Shown here in pieces: positions 1 through 50,543 of a stretch of 50,543 nucleotides of DNA. Every line of letters starts with the position of its first letter. The stretch's first letter is position 1. The notes under the pieces are model-generated. The model did not search any database. It was not told the DNA's origin and worked only from the letters and a program-made list of their open reading frames with translations. The position numbers were made by a program, and so were the translations under genes. Source of the DNA: Bordetella genomosp. 4 (GTDB lineage: Bacteria; Pseudomonadota; Gammaproteobacteria; Burkholderiales; Burkholderiaceae_B); contig NZ_NEVQ01000002.1 of the NCBI RefSeq assembly GCF_002261185.1, positions 1 through 50,543 on the forward strand. The letters run 5' to 3'.

Positions 1-36
1 GGTCGTCTTGCTTGGCGTTTTTCTGTGACCGTGTTG

Positions 37-332
37 GCAAAGAGGAAGATCTTGCAGGGCTGCTATTCGCGCGTGCCCTGCACACGCGCGAATAGCGATC
101 GGTCCGGGCATGCGGCGGGGTGGCGTGGTGCCAAGTTGGAAGATCTGCTTGGCTAGCGTTGATGCATGCGACGATGATGCGTAGCTCATCTCTGGGTATA
201 ACGAAATCGTAGCTCGAGAGATCTTCTGTTCATCCCCGATGCCAAAGCCTTCGCATGCCACTCCCGAACGCTATTCATGGCCGCGCCCGTAGGCGGCCAT
301 GAATAGCAGCCCTGCAAGATCTTCCTCCTTGC
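37..332. repeat. nested palindromic repeat region
   Basis: Positions 37-68 and 301-332 are inverted copies of each other with one mismatch in 32 bases. Two perfect hairpins are nested within or overlap this unit: 63-74 / 84-95 (12-bp arms, 9-base loop) and 270-284 / 293-307 (15-bp arms, 8-base loop). All of them share the CTATTC / GAATAG edge, so they look like variants of one mobile intergenic repeat. Together with 333-631 this makes about 630 bases without a believable gene. The short open frames here come from the palindromes and encode no recognisable protein. I see no tRNA or promoter that I could defend. Confidence 0.75.
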
Positions 333-401
333 AAACGCCAGTTCCTACGAAGCCTACGAAGACCAGCCGTGCCAGCGATGAGGGAATCAGAGATGCTGCG
401 A

Positions 402-553
402 GTCGAGGCGGGGCAGTGACCGTGTTGGCGCGCCTCGGAGTCGCGCGAGGGAAACCGAAGGAGCGCAGCGACGAGGTTGACGAAGCGGTGTCGGCCGCGC
501 AGGCGGCCGACCGACTCCGTGAAGCGCCAACACGGTCACTGCCCCGCCTCGAC
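402..553. repeat. 152-bp element with 30-bp perfect inverted ends
   Basis: The arms at 402-431 and 524-553 are perfect 30-base reverse complements. The core holds a second perfect palindrome at 491-498 / 503-510 (TCGGCCGC, loop GCAG). A near-identical copy lies in opposite orientation at the right end of the window (50414-50543 against 431-560, 126 of 130 bases identical). This makes it a dispersed genomic repeat, comparable in form to REP/BIME or MITE-like elements. No transposase is present, so movement would need a protein encoded elsewhere. Confidence 0.8.
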
Positions 554-631
554 GTCCAATAGAACTCATACCCCCGGCCATAAACCAACGCCATTCACAT
601 CAAACTACTTAGCCACCCGAATGATGCATGA

Positions 632-1780
632 CTACGCCGCATCAGGCCCCGGCCCCACATATCGCCCACGCGGGCGGATCACTTGCGCCACGCTCAATTG
701 TTCCATGCAGTGCGCCAACAGCCCCACGCTGCGCGAAGTGGCATACAAGCCAAAAGCAGCATCCGCAGGCAGACGATGATGCGACACCAACACTGCCAAT
801 GCCGCGTCGATGTTGGGATGCAATCCCGTGAGCGCAGTCACCTTTTCAATGAATCGAGCGGTCTGTTCCGGCGGTTCGAATGCGGCCAGCAACGCCGTTG
901 CACGCGGATCGCCGTCGGGATAGAGATGATGCCCGAATCCCGCCAAAGGCAATCCCGTAGATAGATAGTGGGCGATGACATTGTCTTCGCCGACCCTCTC
1001 CACTTCATTGAACAGGGCCTGCACACGTCCTGAAGCATCGCCATGCAATGGCCCTGACAGCGTCATTAACCCGGCCAGCAGACACGCAGGCAGCGACGCA
1101 CCAGCCGAGGCGGCAATGCGGGTCGAGAATGCCGAACTCGTCAACTCGTGATCTGCGATCAACACCATCGCCGTTCGCAGCAGGTCCGCTACATGAGCCG
1201 GTTGACCCCACGCCTGCGCAAAACGCAGATGGATCGGATCGCCGCCAGGCTTTGCACCAAACGCATTGGCCAAGAGCCCAACCAGCTGCTGTCCTTCGTT
1301 TTGCAGAATATGAATCAGGCGCCCGTGAGTCGAATGCCCTGACGCAGCCAGATTGGCCAGCAGGCCAAAGGCCGCCGTCCGCCCAGGTTTCCCCGCGGGA
1401 ACACGGCGCGAAGACGAAAAATCGATGGACTGCGCCGCATCCCATAACAACTTGGCAGTCTCTTCCAGCGTCGCCGAGCGCGCCAGATCGATCGCGTCCT
1501 TGCCCCGGTAATACAGGCGTTGACGCAAAAACGTCGATATCGACGTCGGAATACTGGGCTCTGCTCCAAACAAGGTATTCGTCGCCAGCGTCTCGTGTTT
1601 ACGCCCCGCCTGCTTGCGCTTGACCAATGCGGCGACGTCCTCAGCGCGATACAAGCTGCGCCGCGTATCCCCCGGGTCAGTCATGACCTCAATCTTGCCG
1701 CGGCTGACGTAGGCATAGATAGTCTGCGGGCGCACCCCGAGCAGATTGCACGCCTCGCCCATCGAAATCCAGGAACCCAT
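632..1780 (-). CDS. citrate-synthase-family protein with N-terminal DNA-binding domain
   Basis: About 382 residues. The first 50 or so form a MerR/excisionase-like helix-turn-helix (SWISMGEACNLLGVRPQTIY, then a YVSRGKIE wing). The rest is a citrate synthase / 2-methylcitrate synthase fold. The three catalytic residues of citrate synthase appear to be kept: His in SGPLHGD, His in GFGHHLYP and Asp in PNIDAAL, along with the DHEL motif. It could therefore be an active enzyme, a regulator using a synthase fold as sensor, or both. An upstream in-frame start at 1843 exists, but its extra codons lie in an AT-rich palindromic promoter region and read as low-complexity sequence, so I chose the ATG at 1780. 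The gene is divergent from a dehydrogenase/SDR/Bug operon, which it may control or serve. Function is inferred from motifs and context. Confidence 0.8.
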   Translation of the reverse strand: MGSWISMGEACNLLGVRPQTIYAYVSRGKIEVMTDPGDTRRSLYRAEDVAALVKRKQAGRKHETLATNTLFGAEPSIPTSISTFLRQRLYYRGKDAIDLARSATLEETAKLLWDAAQSIDFSSSRRVPAGKPGRTAAFGLLANLAASGHSTHGRLIHILQNEGQQLVGLLANAFGAKPGGDPIHLRFAQAWGQPAHVADLLRTAMVLIADHELTSSAFSTRIAASAGASLPACLLAGLMTLSGPLHGDASGRVQALFNEVERVGEDNVIAHYLSTGLPLAGFGHHLYPDGDPRATALLAAFEPPEQTARFIEKVTALTGLHPNIDAALAVLVSHHRLPADAAFGLYATSRSVGLLAHCMEQLSVAQVIRPRGRYVGPGPDAA

Positions 1781-1805
1781 GATCCACTTTGAAACGAATA
1801 TATAT

Positions 1806-1828
1806 ATATTGATTTTATATATCAATAT
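1806..1828. promoter_or_regulatory. palindromic operator candidate in divergent promoter
   Basis: Perfect 8-base arms, ATATTGAT and ATCAATAT, are separated by 7 bases in an AT-rich stretch between the divergent synthase-like gene and the dehydrogenase operon. A second, weaker palindrome (TTAAT-CAATC-ATTAA) lies at 1836-1850. The position suits a repressor or activator site, possibly for the DNA-binding synthase homologue itself. No experimentally known consensus was matched. Confidence 0.45.
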
Positions 1829-1916
1829 TGCCTTATTAATCAATCATTAAATACGATGCATATATCCCTCGGTTATCCCGCGCGAACCCGGGTCCCTCCT
1901 TTTGAAGAAAATCCAT

Positions 1917-2870
1917 ATGAAGCCGCAGGTCCTGCAACTGAACCCAATCCTGATCCCTGAAATCAACGAACAACTGGACTCGTTATACGAGATGCACAGG
2001 TACTTCGAGATCGCGGATCAAAAGGCATGGTTGCAACAACACGGATCGGCGATTCAGGCCGTGATCACAGGGGGCCACACCGGAATTTCCCGCGAGATGC
2101 TCGAGCAGTTGCCTGACCTCAAGGTCGTGGCGATCAATGGCGTGGGCACAGATGCGGTCGATCTGGCTTACTGTCGCAGCCGAGGCCTGGCCGTCACCGC
2201 CACGCTGGGCGCACTGACCGAAGATGTCGCAGACCTCGCAATCGGCCTGCTGATCGCCGCATGCCGCAATCTGTGCGCCGTAGACCGATTCGTGCGCGAT
2301 GGACAGTGGGAACAACATCCTCAACCCAGTGCTATCCCGCTCGCCCGCCGATTCAGCGGCATGCGCGTCGGGATCGTAGGCATGGGCCGGGTGGGACGCG
2401 CGGTCGCTGCGCGCGTGGCGGCCTTTGGCTGCCCTATCTCTTATACCGACCTGCGCCCCATGGATGACGTCGCTCATCAATTTGTGCCGAACCTCGTTGA
2501 CCTCGCACGCGAGGTAGACGCGCTCGTGCTCTGCGCAGCAGCCGATAAAGCCGAAGGCATAGTCAACGCGCCGGTTCTGGACGCTCTCGGCCCGCAAGGC
2601 TTTCTCGTCAACGTGGCCCGCGGACGCCTCGTCAACGAAGCCGATCTGACCGCAGCGCTGGCCGCCGGTCGAATAGCGGGAGTCGGCCTGGATGTGTTCG
2701 TGGACGAGCCGCGCGTTCCCCTGACCTTGCGTCAATCCGATCGTGCGACATTGCAGGCGCACCGCGCCAGCGCGACGTGGGAAACGCGTCGCGCCATGGC
2801 CGACATGGTGCTCGCCAGTGTGGCGCAGGCGCTCGCCGGCGAACGTCCGGCGATGAGCTTGACGACTTGA
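1917..2870 (+). CDS. D-isomer-specific 2-hydroxyacid dehydrogenase
   Basis: 317 residues, normal for the family. It should oxidise or reduce a 2-hydroxy/2-keto acid with NAD(P). The Rossmann motif GIVGMGRVG lies near residue 155. The catalytic set is present: Arg about 235 (NVARGR), Glu about 264 (DVFVDEP) and His about 282, although the usual Pro-His-Ile-Gly context reads LQAHRASAT here. The track frame can start at a TTG at 1902, but the ATG at 1917 has a purine-rich GAAGAAA in front of it and is preferred. It is first in a probable operon with the SDR and Bug receptor. The substrate is unknown; hydroxypyruvate/glyoxylate reductase is the closest general type. Confidence 0.85.
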   Translation: MKPQVLQLNPILIPEINEQLDSLYEMHRYFEIADQKAWLQQHGSAIQAVITGGHTGISREMLEQLPDLKVVAINGVGTDAVDLAYCRSRGLAVTATLGALTEDVADLAIGLLIAACRNLCAVDRFVRDGQWEQHPQPSAIPLARRFSGMRVGIVGMGRVGRAVAARVAAFGCPISYTDLRPMDDVAHQFVPNLVDLAREVDALVLCAAADKAEGIVNAPVLDALGPQGFLVNVARGRLVNEADLTAALAAGRIAGVGLDVFVDEPRVPLTLRQSDRATLQAHRASATWETRRAMADMVLASVAQALAGERPAMSLTT

Positions 2871-2985
2871 GCGTTGCCGTCCCGTCGCTCATAGCCTACC
2901 TGTCTCAATCTGTTGGGTTCATACCCACCCCAATTCGTGATTTCTTTTATTTCGCTCAATACCCCCGGACTCAGGAGCAATCCCC

Positions 2986-3750
2986 TTGAACACCAGCACC
3001 TCTAAAAGAATCGCTCTGGTCACTGGCGCAGGCAGCGGTATTGGCCGCGTCACGGCCCTGGGCTTGCTGGAGGACGGCTGGACCGTCGTCGTCACTGGCC
3101 GCCGGCCGGAACCGCTGCAAACCCTCGTCAACGAAGCCGCCGCGAAGGGACAAACAGCTCTGGCCGTTCCCGCCGACGTCACGGATCCAGACAGCGTGCA
3201 GGCACTATTCGACACCATCGAAAAAACCTACGGCCGTCTGGACATGGTGTTCAACAATGCCGGCGTCAATGCACCCGCCGTGCCGATGGACGAGCTGCCT
3301 TTGGAAAAATGGTTCAGCTGCATCAACACCAACGTCACTGGCGTGTTTCTCTGCGCCCGCGCTGCTTTTGGATTGATGCGCCGCCAATCGCCTCAGGGCG
3401 GACGCATCATCAACAACGGTTCGATCTCGGCACATACACCGCGTCCGTTCACCGCCCCCTACACCGCCAGCAAACACGCCGTGACCGGCCTGACCAAAGC
3501 CCTGGCGCTGGATGGCCGAGCCTACAACATCGTCGCGAGCCAGATCGATATCGGCAATGCACTGACCGAGTTGTCCGAGCGGATGACGCGCGGCGTGCTG
3601 CAAGCCAATGGCACCACCGCGCCCGAGCCCATGATGGACGCCACTCACGTGGCCAATGCGGTCCGTCATGTCGCCGCCCTGCCGCTGGACGCCAATATCC
3701 TGACCCTGACCGTCATGGCCAGCAACATGCCTTACGTCGGCCGCGGCTAA
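2986..3750 (+). CDS. SDR family NAD(P)-dependent oxidoreductase
   Basis: 254 residues, classical short-chain dehydrogenase/reductase length. The cofactor motif TGAGSGIG is at residues 13-20 and NNAG at 90-93. The catalytic Ser146, Tyr159 and Lys163 (YTASK) are in the expected spacing. Translation probably starts at a TTG at 2986, because CAGGAG lies 8-9 bases upstream and no nearer ATG is in frame. It follows the hydroxyacid dehydrogenase by 115 bases and precedes the Bug receptor by 75, suggesting a shared catabolic task for a hydroxy or keto acid. The substrate cannot be read from sequence. Confidence 0.88.
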   Translation: MNTSTSKRIALVTGAGSGIGRVTALGLLEDGWTVVVTGRRPEPLQTLVNEAAAKGQTALAVPADVTDPDSVQALFDTIEKTYGRLDMVFNNAGVNAPAVPMDELPLEKWFSCINTNVTGVFLCARAAFGLMRRQSPQGGRIINNGSISAHTPRPFTAPYTASKHAVTGLTKALALDGRAYNIVASQIDIGNALTELSERMTRGVLQANGTTAPEPMMDATHVANAVRHVAALPLDANILTLTVMASNMPYVGRG

Positions 3751-3825
3751 GGCGCATTCCGCACGTGGGACGCTGCATATCCCCACGTGCTTCATCAGAG
3801 TTGAGCAACAACCCGAGGAGACACC

Positions 3826-4803
3826 ATGCAGTTCACCAACATGTTCAAAGCGCTGGCAATCTCAGCCGGTTTGGCCATCGCACCCAGCCTCGTTTCCGCG
3901 CAGGCAGCATATCCCAACCATCCCATCAAAATCATCGTTCCCGCGCCTCCCGGAGGCGGCATCGATCTGATCGCTCGCGTCGTCGGCGAAAAGCTCACTG
4001 CATCGCTGGGACAGCCTGTCGTCGTGGACAACCGCCCCGGCGCATCGAACAACCTGGGCACGGAACTGCTGGCAAACTCCAAGCCCGATGGCTACACCAT
4101 CGGCATCGTAGGCGGCAGCCACAATATCAACAAATTCCTGTTCAAAGACTTGGGCTGGGATCCGCAAAAGAGCTTCGAGCCCATTGTGTACTCTCACGTC
4201 ATTCCGCTGGTCTTCGCCATCTATCCCAAGCTGCCCGCCAAGACCTTGCCTGAGCTCGTAGCATGGATGAAAGCCAATCCCGACGAAGCCAAGGTCGCGA
4301 CCTCCGGCCGTGGCAGCGCGCAGGAAATGGCCGCGGAAATGTTCAAAATGGCGAGCGGGGCGCCCATGCTGCTCGTGCCCTACAAGGGCTCGTCTGCCGC
4401 ACATCCCGATTTGCTGGCCGGCCGCACCGCGCTATACATCGATACGCTAAGTGCCATTCAGGAACAAGTGAAATCCGGCAAAGTCCGCGCCGTAGGCATC
4501 TCGACGCTACAACGCAGCAAGGCCCTGCCGGACGTACCGACCGCCGACGAACAAGGCTTCAAAGGCTATAACGCCAACACCAACGGCGGTTTTCTCGCTC
4601 CTGCCGGCACACCCAAAGCCATCGTCGACAAGCTCAACACCGCCATCAACGACGCGCTCAAAATGCCTGACGTACGCACCAAGCTCGAAGCCGCAGGCAT
4701 CGAGGTCCAAGGCGGCACGCCGCAAGACTACGCCAACCTGATCCAGTCGGACCTGGATAAATGGGGCAAAGTCATCAAAGCGGCCGGCATCCAAGCCGAT
4801 TGA
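3826..4803 (+). CDS. Bug family tripartite tricarboxylate transporter receptor
   Basis: 325 residues with an N-terminal signal peptide (positive N-terminus, hydrophobic core, VSAQA cleavage region near residue 27). The family hallmark PYPAGGG-like loop reads VPAPPGGGIDLIAR and the VVDNRPGA segment follows. Bug proteins are periplasmic binding proteins for carboxylates or similar small molecules. The TctA/TctB membrane subunits are not nearby, as is common in Bordetella-type genomes. A strong GAGGAG lies 5 bases before the ATG. Likely last gene of the 1917-4803 operon and followed by a strong hairpin. Confidence 0.9.
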   Translation: MQFTNMFKALAISAGLAIAPSLVSAQAAYPNHPIKIIVPAPPGGGIDLIARVVGEKLTASLGQPVVVDNRPGASNNLGTELLANSKPDGYTIGIVGGSHNINKFLFKDLGWDPQKSFEPIVYSHVIPLVFAIYPKLPAKTLPELVAWMKANPDEAKVATSGRGSAQEMAAEMFKMASGAPMLLVPYKGSSAAHPDLLAGRTALYIDTLSAIQEQVKSGKVRAVGISTLQRSKALPDVPTADEQGFKGYNANTNGGFLAPAGTPKAIVDKLNTAINDALKMPDVRTKLEAAGIEVQGGTPQDYANLIQSDLDKWGKVIKAAGIQAD

Positions 4804-4810
4804 ACCGGGC

Positions 4811-4854
4811 GCGATGAGTGCGTGCCGTGTGACATTGCGGCACGCACTCATCGC
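4811..4854. terminator. bidirectional terminator hairpin
   Basis: A perfect 17-bp stem (4811-4827 / 4838-4854) with a 10-base loop lies between the convergent Bug receptor and MDR oxidoreductase genes. There is no clear U-run, so Rho-independent strength is uncertain, but position and stem length fit a shared transcription end. Confidence 0.7.
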
Positions 4855-4899
4855 GCAGCCTCCGGACGTAGTCTCATCGCCCCCTATTACGCCGATCGT

Positions 4900-5907
4900 T
4901 CAGAAGCCTTCCAGCACGATCTTTCCGCGAGAGCGGCCGCTCTCGATCAACGTGTGGGCCCGGCGCAGATTCTCTGCATTGATCTGACCCAGATGCTCCC
5001 CGAGCGTGGTGCGCAATGTGCCTTCATCGACCAGCCTCGCCACGTTGGTCAGGATTTCATGTTGACGCACCATGTCCGGCGTTTCGAACAAAGCGCGCGT
5101 GAACATCAGTTCCCAGTGAAAAGAAATGGCCTTGCGTTTGAGAGGCATGACATCCAGCGTCTCTGGGTCGTCGATCACGCCCAGCTTGCCCTGCGGCGCC
5201 AAGGCTTCGATCAATTGCGGATAATGGCTGCCCGTGTGCGTCAGACTCGCCACGTAGCGTACTTGGGGTACGCCTATGGCTCGCAATCCGTCTAACAACG
5301 GCTGCGTATGATCAATTACATCATGTGCACCCAGATCACGGATCCATTGGGCTGTCTCTGGCCTCGACGCGGTGCCGATAACCCGCAATCTGGTCAACTT
5401 CGCAGCGAGCTGCGTCAGTATCGAGCCAACGCCGCCTGCTGCGCCCACGATCAATAACGCATCGCCGTCACCGCCGCCTTCTTCGACACCCAGCCGGTCG
5501 AACAATAGCTCCCAAGCCGTCAACGAGGTCAGCGGCAGTGCTGCCGCAGCGTCGTCCGCGAGAGTGCGAGGCTTCTTGGCAGCGATACGCTCGTCAACCA
5601 AGCCATATTCGGCATACGACCCAGGCCGTGCGATAGAGCCCGCGTAATAGACTTCGTCACCCGGCTGAAACAAAGACACCTCGCTCCCGATGGCGTCGAC
5701 CACGCCCACTGCATCCCAGCCCAGAATACGCGGCTGATCGGTCGGCGCGCCGGCACGTACCTTGGTATCGACCGGGTTGACCGCAATCGCCCGGATCTTG
5801 ACCAGCAAATCACGAGGGCCCGGTGTGGGCTGAGGCAGATCCGTTTCGAACAGGGATTTCGGATCGCTGGCCGGCAAACCGTGCTGGGTATACACAATAG
5901 CTTTCAT
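4900..5907 (-). CDS. zinc-free MDR oxidoreductase (quinone reductase-like)
   Basis: 335 residues of the medium-chain dehydrogenase/reductase superfamily, closest to the zinc-binding alcohol dehydrogenase family protein group (TIGR02817 type). The NADPH-binding motif GAAGGVGS is at residues 155-162. The N-terminal GroES-like domain has no Cys/His set for a structural or catalytic zinc, so an NADPH:quinone or enone reductase role fits better than alcohol dehydrogenase. The divergent LysR gene starting at 6044 is the likely regulator. The genuine electron acceptor is unknown. Confidence 0.85.
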   Translation of the reverse strand: MKAIVYTQHGLPASDPKSLFETDLPQPTPGPRDLLVKIRAIAVNPVDTKVRAGAPTDQPRILGWDAVGVVDAIGSEVSLFQPGDEVYYAGSIARPGSYAEYGLVDERIAAKKPRTLADDAAAALPLTSLTAWELLFDRLGVEEGGGDGDALLIVGAAGGVGSILTQLAAKLTRLRVIGTASRPETAQWIRDLGAHDVIDHTQPLLDGLRAIGVPQVRYVASLTHTGSHYPQLIEALAPQGKLGVIDDPETLDVMPLKRKAISFHWELMFTRALFETPDMVRQHEILTNVARLVDEGTLRTTLGEHLGQINAENLRRAHTLIESGRSRGKIVLEGF

Positions 5908-6000
5908 GATGATTGTTCCGGATCAGAATTCAAATCAAGCCGGCGGCGGGGACACCGCCGTCAGCGCATGAAGAGATATTCCATCATTTTCATTTCCCGA

Positions 6001-6028
6001 AAAAGTAGGAAAATCCGACAGGACTTTT
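6001..6028. promoter_or_regulatory. possible LysR-type operator
   Basis: Inverted 6-base arms AAAAGT / ACTTTT with a 16-base spacer lie in the 136-bp divergent region, 16 bases before the LysR start codon. Location favours autoregulation, but the match is short and AT-rich, so it may be chance. Confidence 0.3.
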
Positions 6029-6043
6029 AATATTTTCAAGAAA

Positions 6044-6964
6044 ATGATCAAAATCGATGATCTCGAGCTATTTGTGAGATCGGCCGCACTAGGCAGCTTT
6101 TCCAATGCCGCGCGCGAAGCCTCTCTCACACCCAACCAGGTCAGCACCGCGATCCAGCGCCTGGAGGACGAACTGGAAATACGTTTGTTCGCCCGCTCGA
6201 CACGCAGCCTGAAACTCACCGACGAAGGCGCCAAGTACCTGCCTTACGCGGTAGAGGCTCTGTCGATGTTACGCGAAGGGCATGAACGGCTGCACGGGGA
6301 GCGCCAGACGTTACAAGGCACGCTGCGCCTGGCATTGCCCTCGGACCTGGGGCGAAATGTACTGCTGCCGTGGATCACCGAGTTTCGACAAGCCCATCCC
6401 AAACTGGTCCTCAAGCTATTCCTGTCCGATCACGTAGCAGACATTTTTCGCGACCCCATCGACATTGCCATCCGCTATGGGCAACCCGACAACGCCAGTT
6501 ATGTCGCCTTGCCCTTAGCCAGTAACAATCGACGCGTGCTGGTCGCCTCTCCCTCGTATATCGCTCGCCATGGCCGTCCAACGACACTGGACGATGTGAT
6601 GCAACACCAGTGCCTGACCTACTTTTTAAACAGCAAGGCCTATGACAGATGGATATTCCCCGCGGCTGGCGTGCGGCGGCAGATCACCGTCAAGGGAGAC
6701 TTGCTTTGCGACGATGGCGATATCGCACGGCGCTGGGCCGTTGAAGGACATGGTATTGCCTACAAATCGTGGCTCGATGTCTGCAACGACGTCACAGCCG
6801 GCCGACTCAAGATCCTGGTTCCCGATCAACCTGGCGAGGCCGCGCCGCTGAGCCTGATTTGCCCGCATCGCAGGCAATTTTCTCCCGCAGTACGGGACCT
6901 GCACGCGATGCTCGCAACGCGACTCGAAACGATGACGAAGCTGCTGCGAAAATATGTGAAATAG
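6044..6964 (+). CDS. LysR family transcriptional regulator
   Basis: 306 residues. The N-terminal winged helix-turn-helix (residues about 1-60: DLELFVRSAALGSFSNAARE, then SLTPNQVSTAIQRLE) is followed by a LysR substrate-binding domain with type-2 periplasmic fold. It belongs to the CrgA/AaeR-like subgroup by its ARSTRSLKLTDEG segment. It is divergent from the MDR oxidoreductase gene and is the probable local regulator. The ribosome-binding site is weak (TTTTCAAGAAA). The effector is unknown. Confidence 0.88.
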   Translation: MIKIDDLELFVRSAALGSFSNAAREASLTPNQVSTAIQRLEDELEIRLFARSTRSLKLTDEGAKYLPYAVEALSMLREGHERLHGERQTLQGTLRLALPSDLGRNVLLPWITEFRQAHPKLVLKLFLSDHVADIFRDPIDIAIRYGQPDNASYVALPLASNNRRVLVASPSYIARHGRPTTLDDVMQHQCLTYFLNSKAYDRWIFPAAGVRRQITVKGDLLCDDGDIARRWAVEGHGIAYKSWLDVCNDVTAGRLKILVPDQPGEAAPLSLICPHRRQFSPAVRDLHAMLATRLETMTKLLRKYVK

Positions 6965-7074
6965 CGCTTGTATTTGCTGTCTCCTGTTGTCCGCGTTCCG
7001 CATGAGATGCGAGCGAAAAATCGGCATCTGCTACCATCGCCCCCTTTGCCACGGAAGACAGGGAACATCGATTA

Positions 7075-8094
7075 ATGACTCAATATCTACGTATCAAACC
7101 CATTTTGGCCGCTGTCAGCGTCGCGATCGGGACGGTAATGAGCGTCAATGCTCATGCACAATCTCCCACCTGCGAACTCGACAGACCGATGAAATTCGGC
7201 GGGATGAATTGGGAATCGAATCAGATATTGGTCAACGTCGAGCGCTACATTGTTGAACACGGCTATGGCTGCCAGACCCAAGTCGAACAGGGCGACACCC
7301 TGCCCATGTTTGCCGCGCTGCAACGCGGTGATGTCGATATCAATAGCGAAATCTGGATCACCCAGATGCAAGAACCCTGGGACGAAGCCATCGCAGCAGG
7401 CAAAATCAAAGCCGTCGGCACCGTCTTTACCGGCACCGATGGCTGGTATGTGCCTCGCTATACCGCCGACAAGTTTCCGCGATTACGCAGTGCCACGGAT
7501 CTCAAAGGCCTGCACGAGGCCTTCATCGACAATGAGGACCCCGGTAAAGGACGCATCTACGGCTGCGCAGCAGGTTGGACCTGCGGCACCATCAATGCCA
7601 ATCTGCTGAAGGCCTTCAATCTGCAAGACGAGTACCTGGTGTACTCACCCGGCAACGCTGCCGCGCAGCGCGCCGCGATCACTTCGGCCTATAAGCGCAA
7701 GAAAGACATCGTGTTCTATTATTGGACACCCACCTCGCTCATCGGCTCGCTGGATCTGGTCAAACTGAAAATGCCGCCTGTAGACGAGAAAGCGTTGGCA
7801 TGCATCACCGACCCGAAATGCGAAAACCCTCAACCCACGGGCCTGGCCGAGTATCCCGTCGTGACAGCGGTCAATAGCCAGTTTGCGCAGCGCGCGCCGC
7901 AACTGACCGCCTTTCTCGCCAAGGTCAACGTACCAGAAGAAAAACTGACGGCCACATTGGGACACATGGAAAACGAGGGTCTGGAACTCGAAGAAGCCTC
8001 TCTCTATTTCTTGAAAACCTACCCGGATATCTGGACAAAATGGGTGCCGGCTGATGTCGCGCAACGCGTGCAAGGCAAGCTATCGAGCTCATAA
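7075..8094 (+). CDS. OpuAC-type ABC substrate-binding protein
   Basis: 339 residues with a signal peptide ending at VNAHAQ (about residue 29). The mature protein has the glycine betaine/proline/choline-binding (OpuAC/ProX) fold: the FGGMNWESNQI opening, the DINSEIWITQM segment, and aromatic residues suited to a quaternary-ammonium cage. No ABC ATPase or permease is adjacent, so it is an orphan receptor that would have to share a transporter encoded elsewhere. AGGGAAC precedes the ATG. Ligand assignment to betaine-like compounds is by family only. Confidence 0.85.
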   Translation: MTQYLRIKPILAAVSVAIGTVMSVNAHAQSPTCELDRPMKFGGMNWESNQILVNVERYIVEHGYGCQTQVEQGDTLPMFAALQRGDVDINSEIWITQMQEPWDEAIAAGKIKAVGTVFTGTDGWYVPRYTADKFPRLRSATDLKGLHEAFIDNEDPGKGRIYGCAAGWTCGTINANLLKAFNLQDEYLVYSPGNAAAQRAAITSAYKRKKDIVFYYWTPTSLIGSLDLVKLKMPPVDEKALACITDPKCENPQPTGLAEYPVVTAVNSQFAQRAPQLTAFLAKVNVPEEKLTATLGHMENEGLELEEASLYFLKTYPDIWTKWVPADVAQRVQGKLSSS

Positions 8095-8116
8095 GGCGTA
8101 AACGGCGCTGATCATA

Positions 8117-8160
8117 CGGGCGAGGGAGGAATGTCTCCGCACCACGACACGCTCGCCCGT
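8117..8160. terminator. terminator-like hairpin
   Basis: ACGGGCGAG at 8117-8125 pairs perfectly with CTCGCCCGT at 8152-8160 around a 26-base loop, just downstream of the binding-protein gene. There is no clear T-run, so its efficiency is doubtful. Confidence 0.4.
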
Positions 8161-8231
8161 CCTCGCCTATGACACCTGCCCATTAGCATGTAAGATTTCC
8201 CCCATGTTTTCACACTAGGACGCTGAAAGCC

Positions 8232-9626
8232 ATGGGTAAGCTGGTTCTATTGCTGTTGGGTTTGGACTACCTGCACAAACGCGCAAGAGCCCTTGTCATC
8301 ACCGGTTATCTATTGGTATTGGTGGGAGTGGTCGTGCTGATCGATGCCACGGATGGTGTCGCCTACTTCCCGCTGGAGCTCTTTGCCATATTGTTCATCA
8401 TCGATGGCGTCTCCACTTTGCTCATTGCGCAATCCGGCGTGGGCGGCCAACGCGTCTTGCGCTACGCCAAGGGCATTTTCGTATTATTAGCGGGTATCTT
8501 GGTATTGGCTGGCCATCATCACGGCCATTTTGTCCTGTCGATGATTTTCGGCCTGCTGTTCCTGGCCGACGGGCTGATGCAGAGCATCTCCGCCTACGTC
8601 GTGCGATATCGCCGGTGGCGTTATGTGCTCGCATCGGGCATTGCCGAGATCCTGCTCGCGATATTCTTTTTCCAACCCTATCCTACGCATTATGTCGGCA
8701 CCGTCCCGTACTGCATCGCGCTGTTCCTGATCTTTGCCGGTTTGAAACTGGTGGCCCTGGCTCGCCGAGTCCGCAGCTTGAAATCCAATCCAGCCCTGGC
8801 GACAAATGCCCGCCCCGATTTCATGCCGACCAAGGTCGCCAATGCCAGGCCCACTACCTACGACGGCCCGCCAGCAGATTCCGACCATGCCCTGACGGTG
8901 CACATTTGGACTCCCTCAGGATCCGCGAAATCGGAAACCCGGAACTACCTTTTGGTAAATCGCTATATCGCCGCCGTCGACGTCAATGGCGTGGTGTCCA
9001 CCGGCCACGCGGCGCTGGAATCTCCCGAAGGCGTATACGTCAGTCTCTATCCGGCTCAGGAAATCGATCATTCCCCCGAACAGTTCGGCAATCTGCTACG
9101 CGCCACAGATGCCAACAACGTTCCGGGCACGTTCCAACCGGACTATGCCACCGAGTCCAAAGCCTGGTGCCCCTCCACCGTTCAAGTCCGCATACGCAAC
9201 TACGATCCCGCAAAGCTGCAAGCATTCTGGGACGAGTATCGGCAAAACACCACCTATAACCTGACATACCGTAATTGCTCGACTTCCGTCGCTAGAGCGC
9301 TGGAGGCTGCCGTGGACGGAGCCGTAGGGCACTTGCATGGTCCGAACGCCGGATGGGCTGTATTGCTGCGCCTGCTGATCACGCCGGAACTCTGGGTAGC
9401 AGCCCAGATCCGCAAGCGCGCGGTGACAATGGCCTGGACGCCAGGCCTGATGCTGGACTACGCCCGTGCAGTGAGCATGCTGGCCGATCCTCGTCCGTTT
9501 GGATGGTGGAAAGTCTCGCAGTCGGCAATTCGAAAAATCGCCGCCATGCGAGCCGGCTGGCGTGCCCAAGACCGCGAAGCTGCCTCGCACCATACCGAAA
9601 CACCAACCTCGCGAGAGCCCTCGTAA
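8232..9626 (+). CDS. HdeD-like membrane protein with C-terminal permuted papain-like domain
   Basis: 464 residues. Residues about 1-185 contain six hydrophobic segments in the DUF308/HdeD (acid-resistance membrane protein) pattern. From about 225 onward a soluble domain carries a possible catalytic pair, His259 (STGHAAL) and Cys349 (YRNCSTS), in the His-before-Cys order typical of circularly permuted NlpC/P60-type and DUF4105-type proteins. A peptidase, amidase or acyl-transfer role is possible but not shown. The next gene, 59 bases on, has the same His...Cys arrangement, so the two probably act together at the inner membrane. The start ATG has only a weak upstream AGGA. Confidence 0.7.
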   Translation: MGKLVLLLLGLDYLHKRARALVITGYLLVLVGVVVLIDATDGVAYFPLELFAILFIIDGVSTLLIAQSGVGGQRVLRYAKGIFVLLAGILVLAGHHHGHFVLSMIFGLLFLADGLMQSISAYVVRYRRWRYVLASGIAEILLAIFFFQPYPTHYVGTVPYCIALFLIFAGLKLVALARRVRSLKSNPALATNARPDFMPTKVANARPTTYDGPPADSDHALTVHIWTPSGSAKSETRNYLLVNRYIAAVDVNGVVSTGHAALESPEGVYVSLYPAQEIDHSPEQFGNLLRATDANNVPGTFQPDYATESKAWCPSTVQVRIRNYDPAKLQAFWDEYRQNTTYNLTYRNCSTSVARALEAAVDGAVGHLHGPNAGWAVLLRLLITPELWVAAQIRKRAVTMAWTPGLMLDYARAVSMLADPRPFGWWKVSQSAIRKIAAMRAGWRAQDREAASHHTETPTSREPS

Positions 9627-9685
9627 GCATAGATGACCACTTCGGCGTCCGCTGACAGCTCGGTGCCCCACACGAAAATCCTGCC

Positions 9686-10693
9686 GTGAAACGGAAAACA
9701 AAAGCCATGCTCTTACACACTGTGATTGTGCTTGCGGTATTGGCCGTAGCACTCTGGGGAGCGCTTGCGCTTTGGTTTCAGGCTCCTCTGCGTATTATTT
9801 TTGTGGCGGCATGGATTGTGTTGGCGATCGCTGCGGCCATCGGAGTAATACGGGGAACCTATCTCCCTCTCGCCCTGTTCGCAGCCGCATGGATTGTGAT
9901 GCAGGCCTGGTGGTGGTTGGGCGTACGTCCATCGAATACCCGGCAATGGATGCCGGAGGTAGCCGAACAGACTTACGGATCCGTCAACGGCAATCTGGTC
10001 ACAGTGCACAATGTGCGTAATTTCGAATGGCGTTCCAGGACCGACTACGATCCGCGCTGGGAAACGCGCACCTATGACCTGAGCAAGCTGCAGTCCGTCG
10101 ACATGGCGTTGTCATATTGGGGCCGCCCGGCCATTGCCCACACCATGGTGTCGTTCGGGTTCTCCGATGGGCAATACGTGATTTTTTCTGTCGAGATCCG
10201 TCGCAAGTTAGGCGATAAGTTCTCCGAAATCGGAGGGTTCTTCCGTCAATACGAACTCGCGGTGCTCGCCTCTACCGAACAGGACAGCCTGCGCGTACGC
10301 ACCAACGTACGCGGCGAGGAAGGCTACCTGTATCGAATACAAATGCCCCCGGATGCCGCCCGGGCGCTGTTCCTGTCGTACCTGGACACGGCCAACCAGT
10401 TACGCGACCACCCCCGTTTCTACAATACCGTCACGGCCAACTGCACCACCATCATTTATCAGCTGGCCAAGCAGATCGTACCTGGCCTGCCCCTTGATCG
10501 CCGGCTATTGTTATCCGGTTACCTACCCGAATACATGTACGAACTGGATGCGCTATCGGGGGCCGATAGCATCGAGGCCTATCGACGCGCCGGCCACTAC
10601 ACGCAGCGCGCGCTAGCCAACAAGGACATCGCGAATTTCTCGCAGGATATTCGAAGAGGTGTCCCGGGTATTGCCGAGCCGGCAGCGCACTGA
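9686..10693 (+). CDS. DUF4105 (Lnb N-terminal-like) membrane protein
   Basis: 335 residues. Two or three hydrophobic helices occupy the first 80 residues. A DUF4105-type domain follows: His152 (AIAHTMVSFGF) and Cys253 (TANCTTIIYQL) are placed as in that family, which resembles permuted papain-like enzymes and the N-terminal domain of lacto-N-biosidase-like proteins. It may start at GTG 9686 or at ATG 9707 (residue 8), which has GGAAAAC before it. It is probably co-transcribed with the HdeD-like gene upstream. The reaction is unknown; the Cys-His pair is what suggests an enzyme. Confidence 0.75.
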   Translation: MKRKTKAMLLHTVIVLAVLAVALWGALALWFQAPLRIIFVAAWIVLAIAAAIGVIRGTYLPLALFAAAWIVMQAWWWLGVRPSNTRQWMPEVAEQTYGSVNGNLVTVHNVRNFEWRSRTDYDPRWETRTYDLSKLQSVDMALSYWGRPAIAHTMVSFGFSDGQYVIFSVEIRRKLGDKFSEIGGFFRQYELAVLASTEQDSLRVRTNVRGEEGYLYRIQMPPDAARALFLSYLDTANQLRDHPRFYNTVTANCTTIIYQLAKQIVPGLPLDRRLLLSGYLPEYMYELDALSGADSIEAYRRAGHYTQRALANKDIANFSQDIRRGVPGIAEPAAH

Positions 10694-10710
10694 CACTGCT
10701 CCACTACCCG

Positions 10711-11838
10711 CTACGACGGCCGCCGCAACGTAATTTCCGTGATCTCCGAGGGGCGCCCGATACGTTGTGGAAAGCCGGGCCACAGGCCAGCGCCATTGCT
10801 CACATACAACGACATGCCATCGACATCGTAGAGACCCGAAACGAACCCGGCATTAAAGCGCGCCACGAGCAAATCGAACCCACGAATATGTCCGCCATGG
10901 GTGTGGCCCGACAGTTGCAGGTCCACCCCTTGCCCGCGATTATTTCTGGCATTGCCAGGACGGTGATCCATCAGAATGACAGGTACGCCTTGCGGCCTGC
11001 CGGCCAATGCTTTGGCCACGTCAGGGCCGATCTGGCCATAACGGGATCCAACCTGATCAGGTACGCCCGCGATGACCAGCTCAGCTGCACCCTCGCGAAT
11101 CACGGTGTGCTCATTCTCCAGCACGGTGATACCCAGCCCGCGAAAGGCCTCTATCCACTGCGAATAGGCGGCGTAATACTCATGATTGCCCGCGACGGCG
11201 TAGACCCCGTCCTTGGCGGCCAACCTTCCCAAAGGAGGGATATCGTTTGCGCGCGTCGATGGCGTGCCATCCACCAGATCCCCGGAAATCAGTATCAAAT
11301 CGGGATTCAGCGCATTCGCCTGGTTCACCACGGCATCCACCCAGGGGCGATCCAGAAGACGGCTAACGTGCAAATCAGTCAGATGCACAATGCGATAGCC
11401 ATCGAACTCCGCTGCCAGCCCTGCAACAGGCAACTCCATCTTGCGTATGTCAGGCACGCGTACGGCCTGCGATGTTCCCCAAGCGCCTAGCGCCAGAGCC
11501 GACACCGCCATGGCATGGGGCAACTTGTGCCCAGCCAACAACCGCCTTCCGACAGGCCGGGAAACCAGATATAGCAGCCCGCCCAGCACATCCCTGATCA
11601 GCAGGAAGCATGCCAACAGGATCAGCGCACCATAAGCGACACCAAAGCCGATGATGAGCCAACGCGGGCTTTCCGGTGACGCCATGGTTCCGGCGACCCG
11701 GCTGACCAGCCATTGATGCTCTGCCACGATCAACACAGCCACTGACAGAACGGCCTTTACCGTGAGGCCCAGCTTCAGTTGCCATACATAACGCCACGCC
11801 ACGTAAAAACCGATCAGACCCGCCGCCAACAGAAACAC
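10711..11838 (-). CDS. membrane-anchored metallophosphoesterase
   Basis: 375 residues. Four hydrophobic helices (about residues 1-145) precede a calcineurin-like phosphoesterase domain. The metal-binding motifs are all visible in order: DLHVSR, GDLVDG, GNHEYY, then GHTHGG near the C-terminus. The family (YkuE/YaeI-like) hydrolyses phosphoesters or pyrophosphate bonds such as those in lipid-linked substrates, with two metal ions. The start is a GTG with GGGATAG upstream. It converges on the DUF4105 gene with an 18-base gap. Substrate unknown. Confidence 0.88.
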   Translation of the reverse strand: MFLLAAGLIGFYVAWRYVWQLKLGLTVKAVLSVAVLIVAEHQWLVSRVAGTMASPESPRWLIIGFGVAYGALILLACFLLIRDVLGGLLYLVSRPVGRRLLAGHKLPHAMAVSALALGAWGTSQAVRVPDIRKMELPVAGLAAEFDGYRIVHLTDLHVSRLLDRPWVDAVVNQANALNPDLILISGDLVDGTPSTRANDIPPLGRLAAKDGVYAVAGNHEYYAAYSQWIEAFRGLGITVLENEHTVIREGAAELVIAGVPDQVGSRYGQIGPDVAKALAGRPQGVPVILMDHRPGNARNNRGQGVDLQLSGHTHGGHIRGFDLLVARFNAGFVSGLYDVDGMSLYVSNGAGLWPGFPQRIGRPSEITEITLRRPS

Positions 11839-11924
11839 TTGCGTCTATCCCGTAGAAAATTGAGCAATCCGAGAGCCAAACTGCCCGAGGCAGGCGAGTC
11901 TACAAGACAATCTCAGTCACCCTA

Positions 11925-12098
11925 CTGACCGGTGACTGACAGTTTTGTCAGAATAGCCCAAGGTCCTCCTTGACCTGAGCGCATCGTAGAGCCGGCCTGG
12001 CATGCCCGCCGCATCGGGAATCAACTCGACATCAATTTTCTTGACATCTCTGTCAGCTTTCTGACCGCGAATCGTCAGTTTGATGTCACCGCTCTGAC
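11925..12098. promoter_or_regulatory. CTGAC/GTCAG half-site cluster
   Basis: The 388 bases between the phosphoesterase and the LysR gene hold no believable gene. They carry seven CTGAC or GTCAG pentamers at 11925, 11936, 11947, 12052, 12061, 12074 and 12094; about 0.3 would be expected by chance in 174 bases. Two pairs form perfect palindromes, CTGACA-GTTT-TGTCAG (11936-11951) and GTCAG-CTTT-CTGAC (12052-12065). This is likely a multi-site operator, perhaps for the adjacent LysR protein. Confidence 0.6.
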
Positions 12099-12225
12099 AG
12101 CGGCAGCGCTCTACAGTGACACACATCGGCAACTGGGCTACTGGTCCTTGATCGTTGCTGACATCAATGCTGCCGCGCAATTGCATTGCGTATCCCCGTC
12201 ATCGACCTCAAAAAGGGCTAATGTC

Positions 12226-13239
12226 ATGGAACGAACCGGATCAGGTTTCGACTTTAACTTCAACGACATTGCGGTTTTCGTACAAGTCGCGAAACAACGC
12301 AGCATCTCCCGCACCGCGGAGCAGACGGGGATGCCCGCATCGACCGTGTCACGCCGCCTGAGCATGCTGGAGGAACGTCTTGGCGTACAGCTCCTGTCGC
12401 GCACGACCAGGCGCATCCTGCTGACAGAAGCAGGGAAGCTTTATTACGAACACTGCCATCAACTCATTGAGCAGGCGCAGGACGCGCAAGACCTATTGCT
12501 GGACCATGGTGCACAGCCACGCGGCACCCTCAAGGTACTGCTACCGGACATGCTGGACGCCATTGAACTGCCTGTTTTCATTCCGCAGTTTGCGCGCGCC
12601 TGGCCTGAACTGCAGTTTCGCTATGACTATCACCACGGCCCGCAGTGGGAACAGCATCGCGATTTTGACGTCGCGTTGCGTTGGGGTACACAGCTCAACA
12701 GCGATCTAGTCGCGCGCAGTATCGCTCAGATCGAATTCGGTCTCTATGCTTCCGAAGACTATCTCAAAAAGCGTGGCATGCCTAAACATCCCGGTGAACT
12801 GACGCTGCATGATTGCGTTTATGCCGACCTATGCAAAGAGCTCGTCAGCTGGACCTTTCGCAGCTCGGGACAGCCGCTCGTGGTCGAACCGCAAAGCCGT
12901 CTCGGCCTCAGTGACATGAACCTGGCACACCGTCTCGCATGCGAAGGCGCCGGCATCGTGGCCTTGCCGCTTTCGACAAAGATCGACGAATCATTGATAC
13001 CGGTTCTGCCCACGTGGCGGCTTGCTCCGATCACGCTATATGCCATGTATTCGGGCCGCACGCCGCCCGCCCGAGTCCGGGTTTTTATCGATGCGCTGAT
13101 CGAGCATGCCAAAGGACGGCATGCAGGTGTACCGAACTCGAAATTTTCCCTAAAGCACACGCCAAGCCCATCCCAACCGGATCATCGTCTCGTCAGCAAG
13201 TCAGCGCTCCGGCACATAGATCATGCGTCCGTCATCTAA
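12226..13239 (+). CDS. LysR family transcriptional regulator
   Basis: 337 residues. Helix-turn-helix at about residues 15-75 (FNDIAVFVQVAKQRSISRTA, then TGMPASTVSRRLSMLEERLG), then a LysR effector domain of the CrgA/DsdC-like subgroup. The frame is open back to 12148, but the ATG at 12226 follows AAAAGGG by about 9 bases and sets the helix-turn-helix at the normal distance from the N-terminus. The last 39 bases overlap the convergent DUF2149 gene, so the C-terminal tail is longer than usual. It may bind the half-site cluster just upstream. Whether it controls the metal-uptake operon next door is unknown. Confidence 0.87.
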   Translation: MERTGSGFDFNFNDIAVFVQVAKQRSISRTAEQTGMPASTVSRRLSMLEERLGVQLLSRTTRRILLTEAGKLYYEHCHQLIEQAQDAQDLLLDHGAQPRGTLKVLLPDMLDAIELPVFIPQFARAWPELQFRYDYHHGPQWEQHRDFDVALRWGTQLNSDLVARSIAQIEFGLYASEDYLKKRGMPKHPGELTLHDCVYADLCKELVSWTFRSSGQPLVVEPQSRLGLSDMNLAHRLACEGAGIVALPLSTKIDESLIPVLPTWRLAPITLYAMYSGRTPPARVRVFIDALIEHAKGRHAGVPNSKFSLKHTPSPSQPDHRLVSKSALRHIDHASVI

Positions 13240-13509
13240 ACGGTACGTCACGCCCGCCCGGGCGCCCTGCCCTTGTCCGACCTCGCCACTTGATTCATAT
13301 CGCGTCAACTCCTGGCCCTCTTTGATCGTGATACGCATATCCGATTCGCCAGGATTCTCGACCACGACAACTTTATCTTGTGAAAACGGGCTCAAAGGGT
13401 TCTCGGCAATCACCACCATCAAGACACCAATGATCACCAGGAATAAGTCAATCAGATTGACGACTGACAGCATGGGATCATTGGCTTCGTCGTCATCGAG
13501 GAAGCGCAT
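13201..13509 (-). CDS. DUF2149 protein, ExbD-like topology
   Basis: 102 residues, starting at an ATG that overlaps the preceding stop codon by one base (TGATG). A single transmembrane helix near the N-terminus reads NLIDLFLVIIGVLMVV, preceded by DDDEANDPMLSVV. It resembles the ExbD/TolR helix, including an in-membrane Asp (residue 21) where ExbD has its proton-carrying Asp. The remaining 60 or so residues would lie in the periplasm. DUF2149 proteins are known to occur beside CobN-like and MotA/TolQ/ExbB-like genes. I infer that it is the second subunit of an ion-driven motor with the next gene. Last gene of the receptor operon. Confidence 0.8.
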   Translation of the reverse strand: MRFLDDDEANDPMLSVVNLIDLFLVIIGVLMVVIAENPLSPFSQDKVVVVENPGESDMRITIKEGQELTRYESSGEVGQGQGARAGVTYRLDDGRMIYVPER

Positions 13510-14021
13510 CACAATCCTCCCTTGTCTTGACGCTGACGCTCGAGGTCGCGCAGATCCTGTAATAACCAACGCCGGCGTATCGTCAAGATAAAGAAACAGA
13601 TACTCGCTGCCAACAGCGCCAAGATAACAGCGGAAAACGCAGCAACCATATTGCGGCCCACGGCGGCGCCGTCGTTATTGCCCAGCGCCAGCAATGCCGG
13701 TCCCATGGGAATCATGGTCGCAATCAGACCCAGCATCGGCGCAGAGCGTGACACAATGCGCAGCCATTCCAATTGCCTCATGATCCACAGCTCAATGTCG
13801 TCGCTGGTTAGCCTGTTTCCGTTCCCATATGTTGCCCTATCGGCAAACACAAACAATGCCCGAGGATGAGAAGACCTCCGCCGCTGCCAGGCCTCGACGG
13901 CAAATGCTCCCAGCATGAACAGGGCATAACCCAAGGCCAAAGCGATCAACAACATCACCGGGGCCAAAAAAACACGCGACACGGCATATAGCAGCGTTTC
14001 GATTTCCGCAAAAAAAGACAT
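13509..14021 (-). CDS. MotA/TolQ/ExbB proton channel family protein
   Basis: 170 residues with three hydrophobic helices: about 16-40, 105-125 and 128-152. The family signature before the second helix reads SRSAPMLGLIATMIPMGPAL, equivalent to the APLLGLLGTV motif of ExbB/TolQ. ExbB-type proteins form the pentameric proton channel that powers outer-membrane transport or periplasmic work. AGAGGG lies 4-5 bases before the ATG and 20 bases separate it from the chelatase-like gene. There is no tonB gene beside it, and its partner seems to be the DUF2149 protein instead of a normal ExbD. Confidence 0.87.
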   Translation of the reverse strand: MSFFAEIETLLYAVSRVFLAPVMLLIALALGYALFMLGAFAVEAWQRRRSSHPRALFVFADRATYGNGNRLTSDDIELWIMRQLEWLRIVSRSAPMLGLIATMIPMGPALLALGNNDGAAVGRNMVAAFSAVILALLAASICFFILTIRRRWLLQDLRDLERQRQDKGGL

Positions 14022-14041
14022 AAACCCTCTGAGATGATGTG

Positions 14042-17000
14042 TTATTGCATAGCGCGGCGGACGTGCCGGCTACGCAATCCCTGACGCAATGCGCCGCTAC
14101 CGAGCAAAATCAGCATCAGCAACAATACCCACCGGGACGAAATGTCCTCGGAAACCGCAGCGGGTTCGACGGGCTCCAGGACTTGCCCCTGAACAGACTG
14201 CGGCGACTCTGCAGCGGGAGAGTCGGGCTGGTTCGGTTTTGCCGCAGGCACGGCATTCGACGTAGCGCTTGCCTCCAGACCGAACCCCTGGGCCATATCG
14301 GCAATGTACTGTCGTGTCACCTCGGCGCCGGTATCGACGTCGAACCGCTGCGCCAGCTCCTGCCAACGTTCTGCCAACGCCCGGCGCGTCTGCTCCGAAG
14401 CGTCCCAATACCCTTTTCGAATCGCTTCCGCCATACGCTCCAGCACCTGGGCCTGTGCCGTCGGATTGTGTTGTTCGAACCATTGCCGGGTTCCCAGCGC
14501 CCGCGTATCGCTGACGTAGGTATCGAACAGAGCCTGCCACTGATCGTCACGCACCGTACTAGCATCCGCCGCCTGCCAGCCAAAGAGGTTGTTCGTCACG
14601 TTCAATACCTGCAACGTGCCGGAGTATCCTTCTTTCTGCATGGCCTCTATCCATCGTGGGTTCAAGTAACGCTCGCGCAATTCGGCAGACAAGAAGCGTG
14701 CGAGCCCCGTGGTCCGGATCTCACCGTCGCGCAGGTCAGAGATCATCAGTTGAGGTGCCTGCCCATCGAGATGACGGACCGCAGCCGATAGCCCCCCCAA
14801 AAACTCGAACGGGTGATCCGTGGACAACACGCCATGCAATGTGGACGAGCGCGACATGATGACTGCCTGGGTTCCTCGCAACTGCGCGGCAAACACATTG
14901 GCTTGTGCCGGACTCTCACCCCACCCCTCTGCGCCATAGGCATATTGGCTGCTGAGCAAGAACTGTTTCCCCAACGCCGCGTCATCGTCCCATTGAGTCG
15001 AATCCAGCGCCAGATGCGGCACACCCGTTCCGTATTCGCCGGGCGCATTGCTGAAAATGCGATAACGGGCTGCCACGGCTGCTGCGTCAGCAGAAAGGCC
15101 TGCCTCGTTCAGCGCGGCTGCAGTACGCTGATTGTTGAGTGCAATCGGATTACCGGGCTCGTTCAACGCGGCCAGTCTTGTCAGTGCCTCATCCAGCAGG
15201 CGCATGAAACTGTCGAACTGATCGCGATACACCCCTGTGACCTGCACCACCACGTCAACCCTGGGACGGCCCAACTCGGCAGTGGGGATGATGTCCAATG
15301 AGACAACCCTTCCACCACTATCCCAAACCGGCCGCAAGCCCAGTGCGTGCAGGACCTGCGCCTCGGTCACCCCTAGATGCCGAGTCGCCTCGGACGCCCA
15401 TAGACTGAATGCGAGCTTTTGCGGCCGGGCTCCCGCATGTTCATGTTGAAAAGCCTGTACCAATTGCTCATAGGCAGTGGCAGCCGCTTCATAGGCCGCC
15501 TGCGTAGGCACCTTGTCGGCCTCGAAGGCGTATAAATTTCGCCCACTGCGCACGTCCGGATTACGTATGGGATCTCCCCCCGCACCGGGAATAACAAAGC
15601 GCCCTGCCAGACCTGCCAATAACATGTCGTTCTCTTGCGTGTCTTGCAGATGCGCATCCAGCTCGCGAGCGCGCTGCTCGAATACCGCCAGTGAGGAGGG
15701 CATCTCATTTCCGGCGGGGCTCAACATCTGCGCTACGGCGTGATAAGCGGGACTATCCTGCAATCCCTGCTCACCCGCAAAACGTTCGTCCTGGTCGATA
15801 TCCAATGCGTCGTACAAAGGCCGGCCCAATTGCTGCATCACCGTGCTGATACGATGCTCGACCTGTGCCGCCTGGCCGAACGTGTGCAATCCCAGGGGCA
15901 TGGCACGGCGGGCCAGCTCATGCAGATGATCATGCAACTGCTGCAGAAAACCACTGAAGTCCTGCTCGGCCTGTTGCGCAGTCCATCCCAGATCGTCGTT
16001 CAGATGAGCCTGAACCGCGGCACTGCGAATCTGATGGCTGACCTGCTCACGCACCGCCCCGTCGTCGAGTTGCTGGTACTCGTGAATCCATTGATGCAGA
16101 TCGCGCAGTTGATCGTACAAGCCCGCAGGCGCAAACGGCGGCGTCTGGTGGCTGACGATGACAGCACGTCCCCGGCGTTTAGCCTGAATAGCCTCGCTCA
16201 CGTTGTCCTGGATGTATGGATAGAACACAGGCAGATTACCCACGCTGAGCCACGGATAATCCGTCGCCGCCAATCCTCGATCCTTGCCGGGTAACCATTC
16301 CTGCGTGCCATGCGTGCCTAGATGGATCAATGCATGGGCTGCATACTGCTGCTGCAAATACAGATAGGCCGCCATATAGAGGTGGTCGGGAGCACTGCTC
16401 ATGTCATGATAGTGATCCCCTGCGCCAAAGGCCCGCGGCATTTGCGGCATCACCACGAAATTCCCGAGCTGCCAACGCGGAATCACAAAGTAGCGCTTGC
16501 CCTTTATTTCCCGTACCGCCTGATGCTGTGCGGGAACGCCTGCTCGCCGCAACTCGTCTTGACGCGCAACCGGCAACGCCGACAACCATTGTTCATAATC
16601 CTCCAACGGGTAGAGCGCTGCTAGATCGTCATCCAGCAGCGACTCTAGCGGCACGGTGCCATACAACGCGCCCAGCATACGCTGCGCCGTTTCAATGATT
16701 TCGGTTTCACCGACGGGCTTTCCCACCGCGTATCCCTGCGCTGCCAACGCCGCCTGGATAGACATGATGCTTCTGGGAATATTCAGGTGCGAAGCTCCCA
16801 GATTTTTCTCGCCAGCTGGATAGTTCCAGAACATCAATGCCAGCTTTTTCTGTGGCTCTGGCGTGTGACGCAACGCGACGAGGCTGCGCAACTTTCCCAT
16901 CAAGGCATCGACTTGTGCAGGCAGCAGGTCGCTGACACCTGCAGTGCTCGCAGACAAGACGAGCGGGTCGCTGACTCCCCAGCCTTCGGGGCCGGCCAAA

Positions 17001-17974
17001 AACACCGCCGTCGTGCGCGAACCGATACCGCTGGCCGCATCTGGCCACGCGCTCGCCTCCCCTTCGCGAAATCTCAGCGTCTGCAGCACCGGCACATCGA
17101 GAGCCAGAAAATCCCGGCTGCGCGCCGCGCCATTTTGCAGATGAGTCAGATTGACCAGGGCATCGATGTTGCCCTTTTTTAATGCCCCGGCCAACCCGGC
17201 TGAGCTCTGGCCATCAAACCAAAAGACGATCGGCAGCAGGCCCTCGGCCTCGCTACGCCTTATCAGTTGGTCTACCTCACGGGTAAGCAGATCGGCAACT
17301 ACCCCTTGATGAATGAGAAAGGCAATGCGTCCTGCGGAGGACGGATCGCCCACAGGCGTGGACATTACTGGCTGCCTGACGGAGGTGTACCAGTGCAAGT
17401 ATCCATCGATATTGTCAAAGACGTGCGGTGCATCCGGGTGATAAAACCCGGCAGCAGGTAGACGCGCAGGTGGATCCAACAACGGAAACGGCAGCTCGGC
17501 GCCTTCGCTCAGCGCCTTGGCCAACGCAAAGAAATGACCGAAATTCTCAGCTCCGCCCGCCGTATAAAGCGCTACCATCGCCTTGCCGTACTGAGGCGGC
17601 AATTGCTCCCAGACAGGCTTGCCTGCGCCGATGATCAGACGAGGACGAATAGCGCTTGGCGACAGTGCTTGCACGTGCCGCTGTACGGCGTCTCGGTCAG
17701 TGGGCCTAGGAACATCCCATATCAGCAATGCTGCCTGTTCAATTGCACGCGCCAACACGTCAGGCGTAGCCTGCTCGACGTTCAGATGCTGCAACGTCAC
17801 GGATTGCTGTGTAGCGAGCGGCTGCAAACGCTGAAACTTCTCTGCGGAAACAAATCCCGTGTGCAGCACCTGTATGACGGCCCTGTCTTGCGCAACGGAC
17901 AGCGTCGGCCACATCGCCGCAAACACCACCAGAACCAGCCAACGCCACAAGGCGTGTTGATATAAACAGGCCAT
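14042..17974 (-). CDS. exported CobN-like class I chelatase subunit
   Basis: 1310 residues, full length for CobN/ChlH/BchH (class I chelatase large subunit). Unlike cytoplasmic CobN it begins with a signal peptide (cleavage near TLSVAQ, residue 28) and ends with one transmembrane helix (about 1280-1298, WVLLLMLILLGSGAL) and a basic tail, so the body should lie in the periplasm, anchored to the inner membrane. The conserved CobN core motif reads HLGTHGTQEWLPGKD near residue 555. CobN inserts cobalt into a corrin ring with the CobS/CobT ATPase; no such ATPase is encoded here and ATP is absent from the periplasm. Removing a metal from a macrocycle, as proposed for HmuS-type relatives, or carrying a metal chelate is more plausible. 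Its ATG overlaps the receptor stop by one base. Confidence 0.88.
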   Translation of the reverse strand: MACLYQHALWRWLVLVVFAAMWPTLSVAQDRAVIQVLHTGFVSAEKFQRLQPLATQQSVTLQHLNVEQATPDVLARAIEQAALLIWDVPRPTDRDAVQRHVQALSPSAIRPRLIIGAGKPVWEQLPPQYGKAMVALYTAGGAENFGHFFALAKALSEGAELPFPLLDPPARLPAAGFYHPDAPHVFDNIDGYLHWYTSVRQPVMSTPVGDPSSAGRIAFLIHQGVVADLLTREVDQLIRRSEAEGLLPIVFWFDGQSSAGLAGALKKGNIDALVNLTHLQNGAARSRDFLALDVPVLQTLRFREGEASAWPDAASGIGSRTTAVFLAGPEGWGVSDPLVLSASTAGVSDLLPAQVDALMGKLRSLVALRHTPEPQKKLALMFWNYPAGEKNLGASHLNIPRSIMSIQAALAAQGYAVGKPVGETEIIETAQRMLGALYGTVPLESLLDDDLAALYPLEDYEQWLSALPVARQDELRRAGVPAQHQAVREIKGKRYFVIPRWQLGNFVVMPQMPRAFGAGDHYHDMSSAPDHLYMAAYLYLQQQYAAHALIHLGTHGTQEWLPGKDRGLAATDYPWLSVGNLPVFYPYIQDNVSEAIQAKRRGRAVIVSHQTPPFAPAGLYDQLRDLHQWIHEYQQLDDGAVREQVSHQIRSAAVQAHLNDDLGWTAQQAEQDFSGFLQQLHDHLHELARRAMPLGLHTFGQAAQVEHRISTVMQQLGRPLYDALDIDQDERFAGEQGLQDSPAYHAVAQMLSPAGNEMPSSLAVFEQRARELDAHLQDTQENDMLLAGLAGRFVIPGAGGDPIRNPDVRSGRNLYAFEADKVPTQAAYEAAATAYEQLVQAFQHEHAGARPQKLAFSLWASEATRHLGVTEAQVLHALGLRPVWDSGGRVVSLDIIPTAELGRPRVDVVVQVTGVYRDQFDSFMRLLDEALTRLAALNEPGNPIALNNQRTAAALNEAGLSADAAAVAARYRIFSNAPGEYGTGVPHLALDSTQWDDDAALGKQFLLSSQYAYGAEGWGESPAQANVFAAQLRGTQAVIMSRSSTLHGVLSTDHPFEFLGGLSAAVRHLDGQAPQLMISDLRDGEIRTTGLARFLSAELRERYLNPRWIEAMQKEGYSGTLQVLNVTNNLFGWQAADASTVRDDQWQALFDTYVSDTRALGTRQWFEQHNPTAQAQVLERMAEAIRKGYWDASEQTRRALAERWQELAQRFDVDTGAEVTRQYIADMAQGFGLEASATSNAVPAAKPNQPDSPAAESPQSVQGQVLEPVEPAAVSEDISSRWVLLLMLILLGSGALRQGLRSRHVRRAMQ

Positions 17975-19959
17975 CAGAATCTCGCCGTCAGACCAGCAAA
18001 GTAACGCCGTCCCTCATCGGCTCGGCCGTAGATATCAGCATCGTCATTAGCGAGCCGCTCATCGGTCAGGTTTTCAATACCTGCATGCAAGCTCAAATGG
18101 CTATTGACGTCATAATCCACGTACCAATGCAACAAGGTATAGCCCGGGCGGTCGCTTTCCGTCGCAGAGCGATATTGCGAACCGATGTATTCGGCCCGGA
18201 CCCGGGTATCCAGCCTGTCCGTGACACCCCAGGTCAGCGTCGCATTGGCGCGATGCCTGGAACGGTCCGCCAAGCGTTCTCCGGTCGTGCGATCCTCAGC
18301 ATCGAGGTAGGTGTAGTTGGCATCCAGGCGTACGTTGTGCAGCACATCGACGCCGGCAGTCAGCTCCAGCCCCTGCAGTCTCGCCTTAGAAACGTTCTCG
18401 TACTCGAGACACACTCGTCCTGGTACGTAGCAAGTTGGCTGCCGCACCGTCTCGATCAGGTTTCTCACGTCGTTGTGAAACAGCGTCACGCCCGCAGACC
18501 AACGCGGCTGCTCATATGACAGCCCAAACTCATATGAGCGATTGGTTTCCGGTTGCAGTTGCGGGTTGCCGCGAACGATTCCTCGTCCGCCCATTGCCGC
18601 TCTGGACTCATAGTCCGGTGACAATTGCTTGAGCGTGGGCGCCTTGAATCCCTGGCCAAAACCCGCCTTTACCGTCCACGCCGAGGTCGGGCGAAACATC
18701 AAGTAGGCCCGAGGACTGGACTCCCAGCCAAAGTCCTCGTGGTGGTCAAAACGGCTGCTCAGCACCAATTCCCATTGTTCACTGAAGAGAATTTCGTCTT
18801 GGGCAAAAAACGCGTAATGATCCAAGGACGCCACGCCGCGCTGATTGACCGATGGGTCCTCCAACCGTTCGCGCCGCGTTTCGGCTCCGAGTGTCAGCTT
18901 GTGCATCTGGCCTAGCGCAAAACCCACGCGCCCATCCAACACCGTATCGGTGAAACGATTGGGACCTGTCGCATCGCCACCGTCGCTGCGCCACGCGTGG
19001 CGATCGAGCGTCGAACGATACAACCGGATCTGGCTATCGCCCCAGCTCCAGTCGCCCGTGTGCGAAATTGCATATCGACGACGATTGACTTTATTTTCCG
19101 ACTCGTAGATCGAATTGTCGGTGTTGCTGCGATAAGCCTCCAGGTCTTCGTGCCCTGCATCGACCGACACATCAATGCGCTGCCGGGAGTCGGGCGTCCA
19201 GCTCAGGCCCACATGCCCAGATATCGCACGCCGTTCGTCCAATGCCGTCAACGCCGTATTGCCGGCATCGTGCAGCGGCGCCCGGCGATTGAACTCGCCC
19301 CACACATTCAACCCCAGTGTTCCCGGCACGATGGGGCCGCCGAGATAAAAGCCGCTCTTGTACTGATTGCCATCCAGCCCGTGGTCATTCAAGACCGCGT
19401 AGCTGCTGAACGAACCCTGCCATTCATCGGTAGCTTTGCGGGTAATGACATTGACCACGCCTCCCAAAGCCTCGGAACCGTACAGCGAGGACATGGGGCC
19501 TCGTACCACCTCCACCCGTTCGATTGCCTCGGTCGGCACCCAACCCAGCTCGAAGTCGGAATGAGAGATGGCTGAGGCAGAGGCGTTGATACGCTGCCCA
19601 TCGATCAGCATCAGCGTGTGTTCCGCGCTCATGCCCCGAATCGAGATGCCCCGGCGCCCCAGACCGGCGTCTTCCAGTCCCACTCCGACGGTATCTTGCA
19701 CCGCGTCAGCCAGATCCAGGACGGGCTGTCTACGCAGCGACTGGCCGTCGATCACGGTCACGCTCGCTGGCGCCTCGGCCTCGTTGCGTTCCCAAGCGGT
19801 TGCCGTCACCACGACTGGCGACAGCGTGGACGGGTGAGCCCCCTGGCCTGGTTGGCGCCGCTCTGCGTCGTCTTCCTCTGCCCATGCGGCCCCGCTCACG
19901 GTGGCGAGGACGATCAAACAACCGGCCGCGACGTCGCGGCCTGCATTTAATTTACACAT
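17974..19959 (-). CDS. TonB-dependent outer-membrane receptor (CirA/IrgA type)
   Basis: 661 residues: signal peptide (AAWA-EE, about residue 27), a TonB-box-like LSPVVVTAT, plug domain (RGPMSSLYGSEALGGVVNV) and a 22-strand barrel ending in Phe (GLTARF). It takes up a scarce ligand, usually a metal chelate, across the outer membrane using TonB energy. The FKAP...NPQL region near residue 430-455 matches the FRAP/NPNL loop of haem and catecholate receptors, but no His lies between them, so haem binding in the classical way is unlikely. First gene of the four-gene operon; a Zur-like box lies 87-101 bases upstream of the start codon. No strong ribosome-binding site is visible. Confidence 0.92.
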   Translation of the reverse strand: MCKLNAGRDVAAGCLIVLATVSGAAWAEEDDAERRQPGQGAHPSTLSPVVVTATAWERNEAEAPASVTVIDGQSLRRQPVLDLADAVQDTVGVGLEDAGLGRRGISIRGMSAEHTLMLIDGQRINASASAISHSDFELGWVPTEAIERVEVVRGPMSSLYGSEALGGVVNVITRKATDEWQGSFSSYAVLNDHGLDGNQYKSGFYLGGPIVPGTLGLNVWGEFNRRAPLHDAGNTALTALDERRAISGHVGLSWTPDSRQRIDVSVDAGHEDLEAYRSNTDNSIYESENKVNRRRYAISHTGDWSWGDSQIRLYRSTLDRHAWRSDGGDATGPNRFTDTVLDGRVGFALGQMHKLTLGAETRRERLEDPSVNQRGVASLDHYAFFAQDEILFSEQWELVLSSRFDHHEDFGWESSPRAYLMFRPTSAWTVKAGFGQGFKAPTLKQLSPDYESRAAMGGRGIVRGNPQLQPETNRSYEFGLSYEQPRWSAGVTLFHNDVRNLIETVRQPTCYVPGRVCLEYENVSKARLQGLELTAGVDVLHNVRLDANYTYLDAEDRTTGERLADRSRHRANATLTWGVTDRLDTRVRAEYIGSQYRSATESDRPGYTLLHWYVDYDVNSHLSLHAGIENLTDERLANDDADIYGRADEGRRYFAGLTARF

Positions 19960-20045
19960 CGTTATTGGATTTCATTGCGCCGCGTCGTCAGAGCCAGCGT
20001 TTGGGCTTTGATGAATATCGATCACGGCCGATTCAAAAAACGATA

Positions 20046-20060
20046 TGTTATATCATAACA
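20046..20060. promoter_or_regulatory. putative Zur (zinc repressor) box
   Basis: TGTTATATCATAACA is a near-perfect palindrome (6-base arms, 3-base centre). Against the proteobacterial Zur consensus TGTTATAnTATAACA it differs at one position (C for T). The Fur consensus fits much less well (4 of 7 in the left half). It sits in the 204-base divergent region, 86 bases from the TonB receptor and 103 bases from the alpha/beta hydrolase, so it could control either or both. Assignment rests on my memory of the consensus. Confidence 0.7.
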
Positions 20061-20163
20061 AATAAGACGTGGAATCAGCCTGCCTAACCAAGCCCGCACC
20101 ATATGAAAAGCGGCAGCATGCAGAACTGATATGCTGCACGGATCTGTTCTGTGAAGAGCGCCC

Positions 20164-20982
20164 ATGCAGACCGTCAGCACCCACGATACGTTTATCCCTA
20201 CCCCAGGCGGCCGTCTGTTCGCCCGCAACTGGACACCCGGCAAATCCAGTGATGGCCACACGCCGATTGTCTTGCAGCACGACTCACTCGGATGTGTGGA
20301 GCTGTGGCGGGACTTTCCCGAACAACTGGCCATCGCCACCGGCCGGCCGGTCATTGCCTATGACCGCCTGGGCTTTGGACGGTCGGATCCGCGTCCGGGG
20401 ATGGTAGGAGTGAACCTGGTCGATGAGGAAGCTCACGGGGATTTTCGTACGGTGCTCGACACCCTGGGCGTCGAGCGGTTTATTACCTTTGGCCACAGCA
20501 TCGGCGGCGGAATGAGCATTGCCTGTGCTGCCATGTATCCCGACACATGTGTTGCCTTGATTACGGAATCCGCCCAGGTCTTTGCCGAAGCCCATACCTT
20601 GGAAGGAATCCGGCAAGCCAAAATCGCGTTTGCAGAGCCGGGGCAACTGGACCGGTTAAAGAAATATCATGGCGACAAAGCCGCCTGGGTGCTGGCCGCC
20701 TGGACAGAAACCTGGCTATCGCCAGCCTTTGCCGACTGGAATCTGAACAAGCATCTGAGCAAAGTGCGTTGCCCGGTATTGAGCCTGCATGGTGACAACG
20801 ACGAGTACGGCTCACTGGAACACATGCACCGTATTCACGCCCTGACGGGGTCCACGACCGCGATCATGGAAGGCTGTGGTCACCTGCCGCACCGGGAGAA
20901 ACCGCAAGCCGTGATAACGATCATCCGCGATTGGCTGCAAACGGCAGACATTCCCGATCAGCCTCGTCTGATCAAGCGCTGA
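20164..20982 (+). CDS. alpha/beta hydrolase
   Basis: 272 residues with a complete catalytic triad: nucleophile Ser in GHSIGG (about residue 110), acid in HGDNDEYGS and His in CGHLPHRE. Esterase, thioesterase or C-C hydrolase activity is possible. No signal peptide, so cytoplasmic. GAAGAG lies 6 bases before the ATG. It is divergent from the TonB receptor across the Zur-like box and heads a run of plus-strand genes to 25497. If Zur-controlled, it could act on an imported ligand or on metallophore turnover, but nothing in the sequence proves this. Confidence 0.85.
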   Translation: MQTVSTHDTFIPTPGGRLFARNWTPGKSSDGHTPIVLQHDSLGCVELWRDFPEQLAIATGRPVIAYDRLGFGRSDPRPGMVGVNLVDEEAHGDFRTVLDTLGVERFITFGHSIGGGMSIACAAMYPDTCVALITESAQVFAEAHTLEGIRQAKIAFAEPGQLDRLKKYHGDKAAWVLAAWTETWLSPAFADWNLNKHLSKVRCPVLSLHGDNDEYGSLEHMHRIHALTGSTTAIMEGCGHLPHREKPQAVITIIRDWLQTADIPDQPRLIKR

Positions 20983-21039
20983 GCAGCATGTAATCGGTAC
21001 ACTTGCGTTATTAAAAGAACGCTCGCGGATCCGAATACG

Positions 21040-21537
21040 ATGTTTCCTCTCCATGACCTTCGGCGTATGCTAGTTGCCTGGCTGTATGCAGCGGCTCTGG
21101 CGCACTTGTTAGTCGGCCTGACATTGACGTGGGCGGGTCACACGGGCCTGCTCGACGATTATGTCCATCATATCGAACAAGCGTTCTGGGGCACCACACC
21201 ACCAGAACCCGCGCATACGCAGCAGATCTGGTGGCTGGCTTTGTTCGGCGCCACGCTGCAAAGCTATTCGCTGTATATGTTGGGATTGGTTCATATCGGC
21301 AACCGCTACAAGATCCCATCGATCTGGGGCTGGATGATCGTAGGCATCGTAGTCTGGGCACCGCAGGATATCTGGATATCGCTGCAGGCGGGCATCTGGT
21401 CGCATCTGTGGGTCGACAGTTTTGCGCTATTGGTGCTGTTGCCCCCCTTGTTCTGGCTGTACCGGCTGGATAAACGCGCTGAACTGACGACTGGCAGTGG
21501 CACCATTGATGTGCCATCTCCTGGAGCCCCTTCTTGA
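21040..21537 (+). CDS. four-helix membrane protein of unknown function
   Basis: 165 residues with four hydrophobic helices (about 12-30, 64-85, 92-112, 120-142), rich in Trp and His. I do not recognise a family. It lies 57 bases after the alpha/beta hydrolase and 66 before the epimerase, in the same direction, so it probably belongs to their operon. The next protein also has a membrane-embedded N-terminus, which suggests that both work at the inner membrane. An internal ATG at 21070 is an alternative start; neither has a clear ribosome-binding site. Confidence 0.65.
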   Translation: MFPLHDLRRMLVAWLYAAALAHLLVGLTLTWAGHTGLLDDYVHHIEQAFWGTTPPEPAHTQQIWWLALFGATLQSYSLYMLGLVHIGNRYKIPSIWGWMIVGIVVWAPQDIWISLQAGIWSHLWVDSFALLVLLPPLFWLYRLDKRAELTTGSGTIDVPSPGAPS

Positions 21538-21603
21538 AGGCTGCCTCCCACCTGACGTCCCGCCCCGAACAGCTATCACACACCAACTGCATTGCATCTG
21601 ATC

Positions 21604-23046
21604 ATGCTTGAATTCTCGCCACTAGACTGGGCCCTCACGCTGCTGATCGCACAAGCGATCCTCGGGGCCCTGGACACTATTTACCATCACGAATTGACGG
21701 TAGCGCTGCCTTACCGCTACGGCGCGCGGCTGGAGCTGTCGATTCATGCCATGCGGTCTTGTTTTTACGGCGTCCTGTTTCTGGGCATGGCGCATTTCGC
21801 GTTTCAAGGCACGTGGGCTGTCGCAATTGCATTGCTGTTCTTTTTGGAAATCTGCCTGACGCTGTGGGACTTCGTGGTGGAGGACCGCACCCGAAAACTG
21901 CCCGCCATCGAACGCATCATGCATACCGTGCTGGCGATAAACGCAGGCGCATTTTTTGCCCTGTACGGAGCGCAACTGATGCAGTGGTATCAATTGCCCA
22001 CTGCACTGGCCGCGGCGGATTACGGCTGGCGTGGCTGGATACTGACGCTTTTCGCAATCGGCGTCACGGCCTCCGGCATCCGCGACGGCATTGCCGCATT
22101 TCGCCTGCAACGCAAAGGCGCACCACCCAATCCATTCATCGGCATCGGACATCGGAACGTCTTGATCACTGGCGGCACGGGGTTCATCGGAGAATACCTG
22201 GTCAATCATTTACTCGACGCCGGCCATGCCGTCACCGTACTTACGCGCGACCCTCTGAAGGCGGCATACTTGTTCGATGGCCGCGCACGTTGTGTTCGCA
22301 CGATCAACGCCCTGAGCCACAAGGAAGTCTTTGACATCATCATCAATTTGGCAGGCGCTCCCATTGCGGGTGGCCCCTGGAGCGCCAGGCGCAAAGCGAA
22401 GCTACTGGCCAGCCGGGTCAACACCACCGAGGCCCTGATCGCCTGGCTGAGCAAAGCCGTGCATAAACCGGCGCTCTGGATACAAGCGTCTGCCATCGGT
22501 TTTTACGGCGTACGCGATGCCAGTGAAAGCCTTGATGAAAATGCGTCGGCGGGCCAAGGCTTCATGGCCGAACTATGCGTGCGTTGGGAAGAGTCCGCGC
22601 AGCCTGTTCAGGCGCTCGGTATTCGGCAGGTTGTCATGCGCCTGGGTGTCGTCTTCGGCCCGGGCGGGGCGTTGTTGCCGTTGCTGTTGCCCTTCCGGCT
22701 GGGATTCGGCGGCCGCATGGGCGATGGGAAACAGATCATGAGCTGGGTGCATCGCGACGATGTCATCCAGATCATGGCCCGCGCGTTTAACGATACAAAT
22801 CTGAGCGGCACCTACAACGTCGTAGCTCCCGATGCCCTGCCCCAGGCCGAGTTCGCGGCCAAGGCAGGCAAGATCCTCAAGCGCCCCGTCTGGCTGCATG
22901 TGCCTGCCGCCCCCGTACGCGCGATCGCAGGCGAAATGGCGCAGCTGTTCTTTGATGGCCAGCGCGTCGTTCCCATCCGGCTCACGCAGGCGGGATATAC
23001 GTTCCGTTATCCCACAGTGGACAGCGCACTGCGCGACCTCGCCTAG
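21604..23046 (+). CDS. TIGR01777-type epimerase with membrane N-terminus
   Basis: About 480 residues. The first 165 contain roughly four to five hydrophobic helices. From about residue 180 the NAD(P)-binding fold of the TIGR01777 (YfcH/SulA-like) extended-SDR family starts with VLITGGTGFIGEYLV. It continues with INLAGAPIAGGPW, the conserved SAIGFYG segment and a C-terminal DUF1731-like end (PVRAIAGEMAQLFFDGQRVV). YfcH proteins usually lack the membrane part, so this is a two-part fusion. The ATG at 21604 is preferred over a TTG at 21592, without strong ribosome-binding evidence for either. It ends 12 bases before the next gene. Substrate unknown. Confidence 0.82.
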   Translation: MLEFSPLDWALTLLIAQAILGALDTIYHHELTVALPYRYGARLELSIHAMRSCFYGVLFLGMAHFAFQGTWAVAIALLFFLEICLTLWDFVVEDRTRKLPAIERIMHTVLAINAGAFFALYGAQLMQWYQLPTALAAADYGWRGWILTLFAIGVTASGIRDGIAAFRLQRKGAPPNPFIGIGHRNVLITGGTGFIGEYLVNHLLDAGHAVTVLTRDPLKAAYLFDGRARCVRTINALSHKEVFDIIINLAGAPIAGGPWSARRKAKLLASRVNTTEALIAWLSKAVHKPALWIQASAIGFYGVRDASESLDENASAGQGFMAELCVRWEESAQPVQALGIRQVVMRLGVVFGPGGALLPLLLPFRLGFGGRMGDGKQIMSWVHRDDVIQIMARAFNDTNLSGTYNVVAPDALPQAEFAAKAGKILKRPVWLHVPAAPVRAIAGEMAQLFFDGQRVVPIRLTQAGYTFRYPTVDSALRDLA

Positions 23047-23058
23047 CCTCGCCCGCTC

Positions 23059-25497
23059 ATGAGCAGCAAACCGATTCTGTATTTGTTGGCAGGCAATGGC
23101 GGCGCAGCAGACTGGTGGGACGATGCTTTGCCCCACTTTACTCATTACCGAGCCGTGCCGCTGGAACTGCCAGGCTTTGGCGACAATCCAGCACCCCCAT
23201 GCGCCGATCTGGCGGCATATGCCCAAGCCTTGATCGACGCAACGGAGCGAGACAGCGCGATCATGGCCGTCGGCGTCAACGCGCTGCTGGTACTGCATGC
23301 GCTGCAACGGCAACCGGGCCATTTCAGCCGCAGCGTATTGCTCGCCCCCGTCGGCGCATTTCTGTGGCAACGGCGGCTGCCCGCGCTCATGTCGCCCCGG
23401 CCGCTACGCAAAACCATCCATTGGTTGTTGTCGAACAAGCCCACGCTGTTCGCAAAGAGATTCTCCAATCAAAGGTGGACACCTCAGCAATATGCACGCA
23501 TGGGCCGTGGATACGCACGCTGCCGCGCCTTTATTCCATATTGGGATTTGGTGCGCGCTGACACCGCGCTGCCCTTGCTGGAATGGATTACCGATCCGAT
23601 CGAGTTGATCTGGGGCGATCAAGACAATGTATTGGGCATTGCGCAGGCTGCCGCGTGGTCTGCGATCCTGGCTCGCGCGGATCTGACCATCAGTTTGAAG
23701 CCGGGCTGGGGCCATTATCCTTGGATCGATGCACCTGCAGAGTTCGTCTCGTGGCTGGAATCCGGCGAACGCGGTTTTGTCGCGCATACAAAGGGCGGAC
23801 GCCTGCGTTTGGCAGCGTTGGCGGGGCAACCCGTGCCGCCTGCGCTATCGCTCAATGATCCAAACGACGAACGACTGCAACCTTTCCTGGACAGTCAACC
23901 TGAGGCGGCATGGGCCGTGCGTTCCTCCAGTTATGGCGAGGACCAGGCCGATGCGGCCAATGCGGGTCTGCATCACACTTTTCTGCGTGAACGCGCCGGC
24001 GATGTGCCTACGCGTATAGCAGACCTCACGGCCTCAGGTATTGAAGAGGTCGTCGTCCAACGCTTCATCACGCCTGTCGTGTCCGGCATCGCGTTTGTAC
24101 GCCACCTGTCCGTGGAATTGGAATGGGTGGAAGGACATCTGGAATCTCTGGCGGACGGCCACGTCACGCCGCATCGGGCGATTCTTTCCCGCATGACGGC
24201 GTCGTGGCGCGAGGGTGAGTTCGCAGCATCGCATGGCCTGACCGCCGGCATGCTTTGGAAATTCCTGCAACAGGTGCTGCGGACCTTTCATTACGTCGCG
24301 GGCGACGTGGAGTGGGCTTGGGATGGTACTGAACTCTGGCTATTGCAATACCGCCCGATCAGCGACTATGGCTGGCGACGGCATCTGACTTCGGCCAACA
24401 TTGCCGAGATTCTGCCGCCGCAACCCAGTCGATTCGTGGAGTACGCGCAACGCCGTGCAGCAGCCAGCATCCCCGCCATCATGGCACGCTGGGATCCACG
24501 CGTTCTGCAGGACAATGAGCCTTTCACCTCGGTGTATGGCGGCGCATCGTACATCAACAATGACCTGTTTTTGGCTCGCTTGGCAGACTGGGGCGTTTCC
24601 TCCGGCAACTATGCCAACGAAGTAGGCGGCGCGACGCCGGTCCTGCCCTGGCGGCCTCTGCGGCTATTGCGCTCCTTGCCTTTGTTCCTGCGCATGCAAC
24701 GCATTGCCCGCCGGCATTTATTGACGCTGGAAAGTGGATTGCGGCGCTTTGACCAAGAGCTCTCGACGCTGATAGCGCAAGGCGCGAACGGACAACAATT
24801 GGCCGACTGGTTCACGCGGTTTTACGTGTTTGTCGTCCAAGGCAATCTGTGTATCGCAACGACCTTGGCGAGCAGTGGCGGCAGCGGGCTGGGACGCCCA
24901 CCGACCGCGTACGGCAATCTCGATAACAGCCCGCACCGGCTGCCGTGGGAAACCGATCCCGCAACGCCGCGCCCTCCACCTGTTGACTTACCGTTGCAGG
25001 CATTTCCTCGTTGGCCCCAAAGTATTTCACTCGCCCACTCGCTGGGGCTGCCCGGCCTGCGAGGTTATTACCTGCAAGTCCGCGAGTGGTATCGCGACAA
25101 CCTGATGCGCCTGTTTTTCAAGCTGCATCATGCGATGCCCGTGGTCGATCATGCGCACTGGTTTGCACCCCACCCCGACACCCGTACCCGCAATGGGAGT
25201 TTCTGGCAAAACGGCAGCGACGGCGCGGAACAGGCCGTCGGTTTCATGATCTATCCGGGACGCGCCCAAGGCATACTCGGTCAAGACATCCTGCTCGAGG
25301 AAACGCTAGACCCCGGCCGCCACGCCCACTACCAGGCAGCCCAAGCCGTCATTGCCCGCATGGGCGGACGGCTGTCGCACGGCTCGACGCTGCTGCGCGA
25401 ACTGCGCAAACCCTCGGCAGTCCTGCCGCAGGTAGACATAGCGTGGTTGGGTCGAAAAGTCCTGTATCAAGACGGCGAACTCTCATTGATTGAATAG
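23059..25497 (+). CDS. pseudo-alpha/beta-hydrolase fused to PEP-synthase-like ATP-grasp and phosphohistidine domains
   Basis: 812 residues in three parts. Residues 1-240 form an alpha/beta hydrolase with Asp187/189 (WGDQDNV) and His219 (WGHYPW), but the nucleophile elbow is VGVNAL, with Asn74 where Ser should be. Residues about 275-440 are a PEP synthase/PPDK N-terminal ATP-grasp: AVRSSSYGED (Arg288), VVSGIAF and the closing DVEWAWDG...LLQYRPI. Residues about 745-812 look like the swivelling phosphohistidine domain (MGGRLSHGSTLLREL, His774). No pyruvate-binding TIM barrel follows. This is the plan of rifampin phosphotransferase, with a hydrolase added in front. It may phosphorylate a small molecule held by the hydrolase-like or the central domain. 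Overall function unknown. Confidence 0.8.
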   Translation: MSSKPILYLLAGNGGAADWWDDALPHFTHYRAVPLELPGFGDNPAPPCADLAAYAQALIDATERDSAIMAVGVNALLVLHALQRQPGHFSRSVLLAPVGAFLWQRRLPALMSPRPLRKTIHWLLSNKPTLFAKRFSNQRWTPQQYARMGRGYARCRAFIPYWDLVRADTALPLLEWITDPIELIWGDQDNVLGIAQAAAWSAILARADLTISLKPGWGHYPWIDAPAEFVSWLESGERGFVAHTKGGRLRLAALAGQPVPPALSLNDPNDERLQPFLDSQPEAAWAVRSSSYGEDQADAANAGLHHTFLRERAGDVPTRIADLTASGIEEVVVQRFITPVVSGIAFVRHLSVELEWVEGHLESLADGHVTPHRAILSRMTASWREGEFAASHGLTAGMLWKFLQQVLRTFHYVAGDVEWAWDGTELWLLQYRPISDYGWRRHLTSANIAEILPPQPSRFVEYAQRRAAASIPAIMARWDPRVLQDNEPFTSVYGGASYINNDLFLARLADWGVSSGNYANEVGGATPVLPWRPLRLLRSLPLFLRMQRIARRHLLTLESGLRRFDQELSTLIAQGANGQQLADWFTRFYVFVVQGNLCIATTLASSGGSGLGRPPTAYGNLDNSPHRLPWETDPATPRPPPVDLPLQAFPRWPQSISLAHSLGLPGLRGYYLQVREWYRDNLMRLFFKLHHAMPVVDHAHWFAPHPDTRTRNGSFWQNGSDGAEQAVGFMIYPGRAQGILGQDILLEETLDPGRHAHYQAAQAVIARMGGRLSHGSTLLRELRKPSAVLPQVDIAWLGRKVLYQDGELSLIE

Positions 25498-25534
25498 ATA
25501 AACGCATGGATCCGATGACTTGTCGTTCAGCCTG

Positions 25535-25550
25535 CTGTCAGATCTGACAG
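25535..25550. promoter_or_regulatory. perfect 16-bp palindrome upstream of feoA
   Basis: CTGTCAGATCTGACAG is fully self-complementary and lies 37 bases after the preceding stop codon and about 80 before feoA. It contains the same CTGAC/GTCAG half-sites as the cluster at 11925-12098. It could be an operator or a weak terminator; no T-run follows. Confidence 0.45.
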
Positions 25551-25595
25551 GTGCGTCAACTTGGCATGGAGAGAATTCCGAATCGAGAGTATATT

Positions 25596-25614
25596 TTGCG
25601 ACTTATTCTCATTC
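25596..25614 (+). promoter_or_regulatory. putative Fur box of feoAB
   Basis: TTGCGACTTATTCTCATTC contains the ATTCTCATT half typical of proteobacterial Fur sites and lies 17 bases before the feoA start. A TATATT at 25590-25595 could be the -10 element directly beside it, an arrangement suited to iron repression. The left half is degenerate, so the match is moderate. Confidence 0.5.
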
Positions 25615-25630
25615 CGAATTTTCTCTCCGC

Positions 25631-25888
25631 ATGAATTCCCTGCGTTTGTCCGATCTTGCTCTGCACGACCGCGCTGTCGTCGAACAAGTTCTCGACACCT
25701 GTCCCTCTGACCCTATATCGGCAAGATTACGCGACCTGGGGTTTGTAAACGGCGAGCCTCTACGTTTGACCGCCAAGGGGCCGTTTGGCGGCAACCCGCT
25801 GCTTATCGCCATCGGCACGACGCGTTTTGCCTTGCGCCGCAACGAAGCCGAGCGTGTCATTGTTCGTCGCGAGGCAGCGCATGACTGA
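25631..25888 (+). CDS. feoA: ferrous iron transport protein A
   Basis: 85 residues, a single SH3-like FeoA domain of normal length (SARLRDLGFVNGEPLRLTAK, then PFGGNPLLIAIGTTRFALRR). FeoA is a small cytoplasmic partner needed for full FeoB activity. The frame is open upstream to 25520, but the ATG at 25631 places the domain at the N-terminus; the longer frame would read through the probable Fur box. It overlaps feoB by 8 bases, so translation is coupled. Confidence 0.92.
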   Translation: MNSLRLSDLALHDRAVVEQVLDTCPSDPISARLRDLGFVNGEPLRLTAKGPFGGNPLLIAIGTTRFALRRNEAERVIVRREAAHD

Positions 25889-27704
25889 CACCGCACTGCG
25901 CATCGCGCTGGTCGGCAACCCGAATGCCGGCAAGACCGCGTTATTCAACCGTCTGACAGGCGCACGTCAAAAGGTCGCCAACTACGCGGGCGTCACGGTG
26001 GACCGCAAAGAAGGCCGTCTGTCCACGCCTGGCGGCCGCGCCGTACGCGTACTCGATTTGCCTGGCACGTATAGCTTTGAATCAGCCAGCGCCGACGAGG
26101 CCATCACGCTGGCCGTACTCAGCGGGCGCTATCGCGGTGAGGCCGTGCCCGAAGCCATCGTATTCGTGATGGACGCCACCAACCTGCGCTTGCATTTGCG
26201 CCTGTTGCTCGAAGTCCGCCGCCTGGGCTTGCCCGTCATCGTCGCACTCAACATGGCCGATCAGGCCAAACGTCTGGGCATCAGTATCGATGTCCCGCAG
26301 TTGTCGCAACGCCTCGGAATGCCGGTTGTTGAAACCGTAGCGGTACGCCGGGACGGCACGCAAGCCCTGCTCGCGCAGTTGGAACTCGGCATTCCACCCG
26401 TCTCGCCTCATCGCGATTCCGGTGATCTGCACGCAGATGTACGCGCCATCATGGCCGACGTCGTACGCCTGCCGACGGATACCAAAACACTGGACGACCA
26501 TATCGACCGCTGGACGCTGCACCCGGTGTTCGGATTGTTGATCCTCGCGTTGGTCATGTTCCTGACCTTCCAAGCCGTGTATGCGATAGGCAAACCGATG
26601 ACCGACGCCATTGCAGACGGCATGGAATGGCTAGGCCAAACGTTGACAGCCTCAATGGGCGACGGCCCGCTCAAAGGACTGCTCCAGGAAGGCATCTTTG
26701 GCGGGTTGGGCAGCCTGCTCGGATTCCTGCCGCAGATCCTGACATTGTTCTTTTTCATTTTGGTCCTGGAGGAATCCGGCTACCTGCCACGTGCCGCCTT
26801 TCTGCTGGATCGCTCCATGCTGGCCGTCGGCCTGAGCGGCCGCTCCTTTATTCCGTTGCTATCCAGCTTTGCCTGCGCCATTCCTAGCATCATCGGCACG
26901 CGCAGCATCCCAGACCGCCGGGACCGCCTGGTCACCATCCTGGTCGCGCCTCTCATGACGTGCTCGGCACGGCTGCCCGTCTATGCCCTGCTGATCAGCG
27001 CATTCATCCCGCATCGCCTGTTGTTCGGTGTCTTTAACCTGCAGGGCGCCGTACTGTTCGCGCTCTATGCGGGCGGGATTCTCGCCGCGCTGGCTGTCGC
27101 CTACGTCGGCAAACTGCTGCGGCGGCGTCACCAAGAAACCGCGCTGCTCATGGAGCTGCCGCCCTACCGCCTGCCTAAATGGCGCGATATCGGCATCGGT
27201 CTGTGGGAACGAATCTGGATATTTCTCAAGCGTCTGACCGGCGTCATGCTGGCGCTGACCATTGTGATGTGGTTCATCGCCAGTTTTCCCAGCGCACCTG
27301 CCGATGCTACGAATCCGGCCATCGAATACAGTCTCGCCGGGATATTAGGTCAATGGATGCAGCCGCTCTTTGCGCCGCTGGGATTCAATTGGCAAATCAC
27401 ACTGGCCCTGATTCCCGCATTCGCCGCACGTGAATCCGCCGTGGCGACCTTGGCGACGGTGTACAGCGTTGCCGAGGGCCAGGACGCGATGTTGGGCAGC
27501 ATGCTCGCCGGTAATTTCTCTGTCGCGACGGCGCTCTCGCTCATGGTGTGGTTCGCTTTTGCGCCGCAGTGCATGTCTACATTAGCCATCATCAAGCGCG
27601 AAACCGGGAACTGGCGCATCGTCTTACTGTCTTTTGCGTATATGTTCGTGCTTGCCTATATCGCGGCGTTTGCGACTTATCGTTTGGCGATGGTGTGGCT
27701 GTGA
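25881..27704 (+). CDS. feoB: ferrous iron transporter B
   Basis: 607 residues, at the short end for FeoB. The N-terminal G domain has G1 GNPNAGKT (residues about 12-19), G2 Thr in GVTVDRKEG, G3 DLPGTYS and G4 NMAD. The membrane part holds two Gate segments, with CAIPSIIGTR and MTCSARLPVY motifs that include the Cys residues proposed to line the iron path. It imports Fe(II) across the inner membrane, gated by GTP. The start ATG at 25881 overlaps feoA; longer N-terminal readings run through feoA and are rejected. Likely induced when iron is low or oxygen is limiting. Confidence 0.95.
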   Translation: MTDTALRIALVGNPNAGKTALFNRLTGARQKVANYAGVTVDRKEGRLSTPGGRAVRVLDLPGTYSFESASADEAITLAVLSGRYRGEAVPEAIVFVMDATNLRLHLRLLLEVRRLGLPVIVALNMADQAKRLGISIDVPQLSQRLGMPVVETVAVRRDGTQALLAQLELGIPPVSPHRDSGDLHADVRAIMADVVRLPTDTKTLDDHIDRWTLHPVFGLLILALVMFLTFQAVYAIGKPMTDAIADGMEWLGQTLTASMGDGPLKGLLQEGIFGGLGSLLGFLPQILTLFFFILVLEESGYLPRAAFLLDRSMLAVGLSGRSFIPLLSSFACAIPSIIGTRSIPDRRDRLVTILVAPLMTCSARLPVYALLISAFIPHRLLFGVFNLQGAVLFALYAGGILAALAVAYVGKLLRRRHQETALLMELPPYRLPKWRDIGIGLWERIWIFLKRLTGVMLALTIVMWFIASFPSAPADATNPAIEYSLAGILGQWMQPLFAPLGFNWQITLALIPAFAARESAVATLATVYSVAEGQDAMLGSMLAGNFSVATALSLMVWFAFAPQCMSTLAIIKRETGNWRIVLLSFAYMFVLAYIAAFATYRLAMVWL

Positions 27705-27777
27705 TAATGACTGCAAAACACGCATTGGATCACCGTATTCGCATGAACCGCGCGCTTAATCTTTATCCGAGTTCGCC

Positions 27778-28098
27778 ATGAATCCCAATAGTCCGCTCTG
27801 GCAAACCGTCGTGATGCTGATCGTGCTCGCCGCCAGCATCATTGGGCTCGTCCTGCATTTCGTGCCTAGCCTGAAAGGGCGTATACGTAATGGGCTGGGG
27901 AATTTGCTGAGCCAGACGTACATGCCCAAAGCCGCACAGCAGTATGCCGCACGACATCTGGTTGTGAAACAAAGCTCGGCATGCGGTTGCTGCTCTGGTT
28001 GCAGCAGCTCTCCTCCGCCTACTGCGACTATTTCTTTGCATCCGCGTCGCGGGGGCGAGGTGCCCCCAGCCCGCCCGGACGCCAAACCGGCGCCCTGA
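27778..28098 (+). CDS. Cys-rich small membrane protein after feoB (DUF6587-like)
   Basis: 106 residues: one N-terminal transmembrane helix (about 9-28), a basic linker, then a Cys cluster, ACGCCSGC, and a Pro-rich tail. It occupies the place of feoC but is not a winged-helix FeoC. Proteins of this kind, with one helix and a CxCCxxC-like cluster, are found next to feoAB in Bordetella-type bacteria. A role in handling Fe(II) or sensing redox state for FeoB is a reasonable guess. It lies 73 bases after feoB. The C-terminal 25 residues contain a GGGGGC / GCCCCC hairpin in DNA (28051-28067) and may be poorly conserved. Confidence 0.72.
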   Translation: MNPNSPLWQTVVMLIVLAASIIGLVLHFVPSLKGRIRNGLGNLLSQTYMPKAAQQYAARHLVVKQSSACGCCSGCSSSPPPTATISLHPRRGGEVPPARPDAKPAP

Positions 28099-28179
28099 CG
28101 GGATTGAACTCTTCACTTGCCCCATAAGCCAGGCGCGTATCCTCGCTCAAGGCCCGGCGAGGCCGAGGCGGCGTGCGCC

Positions 28180-29160
28180 CTACTGTGCCAATTTGAGCCC
28201 GCGCTCCTTCACCATAGCCTCGATGGATTGCCGCTGGTCCGCGATGAACGATGCGAACGCGGGGCCGCTTTGCGTGTTGAGCCCGATACCCAGCGCCTGT
28301 AGTTGCTTCTGCACTTCCTGATCTTGCGCAGCGCGCTGCAGTTCCTGCGCCAGCCTGTCCACAATAGGTTGCGGTGTGCCTTTCGGCGCGAATACACCAT
28401 GCCATGACACGAAGCGATAACCAGGCACACCCGCTTCGGACAGCGTGGGCGTATCGGGGAAAGCCGGCGAGCGGTCCGCCGTCACCGCGAGCAGGTCCAG
28501 CTTCCCGGACTTCACCAGCGGCGTGGCTGCTCCGTCGATCATTGCGTCCACCTGCCCCGACACCACATCCGTCAGCGCGGGCGCGCTGCCTTTGTACGGA
28601 ATCGGCAGCATGTCCAGCCCCGTGGCCCCGCGGAGCATTTCCATGGCCAGTTGGCTGGGGGTACCGTTGCCGCCCGTGGCGTAGGCCATCTGGCCGGGAT
28701 GGGCCTTGGCATGAGTGATGAAATCCTGGACCGACTTGAACTTGTATTTCGGGTTGATGACCAGCAGCAACGAAATGCTGGTCAGGCGCGACACAGGCGC
28801 GAAATCTGCCTGCGCGTCGTAGGAAAGGTTGGGCATCGACAGATGGTTGATGGCATGCGTGGCGATGTCACCCAGCAGCAGCGTGTAGCCGTCGGGGTCG
28901 GCCTTGGCCGCCAGTGCCGCGCCGATGGATCCGCCCGCGCCCGGCCGGTTGTCCACGATGACGGACTGGTGCAAGGCATCGCCCAGCTTGCGTGCAAAGA
29001 TCCGCCCGATCACGTCCGAGTTGCCCCCGGCGGGGTACGGCACGACCAGCCGTATCGGCTTGTCCGTCGGCCACTGCGCGGCGCGCGCAGGACTCGATGC
29101 TATCGTCAGGGCCGAGCAGACCGCCAGCATGCCGGCAGCCGTCGCTGTTAATCGATTCAT
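28180..29160 (-). CDS. Bug family tripartite tricarboxylate transporter receptor
   Basis: 326 residues with a signal peptide (SSPARAAQW, cleavage near residue 27) and the Bug motifs VVPYPAGGNSDVIGR and IVDNRPGAGGSIG. It is a periplasmic solute receptor. AAAGGAGAC about 9 bases upstream supports the ATG at 29160 over an earlier one at 29181. It lies 52 bases downstream of the sulfatase on the same strand, so it may bring in the sulfatase substrate or a related acid. TctA/TctB are not nearby. Confidence 0.9.
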   Translation of the reverse strand: MNRLTATAAGMLAVCSALTIASSPARAAQWPTDKPIRLVVPYPAGGNSDVIGRIFARKLGDALHQSVIVDNRPGAGGSIGAALAAKADPDGYTLLLGDIATHAINHLSMPNLSYDAQADFAPVSRLTSISLLLVINPKYKFKSVQDFITHAKAHPGQMAYATGGNGTPSQLAMEMLRGATGLDMLPIPYKGSAPALTDVVSGQVDAMIDGAATPLVKSGKLDLLAVTADRSPAFPDTPTLSEAGVPGYRFVSWHGVFAPKGTPQPIVDRLAQELQRAAQDQEVQKQLQALGIGLNTQSGPAFASFIADQRQSIEAMVKERGLKLAQ

Positions 29161-29212
29161 GATGTCTGTCTCCTTTGTCATTATTTTGGCCGTACTGCCG
29201 CAGCGGGCACCG

Positions 29213-30688
29213 CTATCCCGGCGAACCTACTGTTCGCGTCGGATCGCTTAGCGGCGGCTGCGGATAATGCAGGCCGCGCTGGCCGCCAAACGCGCGGTCG
29301 GCGCCGCCTCGTGCCGAGTCCGCCGCAACGCCCACCAGGCGTCCGTCCTTGATCCATGTTTCGTCCACGCCCCATGCCTCGCGCACCAGCACCTGCTCCA
29401 GGCGCTGCCGCACCTCGGCGTAACCAGACACGCCTGCCACGTCGCGGCATTCGTACGGGTCCTCCTGGAGGTCGAACAACTGCAGCACGTTGCCCGCCGG
29501 ATACCAGATCAGCTTGTGACGGCCGTCGTGCGCCATGCGAGTCGCGAGTACGTTTTCCTTGCACTCGCCGTACAGAAAGTCGCGCCGCTGCGCGCCCACC
29601 ATAGGGATGCCTTGGACCGTTTCCGGTACGGGCAAGCCAGCCAGGGACAACAGCGTGGGCATCACATCCTGCAGGCCCACCAAGCGGTCATCGACGTGTC
29701 CCGCCGCCACACGCGCATCGCGGGCGGTATCGACCAGGATCATCGGCACTTGCGCCGAACCTTCGTAGAACAGGCGTTTGGCCCATAGCCCGAACGCACC
29801 CAGCATGTCGCCATGGTCGCCGGTAACCATGATGATGGTGTCCTCCAACAGGTTCTCTTCGCGCAGCGTGCCGATCAGCACCCGCAACTGATGATCGATG
29901 TGCGTACAGAGCGCATAGAACGCGCGCCGTATGGCCTGCAGGTCCGGGGCGGAGCTGCGGATCGGCCAGTGGTCGCGGATGCTTTGCAGCGCGGGGGGCA
30001 ACGCGCCCTGGTCCCAGTCGGCTTGCGGAGGCAGATCGATACGTTCGCGCTCGTACAGGTCCAGGTAGCCAGCCAGCGGGACCAGCGGCGGATGCGGATG
30101 CGTGTAAGACACGTGCCAGAAGCCCGGGCGGCGCGGGTCGCGCCGCTTGATCATTTTGGCGGCTTCGCGCGTGGTCCAGTTGGTGACATGCAGTTTCTCG
30201 GCAAGATGCCAGGGCCGGTACATGTAATCGTTGTTGTTCATGCCGTGCAGGTATTGCTCGCCAGCGGCGCCCTGTTCGGCCAGGAACATGTCATAGTCGT
30301 CTACCGCGCCCAGTTGCGGCCGCCCTTCCTCGGCTAGCAAGATGTCGTCAAAGCCGATGCGGTCGCGCTGCGGGTACAGATGCATCTTGCCCACGGCATA
30401 AGCCTGATAGCCGCCATCGCGAAACGACTGTGCAAGCGTGGGCAGTGCGGGCATTTCCTGCGCGGGAGCGAAGTTGCGGTCGCCGTGCTTGCGGGGCGAC
30501 GTGCCGGTCATGATCGTGCGGCGCGCGGGGATGCAGATGGGACACTCCGAATACGCACGCGGGTATCGCGTGCCCAGGCGCGCCAGTTGGTCGAGCGTAG
30601 GAGTCTGAATGACAGGATGGCCAGCGCTGCCCAGCAAAGCGCCGGGCCATTGGTCCACCATGACGAGCAATACGTTGGGACGAGGCAT
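29213..30688 (-). CDS. sulfatase (cytoplasmic arylsulfatase / choline-sulfatase type)
   Basis: 491 residues. The alkaline-phosphatase-like sulfatase fold starts at once (PNVLLVMVDQW, metal-binding Asp) and the formylglycine signature C-x-P-x-R is Cys52-Ile-Pro-Ala-Arg56. The GDHGDMLG motif lies in the middle. There is no signal peptide, so hydrolysis of a sulfate or phosphonate monoester would take place in the cytoplasm. Activity needs conversion of Cys52 to formylglycine; no maturase gene is in the window. AGGAAACAT precedes the ATG. It is divergent from a LysR gene and precedes a Bug receptor. Confidence 0.9.
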   Translation of the reverse strand: MPRPNVLLVMVDQWPGALLGSAGHPVIQTPTLDQLARLGTRYPRAYSECPICIPARRTIMTGTSPRKHGDRNFAPAQEMPALPTLAQSFRDGGYQAYAVGKMHLYPQRDRIGFDDILLAEEGRPQLGAVDDYDMFLAEQGAAGEQYLHGMNNNDYMYRPWHLAEKLHVTNWTTREAAKMIKRRDPRRPGFWHVSYTHPHPPLVPLAGYLDLYERERIDLPPQADWDQGALPPALQSIRDHWPIRSSAPDLQAIRRAFYALCTHIDHQLRVLIGTLREENLLEDTIIMVTGDHGDMLGAFGLWAKRLFYEGSAQVPMILVDTARDARVAAGHVDDRLVGLQDVMPTLLSLAGLPVPETVQGIPMVGAQRRDFLYGECKENVLATRMAHDGRHKLIWYPAGNVLQLFDLQEDPYECRDVAGVSGYAEVRQRLEQVLVREAWGVDETWIKDGRLVGVAADSARGGADRAFGGQRGLHYPQPPLSDPTRTVGSPG

Positions 30689-30854
30689 ATGTTTCCTGGA
30701 TGCGGCATGCGGCCGCGAGGCCAGGCCTCTGGATGGACGGCGAGTCCCGCGGGAGCAAGTGAGTGGCCTAGTCTAGGTGGCCGTCGCTCCGTCAACAAGG
30801 GGTATGCCAGGAAGATCAGATATACTTTTTGAGTTATATCTGCCAGGAGTGGCG

Positions 30855-31760
30855 ATGGCGCTTTCGATCGATCAATGGCGTCTGTTCGTCCAGATCGCGG
30901 ACCATGGCAGCCTGACCAAAGTGGCCATCATGCGCGGCGTCGCGCAATCTGCGATCAGTCGGCAGCTATCGGGCATGGAAAGGCAATGCGGTGGCCGCTT
31001 GTTCCATCGCACCGGGCGCGGCGTCGCGCTGACGGAGTCCGGCCAACAACTGTATCCGCGCGTGCTGGCCTGGCTCGAAGAGGCCGACGCTCTGGGCAAC
31101 GACGCCGCTCGCGCAGTGGATCAGCCCGCCGGCCTGGTGCGGGTGGGCGTGCTGTCGTCCATCAGCCACGAATGCCTCTCGCACGCCTACGACCAGGTCC
31201 GCCGCCTGCATCCGCACATACGACTGCGCATCCGCGACGGGGTGGGCAGCGCAGTGGGCGAATGGCTGGACAATGGCGATGTCGACATAGGCATCCTGAT
31301 GCGCAGCGGCCGCGACAACCGCCGCCGTGAAGGCATCCTGTTCACCGCACGGCATCTGCTGGTGGGCGCGCCGGGCGATCCGGTGACCCGCAGTGCAACG
31401 GTGTCTTTCGCCTGTCTGCAGGGGCTGCCGCTGATACTGGCCGGGGCGCCCAGCGCCTTCCGGCGGCAGATGGATCAAATGGCCCGCCGCATGGGCGTGA
31501 CGCTGAACATAGCGCTGGAATGCGATTCACTGCAGATTCAGAAACACATGGTGCTGCGCAACGGACTGTACGCCGTGCTGGCCGAACATGCGGTCACGCG
31601 CGAATGCACGAACGGCGAACTGCAGGGCGCGCTGATCGTAAAGCCCTCACTGACTCGCAGCATTACGCTGGCCATGTCGGAGGTGCGCCCGATGACGCTG
31701 GCTTGCCGCGAGGTGGCGCATATCCTGCGAAACAGCCTGGAAAAGCTCGGCCAGCCCTAG
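30855..31760 (+). CDS. LysR family transcriptional regulator
   Basis: 301 residues. Helix-turn-helix in the first 60 ([20 protein letters not shown], then [13 protein letters not shown]), then the effector domain. The longer frame back to 30777 is not needed: CAGGAG lies 5 bases before the ATG at 30855. It is divergent from the sulfatase/Bug operon, the usual arrangement for its activator. Its stop overlaps the stop of the convergent LysR gene by 4 bases. Effector unknown, possibly the sulfatase substrate or product. Confidence 0.88.
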
Positions 31761-32635
31761 GCGGCAGCGGCTACCGGCGCATGCTCCTGCAATAACGCCG
31801 CAAACGCATCCAACGCCCGCGAAACCGTATCGCTGCGCCAAATCAACCACGTCGGCAACACCGAAAACGCGCCGTGCATAGGCCACGCGGTCACAGACGT
31901 ATACCCCGGCATGCTTTCCAGCATCGCTCTAGGCATGATGGCAAGGCCGCCGCCCGCACTGACGCACGCCAACATACTGTGATAAGACTCCAGCTCCCGC
32001 ACTTTACCGGGAATGGCTTTGTCGGCTGCGAACCATTTTTCGAAATGATGGCGATACGAGCAGTTTTGTCGAAACACATAGATCGCTTCGCCAGCCGCAT
32101 CGCGGCCGCGGCGAATCGGTGCATGCTGAATAGGCGCAATGACGACCATTTCCTCCTCAAAGACGGCGACGCCTCTAAGCGCGGGATGATTGATCGGACC
32201 GTCGACAAGCGCCGCCACCAGACGGCCATCCAACACGCCATCGATCATCGGCCCCGACGGCCCTGTAGCCAGATCCAGCTCCACCTTGGGATAACGGCCA
32301 TTGAACTCGGCCAGCACAGCAGGAATACGAACAGCCGCCGTGCTTTCCAGTGCGCCGATAGGAAACCAGCCTGCAGGCTCCGTGCCGGAAACCGCCGTAC
32401 GCGCCTCCTCGACCAAACCGAGAATTCGCTGCGCATAGTCCAGAAAATTATGCCCCGTGGCCGACAGACGTAGCCGATTGTTCTCGCGGATGAACAAGTC
32501 CACCCCCAAGTCCGACTCCAGCTGTTTGAGCCGGGTAGTCAGGTTGGAGGGCACACGGTGTACCGCCTCAGCCGCCGCGGCAATGCTCTTGTGCGCCGCA
32601 ACGGCACAGAAAATCTCCAGCTGAACCAAATCCAT
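31757..32635 (-). CDS. LysR family transcriptional regulator
   Basis: 292 residues. Helix-turn-helix at about 1-60 ([20 protein letters not shown], then [15 protein letters not shown]), then an effector-binding domain. The [13 protein letters not shown] recognition region is like GltR/CynR-type regulators that have PSNVT. GAGGGG about 8 bases upstream supports the ATG at 32635; an earlier in-frame start at 32656 is unlikely. It is divergent from the aldehyde dehydrogenase at 32756, its probable target. Confidence 0.87.
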
Positions 32636-32755
32636 CGGTTTCCCCTCTCCGCACACATTCTCAAATCGAGAAAGAAACCATTATAAATATTCAGTTTTAC
32701 AAACTCCATCCGCCGCGTATTCTGCCGGAAGTCGAATCCCTTGGAGACCGCTCTC

Positions 32756-34138
32756 ATGGCCAGCAACACGCACGCAATATCCCTGAACCCGGCTACCGGC
32801 GAGCAAATCGGCGCCTACGCCTTTGAATCCGCCGCCGACCTGGAAACGGTGCTTTCCCAAAGCGCCAAGGCCTACACCAGTTGGCGCCGCACGCCTGTGG
32901 ATGCGCGCAGCGCCGCGCTGGCCCGGCTCGGACAGGCCTTGCGTGCGGACATCGATCGACTGGCAGGCATGATCACTGCCGAAATGGGCAAACCCATTAC
33001 CCAAGCACGCGGCGAAATCACCAAATGCGCTGGGCTATGCGACTGGTATGCGGAACACGGTCCCGCCATGCTGGCCAGCGAGCCCACCCAGATTGAAAAC
33101 GACAAGGCCAGGATTGAATATCGCCCCCTGGGCCCGATCCTGGCCGTGATGCCGTGGAACTTTCCGATCTGGCAGGTCATCCGCAGCGTCGTACCCGCAC
33201 TGCTGGCGGGCAACACCTACATCCTGAAGCACGCTCCCAACGTCATGGGCAGCGCGTATTTGCTGCGCGAAGCGTTCGGCCGGGCGGACTTTCCGCAAGG
33301 CGTGTTCGAAGTCGTCAACGTGCAGAACGATCTCGTCTCACAAGCGATTGCCGACGACCGCATCGCCGCCATCACGTTGACGGGAAGCGTCCGGGCTGGC
33401 TCGGCGATCGGCTCGCAAGCCGGCTTTGCCCTGAAAAAATGCGTGCTTGAACTGGGTGGCTCGGACGCGTTCATTGTCCTGGCCGATGCCGATCTGGACG
33501 AAGCCATCCGCGCCGCCGTCGTCGGCCGCTTTCAAAACACGGGACAAGTTTGCGCAGCCGCCAAACGCTTTATCGTCGAAGACAGTGTCGCGGACGCCTT
33601 TACTGAAGGCGTTGTCGCCGGCACCAAAGCGCTGGTCATCGGCGACCCGACCGACCCGTCGACCTATATCGGCCCCATGGCCCGTTACGATCTGCGGGAC
33701 GAACTCGATGCGCAAGTACAACGCACGCTCTCAGAGGGCGCGAAACTGCTTGTGGGCGGAAAGAAGATCGATGGCCCGGGCAACTACTACCAACCGACTG
33801 TGTTGGCGGATATCGTCCCTGGCATGACCTCGTTCCGTGAAGAAATCTTTGGCCCGGTTGCGTCCATCATCCGCGCCTCCGATGCCCGCAATGCCTTGGA
33901 ACTCGCCAACAACAGCCAATTCGGCCTGACCGCCAGCGTCTTTACCAAGGATCTCGCAGCAGCGCAGCAGATCGCGGCCGACCTGGAAGTCGGCGGCGTG
34001 TTCATCAACGGCTACAGCGCCAGCGATGTCCGCGTCGGATTCGGTGGCGTCAAGAAAAGCGGCTTTGGCCGGGAACTGTCTCACTTTGGCGTGAGAGAGT
34101 TCTGCAACGCACAGACTGTGTGGTTTGATCGCAAGTAA
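32756..34138 (+). CDS. NAD(P)-dependent aldehyde dehydrogenase (succinate-semialdehyde type)
   Basis: 460 residues. Catalytic Glu232 (LELGGSD) and Cys266 (NTGQVCAA) are in place, with the WNFPIWQ cofactor segment and the C-terminal GFGGVKKSGFGREL motif of the succinate-semialdehyde dehydrogenase group (Sad/YneI-like by length). It oxidises an aldehyde to an acid. TTGGAGACC upstream supports the ATG at 32756 over a TTG at 32741. It stands alone, divergent from a LysR gene, and is closed by a strong hairpin. The true substrate could be another semialdehyde. Confidence 0.9.
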   Translation: MASNTHAISLNPATGEQIGAYAFESAADLETVLSQSAKAYTSWRRTPVDARSAALARLGQALRADIDRLAGMITAEMGKPITQARGEITKCAGLCDWYAEHGPAMLASEPTQIENDKARIEYRPLGPILAVMPWNFPIWQVIRSVVPALLAGNTYILKHAPNVMGSAYLLREAFGRADFPQGVFEVVNVQNDLVSQAIADDRIAAITLTGSVRAGSAIGSQAGFALKKCVLELGGSDAFIVLADADLDEAIRAAVVGRFQNTGQVCAAAKRFIVEDSVADAFTEGVVAGTKALVIGDPTDPSTYIGPMARYDLRDELDAQVQRTLSEGAKLLVGGKKIDGPGNYYQPTVLADIVPGMTSFREEIFGPVASIIRASDARNALELANNSQFGLTASVFTKDLAAAQQIAADLEVGGVFINGYSASDVRVGFGGVKKSGFGRELSHFGVREFCNAQTVWFDRK

Positions 34139-34154
34139 TCCACAGCAAGCTACG

Positions 34155-34177
34155 GCCGCTGCGCACCGCGCAGCGGC
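34155..34177. terminator. bidirectional terminator hairpin
   Basis: GCCGCTGCGC and GCGCAGCGGC form a perfect 10-bp GC-rich stem around the loop ACC, 16 bases after the aldehyde dehydrogenase stop and 9 bases beyond the end of the convergent Bug gene. There is no U-run on either strand. Confidence 0.65.
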
Positions 34178-34186
34178 GTGCTGCCA

Positions 34187-35143
34187 TCAACCTGCGCTGG
34201 CGCCCGACGCTTTCACGACCTTGCCCCAGCGATCGATTTCAGTCTGCAAAAAGCCCTGAAACTCGGCCGGCGTGCCGCCCTGGGCCACCAGGCCCTCGTC
34301 CAACAAACGACGTTTGATCGATGCGTCACTCATGATCTGCGCGACGGCTTTCGACAACTGTTCAGTACGAGCCGCGTCCATCCCTGCCGGCCCCAGCAAA
34401 CCATACCAGGCACTGAAGTCATAACCCGGCAACGTATCGGCAATAGGCGGAATATCGGGATATTCGCTCATACGCTGAGCACTGCTGATACCCAGCGGCT
34501 TTAGCGCCTTTGATTTCAACTGGCCTTTAGCCAGGGCCGCCCCGGCAAACATCATGCTGACTTGACCGCCCATCACATCGGTCATCGCCGGCGCCGTGCC
34601 TTTATAGGGCACCAGCAGTAGATCTATGTCCGCTTGCATCTTGATTACCTCGGCCCCAAGATGACCTGCAGAGCCGATTCCCGGCAATGCCATACTCAGT
34701 TTTCCCGGCTCGGCTTTTGCCAACGCGATCAGTTCGGCAACATTATTCGCAGCAACAGAAGGATGCGCCAGCAAGATCGATGGCGCATCGGCCACATGAG
34801 ACACCGGCGTGAAATCCTTGATCGGATCGAACGGTAAATTGGGATACAGCGTCGCGTTGATCGCGTGGCTGGTGTAGCACATCAGCAGCGAACGGCCATC
34901 AGGCGCGGATCGTGCGATCTCTTGCGCGGCGATATTGCCGCCGGCGCCCGGGCGATTTTCCACCACGAATGTCTCGCCTAATACGCGTCCCAGCTCTGCC
35001 GCCAATACACGCGCGACCGTATCGGTGCCGCCGCCCGGGGTGGCGCCGACAATAACGCGGGTAGTGGGCGTTTGCGCCTTGGCCATTCCTGATGCCGCCA
35101 ACGCACAGGCGCCGAACATTCCCATGAATGTTCTTCTTTGCAT
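34187..35143 (-). CDS. Bug family tripartite tricarboxylate transporter receptor
   Basis: 318 residues. The signal peptide has a twin-arginine-like MQRRTFMG start and a cleavage region near GMAKAQ. The mature part has the Bug motifs VIVGATPGGGTDTVAR and VVENRPGAGGNIA. It is a periplasmic carboxylate-type receptor. It lies 88 bases after the LysR gene on the same strand and may be transcribed with it. The short basic RR start could route it through Tat instead of Sec; Bug proteins use both. No membrane subunits nearby. Confidence 0.9.
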   Translation of the reverse strand: MQRRTFMGMFGACALAASGMAKAQTPTTRVIVGATPGGGTDTVARVLAAELGRVLGETFVVENRPGAGGNIAAQEIARSAPDGRSLLMCYTSHAINATLYPNLPFDPIKDFTPVSHVADAPSILLAHPSVAANNVAELIALAKAEPGKLSMALPGIGSAGHLGAEVIKMQADIDLLLVPYKGTAPAMTDVMGGQVSMMFAGAALAKGQLKSKALKPLGISSAQRMSEYPDIPPIADTLPGYDFSAWYGLLGPAGMDAARTEQLSKAVAQIMSDASIKRRLLDEGLVAQGGTPAEFQGFLQTEIDRWGKVVKASGASAG

Positions 35144-35231
35144 AGATGTCTCCGTCCATCCTATTTGGTGTCTGCCCGTAGTCTAGCGATAGACGGTAGA
35201 TTCAGAATAGCGAAGTTATTTGACTTGCTTG

Positions 35232-36125
35232 CTAAGAGTTTTTGATCAACTTCTGATATTCCGTACAGGCCATGGCCATCGCCTCACGCACGACTGCCAA
35301 CGGCCGGCTGTCGTCATCCGCCTTGCGGCTCACCATGGAAAGCTGCAATACCGGGGCGGCCTTGCCCAAACGGAATACACGCGCGGGATAACTATGCAAG
35401 ACAGCGGAATCAGGCCGCTGCACCACTGATATACCCAAGCCAGAACTCACCATCGCCACAATCGCCGCCGCGTTATCGAATTCCAGCGTACTGCGCACGT
35501 CACCGATCTGATTGTTGACGTACTGTGCCGCCATGCTGCCAGACACGGTCTTGCGGTCGTAACGTATCCACTCCAATTGGCGAAACAGCGTGGGAATCGG
35601 CGTATCAGGAGTATCGGGCGGCGTAATCAGCACCAATTCCCGGCGCAACATCGGCGTCCACGACATACGGCCCGCTTTGGCGCCGGAGGGCTCGGCCACC
35701 AAGGCGGCATCAATCTCGCCCGCCTTGACTGCCGCGGTCAAACCGCTGCTGCGGCCCCGGATAGGCACAACGTCCAGCTTAGGATGTCTGGCACGTATAA
35801 AGCGCAACATGCCCGGCAACACGATGGGTTGCATGGACTCGATAACACCCACTCGCACAACGCCCTCGATGGCCAGCACCGTACCAGAGCGCAATGCATC
35901 CAGCCCCTTTAGCGCGTCACGCATGGTATCGGCGACCTCATGGGCCAACTGCGTAGGACGTACCTGCAACCCCGAACGATCAAAAAGCGGCTTGCCCAGA
36001 TAACCCTCGAGCTGCTTCATCTGCATGCTCACCGCACTGGGCGTGATATTCATCAGCCTCGCGCCCCCCACAAAAGTGCCCGTCTGCAGCACGGCCTCCA
36101 GCGTGGCGAAGGTCTCGATTTTCAT
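35232..36125 (-). CDS. LysR family transcriptional regulator
   Basis: 297 residues. Helix-turn-helix in the first 60 (IETFATLEAVLQTGTFVGGA, then NITPSAVSMQMKQLE), then the effector domain. The ATG at 36125 has CGGAG 7-9 bases upstream and gives a normal N-terminus; the longer frame to 36182 adds no recognisable sequence. It faces away from the dioxygenase/lyase operon at 37573, the typical divergent layout, but a TnpB element now sits between them. It may also drive the Bug gene downstream. Confidence 0.87.
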   Translation of the reverse strand: MKIETFATLEAVLQTGTFVGGARLMNITPSAVSMQMKQLEGYLGKPLFDRSGLQVRPTQLAHEVADTMRDALKGLDALRSGTVLAIEGVVRVGVIESMQPIVLPGMLRFIRARHPKLDVVPIRGRSSGLTAAVKAGEIDAALVAEPSGAKAGRMSWTPMLRRELVLITPPDTPDTPIPTLFRQLEWIRYDRKTVSGSMAAQYVNNQIGDVRSTLEFDNAAAIVAMVSSGLGISVVQRPDSAVLHSYPARVFRLGKAAPVLQLSMVSRKADDDSRPLAVVREAMAMACTEYQKLIKNS

Positions 36126-36214
36126 CCATTGCTCCGAGAAATCTCGGCATTCATGCCGGTGAGGTAAGGGGCGCGGCCGCAAGGCTGCAAGATTGGTCTG
36201 ATTTGAGTTGACAT

Positions 36215-36230
36215 CTGGATAAATATCCAG
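36215..36230 (+). repeat. left-end hairpin of the TnpB element
   Basis: CTGGATA and TATCCAG form a perfect 7-bp stem with a 2-base AA loop, 33 bases before the tnpB start. Subterminal imperfect hairpins are what Y1 transposases of this superfamily recognise. TTATCTGG directly after it may extend the structure. Confidence 0.55.
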
Positions 36231-36262
36231 TTATCTGGTTTGATGTAGATAGTATCTCGGGC

Positions 36263-37477
36263 ATGCAAACCAAACGTGCCTACCGATTCCGGTTCTATCC
36301 GACGCCCGAGCAAGCGATCACGCTGGCTCGCACGTTCGGTTGTGTGCGTGTGGTCTATAACCACATGCTTAGCCTTCGTTCGACAGCCTGGGCTGATCGA
36401 CAAGAGCACCTGGGATATCACGCCACCTCTGCGGCCCTGACAGCGTTGAAAAAGCTGCCGGACTATGCGTGGTTGAACGAGGTCAGCAGTGTTCCGTTGC
36501 AGCAGACACTGCGCCATCTGCAAACGGCGTTTGTTGGGTTCTTTGCCAAGCGAACGGGATATCCTCGCTTCAAACGCAAGGATGGCCCGCAATCGGCGGA
36601 GTACACCGCGAGTGCTTTTAGATGGGATGGCCGCTCGCTCAAGCTGGCGAAGATGGCTGAGGCGTTGCCCATCCGTTGGTCCCGTCAGATTCCCAAAGCC
36701 GCCAAGGTCACTACCGTCACAGTCAGTAAAGACCCGGCGGGCAGATATTTTGTCAGCCTGCTGTGTGACGACGTTGTGGCGCAGAAAGCGCCTACGTCGA
36801 AATGTGTCGGGATTGATCTGGGGCTGTCTCATTTTGCGGTGCTCTCAACAGGAGAAAAAGTCGATGCACCACAGATCTTTCGCAAGCATGAAGCTAAATT
36901 GGCTAAGCTACAGCGCCGCTTGGCCAGAAAACAAAAGGGATCGGCTCGCCGTGCCAAGGCCAAGCTGACAGTCGCCAAGCTGCATGCAAAGATCGCAGAC
37001 ACCCGCAGGGATTTCCTGCACCAGCTTTCCACCCGGTTGATCCACGAGAACCAAGTGATTGCCGTAGAAAGCTTGTCTGTATCCAGCATGCAGAAAAACC
37101 GCTGTCTTGCTAAGTCCATCGGTGATGCCGGATGGGCGGAGTTTGTGAGACAGCTGGAATACAAGGCCCGTTGGTATAGGCGTGAATTCGTGCGAGTGGA
37201 TCGCTGGTACCCGTCGAGCAAGCGCTGCCACGTTTGCGGACACGTATTACCGAAGCTGCCGTTGAGTATGCGACATTGGTCCTGTCCGGAATGCAACGCA
37301 GACCACGACCGCGACATCAACGCGGCGCATAACGTATTAGCCGCCGGGCTGGCGGTGTTAGCCCATGGAGAAACGGTAAGACCTGAGTGCATGAATGATG
37401 ATGTACGACGGCTCGATTCGGTGAAGTGGGAATCCCTTTCCTTCAGGGAAGAGAGTAGTCAACAAATTCTCTTATGA
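36263..37477 (+). CDS. tnpB: TnpB, RNA-guided DNA endonuclease
   Basis: 404 residues, full length. The RuvC-like active site looks intact: Asp185 (GIDLGLS), Glu269 (IAVESLS) and Asp351 (DHDRDINAA). The zinc finger has Cys322/Cys325 (CHVC) and Cys341/Cys344 (CPEC). The N-terminal YRFRFYPTPEQ and PRFKRKDG motifs are typical. TnpB proteins cut DNA next to a short transposon-associated motif, guided by an RNA made from the element's right end. The last residues (after KWESLSF) are encoded by the right-end hairpin, and the stop codon lies about 13 bases beyond the predicted end, so the C-terminus may be partly host-derived. No clear ribosome-binding site. Confidence 0.92.
   Translation: MQTKRAYRFRFYPTPEQAITLARTFGCVRVVYNHMLSLRSTAWADRQEHLGYHATSAALTALKKLPDYAWLNEVSSVPLQQTLRHLQTAFVGFFAKRTGYPRFKRKDGPQSAEYTASAFRWDGRSLKLAKMAEALPIRWSRQIPKAAKVTTVTVSKDPAGRYFVSLLCDDVVAQKAPTSKCVGIDLGLSHFAVLSTGEKVDAPQIFRKHEAKLAKLQRRLARKQKGSARRAKAKLTVAKLHAKIADTRRDFLHQLSTRLIHENQVIAVESLSVSSMQKNRCLAKSIGDAGWAEFVRQLEYKARWYRREFVRVDRWYPSSKRCHVCGHVLPKLPLSMRHWSCPECNADHDRDINAAHNVLAAGLAVLAHGETVRPECMNDDVRRLDSVKWESLSFREESSQQILL
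37380..37462 (+). ncRNA. probable omega/reRNA 3' scaffold of TnpB
   Basis: In characterised TnpB elements the guide RNA covers the end of tnpB and the right end, with the guide being the host bases just outside. Here the matching part holds a TCCCT / AGGGA stem (37433-37437 / 37445-37449) and ends at TCAA. The guide would then begin at 37463 (CAAATTCTCTTATGAAATTC). The 5' limit cannot be read from sequence. Confidence 0.45.
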
Positions 37478-37572
37478 AATTCTTCAAATAACATCGCTAT
37501 TCTAAATGAAGCGGCGTCCTTACACTGGCGGTTATTGGTCCTCTGACATTCTTATCCATTACGGAGACGTAC

Positions 37573-38757
37573 ATGAACGCCATCGATTCCGCCATGCGCC
37601 CACTGCCCTGGACAGCTGAACAAGTACGCCAGGACAACTCCTGGATTTTGCGCCTGACCGACGAGCAAGTCGACGGCATCCAGGCGGCATTGGCACATGC
37701 CAAACGCCTGGACAAACCCCTGCTCGCGATGGAACAGGCGGACTTCCCGCTATCGGCCGCCGCTCAGGCTGCCCTGCAACAAGCCATCGATATGACCCAG
37801 CGCCGTTGGGGCATGTGCCTGCTGAAAGGTTTTCCCGTCAACGACTGGAGCGAGGACGACACGCGCCTGGCCTATTGGGGTCTGGCGTTGTACATGGGCG
37901 TGGGCCGCACGCAGAATCGTGCCAGCCAGTTCATCAACGATGTACGTGATGCCGGTGGCGAATACAAGGTCAAAGGCGGCCGTGGCTACAACACCAATGC
38001 GGGTCTGGATTTTCACCAGGATTCCTGCGACGTCGTGGCGCTGCTCTGCCGCCGCACCGCAAAATCTGGCGGCACCAGCAAAGTCGTCAGCTCGATCGCA
38101 CTGCGCGACGAGATCCTCAAACGCCGCCCCGACTTGATCGCCGCGCTGCAAACTCCGTATTTCCACAGCTATCAGGGCACCCAGGATCCCACCCAGCCGC
38201 CCTACTATCAGTTGCCCATCCTCGGCTCGCACCCGGAGTATTTCTCGGCGCGCACCAATCGCAAAAACATCATCGCCGCCCAACGTGACTTCCCGGAAAT
38301 CCCGCGCCTGACCACCGCACAGACCGAAGTGCTGGATTTGCTGGATGAACTCATGCCCAGCGAACGTTTCTGCTATTCGATGGAACTTGAACGTGGCGAC
38401 ATGCAGCTGCTGAACAACTACGTAACACTGCATTCGCGCACACCTTTCGAGGATTACGAAGAGCCCGATCTCAAGCGCCATTTGCTGCGTTTGTGGTTGG
38501 CGGTTCCTAGCTCGCAACCGCTGCCCGATGACTGGGCGACTTACTACGGCGATGTCCGTGCCGGCGCAGTGCGCGGCGGTGTACGCGGCAGCTCCATTAC
38601 CGAAGAGTTCCTCGCCTACGAAAAGCGCCAGGCCGCAGCGTTGAACATGCCCTTCGAAACATGGCGTCCCAAGGTCACCAAAGAACAAATGGAAGCCATC
38701 ATCGCCGATCTGGCTGCTCAATCCAACGACACCGTTACCGCAGGAAACGCCGCATGA
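37573..38757 (+). CDS. Fe(II)/2-oxoglutarate-dependent dioxygenase (TauD/TfdA family)
   Basis: 394 residues. The iron-binding triad is visible: His148 and Asp150 (DFHQDSC) and distal His287 (TLHSRTPF). Arg306 (HLLRLWL) would bind 2-oxoglutarate. It is longer than TauD (about 280) and resembles the uncharacterised TauD-like proteins of about 350-400 residues found in catabolic operons. It probably hydroxylates an organic acid or a similar compound. CGGAG lies before the ATG. The gene overlaps the next by 4 bases (ATGA). The TnpB insertion lies about 110 bases upstream and may have displaced its native promoter. Confidence 0.87.
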   Translation: MNAIDSAMRPLPWTAEQVRQDNSWILRLTDEQVDGIQAALAHAKRLDKPLLAMEQADFPLSAAAQAALQQAIDMTQRRWGMCLLKGFPVNDWSEDDTRLAYWGLALYMGVGRTQNRASQFINDVRDAGGEYKVKGGRGYNTNAGLDFHQDSCDVVALLCRRTAKSGGTSKVVSSIALRDEILKRRPDLIAALQTPYFHSYQGTQDPTQPPYYQLPILGSHPEYFSARTNRKNIIAAQRDFPEIPRLTTAQTEVLDLLDELMPSERFCYSMELERGDMQLLNNYVTLHSRTPFEDYEEPDLKRHLLRLWLAVPSSQPLPDDWATYYGDVRAGAVRGGVRGSSITEEFLAYEKRQAAALNMPFETWRPKVTKEQMEAIIADLAAQSNDTVTAGNAA

Positions 38758-39620
38758 ACGAGCTCAACTTGCGCGAACGCCTCGCACAAGGCCCCGCGGT
38801 CTTGGCACCCGGCGTCTACGATCCCTTGACCGCGCTGATCGCCGAACAAGCCGGCTTCGACGCTCTGTATCTGTCAGGCGGAGCGGTCGCCTATACCCAA
38901 CTGGGCCGTTCTGATGTCGGCCTGACCACCGCCACGGAAACGGCCGATGTCCTGGCGCGCATCACCGACCGCGTGCAACTGCCCGTCATCGTCGATGGCG
39001 ATACGGGTTACGGCAATGCGCTCAATACGCAACGCACCGTACGCGTTTTCGAGCGCGCCGGTGCCGCGATGATTCAACTGGAAGACCAGACATTTCCAAA
39101 GCGTTGCGGCCACTTGGAAAACAAGACCTTGGTATCCAAGCAGGAGATGTGCGGCAAGCTGCGCGCGGCCCTGGATGCGCGCCACTCATCGGACACACTG
39201 ATTCTGGCGCGTACCGACGCCGTGGCCGTCGAGGGCCTGGATGCCGCGATGGAACGTGCCGATGCCTATCTGGCATGCGGTGTCGACGCGCTATTCATCG
39301 AGGCCGTCGTCTCCGCTGACGATATGGACCGGGTCTGCGGCAAGTACGCAAGCCGTATCCCCCTACTGGCCAACATGGTCGAAGGCGGAAAAACGCCGGT
39401 GGGCAGCGTGGACGAATTGTCCGCACGCGGCTATCGCATCGTGATCTATCCCGGCGGCACGGCGCGATTTGTGTCGCGCCAATTGCAGCGCTACATGGCC
39501 AGCCTGAAAACCCACGGGACGACGCGCCCCTTGTGGGACGAGATGAATAATTTCGACGCGCTCAATGGCCTGATAGGTACACCCGAGCTATTGGAGCTGG
39601 GGCGTAAATACGAAGCCTGA
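38754..39620 (+). CDS. isocitrate lyase / PEP mutase family lyase
   Basis: 288 residues. The metal site VDGDTGYG (Asp81, Asp83) and the family signature PKRCGH (residues 115-120) with its Cys118 are present. This points to a C-C lyase (oxaloacetate decarboxylase, 2,3-dimethylmalate lyase, 2-methylisocitrate lyase or citramalate-lyase-like) and not to a PEP mutase. The ATG overlaps the dioxygenase stop by 4 bases, so the two are translationally coupled. A hydroxylation followed by C-C cleavage giving a keto acid is a natural reading of the pair. The longer upstream frame only reads through the dioxygenase. Confidence 0.88.
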   Translation: MNELNLRERLAQGPAVLAPGVYDPLTALIAEQAGFDALYLSGGAVAYTQLGRSDVGLTTATETADVLARITDRVQLPVIVDGDTGYGNALNTQRTVRVFERAGAAMIQLEDQTFPKRCGHLENKTLVSKQEMCGKLRAALDARHSSDTLILARTDAVAVEGLDAAMERADAYLACGVDALFIEAVVSADDMDRVCGKYASRIPLLANMVEGGKTPVGSVDELSARGYRIVIYPGGTARFVSRQLQRYMASLKTHGTTRPLWDEMNNFDALNGLIGTPELLELGRKYEA

Positions 39621-39694
39621 CACCGCACGCGACGCGCGTTGGGAAGCGATGCGTATGACACGACACGCCCCGATGCGATCACAGTGTTGCAGTC

Positions 39695-39717
39695 CCACGG
39701 CCAGAGCCTGGCCGTGG
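39695..39717. terminator. bidirectional terminator hairpin
   Basis: CCACGGCCAG and CTGGCCGTGG form a perfect 10-bp stem around the loop AGC, directly between the lyase gene and the convergent DUF4189 gene, whose stop codon begins 2 bases later. On the minus strand it would act only on read-through from the DUF4189 gene. Confidence 0.65.
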
Positions 39718-39719
39718 AA

Positions 39720-40568
39720 TCAATTCGGTTTTTCGTCAAATCCCGGATAGCCGTCGATATAAGCACGCCCCGAACAACGAACCATGGCGACGCAACTGGA
39801 GGTGCCCCGCTTGGCATTGCAGGTCGCACGGGCTTCGTTTCGTGCGGCGACGGGATCGGGATTAAGCAGCGTGAAACTCGTCCCGCGGCCTTTGACGCCC
39901 TTCTCCCAGGCCAATCCAACGCAGCTATCGGTGTAGGTCAGCAGTTTCGTGCAGCCTTTGCACTCTTCCCATTCGAGCAACGTTTTAACGGCTTCCTCTT
40001 CGCTGGGGTAGTCGTCTGCATACTGCAAACCACCGGTTTCTGTTTCCGTAATGGCGCCCCAATAGCCGCGCTGATCCAGCTTGGCTGACAAGGCCTCCAA
40101 TTGAGCCGACGTCGCCTTTGCCGCTGCCTGATTATGCTCAGGGCTATAGCCCGGCCCTACGCAAACAGGCAGCATAGCCAGCTTGCACTTGCCCGGCGGG
40201 CTCTCGGCGGTACAACGGCGGATGGCCTGCTTGGCGGCGATTTCAGGCGACGCGCTGTACCCCGGAAACAACCGCCCTCCGGTATCACGCGCCCAGGTCG
40301 AACAACTATCGGCAAACCAATTCAGTGCCTGGCATTTTTTGCCGCCGGCACGCTTGCATTCAGCCACCGCGGCAGCCTGCGCCTCCTCCGAACTTGTCTC
40401 GGGCAATGCCCAATACAGCTTTTCGAACTTTTCATCCGTAGATGTGGCGCCATAGAACCTTTCGGTTTCCGCATGAACCGGCGAAAGCACGAATACCGAG
40501 AACAGCGCAAGCGCGGCGCCGACAGCACGTATCAAGGGCAAGCAACGGGAAAGCAAATGGATAGGCAT
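39720..40568 (-). CDS. exported protein with two DUF4189-like repeats
   Basis: 282 residues. A signal peptide (SPVHAE, about residue 34) is followed by two Cys-rich DUF4189-type repeats, about 37-140 (FYGATST ... CVGPGY) and 165-270 (YWGAITE ... CSGRAY). Each carries AA..AC and GC-type patterns that probably form disulfides. DUF4189 proteins are secreted or periplasmic and have no known reaction. No ribosome-binding site stands out (only AAAATG before the start), and the neighbours are unrelated. The internal duplication is plain from the repeated YWGA / CVG framework. Confidence 0.75.
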   Translation of the reverse strand: MPIHLLSRCLPLIRAVGAALALFSVFVLSPVHAETERFYGATSTDEKFEKLYWALPETSSEEAQAAAVAECKRAGGKKCQALNWFADSCSTWARDTGGRLFPGYSASPEIAAKQAIRRCTAESPPGKCKLAMLPVCVGPGYSPEHNQAAAKATSAQLEALSAKLDQRGYWGAITETETGGLQYADDYPSEEEAVKTLLEWEECKGCTKLLTYTDSCVGLAWEKGVKGRGTSFTLLNPDPVAARNEARATCNAKRGTSSCVAMVRCSGRAYIDGYPGFDEKPN

Positions 40569-40955
40569 TTTAAGGGGTCAGGTAGCGAGCTTGCCACGCG
40601 TTGGGGGCATGCAAGCAAACAGTGATCGGCGCACCAGGGCTCTGTCACAAATGGGCACGATCTTAGCAAAGCCCCTCAGACTTTCTGACACGAGATGTCA
40701 CGCGGCCTCGCATATTACGTAACAATTTTTATTTAATACGCGGCAGAGCGATTTCCAACTTCGGTAAAAATACCGGGGTTTCGGCGTCCTGCAGACAAAG
40801 GCCGAGGTAAACGAAACAAGCCGAACGTCACGAAACGAAACAAAATGAACCGCCTCACAAGCCGTATTCCGCCCCATAACGGCGGGCGCTGTGGCATTGT
40901 GCGCGGAACCCCGATACGTCACATACAGACGTCACAACATCATCTAGGTTTGCAC
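40569..40955. other. gene-free intergenic region
   Basis: 387 bases between the divergent DUF4189 and lipoprotein genes. I see no convincing open frame. It has an AT-rich core (40720-40740) and a small palindrome, TGACA-CGAGA-TGTCA (40686-40700), whose CTGACA/TGTCA halves recall the sites at 11936 and 25535. Direct ACGAAAC repeats lie at 40810-40840. It probably holds two divergent promoters. Confidence 0.5.
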
Positions 40956-41498
40956 ATGTCCCGCTGTTCTCGACTGGGCATTTTTGCCGCACTGCTGGCC
41001 ACGCTGGGCTTGAGCGCTTGCGCCCCTATGCCGTCTGGCGGCAGCTCTTCGCTTCCCTCGCTGAGCGGATTGCTGCAAGGCGATTTTTCCCTGTCCCCGA
41101 GCGTGAACATCGCACGCAACATGAAAGGCCGCTCCATCGATGACGCCATTGCAGCCTTGGGTGAGCCTTCCAAACAGCGCCCGGTCGGCAATACCATGGA
41201 ATTGGAGTGGTCGGATTACCAGGCCCAGCCCTATCAAGCATGGGTCTCTGACGGCAGCAGCCAGCAAGTCGTCGGCATGATCCCGGGGTCCAGGGGCGGA
41301 GCCGCGACACCTGTTTTCCAACAGACCAACTACGGCCACTACGAAAACCGCACCTCGGTCTACGAATGCACAGTGCTGCTGCGCATGCAAGATAGCGTTA
41401 TCGTCGACACCAGCGTACAGGGCAATGTATGCCCGGAGTTCATCTCTGCACTGCGCAAATGGGCCGGCGAGAAAGAGGCTCGCAACTATATGGACTGA
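40956..41498 (+). CDS. lipoprotein of unknown function
   Basis: 180 residues. A type II signal peptide ends in the lipobox LSAC (Cys22), so the mature protein is lipid-anchored, with Ala at +2 favouring the outer membrane. A Ser/Gly-rich linker (PSGGSSSLPSLSG) leads to a small domain with DDAIAALGEPSKQRP, a SmpA/BamE-like pattern, and later a YECTVLLRM segment with two Cys (ECTV, NVCPEF). The frame is open to 40845, but only the ATG at 40956 gives a lipoprotein signal. Function unknown. Confidence 0.78.
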   Translation: MSRCSRLGIFAALLATLGLSACAPMPSGGSSSLPSLSGLLQGDFSLSPSVNIARNMKGRSIDDAIAALGEPSKQRPVGNTMELEWSDYQAQPYQAWVSDGSSQQVVGMIPGSRGGAATPVFQQTNYGHYENRTSVYECTVLLRMQDSVIVDTSVQGNVCPEFISALRKWAGEKEARNYMD

Positions 41499-41619
41499 TC
41501 GCCCTGGTGGCATGATCGGCGTTTAGAATCCAGCAACCCCGTCTACGCAGAATCAAAAAGAACCCACCGCGCACACGATCCCTGTTCGCTCCTCTCACCT
41601 TTGCATTGAGAAAAAAAGC

Positions 41620-42135
41620 ATGCAGCGTTTTGTTTTCCTTACCCTGGCCCTGACCTTGAGTGCAGCCTCTACCGTCCTGGCAGCGGTCGGCGCAGCACCG
41701 GCAGATGACTCTGCGCCGGCAGCCACGACTGCTGCGGCCAGCACCACCGCCCTCGCTCCGGTACAAAAAACCGAGATTCGCGACCAGACGGCGTATGAGC
41801 GTTTGATGCACAACAGCGGCGTCACTCTGCAATGGCTCTGGTCCGACGACCGCGGCCATCTGGTGGCGACAGATAAAAATGATGTCGTCAGCATCGCGGG
41901 CACACAGGAAAACGCCGAAGGCTCGCTCGCGATCAAGGGCGATATCGTCTCGATCGACAAAGACCGCTTTGTCTTTCGCGGCACGATATTGATCGTCGAC
42001 GCTCCGGACCAAGGACGCCGTTGCGAGCGCACCGGAGACTTCGAGTTCAAAGCCACTGGCAAACGCCGCTACTGGCGTCTGCAACAAATGCAGACCTGCG
42101 ACCACCTGACCGATTACGTCGATATCTATTATTGA
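41620..42135 (+). CDS. small exported protein of unknown function
   Basis: 171 residues with a signal peptide (MQRFVFLTLALTLSAASTVL, cleavage near AAVGA) and an Ala/Pro/Thr-rich linker to about residue 45. A compact C-terminal domain follows (LMHNSGVTLQWLWSDDRGHL, then FRGTILIVDAPDQGRRCERT) with two Cys that could pair. I do not recognise a family. It comes 121 bases after the lipoprotein gene in the same direction, and both are envelope proteins. GAGAAAAAAAGC precedes the ATG. Confidence 0.7.
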   Translation: MQRFVFLTLALTLSAASTVLAAVGAAPADDSAPAATTAAASTTALAPVQKTEIRDQTAYERLMHNSGVTLQWLWSDDRGHLVATDKNDVVSIAGTQENAEGSLAIKGDIVSIDKDRFVFRGTILIVDAPDQGRRCERTGDFEFKATGKRRYWRLQQMQTCDHLTDYVDIYY

Positions 42136-42169
42136 AATACCAATGCGGCGGCGCGAGCGTGGACAAGGT

Positions 42170-43660
42170 CTACAGATTCCCTTGCCGCGTCAATGACGCA
42201 ATCACTGCGGCCAGGATACGCACGCCTTCTGCAATGGCATTCAAATCCAAACTCGCATAGCCCATGATCAATCCCGCCGGGCGGGAAACTTTCGAGGACA
42301 CGCGCGTAGCATATAAGGTAGACACCGGATACACGCCCAAACCCTTGCTACGCGCCGCAGCCACCAAAGCGCCCTCATCCTGACAGCGCAACGACGGCAG
42401 CCATAACACCACGTGCAGCCCTGCCGCCGTTCCCATTACCTGTACACCGGGCGGCAGGTATTTCGCTACGGCGTCCAGCAGTGCCAGCCTTCGGCGTTCG
42501 TTTTCCCGGCGCATACGACGTACGTGACGCTCGTATGCGCCGCTCTCTATCAGCGCCGCCAGCACGCGTTGTTCCAATACCGGGGCATGACGATCGGCCA
42601 ATTGCTTGGCTTGGCGAAAAACGTGCACCAACTCGGCGGGCAATACCAGATAGCCTAGGCGCAACTGTGGCGACAATGCCTTGGAAAAGGTACCGACGTA
42701 TATCACACGGCCATCAGGGTCCATGGCGTGCAACGCATCAATGGGACGTTGACCGTAGCGAAACTCACCGTCATAGTCGTCTTCGATCACCCAGGCTTGA
42801 TGTTGTCGCGCCCATTGCAATAGTTCCGCGCGCCGGCCGACAGGCAACACGCCTCCCAGCGGAAACTGATGCGAGGGCGTCACATACGCCAGCCGTGCTC
42901 GTTCGTCCGTAGGCAAGCGCGCCGTGTTCAGTCCGTGCTCATCCACCGGTATTGCCAGACGCTTGGCACCGGTTGCCTCAAAGCAGCGACGCGCCATCAA
43001 ATACCCCGGATCTTCAAACACGAACTTATCCCCGGGATTCAACAGCAACCGAGCACAGAGATCGATCGCCTGTTGCGATCCATGCACCGTCACAATCTGC
43101 TCGACATCACATATCAGCCCACGCGCACGCCTCAAGTACCCGTGCACCGCCTGCCTCAATGCCGCATCCCCCTCGGGCGCGATGTAAGACAGACTATCCT
43201 GCTGCCGAACCAATTCCGCTAAATAAGCACGTCGCCAGGCCAATGCAGGGAAATCTCGGGAGGCCAACGCCCCATATCGGAAATCAATCCTTGGCGCAGC
43301 CACGGGCCGCGGCAAGTCGATCTTGGCCACCCGGCGGCCAAAGTCGGACAAAGCCGCCCCAGGCGGCGCCGGCTGCCCGCGCCCCCGAGACGACGATGTC
43401 ACCGATGCCAATGGCACAGCGACCCTCGCGGCCCGGCCCACCGCCGTGACCAGAAATCCCTCAGCGGCGAGCTGTTCATACGCCGCGGTGACAGTCGTGC
43501 GCGATACGCCGTGCTCTATCGCCAGCGCGCGTGTAGACGGCAGCCGTGCTCCCGGCGCAAATGCGCCATCGACAATTTGAGCCCGCAACCATTCGCAGAG
43601 ACGCCGTCCCGCCCCTGTCGGCCCAGCTCTCGTACCAGGTGCAGCCTCAGACTGGCCCAT
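42170..43660 (-). CDS. MocR-type regulator (GntR helix-turn-helix + aminotransferase-like domain)
   Basis: 496 residues. An N-terminal GntR winged helix (PSTRALAIEHGVSRTTVTAA, about residues 40-75) is joined to a fold-type I PLP-dependent aminotransferase domain with Lys327 (GTFSKALSPQLRLGY) as the cofactor lysine and IEDDYDGEFRY for ring binding. PdxR, GabR and related MocR proteins sense PLP or amino compounds in this way. It is divergent from a paiB-like gene 89 bases away, a common pairing, and probably regulates it. Confidence 0.9.
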   Translation of the reverse strand: MGQSEAAPGTRAGPTGAGRRLCEWLRAQIVDGAFAPGARLPSTRALAIEHGVSRTTVTAAYEQLAAEGFLVTAVGRAARVAVPLASVTSSSRGRGQPAPPGAALSDFGRRVAKIDLPRPVAAPRIDFRYGALASRDFPALAWRRAYLAELVRQQDSLSYIAPEGDAALRQAVHGYLRRARGLICDVEQIVTVHGSQQAIDLCARLLLNPGDKFVFEDPGYLMARRCFEATGAKRLAIPVDEHGLNTARLPTDERARLAYVTPSHQFPLGGVLPVGRRAELLQWARQHQAWVIEDDYDGEFRYGQRPIDALHAMDPDGRVIYVGTFSKALSPQLRLGYLVLPAELVHVFRQAKQLADRHAPVLEQRVLAALIESGAYERHVRRMRRENERRRLALLDAVAKYLPPGVQVMGTAAGLHVVLWLPSLRCQDEGALVAAARSKGLGVYPVSTLYATRVSSKVSRPAGLIMGYASLDLNAIAEGVRILAAVIASLTRQGNL

Positions 43661-43749
43661 TTAAATTACCTGAAACTGGATCTTCTTATTGTGCCAGTTT
43701 TACGCAAAATAGAGGCATCGCCAACCCGCCGCATTATTTCCCGGACCCT

Positions 43750-44373
43750 ATGTATATTCCCGCTCACTTTGCCGAAAACGCCCCGGAAACCCTGCACCGT
43801 ATCATCCGCGAGCATCCGCTGGGCATCCTGATCACGCATGGAGACAACGGACTGGATGCCAATCACATTCCGTTCGAGCTCGACCCAGCGTCCGGCGCGA
43901 ACGGGCGGCTGTCCGCCCACGTCGCGCGCGCCAATCCGGTCTGGCAAAGCTGTGCGACCGGATCCGAAGTCCTGGTCGTCTTTCGAGGCACCGAGGGCTA
44001 CATCTCGCCGAACTGGTACCCAAGCAAGCACGAGGCGCACCGCCAAGTTCCCACCTGGAACTACGAGGTCGTACACGCTCATGGCATCCTCACCATTCAC
44101 GACGACGAACGCTTCGTGCGCCGCATTGTGGCGCGTCTGACCAAGACACACGAAGCGTCCGAACCCAAGCCATGGAAAATGGGCGACTCCGAGCCCGCAT
44201 TCATCGATGAAATGCTGCAACACATCGTAGGCATAGAAATCGAGATCACGTCGCTGGTCGGCAAGCGCAAACTCAGCCAAAACAAGGACATCCGCGATCG
44301 GCTGGGTGCCGTAGATGCCCTGCAGGCGCGCGGCGCGACTGAATTGTCGGCGTCCATGCGGGATCCTGATTAA
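43750..44373 (+). CDS. PaiB-like FMN-binding protein
   Basis: 207 residues of the FMN-binding negative transcriptional regulator (PaiB) family: MYIPAHFAE at the N-terminus, GYISPNWYPSKHE in the split-barrel flavin fold and the C-terminal KLSQNKDIRDR. Despite the family name it has no helix-turn-helix and is more likely an FMN-dependent oxidoreductase or stress-related protein. The frame is open to 43546 through the MocR promoter; the ATG at 43750 matches the family start. Likely controlled by the divergent MocR gene. Confidence 0.88.
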   Translation: MYIPAHFAENAPETLHRIIREHPLGILITHGDNGLDANHIPFELDPASGANGRLSAHVARANPVWQSCATGSEVLVVFRGTEGYISPNWYPSKHEAHRQVPTWNYEVVHAHGILTIHDDERFVRRIVARLTKTHEASEPKPWKMGDSEPAFIDEMLQHIVGIEIEITSLVGKRKLSQNKDIRDRLGAVDALQARGATELSASMRDPD

Positions 44374-44539
44374 ATCGCGGTGAAAAACACGACCAAACAA
44401 CGCTGGACACTACCCGATAAGTACCATTAAATACGGCAGCCTTCTTATCTTTTGTGGATGTCCTGCTTTGCCTTTGGCTTCCCTGACGTAGCGAAGCCAC
44501 GCTCCCCTGAAAAACGAAAGCCTCCCCGAGGAAAGCTTC

Positions 44540-46972
44540 ATGTTTCAAACAACAAAAAGCGTGCGTACCGCGGCCATCGTCGCGGCTTTATTCTCCGCTC
44601 CGTTGACAGCCAGCAGCGTCAGCGTCTTTGCGCAGCCCGCACCACAGCAAACCGCTGCGCCGCAATCCCAGAACGCAGCCCCCCAATGGCCCCGCACGCT
44701 CGAGTTCCATGGCACGCGCTACGAGGTCTACCAGCCGCAAATCGATACCTGGACAGGCAATCGCATCACAGGCCGCATGGCCATCGCAATGGGCCCGAGC
44801 AATGGCCAACCAACGTATGGGGTGGCGGATTTCAGTGCCGACGCCAATACCGATAAAGCCAACGACGAAGTCCACCTGACCCAACTGCAGATCACCCGCG
44901 TCCAAGTTCCCACCGAACCCGAAAAAGCACAGGCCATACGGGAGCAGTTCAGCTCGCGGCTGCCTGTCGAGTTGACGCTGCGCCTGAGCGAGCTGCAACT
45001 GAGCTACGCCGCCTCCCAGCAGCTATCGAGCTTGAAGGCCATGCCGGTCAAAAATACGCCGCCGCGCATCTACGTCGAAAACGCCCCTACCGTATTGGTG
45101 CTGGTCGACGGCGCCCCCGTTCTGAAACCCGTCGCGCACGCAGATGGCTGGCAGCGTGTCGTCAATAGCCGGGCCTTGATTCTGCGTGGTACGAATGGCG
45201 ACTATCACGTCAACGCAGTGGGATATTGGTACACCTCGCGCTCGTTGTCCGAGGGCTGGCGTAGCGAATCCCCCTCTCAAGGCCTGCTCACCGTCGCTGC
45301 AACGGCGGCACAGCAGGCCCCCGTCGATCCCATGCTGGCAAAAGGTGCGGCACGCCCTCCCGCCGCGCCTGCCTTGATCGTGTCTTCCGAACCTGCCGAA
45401 CTGGTCCTGATTCAGGGCCAGGCACAGATGCGGCCCGTGCAAGGTACCAATCTGCTGTCTGTCAACAACGCCGACCATGCCTTGTTCATGCAGCCGGCAG
45501 ACAACCGCTATTACCTGCTCGTATCGGGACGCTGGTTCAGCGCCTCTACGTTGAACGGCAGCTGGAGCTACGTCCCCGGCAACAAACTGAGCGCGGACTT
45601 TGCCCGCATCGACGTACATGACCCACAAGCGGGCGTACTCGCCTCAGTACCCGGCACGCCGCAAGCCAAAGAAGCCCTCATTGCCTCGACCATCCCTCAA
45701 ACCGCAACCGTATCGCGCACCAAGGCCACACTGCATGTGGACTACGTCGGCGGCACACCGAATTTCGACCGCGTCGCCGGCACGCAATTGCGTTATGCCG
45801 TCAACACGTCGGTGCCTGTGATTCAAGTCACGAGCAACGAGTATTACGCCTTGTCCCAGGCGGTGTGGTTCACTGCCAGCTCACCGCAAGGTCCCTGGCG
45901 CGTCGCGGCCTCCGTACCGGCGGCGGTCTACACCATTCCTCCTGAATCGCCTTTGCATTACGTCACGTACGTGCACATCTATGGCTCCACGCCAGATACG
46001 GTCGTAGTCGGCTATACCCCCGGTTACTTGGGCATGATCGCCGGCCCGGATGGCACCGTGGTCTACGGCACGGGCTACACCTATCCTCCTGTCATTGTGA
46101 ACAACAGCTGGGTGGGCTATCCGCCCACCTATGGCTATGACGCCGCGCTGGGCACTGCCGCGGGATTTGCCTTCGGCTTCGCCATGGCCGACATGTGGGG
46201 GCCCGAACCCTATTGGGGACCGTACGGCGGTTTCCCGTACTCGCGCGGCGTGGACATCAATACGGTCAACGTGTACGGCGGCTGGGGACACGGCACCGTC
46301 ACCCGCAGCGTGGGCTACAACGACTGGACCGGCAACGAATGGCGCACTGCGCATGTCGACGGCTATAACCCTGCCACAGGCAGCCACTTTGAGGGATCAC
46401 GCGGCGCCGATTACAACGCCTACACCGGCAATGCCGCCGCAGGGCAGCGTGACGCCTACCGGAACAATTCGACCGGCGTCTCGGGCGCCAGCCGCTCGGG
46501 TGTCGTCGAAAACGACGATGGCCAGTGGCGCGCCGGCCGGCAGAGCGTACGCAACAATGCCAATACCGGACGCACCATCGTCTCCAGCACCACGGCCAAC
46601 GGCCAAGCCGGCGATGGCACGGACAACGTGGACCGCCGAGGCATCGCGCATGACAGCCACACCGGCAACTCCGTCGCGTGGAACAACGGCCACATCTACG
46701 GCGACGCCAACGGCCATGTCTACCAGCATTCCGCCGACGGTGGCTGGCAGACACACACCTCGTCAGGCTGGCAGCCGATCCAGCGCAGCGATTTTTCATC
46801 CGGCAATGTGACGAACTATCTGAACGATCAGCGCCAAGCCCGCGATTGGAGCGATAACCGATTCAACGCCATGCGCGGCGATTCGGACTTTGCAGGACGC
46901 TTTGGTGGAGGAGACCGTTTTGGCGGGGGACGTTTCGGTGGATTCGGAGGTGGCCGAGGCTGGCGCCGCTAG
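44540..46972 (+). CDS. large exported protein with three internal repeats and Gly/Arg-rich tail
   Basis: 810 residues. Signal peptide (cleavage near VFAQPA, residue 33). A Trp/Tyr-containing first domain to about residue 165 is followed by three related repeats, about 172-250, 275-360 and 380-460. Each runs from a P-x-I/L-x-V-xx-x-P-x-E/T-L-V opening to a closing W-F/Y-x-A/S-x-S-L-x-G-W pattern. A GY/PP-rich low-complexity stretch, Asn/Gly/Thr-rich repeats and a GRFGGGDRFGGGRFGG tail complete it. Similar proteins are sometimes labelled carbohydrate-binding family V/XII. It is a secreted or surface protein; no catalytic motif is seen. GAGGAAAGC precedes the ATG. Confidence 0.75.
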   Translation: MFQTTKSVRTAAIVAALFSAPLTASSVSVFAQPAPQQTAAPQSQNAAPQWPRTLEFHGTRYEVYQPQIDTWTGNRITGRMAIAMGPSNGQPTYGVADFSADANTDKANDEVHLTQLQITRVQVPTEPEKAQAIREQFSSRLPVELTLRLSELQLSYAASQQLSSLKAMPVKNTPPRIYVENAPTVLVLVDGAPVLKPVAHADGWQRVVNSRALILRGTNGDYHVNAVGYWYTSRSLSEGWRSESPSQGLLTVAATAAQQAPVDPMLAKGAARPPAAPALIVSSEPAELVLIQGQAQMRPVQGTNLLSVNNADHALFMQPADNRYYLLVSGRWFSASTLNGSWSYVPGNKLSADFARIDVHDPQAGVLASVPGTPQAKEALIASTIPQTATVSRTKATLHVDYVGGTPNFDRVAGTQLRYAVNTSVPVIQVTSNEYYALSQAVWFTASSPQGPWRVAASVPAAVYTIPPESPLHYVTYVHIYGSTPDTVVVGYTPGYLGMIAGPDGTVVYGTGYTYPPVIVNNSWVGYPPTYGYDAALGTAAGFAFGFAMADMWGPEPYWGPYGGFPYSRGVDINTVNVYGGWGHGTVTRSVGYNDWTGNEWRTAHVDGYNPATGSHFEGSRGADYNAYTGNAAAGQRDAYRNNSTGVSGASRSGVVENDDGQWRAGRQSVRNNANTGRTIVSSTTANGQAGDGTDNVDRRGIAHDSHTGNSVAWNNGHIYGDANGHVYQHSADGGWQTHTSSGWQPIQRSDFSSGNVTNYLNDQRQARDWSDNRFNAMRGDSDFAGRFGGGDRFGGGRFGGFGGGRGWRR

Positions 46973-47003
46973 GCCCCCGGATATCGTACTGATGTTCGAT
47001 TCA

Positions 47004-47034
47004 GCGCGGGGATGGTGACAACATCGCCCCGTGC
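47004..47034. terminator. terminator-like hairpin
   Basis: GCGCGGGG (47004-47011) pairs with CCCCGTGC (47027-47034) with one G-U pair; inner ATG/CAT can extend it after a small bulge. It lies between the convergent large secreted protein gene and the IclR-fusion gene. Confidence 0.45.
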
Positions 47035-47064
47035 AATCGCCAGTGGTTTACCAACCTTTGGTTT

Positions 47065-48654
47065 TCACAAATCCAACAGCAGCAATCGCCCTGACAGGGG
47101 CGCACTGTTCAATGCATCAATAGACACGCGATGCCGCTCTGTCGTGATCGCCAATTGCGCCGTACCGTCTGAACGTTGAATCATTGCCAAATCGGTCGGG
47201 CATGGCACAGGCAGACCCACCACGCGATCCAGTTGACCATCTCGCGTCAAGCGGATCACCGACCATCCATCAGCCAGCGCAGTCCAGATCCCGCCTTGCG
47301 CATCGAATGCCAAGCCGCTGACCCGGCCTGACCCTCGCGGCAAACTCGTCAACCGGCGTACGGCATTCTCGCCAGGCCGCAGCATCACAATCGATCCAGA
47401 GCCCTGCAAGGCCGCATACAACGTTTTCTCGCTGGCATCCCATGCCAAGCTTTGTACAGGCTCGCCGATTCGCCAGCGCACGTCCAACGTACCATCGGCA
47501 CGCAATAATCCTATCGCCGACCCGGACTCCGGCAGACCGCACGCAACCCAAATAGCTTGCCCCTCGCCATTACACAGTGCCAGCACCGAGCCATTGATCC
47601 ATGACGTCAATGCCGCCACCCTTCCATCAGCATTGACCTGCTGCACCCCAGACTGATGTACGACGATGACACCCTCCGCATCACGGACCAACCCGATGAT
47701 GGGTGCCTCCACGCGGCAAATCTCCCTGTCCTCGCCGTTCTCGTATAAACGCAGTGATGGGGCAAGCACATCTGCCCACCATAGTTTCCGTCCACCATTC
47801 ATTGAAATCGGATGGGCCCCATGAAATGCCCATCTGCCAGGCACCGCAGTGACGGACTCCTCGGCACCCGCCTTCGTATCAGCCGCCTGCGTCTGTAATT
47901 GCGCCCCCACACGCCGCGCTGCCTCCGCCACCTCAGGGCCCAGCAGTTCCAGACGTTCGCGTGTCAAACGATACGCCGGCCCCGCAACACTGATTGCCCC
48001 CCGCACCTGACCTGCACTGTCAATAACCGGCGCGCCCACACAGCGCACGCCAAGCACGATTTCCTCATCATCGATGGCATATCCGCGCGTCCGGGTAATA
48101 CCCAATTCCGCATGCAGGCGGCGGCGATCGGTAATCGTCAACGGCGTCAACGCTTTGAGTACGGCATCCCGAACGAAACTCTCACGTTCCGCATCTGGCA
48201 TCGCAGACAAGATGGCTTTGCCCTGGCTCGTGCAATGTACAGGCTTGCGCTCGCCCAGCGCCGCGGCAGAGCGCTGGCTATGCGCCCCGTCGCAGCGTTC
48301 CAGCGAAATCACTTCCCGCCCATCCAACGCGGCCAGATAAGTAGTCTCTCCAGTCAAATCGCGCAACAGCCGCAACTCATACGCGGCAGCTGCCACCAGA
48401 TCCGGCATGGCATAAGCCTGACGCGCCATTTCGAAACAACGGAACCCCAGGCAATACACCTTGCGCAATGGGTCCCGACGCAATAGACCGCGCGCGACCA
48501 GCGTCGCCAGCAAGCGATACACCGTCGTACGCGGCAATGCCAGGCGTTCGGCCAACTCGCTTTGTCCCAATCCTTCCGGTGCCGTGCCTACAGCATCCAA
48601 CACATCCAGCGCTTTCTCGAGGGCGCCGGTGCCCTCGCCTGCAGAGGTGGCCAT
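47065..48654 (-). CDS. IclR-type regulator fused to SMP-30/gluconolactonase-like beta-propeller
   Basis: 529 residues, about twice the IclR length (about 260). Residues 1-60 are an IclR winged helix (LGQSELAERLALPRTTVYRL) and about 75-250 the IclR effector domain (KPVHCTSQGKAILS, ITRTRGYAIDDEE). From about 275 a propeller of the SGL/regucalcin type follows (LWWADVLAPSLRLYE, SLAWDASEKTLYAALQGSGS, GLAFDAQGGIWTAL). The fused propeller may bind a sugar-acid or lactone ligand as an added sensor. A TTG start at 48666 is possible, but the ATG at 48654 is preferred. It is divergent from the RraA-like operon, its likely target. Confidence 0.85.
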   Translation of the reverse strand: MATSAGEGTGALEKALDVLDAVGTAPEGLGQSELAERLALPRTTVYRLLATLVARGLLRRDPLRKVYCLGFRCFEMARQAYAMPDLVAAAAYELRLLRDLTGETTYLAALDGREVISLERCDGAHSQRSAAALGERKPVHCTSQGKAILSAMPDAERESFVRDAVLKALTPLTITDRRRLHAELGITRTRGYAIDDEEIVLGVRCVGAPVIDSAGQVRGAISVAGPAYRLTRERLELLGPEVAEAARRVGAQLQTQAADTKAGAEESVTAVPGRWAFHGAHPISMNGGRKLWWADVLAPSLRLYENGEDREICRVEAPIIGLVRDAEGVIVVHQSGVQQVNADGRVAALTSWINGSVLALCNGEGQAIWVACGLPESGSAIGLLRADGTLDVRWRIGEPVQSLAWDASEKTLYAALQGSGSIVMLRPGENAVRRLTSLPRGSGRVSGLAFDAQGGIWTALADGWSVIRLTRDGQLDRVVGLPVPCPTDLAMIQRSDGTAQLAITTERHRVSIDALNSAPLSGRLLLLDL

Positions 48655-48805
48655 GGTTTGTCTCAAATGGTGGTACTGGACCCGCCGTCACCGCCAGCGG
48701 GTATCGGTCAAGCCATTCTATTTCACCCTAAAGCTCACTAGGATGAACCCATGTGCATCCTCAACACCACGCACTCCTCCAATCCCATAATGTGAGACAG
48801 ATATC

Positions 48806-49609
48806 ATGAAAGACGTGCCAGCGCCCTTGACTAGCATCCCGCAACGCGCTCCCGCACCCTACGTGCCTGATTCGGTGCTCGACCGTCTGGCCAAAGCGAC
48901 CAGCGGTTCATTGACCACGCAGCTCTATATCAAAGGCATCCGGCAACCGGTATTGCATGGCCTGCGCCCTTTGAATAAAAAGATCAAACCCTTTGCGGGC
49001 CGCGCCTACACGATGCGTTTCATTCCTGCTCGAGAGGACGTGGACTTCTACGGCAATCTGACCACCTCTCCCAATGCCGACAATCTGCAATGGGTAGGCG
49101 TAGAACAAGTCGAGCCCGGCCATGTATTAGTCATAGACAGCAATCGGGATGGCCGTGCGGCATCGATGGGAAACATGCTGATCACCCGCATGATGATGCG
49201 CGGCGCGCGCGGGGTCGTCACTGACGGCACCTTTCGGGATGGCACCGAGCTGAGCAATATGGATTTCCCGATCTGGAGCACAGGCGTCACTGCCACAACA
49301 CGATTGAGCTATCACCATGTCGCGGACTTGCAAGTCCCTATCGGTTGCGCAGGCGTGGCTATCTACCCTGGCGACGTCATCCACGGCGATGGCGACAACA
49401 TCACAGTCATCCCCGCGCATATGGCCGAGGAAATGGCTGATCTCTGCGAAAAGCGTGATGACATCGAAGCGTATCTCGCGCTCAGAGTACAAGCTGGTGA
49501 ACCGCTATGGGGACTGTATCCACCCAGTGATGCCACACGCGAACAGTACAAGCAATGGATTGCCGCAGGCCGTCCGGCGATCGCGCCCGCCCAGCCTGCA
49601 CGTCCCTGA
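48806..49609 (+). CDS. RraA-like aldolase/lyase
   Basis: 267 residues. Despite the name 'regulator of ribonuclease activity A', most relatives of this length are metal-dependent 4-hydroxy-4-methyl-2-oxoglutarate/oxaloacetate-type aldolases or dehydratases. The active-site signature G-x20-R-D-x2-D/E reads from GNMLITRMMMRG to FRDGTEL, and a conserved GVAIYPGDVIHGDGDN loop follows. It is first in an operon with a SnoaL-like and a Dabb protein and is divergent from the IclR-propeller fusion, which suits a small aromatic or sugar-acid catabolic unit. The exact substrate is unknown. Confidence 0.87.
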   Translation: MKDVPAPLTSIPQRAPAPYVPDSVLDRLAKATSGSLTTQLYIKGIRQPVLHGLRPLNKKIKPFAGRAYTMRFIPAREDVDFYGNLTTSPNADNLQWVGVEQVEPGHVLVIDSNRDGRAASMGNMLITRMMMRGARGVVTDGTFRDGTELSNMDFPIWSTGVTATTRLSYHHVADLQVPIGCAGVAIYPGDVIHGDGDNITVIPAHMAEEMADLCEKRDDIEAYLALRVQAGEPLWGLYPPSDATREQYKQWIAAGRPAIAPAQPARP

Positions 49610-49626
49610 TCGCCGGAGGAATCATC

Positions 49627-50094
49627 ATGTCCGAATCATTCACCCCCGAATACTACGCTGCGCTCATTCGACGCTACTTCGACGCCTGCAATGCGGCAGA
49701 CTATGACGCACTCGTGGATTGCTTCACGCCAGACGCGGTGCACTATTTCCCAGCCGGGCTGCCGGAAATCCCTTGGCGCAGTGCTGACACGATCGCACGC
49801 AAATGGGTATGGTGTGTCGAGACGTTGGGTTCGCAATGGACCATCGAACGCATCATCGTCAGTCATGACACACCCGAGGCAATGATCGAGTGGACGCACT
49901 GGAAAAACAAGCAGGGTACGGCCTTGAGAGGCGCAGAGTGGTACGACTTCGATCCCGCAACCGGCAAGATCTCCGAGATCCGCGCCTACTATGCCTCGCC
50001 TGCCGATCCCCAAACCACCATTAACGAACTCGTGGATTTCGATTATTCGGGCCGGGGTTATCACCTGAAAAGTGCGACGAGGACAGGCGAATGA
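49627..50094 (+). CDS. SnoaL-like / NTF2-like family protein
   Basis: 155 residues of the NTF2-like cone fold: FTPEYYAALIRRYFDACNAA helix, then DALVDCFTPDAVHYFPAG, IEWTHWKNKQGTALRGAEWY and DPATGKISEIRAYYA. Relatives act as cyclases, isomerases, dehydratases or binding proteins on small hydrophobic ligands. GCCGGAGGAATC upstream gives a strong ribosome-binding site for the ATG at 49627, 17 bases after the RraA-like gene. It overlaps the Dabb gene by 4 bases. A role in the same pathway as the aldolase is likely from this coupling. Confidence 0.85.
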   Translation: MSESFTPEYYAALIRRYFDACNAADYDALVDCFTPDAVHYFPAGLPEIPWRSADTIARKWVWCVETLGSQWTIERIIVSHDTPEAMIEWTHWKNKQGTALRGAEWYDFDPATGKISEIRAYYASPADPQTTINELVDFDYSGRGYHLKSATRTGE

Positions 50095-50384
50095 TCCGTC
50101 ATATCGTACTCTTTCGCCGCCGTCCCGATGTCGCCCGGGACGTGCAACGCGAAGCAGAACTAGCGGCACGCATGACTGCCCTCGGCGCAGACATTCCCGC
50201 CATTCAGTTCTGGCGCGTCGCCGCCAACGAATTCGATCGCCCCATCAGTTGGGACTACGTGCTCGAATCGGAAGTCGCAGATGCTGAGGCTCTCGACGCC
50301 TATCTATTCCATCCGTTGCATCAGGCTTTGGTGGCGGACCTGAAACTCTATTTCGAATGGGCGGCTGTGGACTATACGGCGTAG
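50091..50384 (+). CDS. Dabb family (stress-responsive alpha/beta barrel) protein
   Basis: 97 residues: a dimeric ferredoxin-like alpha/beta barrel (Dabb) with the usual MIRHIVLFRRRPDV start and a HPLHQALVADLKLYFE end. Such proteins bind or isomerise small hydrophobic ligands and often follow aldolase or dehydratase genes. Its ATG overlaps the SnoaL-like stop (ATGA), so the two are translated together. Last gene before the repeat that ends the window. Confidence 0.85.
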   Translation: MIRHIVLFRRRPDVARDVQREAELAARMTALGADIPAIQFWRVAANEFDRPISWDYVLESEVADAEALDAYLFHPLHQALVADLKLYFEWAAVDYTA

Positions 50385-50404
50385 ATGCTCTCTGGCTAGG
50401 AATC

Positions 50405-50543
50405 GTGAGTGCTATTGGACGTCGAGGCGGGGCAGTGACCGTGTTGGCGCTTCACGGAGTCGGTCGGCCGCCTGCGCGGCCGACACCGCTTTGTCAACCT
50501 CGTCGCTACGCTCCTTCGGTTTCCCTCGCTCGACTCCGAGGCC
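50405..50543. repeat. inverted copy of the left-end repeat (cut by window end)
   Basis: Bases 50414-50543 are the reverse complement of 431-560 with four mismatches in 130. Similarity extends weakly to about 50405. The copy includes one 30-base arm (50421-50450) and the internal TCGGCCGC-type palindrome, and runs off the window. The two copies are about 50 kb apart in opposite orientation. Confidence 0.85.

Follow-up and report, generated by a model that had tools for sequence, protein, structure and literature searches.

The window (the whole 50,543-nucleotide stretch of Bordetella genomosp. 4 DNA analysed here) contains four adjacent minus-strand genes that encode a TonB-dependent receptor, a CobN-like protein, an ExbB-like inner-membrane protein and a DUF2149 protein (Table 1). 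The ORF listing and Pfam searches confirmed this gene content, read earlier from the letters, and the junctions are as first described: a 1-bp overlap (TGATG), a 20-bp gap and a second 1-bp overlap. The receptor carries a TonB-box-like stretch, TLSPVVVTAT, recognized by eye, and its nearest NCBIfam model is CirA, matched at 405.9 bits and thus under the cut-off of 745. For the DUF2149 gene the best start is the ATG at 13509, with the end at 13201; its product shows, by eye, a single transmembrane segment in which an Asp is conserved (NLIDLFLVII). Inspection by eye also indicates an N-terminal signal sequence and a C-terminal transmembrane segment in the CobN-like protein, which should therefore be periplasmic, on the inner membrane, like HmuS. 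This protein matches NF004644 (NCBIfam 'cobaltochelatase subunit CobN') at 1664.5 bits against a cut-off of 1248; because the eight other CobN/BchH NCBI models that matched it did so below their cut-offs, the CobN name alone is not decisive.

Table 1. Genes and predicted operator at the locus, in window coordinates
Feature	Position	Strand	Evidence
TonB-dependent receptor, 661 aa	17974..19959	-	Pfam plug and barrel
CobN-like protein, 1310 aa	14042..17974	-	Pfam CobN-Mg_chel, 981 bits
MotA/TolQ/ExbB-like inner-membrane protein, 170 aa	13509..14021	-	Pfam MotA_ExbB, 30 bits
DUF2149 protein	13201..13509	-	Pfam DUF2149, 96.7 bits; alignments
Predicted Zur-type operator, near-palindrome CGATATGTTATATCATAACA	20041..20060	.	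Core 18-mer; matrix, 32.2 bits
Divergent alpha/beta hydrolase, candidate system member	20164..20982	+	ORF; Pfam Abhydrolase_1

The earlier note had placed a Zur-type box, TGTTATATCATAACA, at 20046–20060, 86 bp before the receptor start. Box and position stand, but the 15-bp length does not, the operator being 20 bp long. Searched in the window only with up to three mismatches, TGTTATATCATAACA gave two matches, which are one palindrome read in both orientations, a result equalled by 8 of 100 shuffles. Across the 5.53-Mb genome, the exact 15-mer is found at two places only, the window operator and C1:131212; the latter is an intergenic region flanked on one side by znuCBA and on the other by a second FUR-family gene (the zur-type gene) followed by a COG0523 GTPase gene. 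The loose pattern TGTTATANNATAACA with up to two mismatches had 17 matches in the genome against 30 for its reversed control, so that only exact or near-exact matches to the 15-mer are informative. Over its full length, the operator shares 18 of 20 bases with the zur/znu site of the same genome. Its core 18-mer recurs exactly only at the znuCBA/zur–COG0523 promoter, with one mismatch upstream of an HGSNAT-family gene and of the znu cluster's second TonB receptor, and with two mismatches directly before a ZIP zinc transporter. Allowing three mismatches gives 12 places in the genome, close to the 9 of the reversed control, and the meaning of the 18-mer thus rests on the matches with zero to two mismatches; the expectation of 0.0005 for it is no clean test, as the pattern was written after the sites had been seen.

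A Zur matrix built for the window's family gave the site 32.2 bits, as against 13.8 bits for the best-scoring place elsewhere in the window that does not overlap it. The matrix was trained on 14 promoters of znu/COG0523 loci from relatives, with the own genome excluded, so its zur/znu, ZIP and second-receptor sites lie outside the training. The training promoters came from the 15 of 30 that had at most five mismatches to a hand-typed consensus; this consensus was read off promoters of CobN operons, which limits the independence of the matrix. In 572 kb of sequence from 46 related loci, 36 sites score at least 20 bits, and 32 of them lie within 500 bp of the start of a receptor, CobN or ExbB-like ORF. 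Of the remaining four, one belongs to this operon in L085, where the start was wrongly called, and three adjoin znuA or a FUR-family gene. Zinc-dependent control of the operon, proposed earlier from the box, is supported by an operator held in common with zur/znu and by near-copies before the second receptor and the ZIP transporter. As judged from the DNA, control by Zur through this predicted operator is strongly supported.

The parallel with Pseudomonas aeruginosa PA1922–PA1925, drawn in the earlier note, is in print with respect to gene order, Zur site and induction under zinc limitation (PMC4542158, PMC8531726, PMC9431628; papers are cited here by PMC number). The four genes are induced 147-, 122-, 45- and 56-fold in a znuA mutant and have a predicted Zur site (PMC4542158), Zur binds the PA1922 promoter in EMSA even with zinc chelated (PMC8531726), and PA1925 has been named a DUF2149 protein (PMC9431628). 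Cobalt, too, has been connected with the operon (PMC4542158, PMC8531726), and the Zur site of PA1922 was reported to be unique to P. aeruginosa within Pseudomonas (PMC10393844). PA1922–PA1925 thus resembles the window in its order of receptor, CobN-like, ExbB/D-like and DUF2149 genes, its Zur site and its strong response to zinc limitation; the likeness is drawn from published descriptions, with gene order as the basis of comparison, and is between different organisms. That such an operon is bound by Zur and induced by zinc starvation is therefore already known.

Among solved structures, the best match of the CobN-like protein is HmuS (PDB 9d26, 400 bits), a gut-bacterial enzyme that takes iron from haem (PMC12583661). 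HmuS de-chelates haem without ATP and with only one to two turnovers, and its H538A substitution abolishes activity (PMC12583661). H538 corresponds to H555 of the window protein, in a GTHG motif. The HmuS motif LSLDHxxEFMGG (D1208, H1209 and E1212) is represented by LSTDHPFEFLGG, in which D1053, H1054 and E1057 are kept and the differences are L to T and M to L. In the neck, H278 aligns with H254 of the HmuS HGR motif, followed by LQ instead of GR. The methionine-rich insertion of HmuS is absent, with 45 residues between the aligned blocks as against 215. Canonical CobN, which works with CobS and CobT, shares the fold family and the first-site His (GKHG in canonical rows), but has Asp and Gln at the positions of H1054 and E1057, both in the solved chains and in four more by alignment; its second site is of the SDDYYQF type, where the window protein reads STDHPFEF. 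The window protein further differs in its bis-His site, signal sequence and membrane anchor, and its partners are ExbB-like and DUF2149 proteins instead of AAA+ proteins. A match to CobT (TIGR01651) was not found in the genome, nor was a CobN-family protein besides that of the window; a free-standing B12 cobaltochelatase was rejected on these two grounds.

Both H555 and H1054 are invariant in 13 of 13 aligned proteins. Because a magnesium-chelatase H subunit (the single BchH row in the alignment) likewise scored as bis-His, the pair is no proof of de-chelation. At the level of aligned residues, however, the lead from HmuS is strengthened: the relationship to HmuS-type chelatases that the earlier note had pointed out is correct and recent (PMC12583661), and the active-site and neck histidines match. 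The HmuYRSTUV system of Bacteroidota also shares with the window the receptor, CobN-family, ExbB-like and DUF2149 genes. The window differs in having a Zur-type instead of a haem/iron context and in lacking HmuY, HmuT and the methionine-rich insertion. Zinc, unlike the iron of haem, needs no reduction step of the kind proposed for haem.

On balance we think it probable, if only modestly so, that this Zur-repressed operon imports a zinc chelate, most likely a zinc tetrapyrrole, that the CobN-like protein de-chelates in the periplasm. When zinc is short, Zur would leave the operator at 20041–20060, and the receptor would import a zinc-carrying chelate, in all likelihood, as we infer, a zinc tetrapyrrole, for instance a Zn-porphyrin. 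The membrane-anchored CobN-like protein would bind the ring between the axial residues H555 and H1054 and release the metal, as HmuS does with haem, and the released zinc may then enter through ZnuABC and/or the ZIP permease of the same regulon.

Haem receptors have a His between FKAP and NPQL. The corresponding stretch of the window receptor has none, and the model nearest to this receptor, CirA, represents a receptor for catecholate siderophores. These features would suit a ligand outside the tetrapyrroles, either a metallophore (siderophore-like, amino-acid-derived) or a chelate of mixed Zn/Co type, demetallated by the CobN-like protein; so would a related clade lacking both histidines, which shows the fold to be usable without a haem-type site, and the use by P. 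aeruginosa of pseudopaline and, under Zur, of pyochelin-cobalt (PMC11481552). We nevertheless consider such a ligand rather unlikely, given that tetrapyrroles are the substrates of the characterized chelatase-superfamily members covered in PMC12583661 and that the window's clade retains the bis-His and neck-His set, save for the neck residue of L069–L072. The receptor has extra histidines, H133, H193, H249 and H611, which are kept in 12 or 13 of the 13 receptors of the Zur-boxed clade. Together with a review that gives free-zinc uptake as likely for PA1922 (PMC10393844), they could point to a receptor for free or weakly bound zinc and to a CobN-like protein that does no more than chaperone or store zinc in the periplasm, an improbable arrangement in that it leaves the conservation of the essential chelatase His and of the second axial His, H555 and H1054, unexplained.

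We classed the CobN-like proteins of 124 loci by their site residues and scored the promoters with the Zur matrix, which says little on phyla other than that of the window's family. A Zur-type site precedes 19 of 27 bis-His operons (L085 corrected by hand), none of 54 of the His-Asp class (top score 17.3 bits), 9 of 13 without either His and neither of two with His and another residue. The beta/gamma subset of the His-Asp class, listed by hand, likewise has no site in 18 loci; as its sequences are related to one another, the p-value for this subset is not a real probability. These counts cover classed loci with a scorable promoter: five classed loci have too little upstream DNA for scoring, 23 whose CobN ORF was short, split or unlinked were left unclassed (2 with a site, 16 with none, 5 unscorable), and one locus (L179) has two CobN-like genes, of which one was classed. 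Since a second Zur-boxed clade of the same module has lost both histidines, zinc control does not need a bis-His site. The eight bis-His operons without a Zur-type site are L050, L069–L072, L119, L123 and the Azospirillum locus; the scored start in the hmu loci L119 and L123 is not the true operon start, as HmuY and receptor genes precede it. Within the window's own family, 5 of 24 bis-His operons are without a site, namely L050, where none was found within its 13 kb and the receptor ORF is split, and L069–L072. The latter four have Met in place of the neck His and have lost all four receptor histidines named above, so that in this sub-clade the change at the neck went along with changes of receptor and regulator. 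A divergent, Zur-boxed locus (L057) has a receptor that keeps only H133 of the four.

In a FastTree phylogeny of 106 proteins, the 22 rows of the window clade fall together with nine proteins of the His-Asp class, whereas the proteins from hmu operons join three from the window's family ('type C'); each set has a local support of 100, and the tool warned of long branches and composition. The HmuS-like site is therefore present in two separated clades. A CobN-like protein that carries the HmuS active-site and neck histidines and yet falls, by alignment and tree, in a clade apart from that of HmuS is a new finding. A second is that the three type C relatives, from the HmuS clade itself, carry predicted Zur-type boxes and lie beside zinc-related genes: znuA and a FUR-family (zur-type) gene in L046, znuA in L052, and a FUR-family gene and COG0523 in L049. 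Presence of the Zur-type site needs at least nine changes on the tree. Across the class, close CobN relatives occur in 6 of 369 genomes including the own; in the other five no site reaches 20 bits, and those of the five that allowed classing, three in number, are His-Asp.

The distribution of the module bears on what its two small proteins do. DUF2149 occurs in 39 of 250 family genomes and the CobN family in 38, with both in 36 (Fisher, 1.6e-37). Two of the three genomes with DUF2149 only (G129 and G138) have truncated DUF2149 copies and the third (G202) lies under the cut-off; those with CobN only are G114, which is in pieces, and G196. DUF2149 was also searched for across the wider genome collection, a Trichlorobacter sequence serving as the confirming query, and the best 80 of 562 relatives were kept. 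A CobN-like ORF is present in 79 of these 80 loci, the exception being L138, where the contig ends. Among the 49 of the best 80 that have at least 4.5 kb on both sides, all have a CobN-like ORF (in L200 on the opposite strand), all have an ExbB-like ORF and 40 have a TonB receptor. Nine large unassigned ORFs from seven of the nine receptor-less loci gave no receptor by Pfam, and a tenth, from a locus outside the 49 (L142), proved to be a receptor overlooked by the search; absence here refers to the vicinity of the locus and to selected large ORFs, so that a receptor may lie elsewhere. 'Type D' loci (receptor–ExbB–DUF2149) had been taken as CobN-less, which was rejected once CobN was located downstream. 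Within the best 80 of 562, the ExbB-like and DUF2149 pair thus follows CobN more closely than it follows the receptor, which is also new. The pair may therefore belong with the CobN-like protein rather than with the receptor, a point on which we depart from the earlier note.

In Bacteroides and Aureibacter (with HmuY) and in Prevotella, the module belongs to hmu-type operons. Runella has it embedded among hydrogenase-maturation genes, Trichlorobacter in a B12 cluster after which a separate exbB-exbD-tonB set comes, and Azospirillum on a plasmid close to nikR; NikR-like ORFs were also found in L142, L145 and L190. That some relatives sit in B12 or nickel gene clusters would fit salvage of cobalt or corrinoids, switched by Zur because cobalt can replace zinc, as would the repression of the P. 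aeruginosa Zur regulon by Co (PMC13083405) and the raised cellular cobalt of a znuA mutant (PMC4542158). The Runella and Trichlorobacter loci, however, belong to the His-Asp class, with its lack of Zur-type sites; L126, which is bis-His with nikR nearby, is an exception to that pattern. Cobalamin riboswitches (RF00174) occur in 173 of 250 family genomes, with one weak match in the own genome, and among the matches listed none lies at an operon (by eye, under strict filters), so control by such a riboswitch was rejected. With the genome also lacking a CobT match, we regard cobalt salvage as very improbable.

As for the ExbB-like and DUF2149 proteins, the presence of a CobN-like ORF in every well-flanked locus and the co-occurrence in family genomes sit awkwardly with the reading in which they energise the TonB receptor rather than the CobN-like protein. 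So do classical exbB-exbD genes in L122 (annotated) and, by phmmer with several weak matches, in L134, L136, L140, L149 and L208, and the finding that both DUF2149 and CobN match in Methanosarcina acetivorans. This organism has no outer membrane. Energising the receptor is still quite possible, if short of probable, as most of the well-flanked loci do have one, Pfam gives ExbB homology, HmuU and HmuV have been so assigned (PMC12583661) and the same was suggested for PA1924 (PMC4542158). An hhalign comparison of DUF2149 with ExbD gave a probability of 6 percent (E 0.006) over 18 columns around the transmembrane Asp.

CobN and ChlH use AAA+ ATPases, and a periplasmic relative has no ATP. We tentatively suggest, as a possible if doubtful reading, that the ExbB-like and DUF2149 proteins form a proton-driven motor for periplasmic CobN-family (de)chelatases, which would replace the AAA+ proteins CobST/ChlID. 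The module would be fitted to Fe (haem), Ni, Co or Zn by a changed active site, receptor and regulator, and the window would hold the zinc version, which would strip zinc from tetrapyrroles. If so, the one to two turnovers of HmuS (PMC12583661) would reflect a missing motor. Against a motor, purified HmuS works to some extent without the ExbB-like and DUF2149 proteins, and HmuU/V are assigned to the receptor in print.

How operons of a Zur-regulated receptor and CobN-like protein deliver zinc has been a question since PA1922–PA1925 were described. Among the matches listed from the open-licence PMC literature, no title assigns such an operon a part in zinc-porphyrin use or zinc de-chelation. 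Should the CobN-like protein indeed de-chelate zinc, zinc porphyrins would be a bacterial zinc source and the story of HmuS would widen from iron to zinc; should the ExbB-like and DUF2149 pair power that protein, chelatases would have a third type of motor. Single gene removals could test both readings.

The operator and the divergent alpha/beta hydrolase gene lie in a common intergenic region. In PAO1, PA1921 has the same listed Zur site value and is induced 15-fold (PMC4542158).

One clade of CobN-like proteins lacks both active-site histidines, with Q or N and M in their place. The first of these histidines is reported to be strictly conserved across the chelatase superfamily, and its loss in this clade runs counter to that. 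The ExbB-DUF2149 partners are the same as in the rest of the module, and a predicted Zur-type site is found in 9 of the 13 no-histidine rows (the 12 loci of the clade plus L178).

Three operons of the HmuS clade (L046, L049 and L052) adjoin znuA, FUR-family and COG0523 genes and are headed by predicted Zur-type boxes. No Zur-type site was found upstream of the receptor in the window-type operons L069, L070, L071 and L072. In the three of these loci that were inspected (L069, L070 and L072), a small membrane-protein-like gene, assigned by Pfam to DUF2946 in L070, lies upstream of the receptor operon, as does a terminator-like hairpin identified by eye.

In the hmu locus, HmuT may be a metal permease, since the gene next to ExbB-DUF2149 at two other loci encodes a weak DsbD_2/NicO-like protein or a predicted transporter.

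On a Diaphorobacter plasmid (L128), two TonB receptors flank a His-Asp CobN-like gene, accompanied by ExbB-like and DUF2149 genes with ABC-transporter genes following. The Paracoccus alcaliphilus plasmid locus (L125) adjoins repC and looks like a remnant of the module; CobN was not found within the stretch. The window's own genome carries a further Zur-type site, and a porin gene comes after the HGSNAT-family gene at that locus.

Positions of features at the loci discussed
Locus	Position	Feature	Remark
L119	6681-7394	HmuT	adjoins ExbB-DUF2149; no Pfam match
L120	5105-5731	DsbD_2/NicO-like protein, weak	adjoins ExbB-DUF2149; scores below cut-offs
L122	5753-6454	DUF2162 predicted transporter	adjoins ExbB-DUF2149
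L125	3581-4735	DUF2149, short receptor fragment, predicted Zur-type site	P. alcaliphilus plasmid
L009	9018 (G000 C9:350017)	Zur-type site	one mismatch; upstream of HGSNAT-family gene
L007	8465-10260	DUF1007 and NicO genes	znu cluster, window's genome
L182, L183, L186, L187, L194, L205, L206, L175, L188, L197, L173, L181		no-histidine CobN-like clade	12 loci
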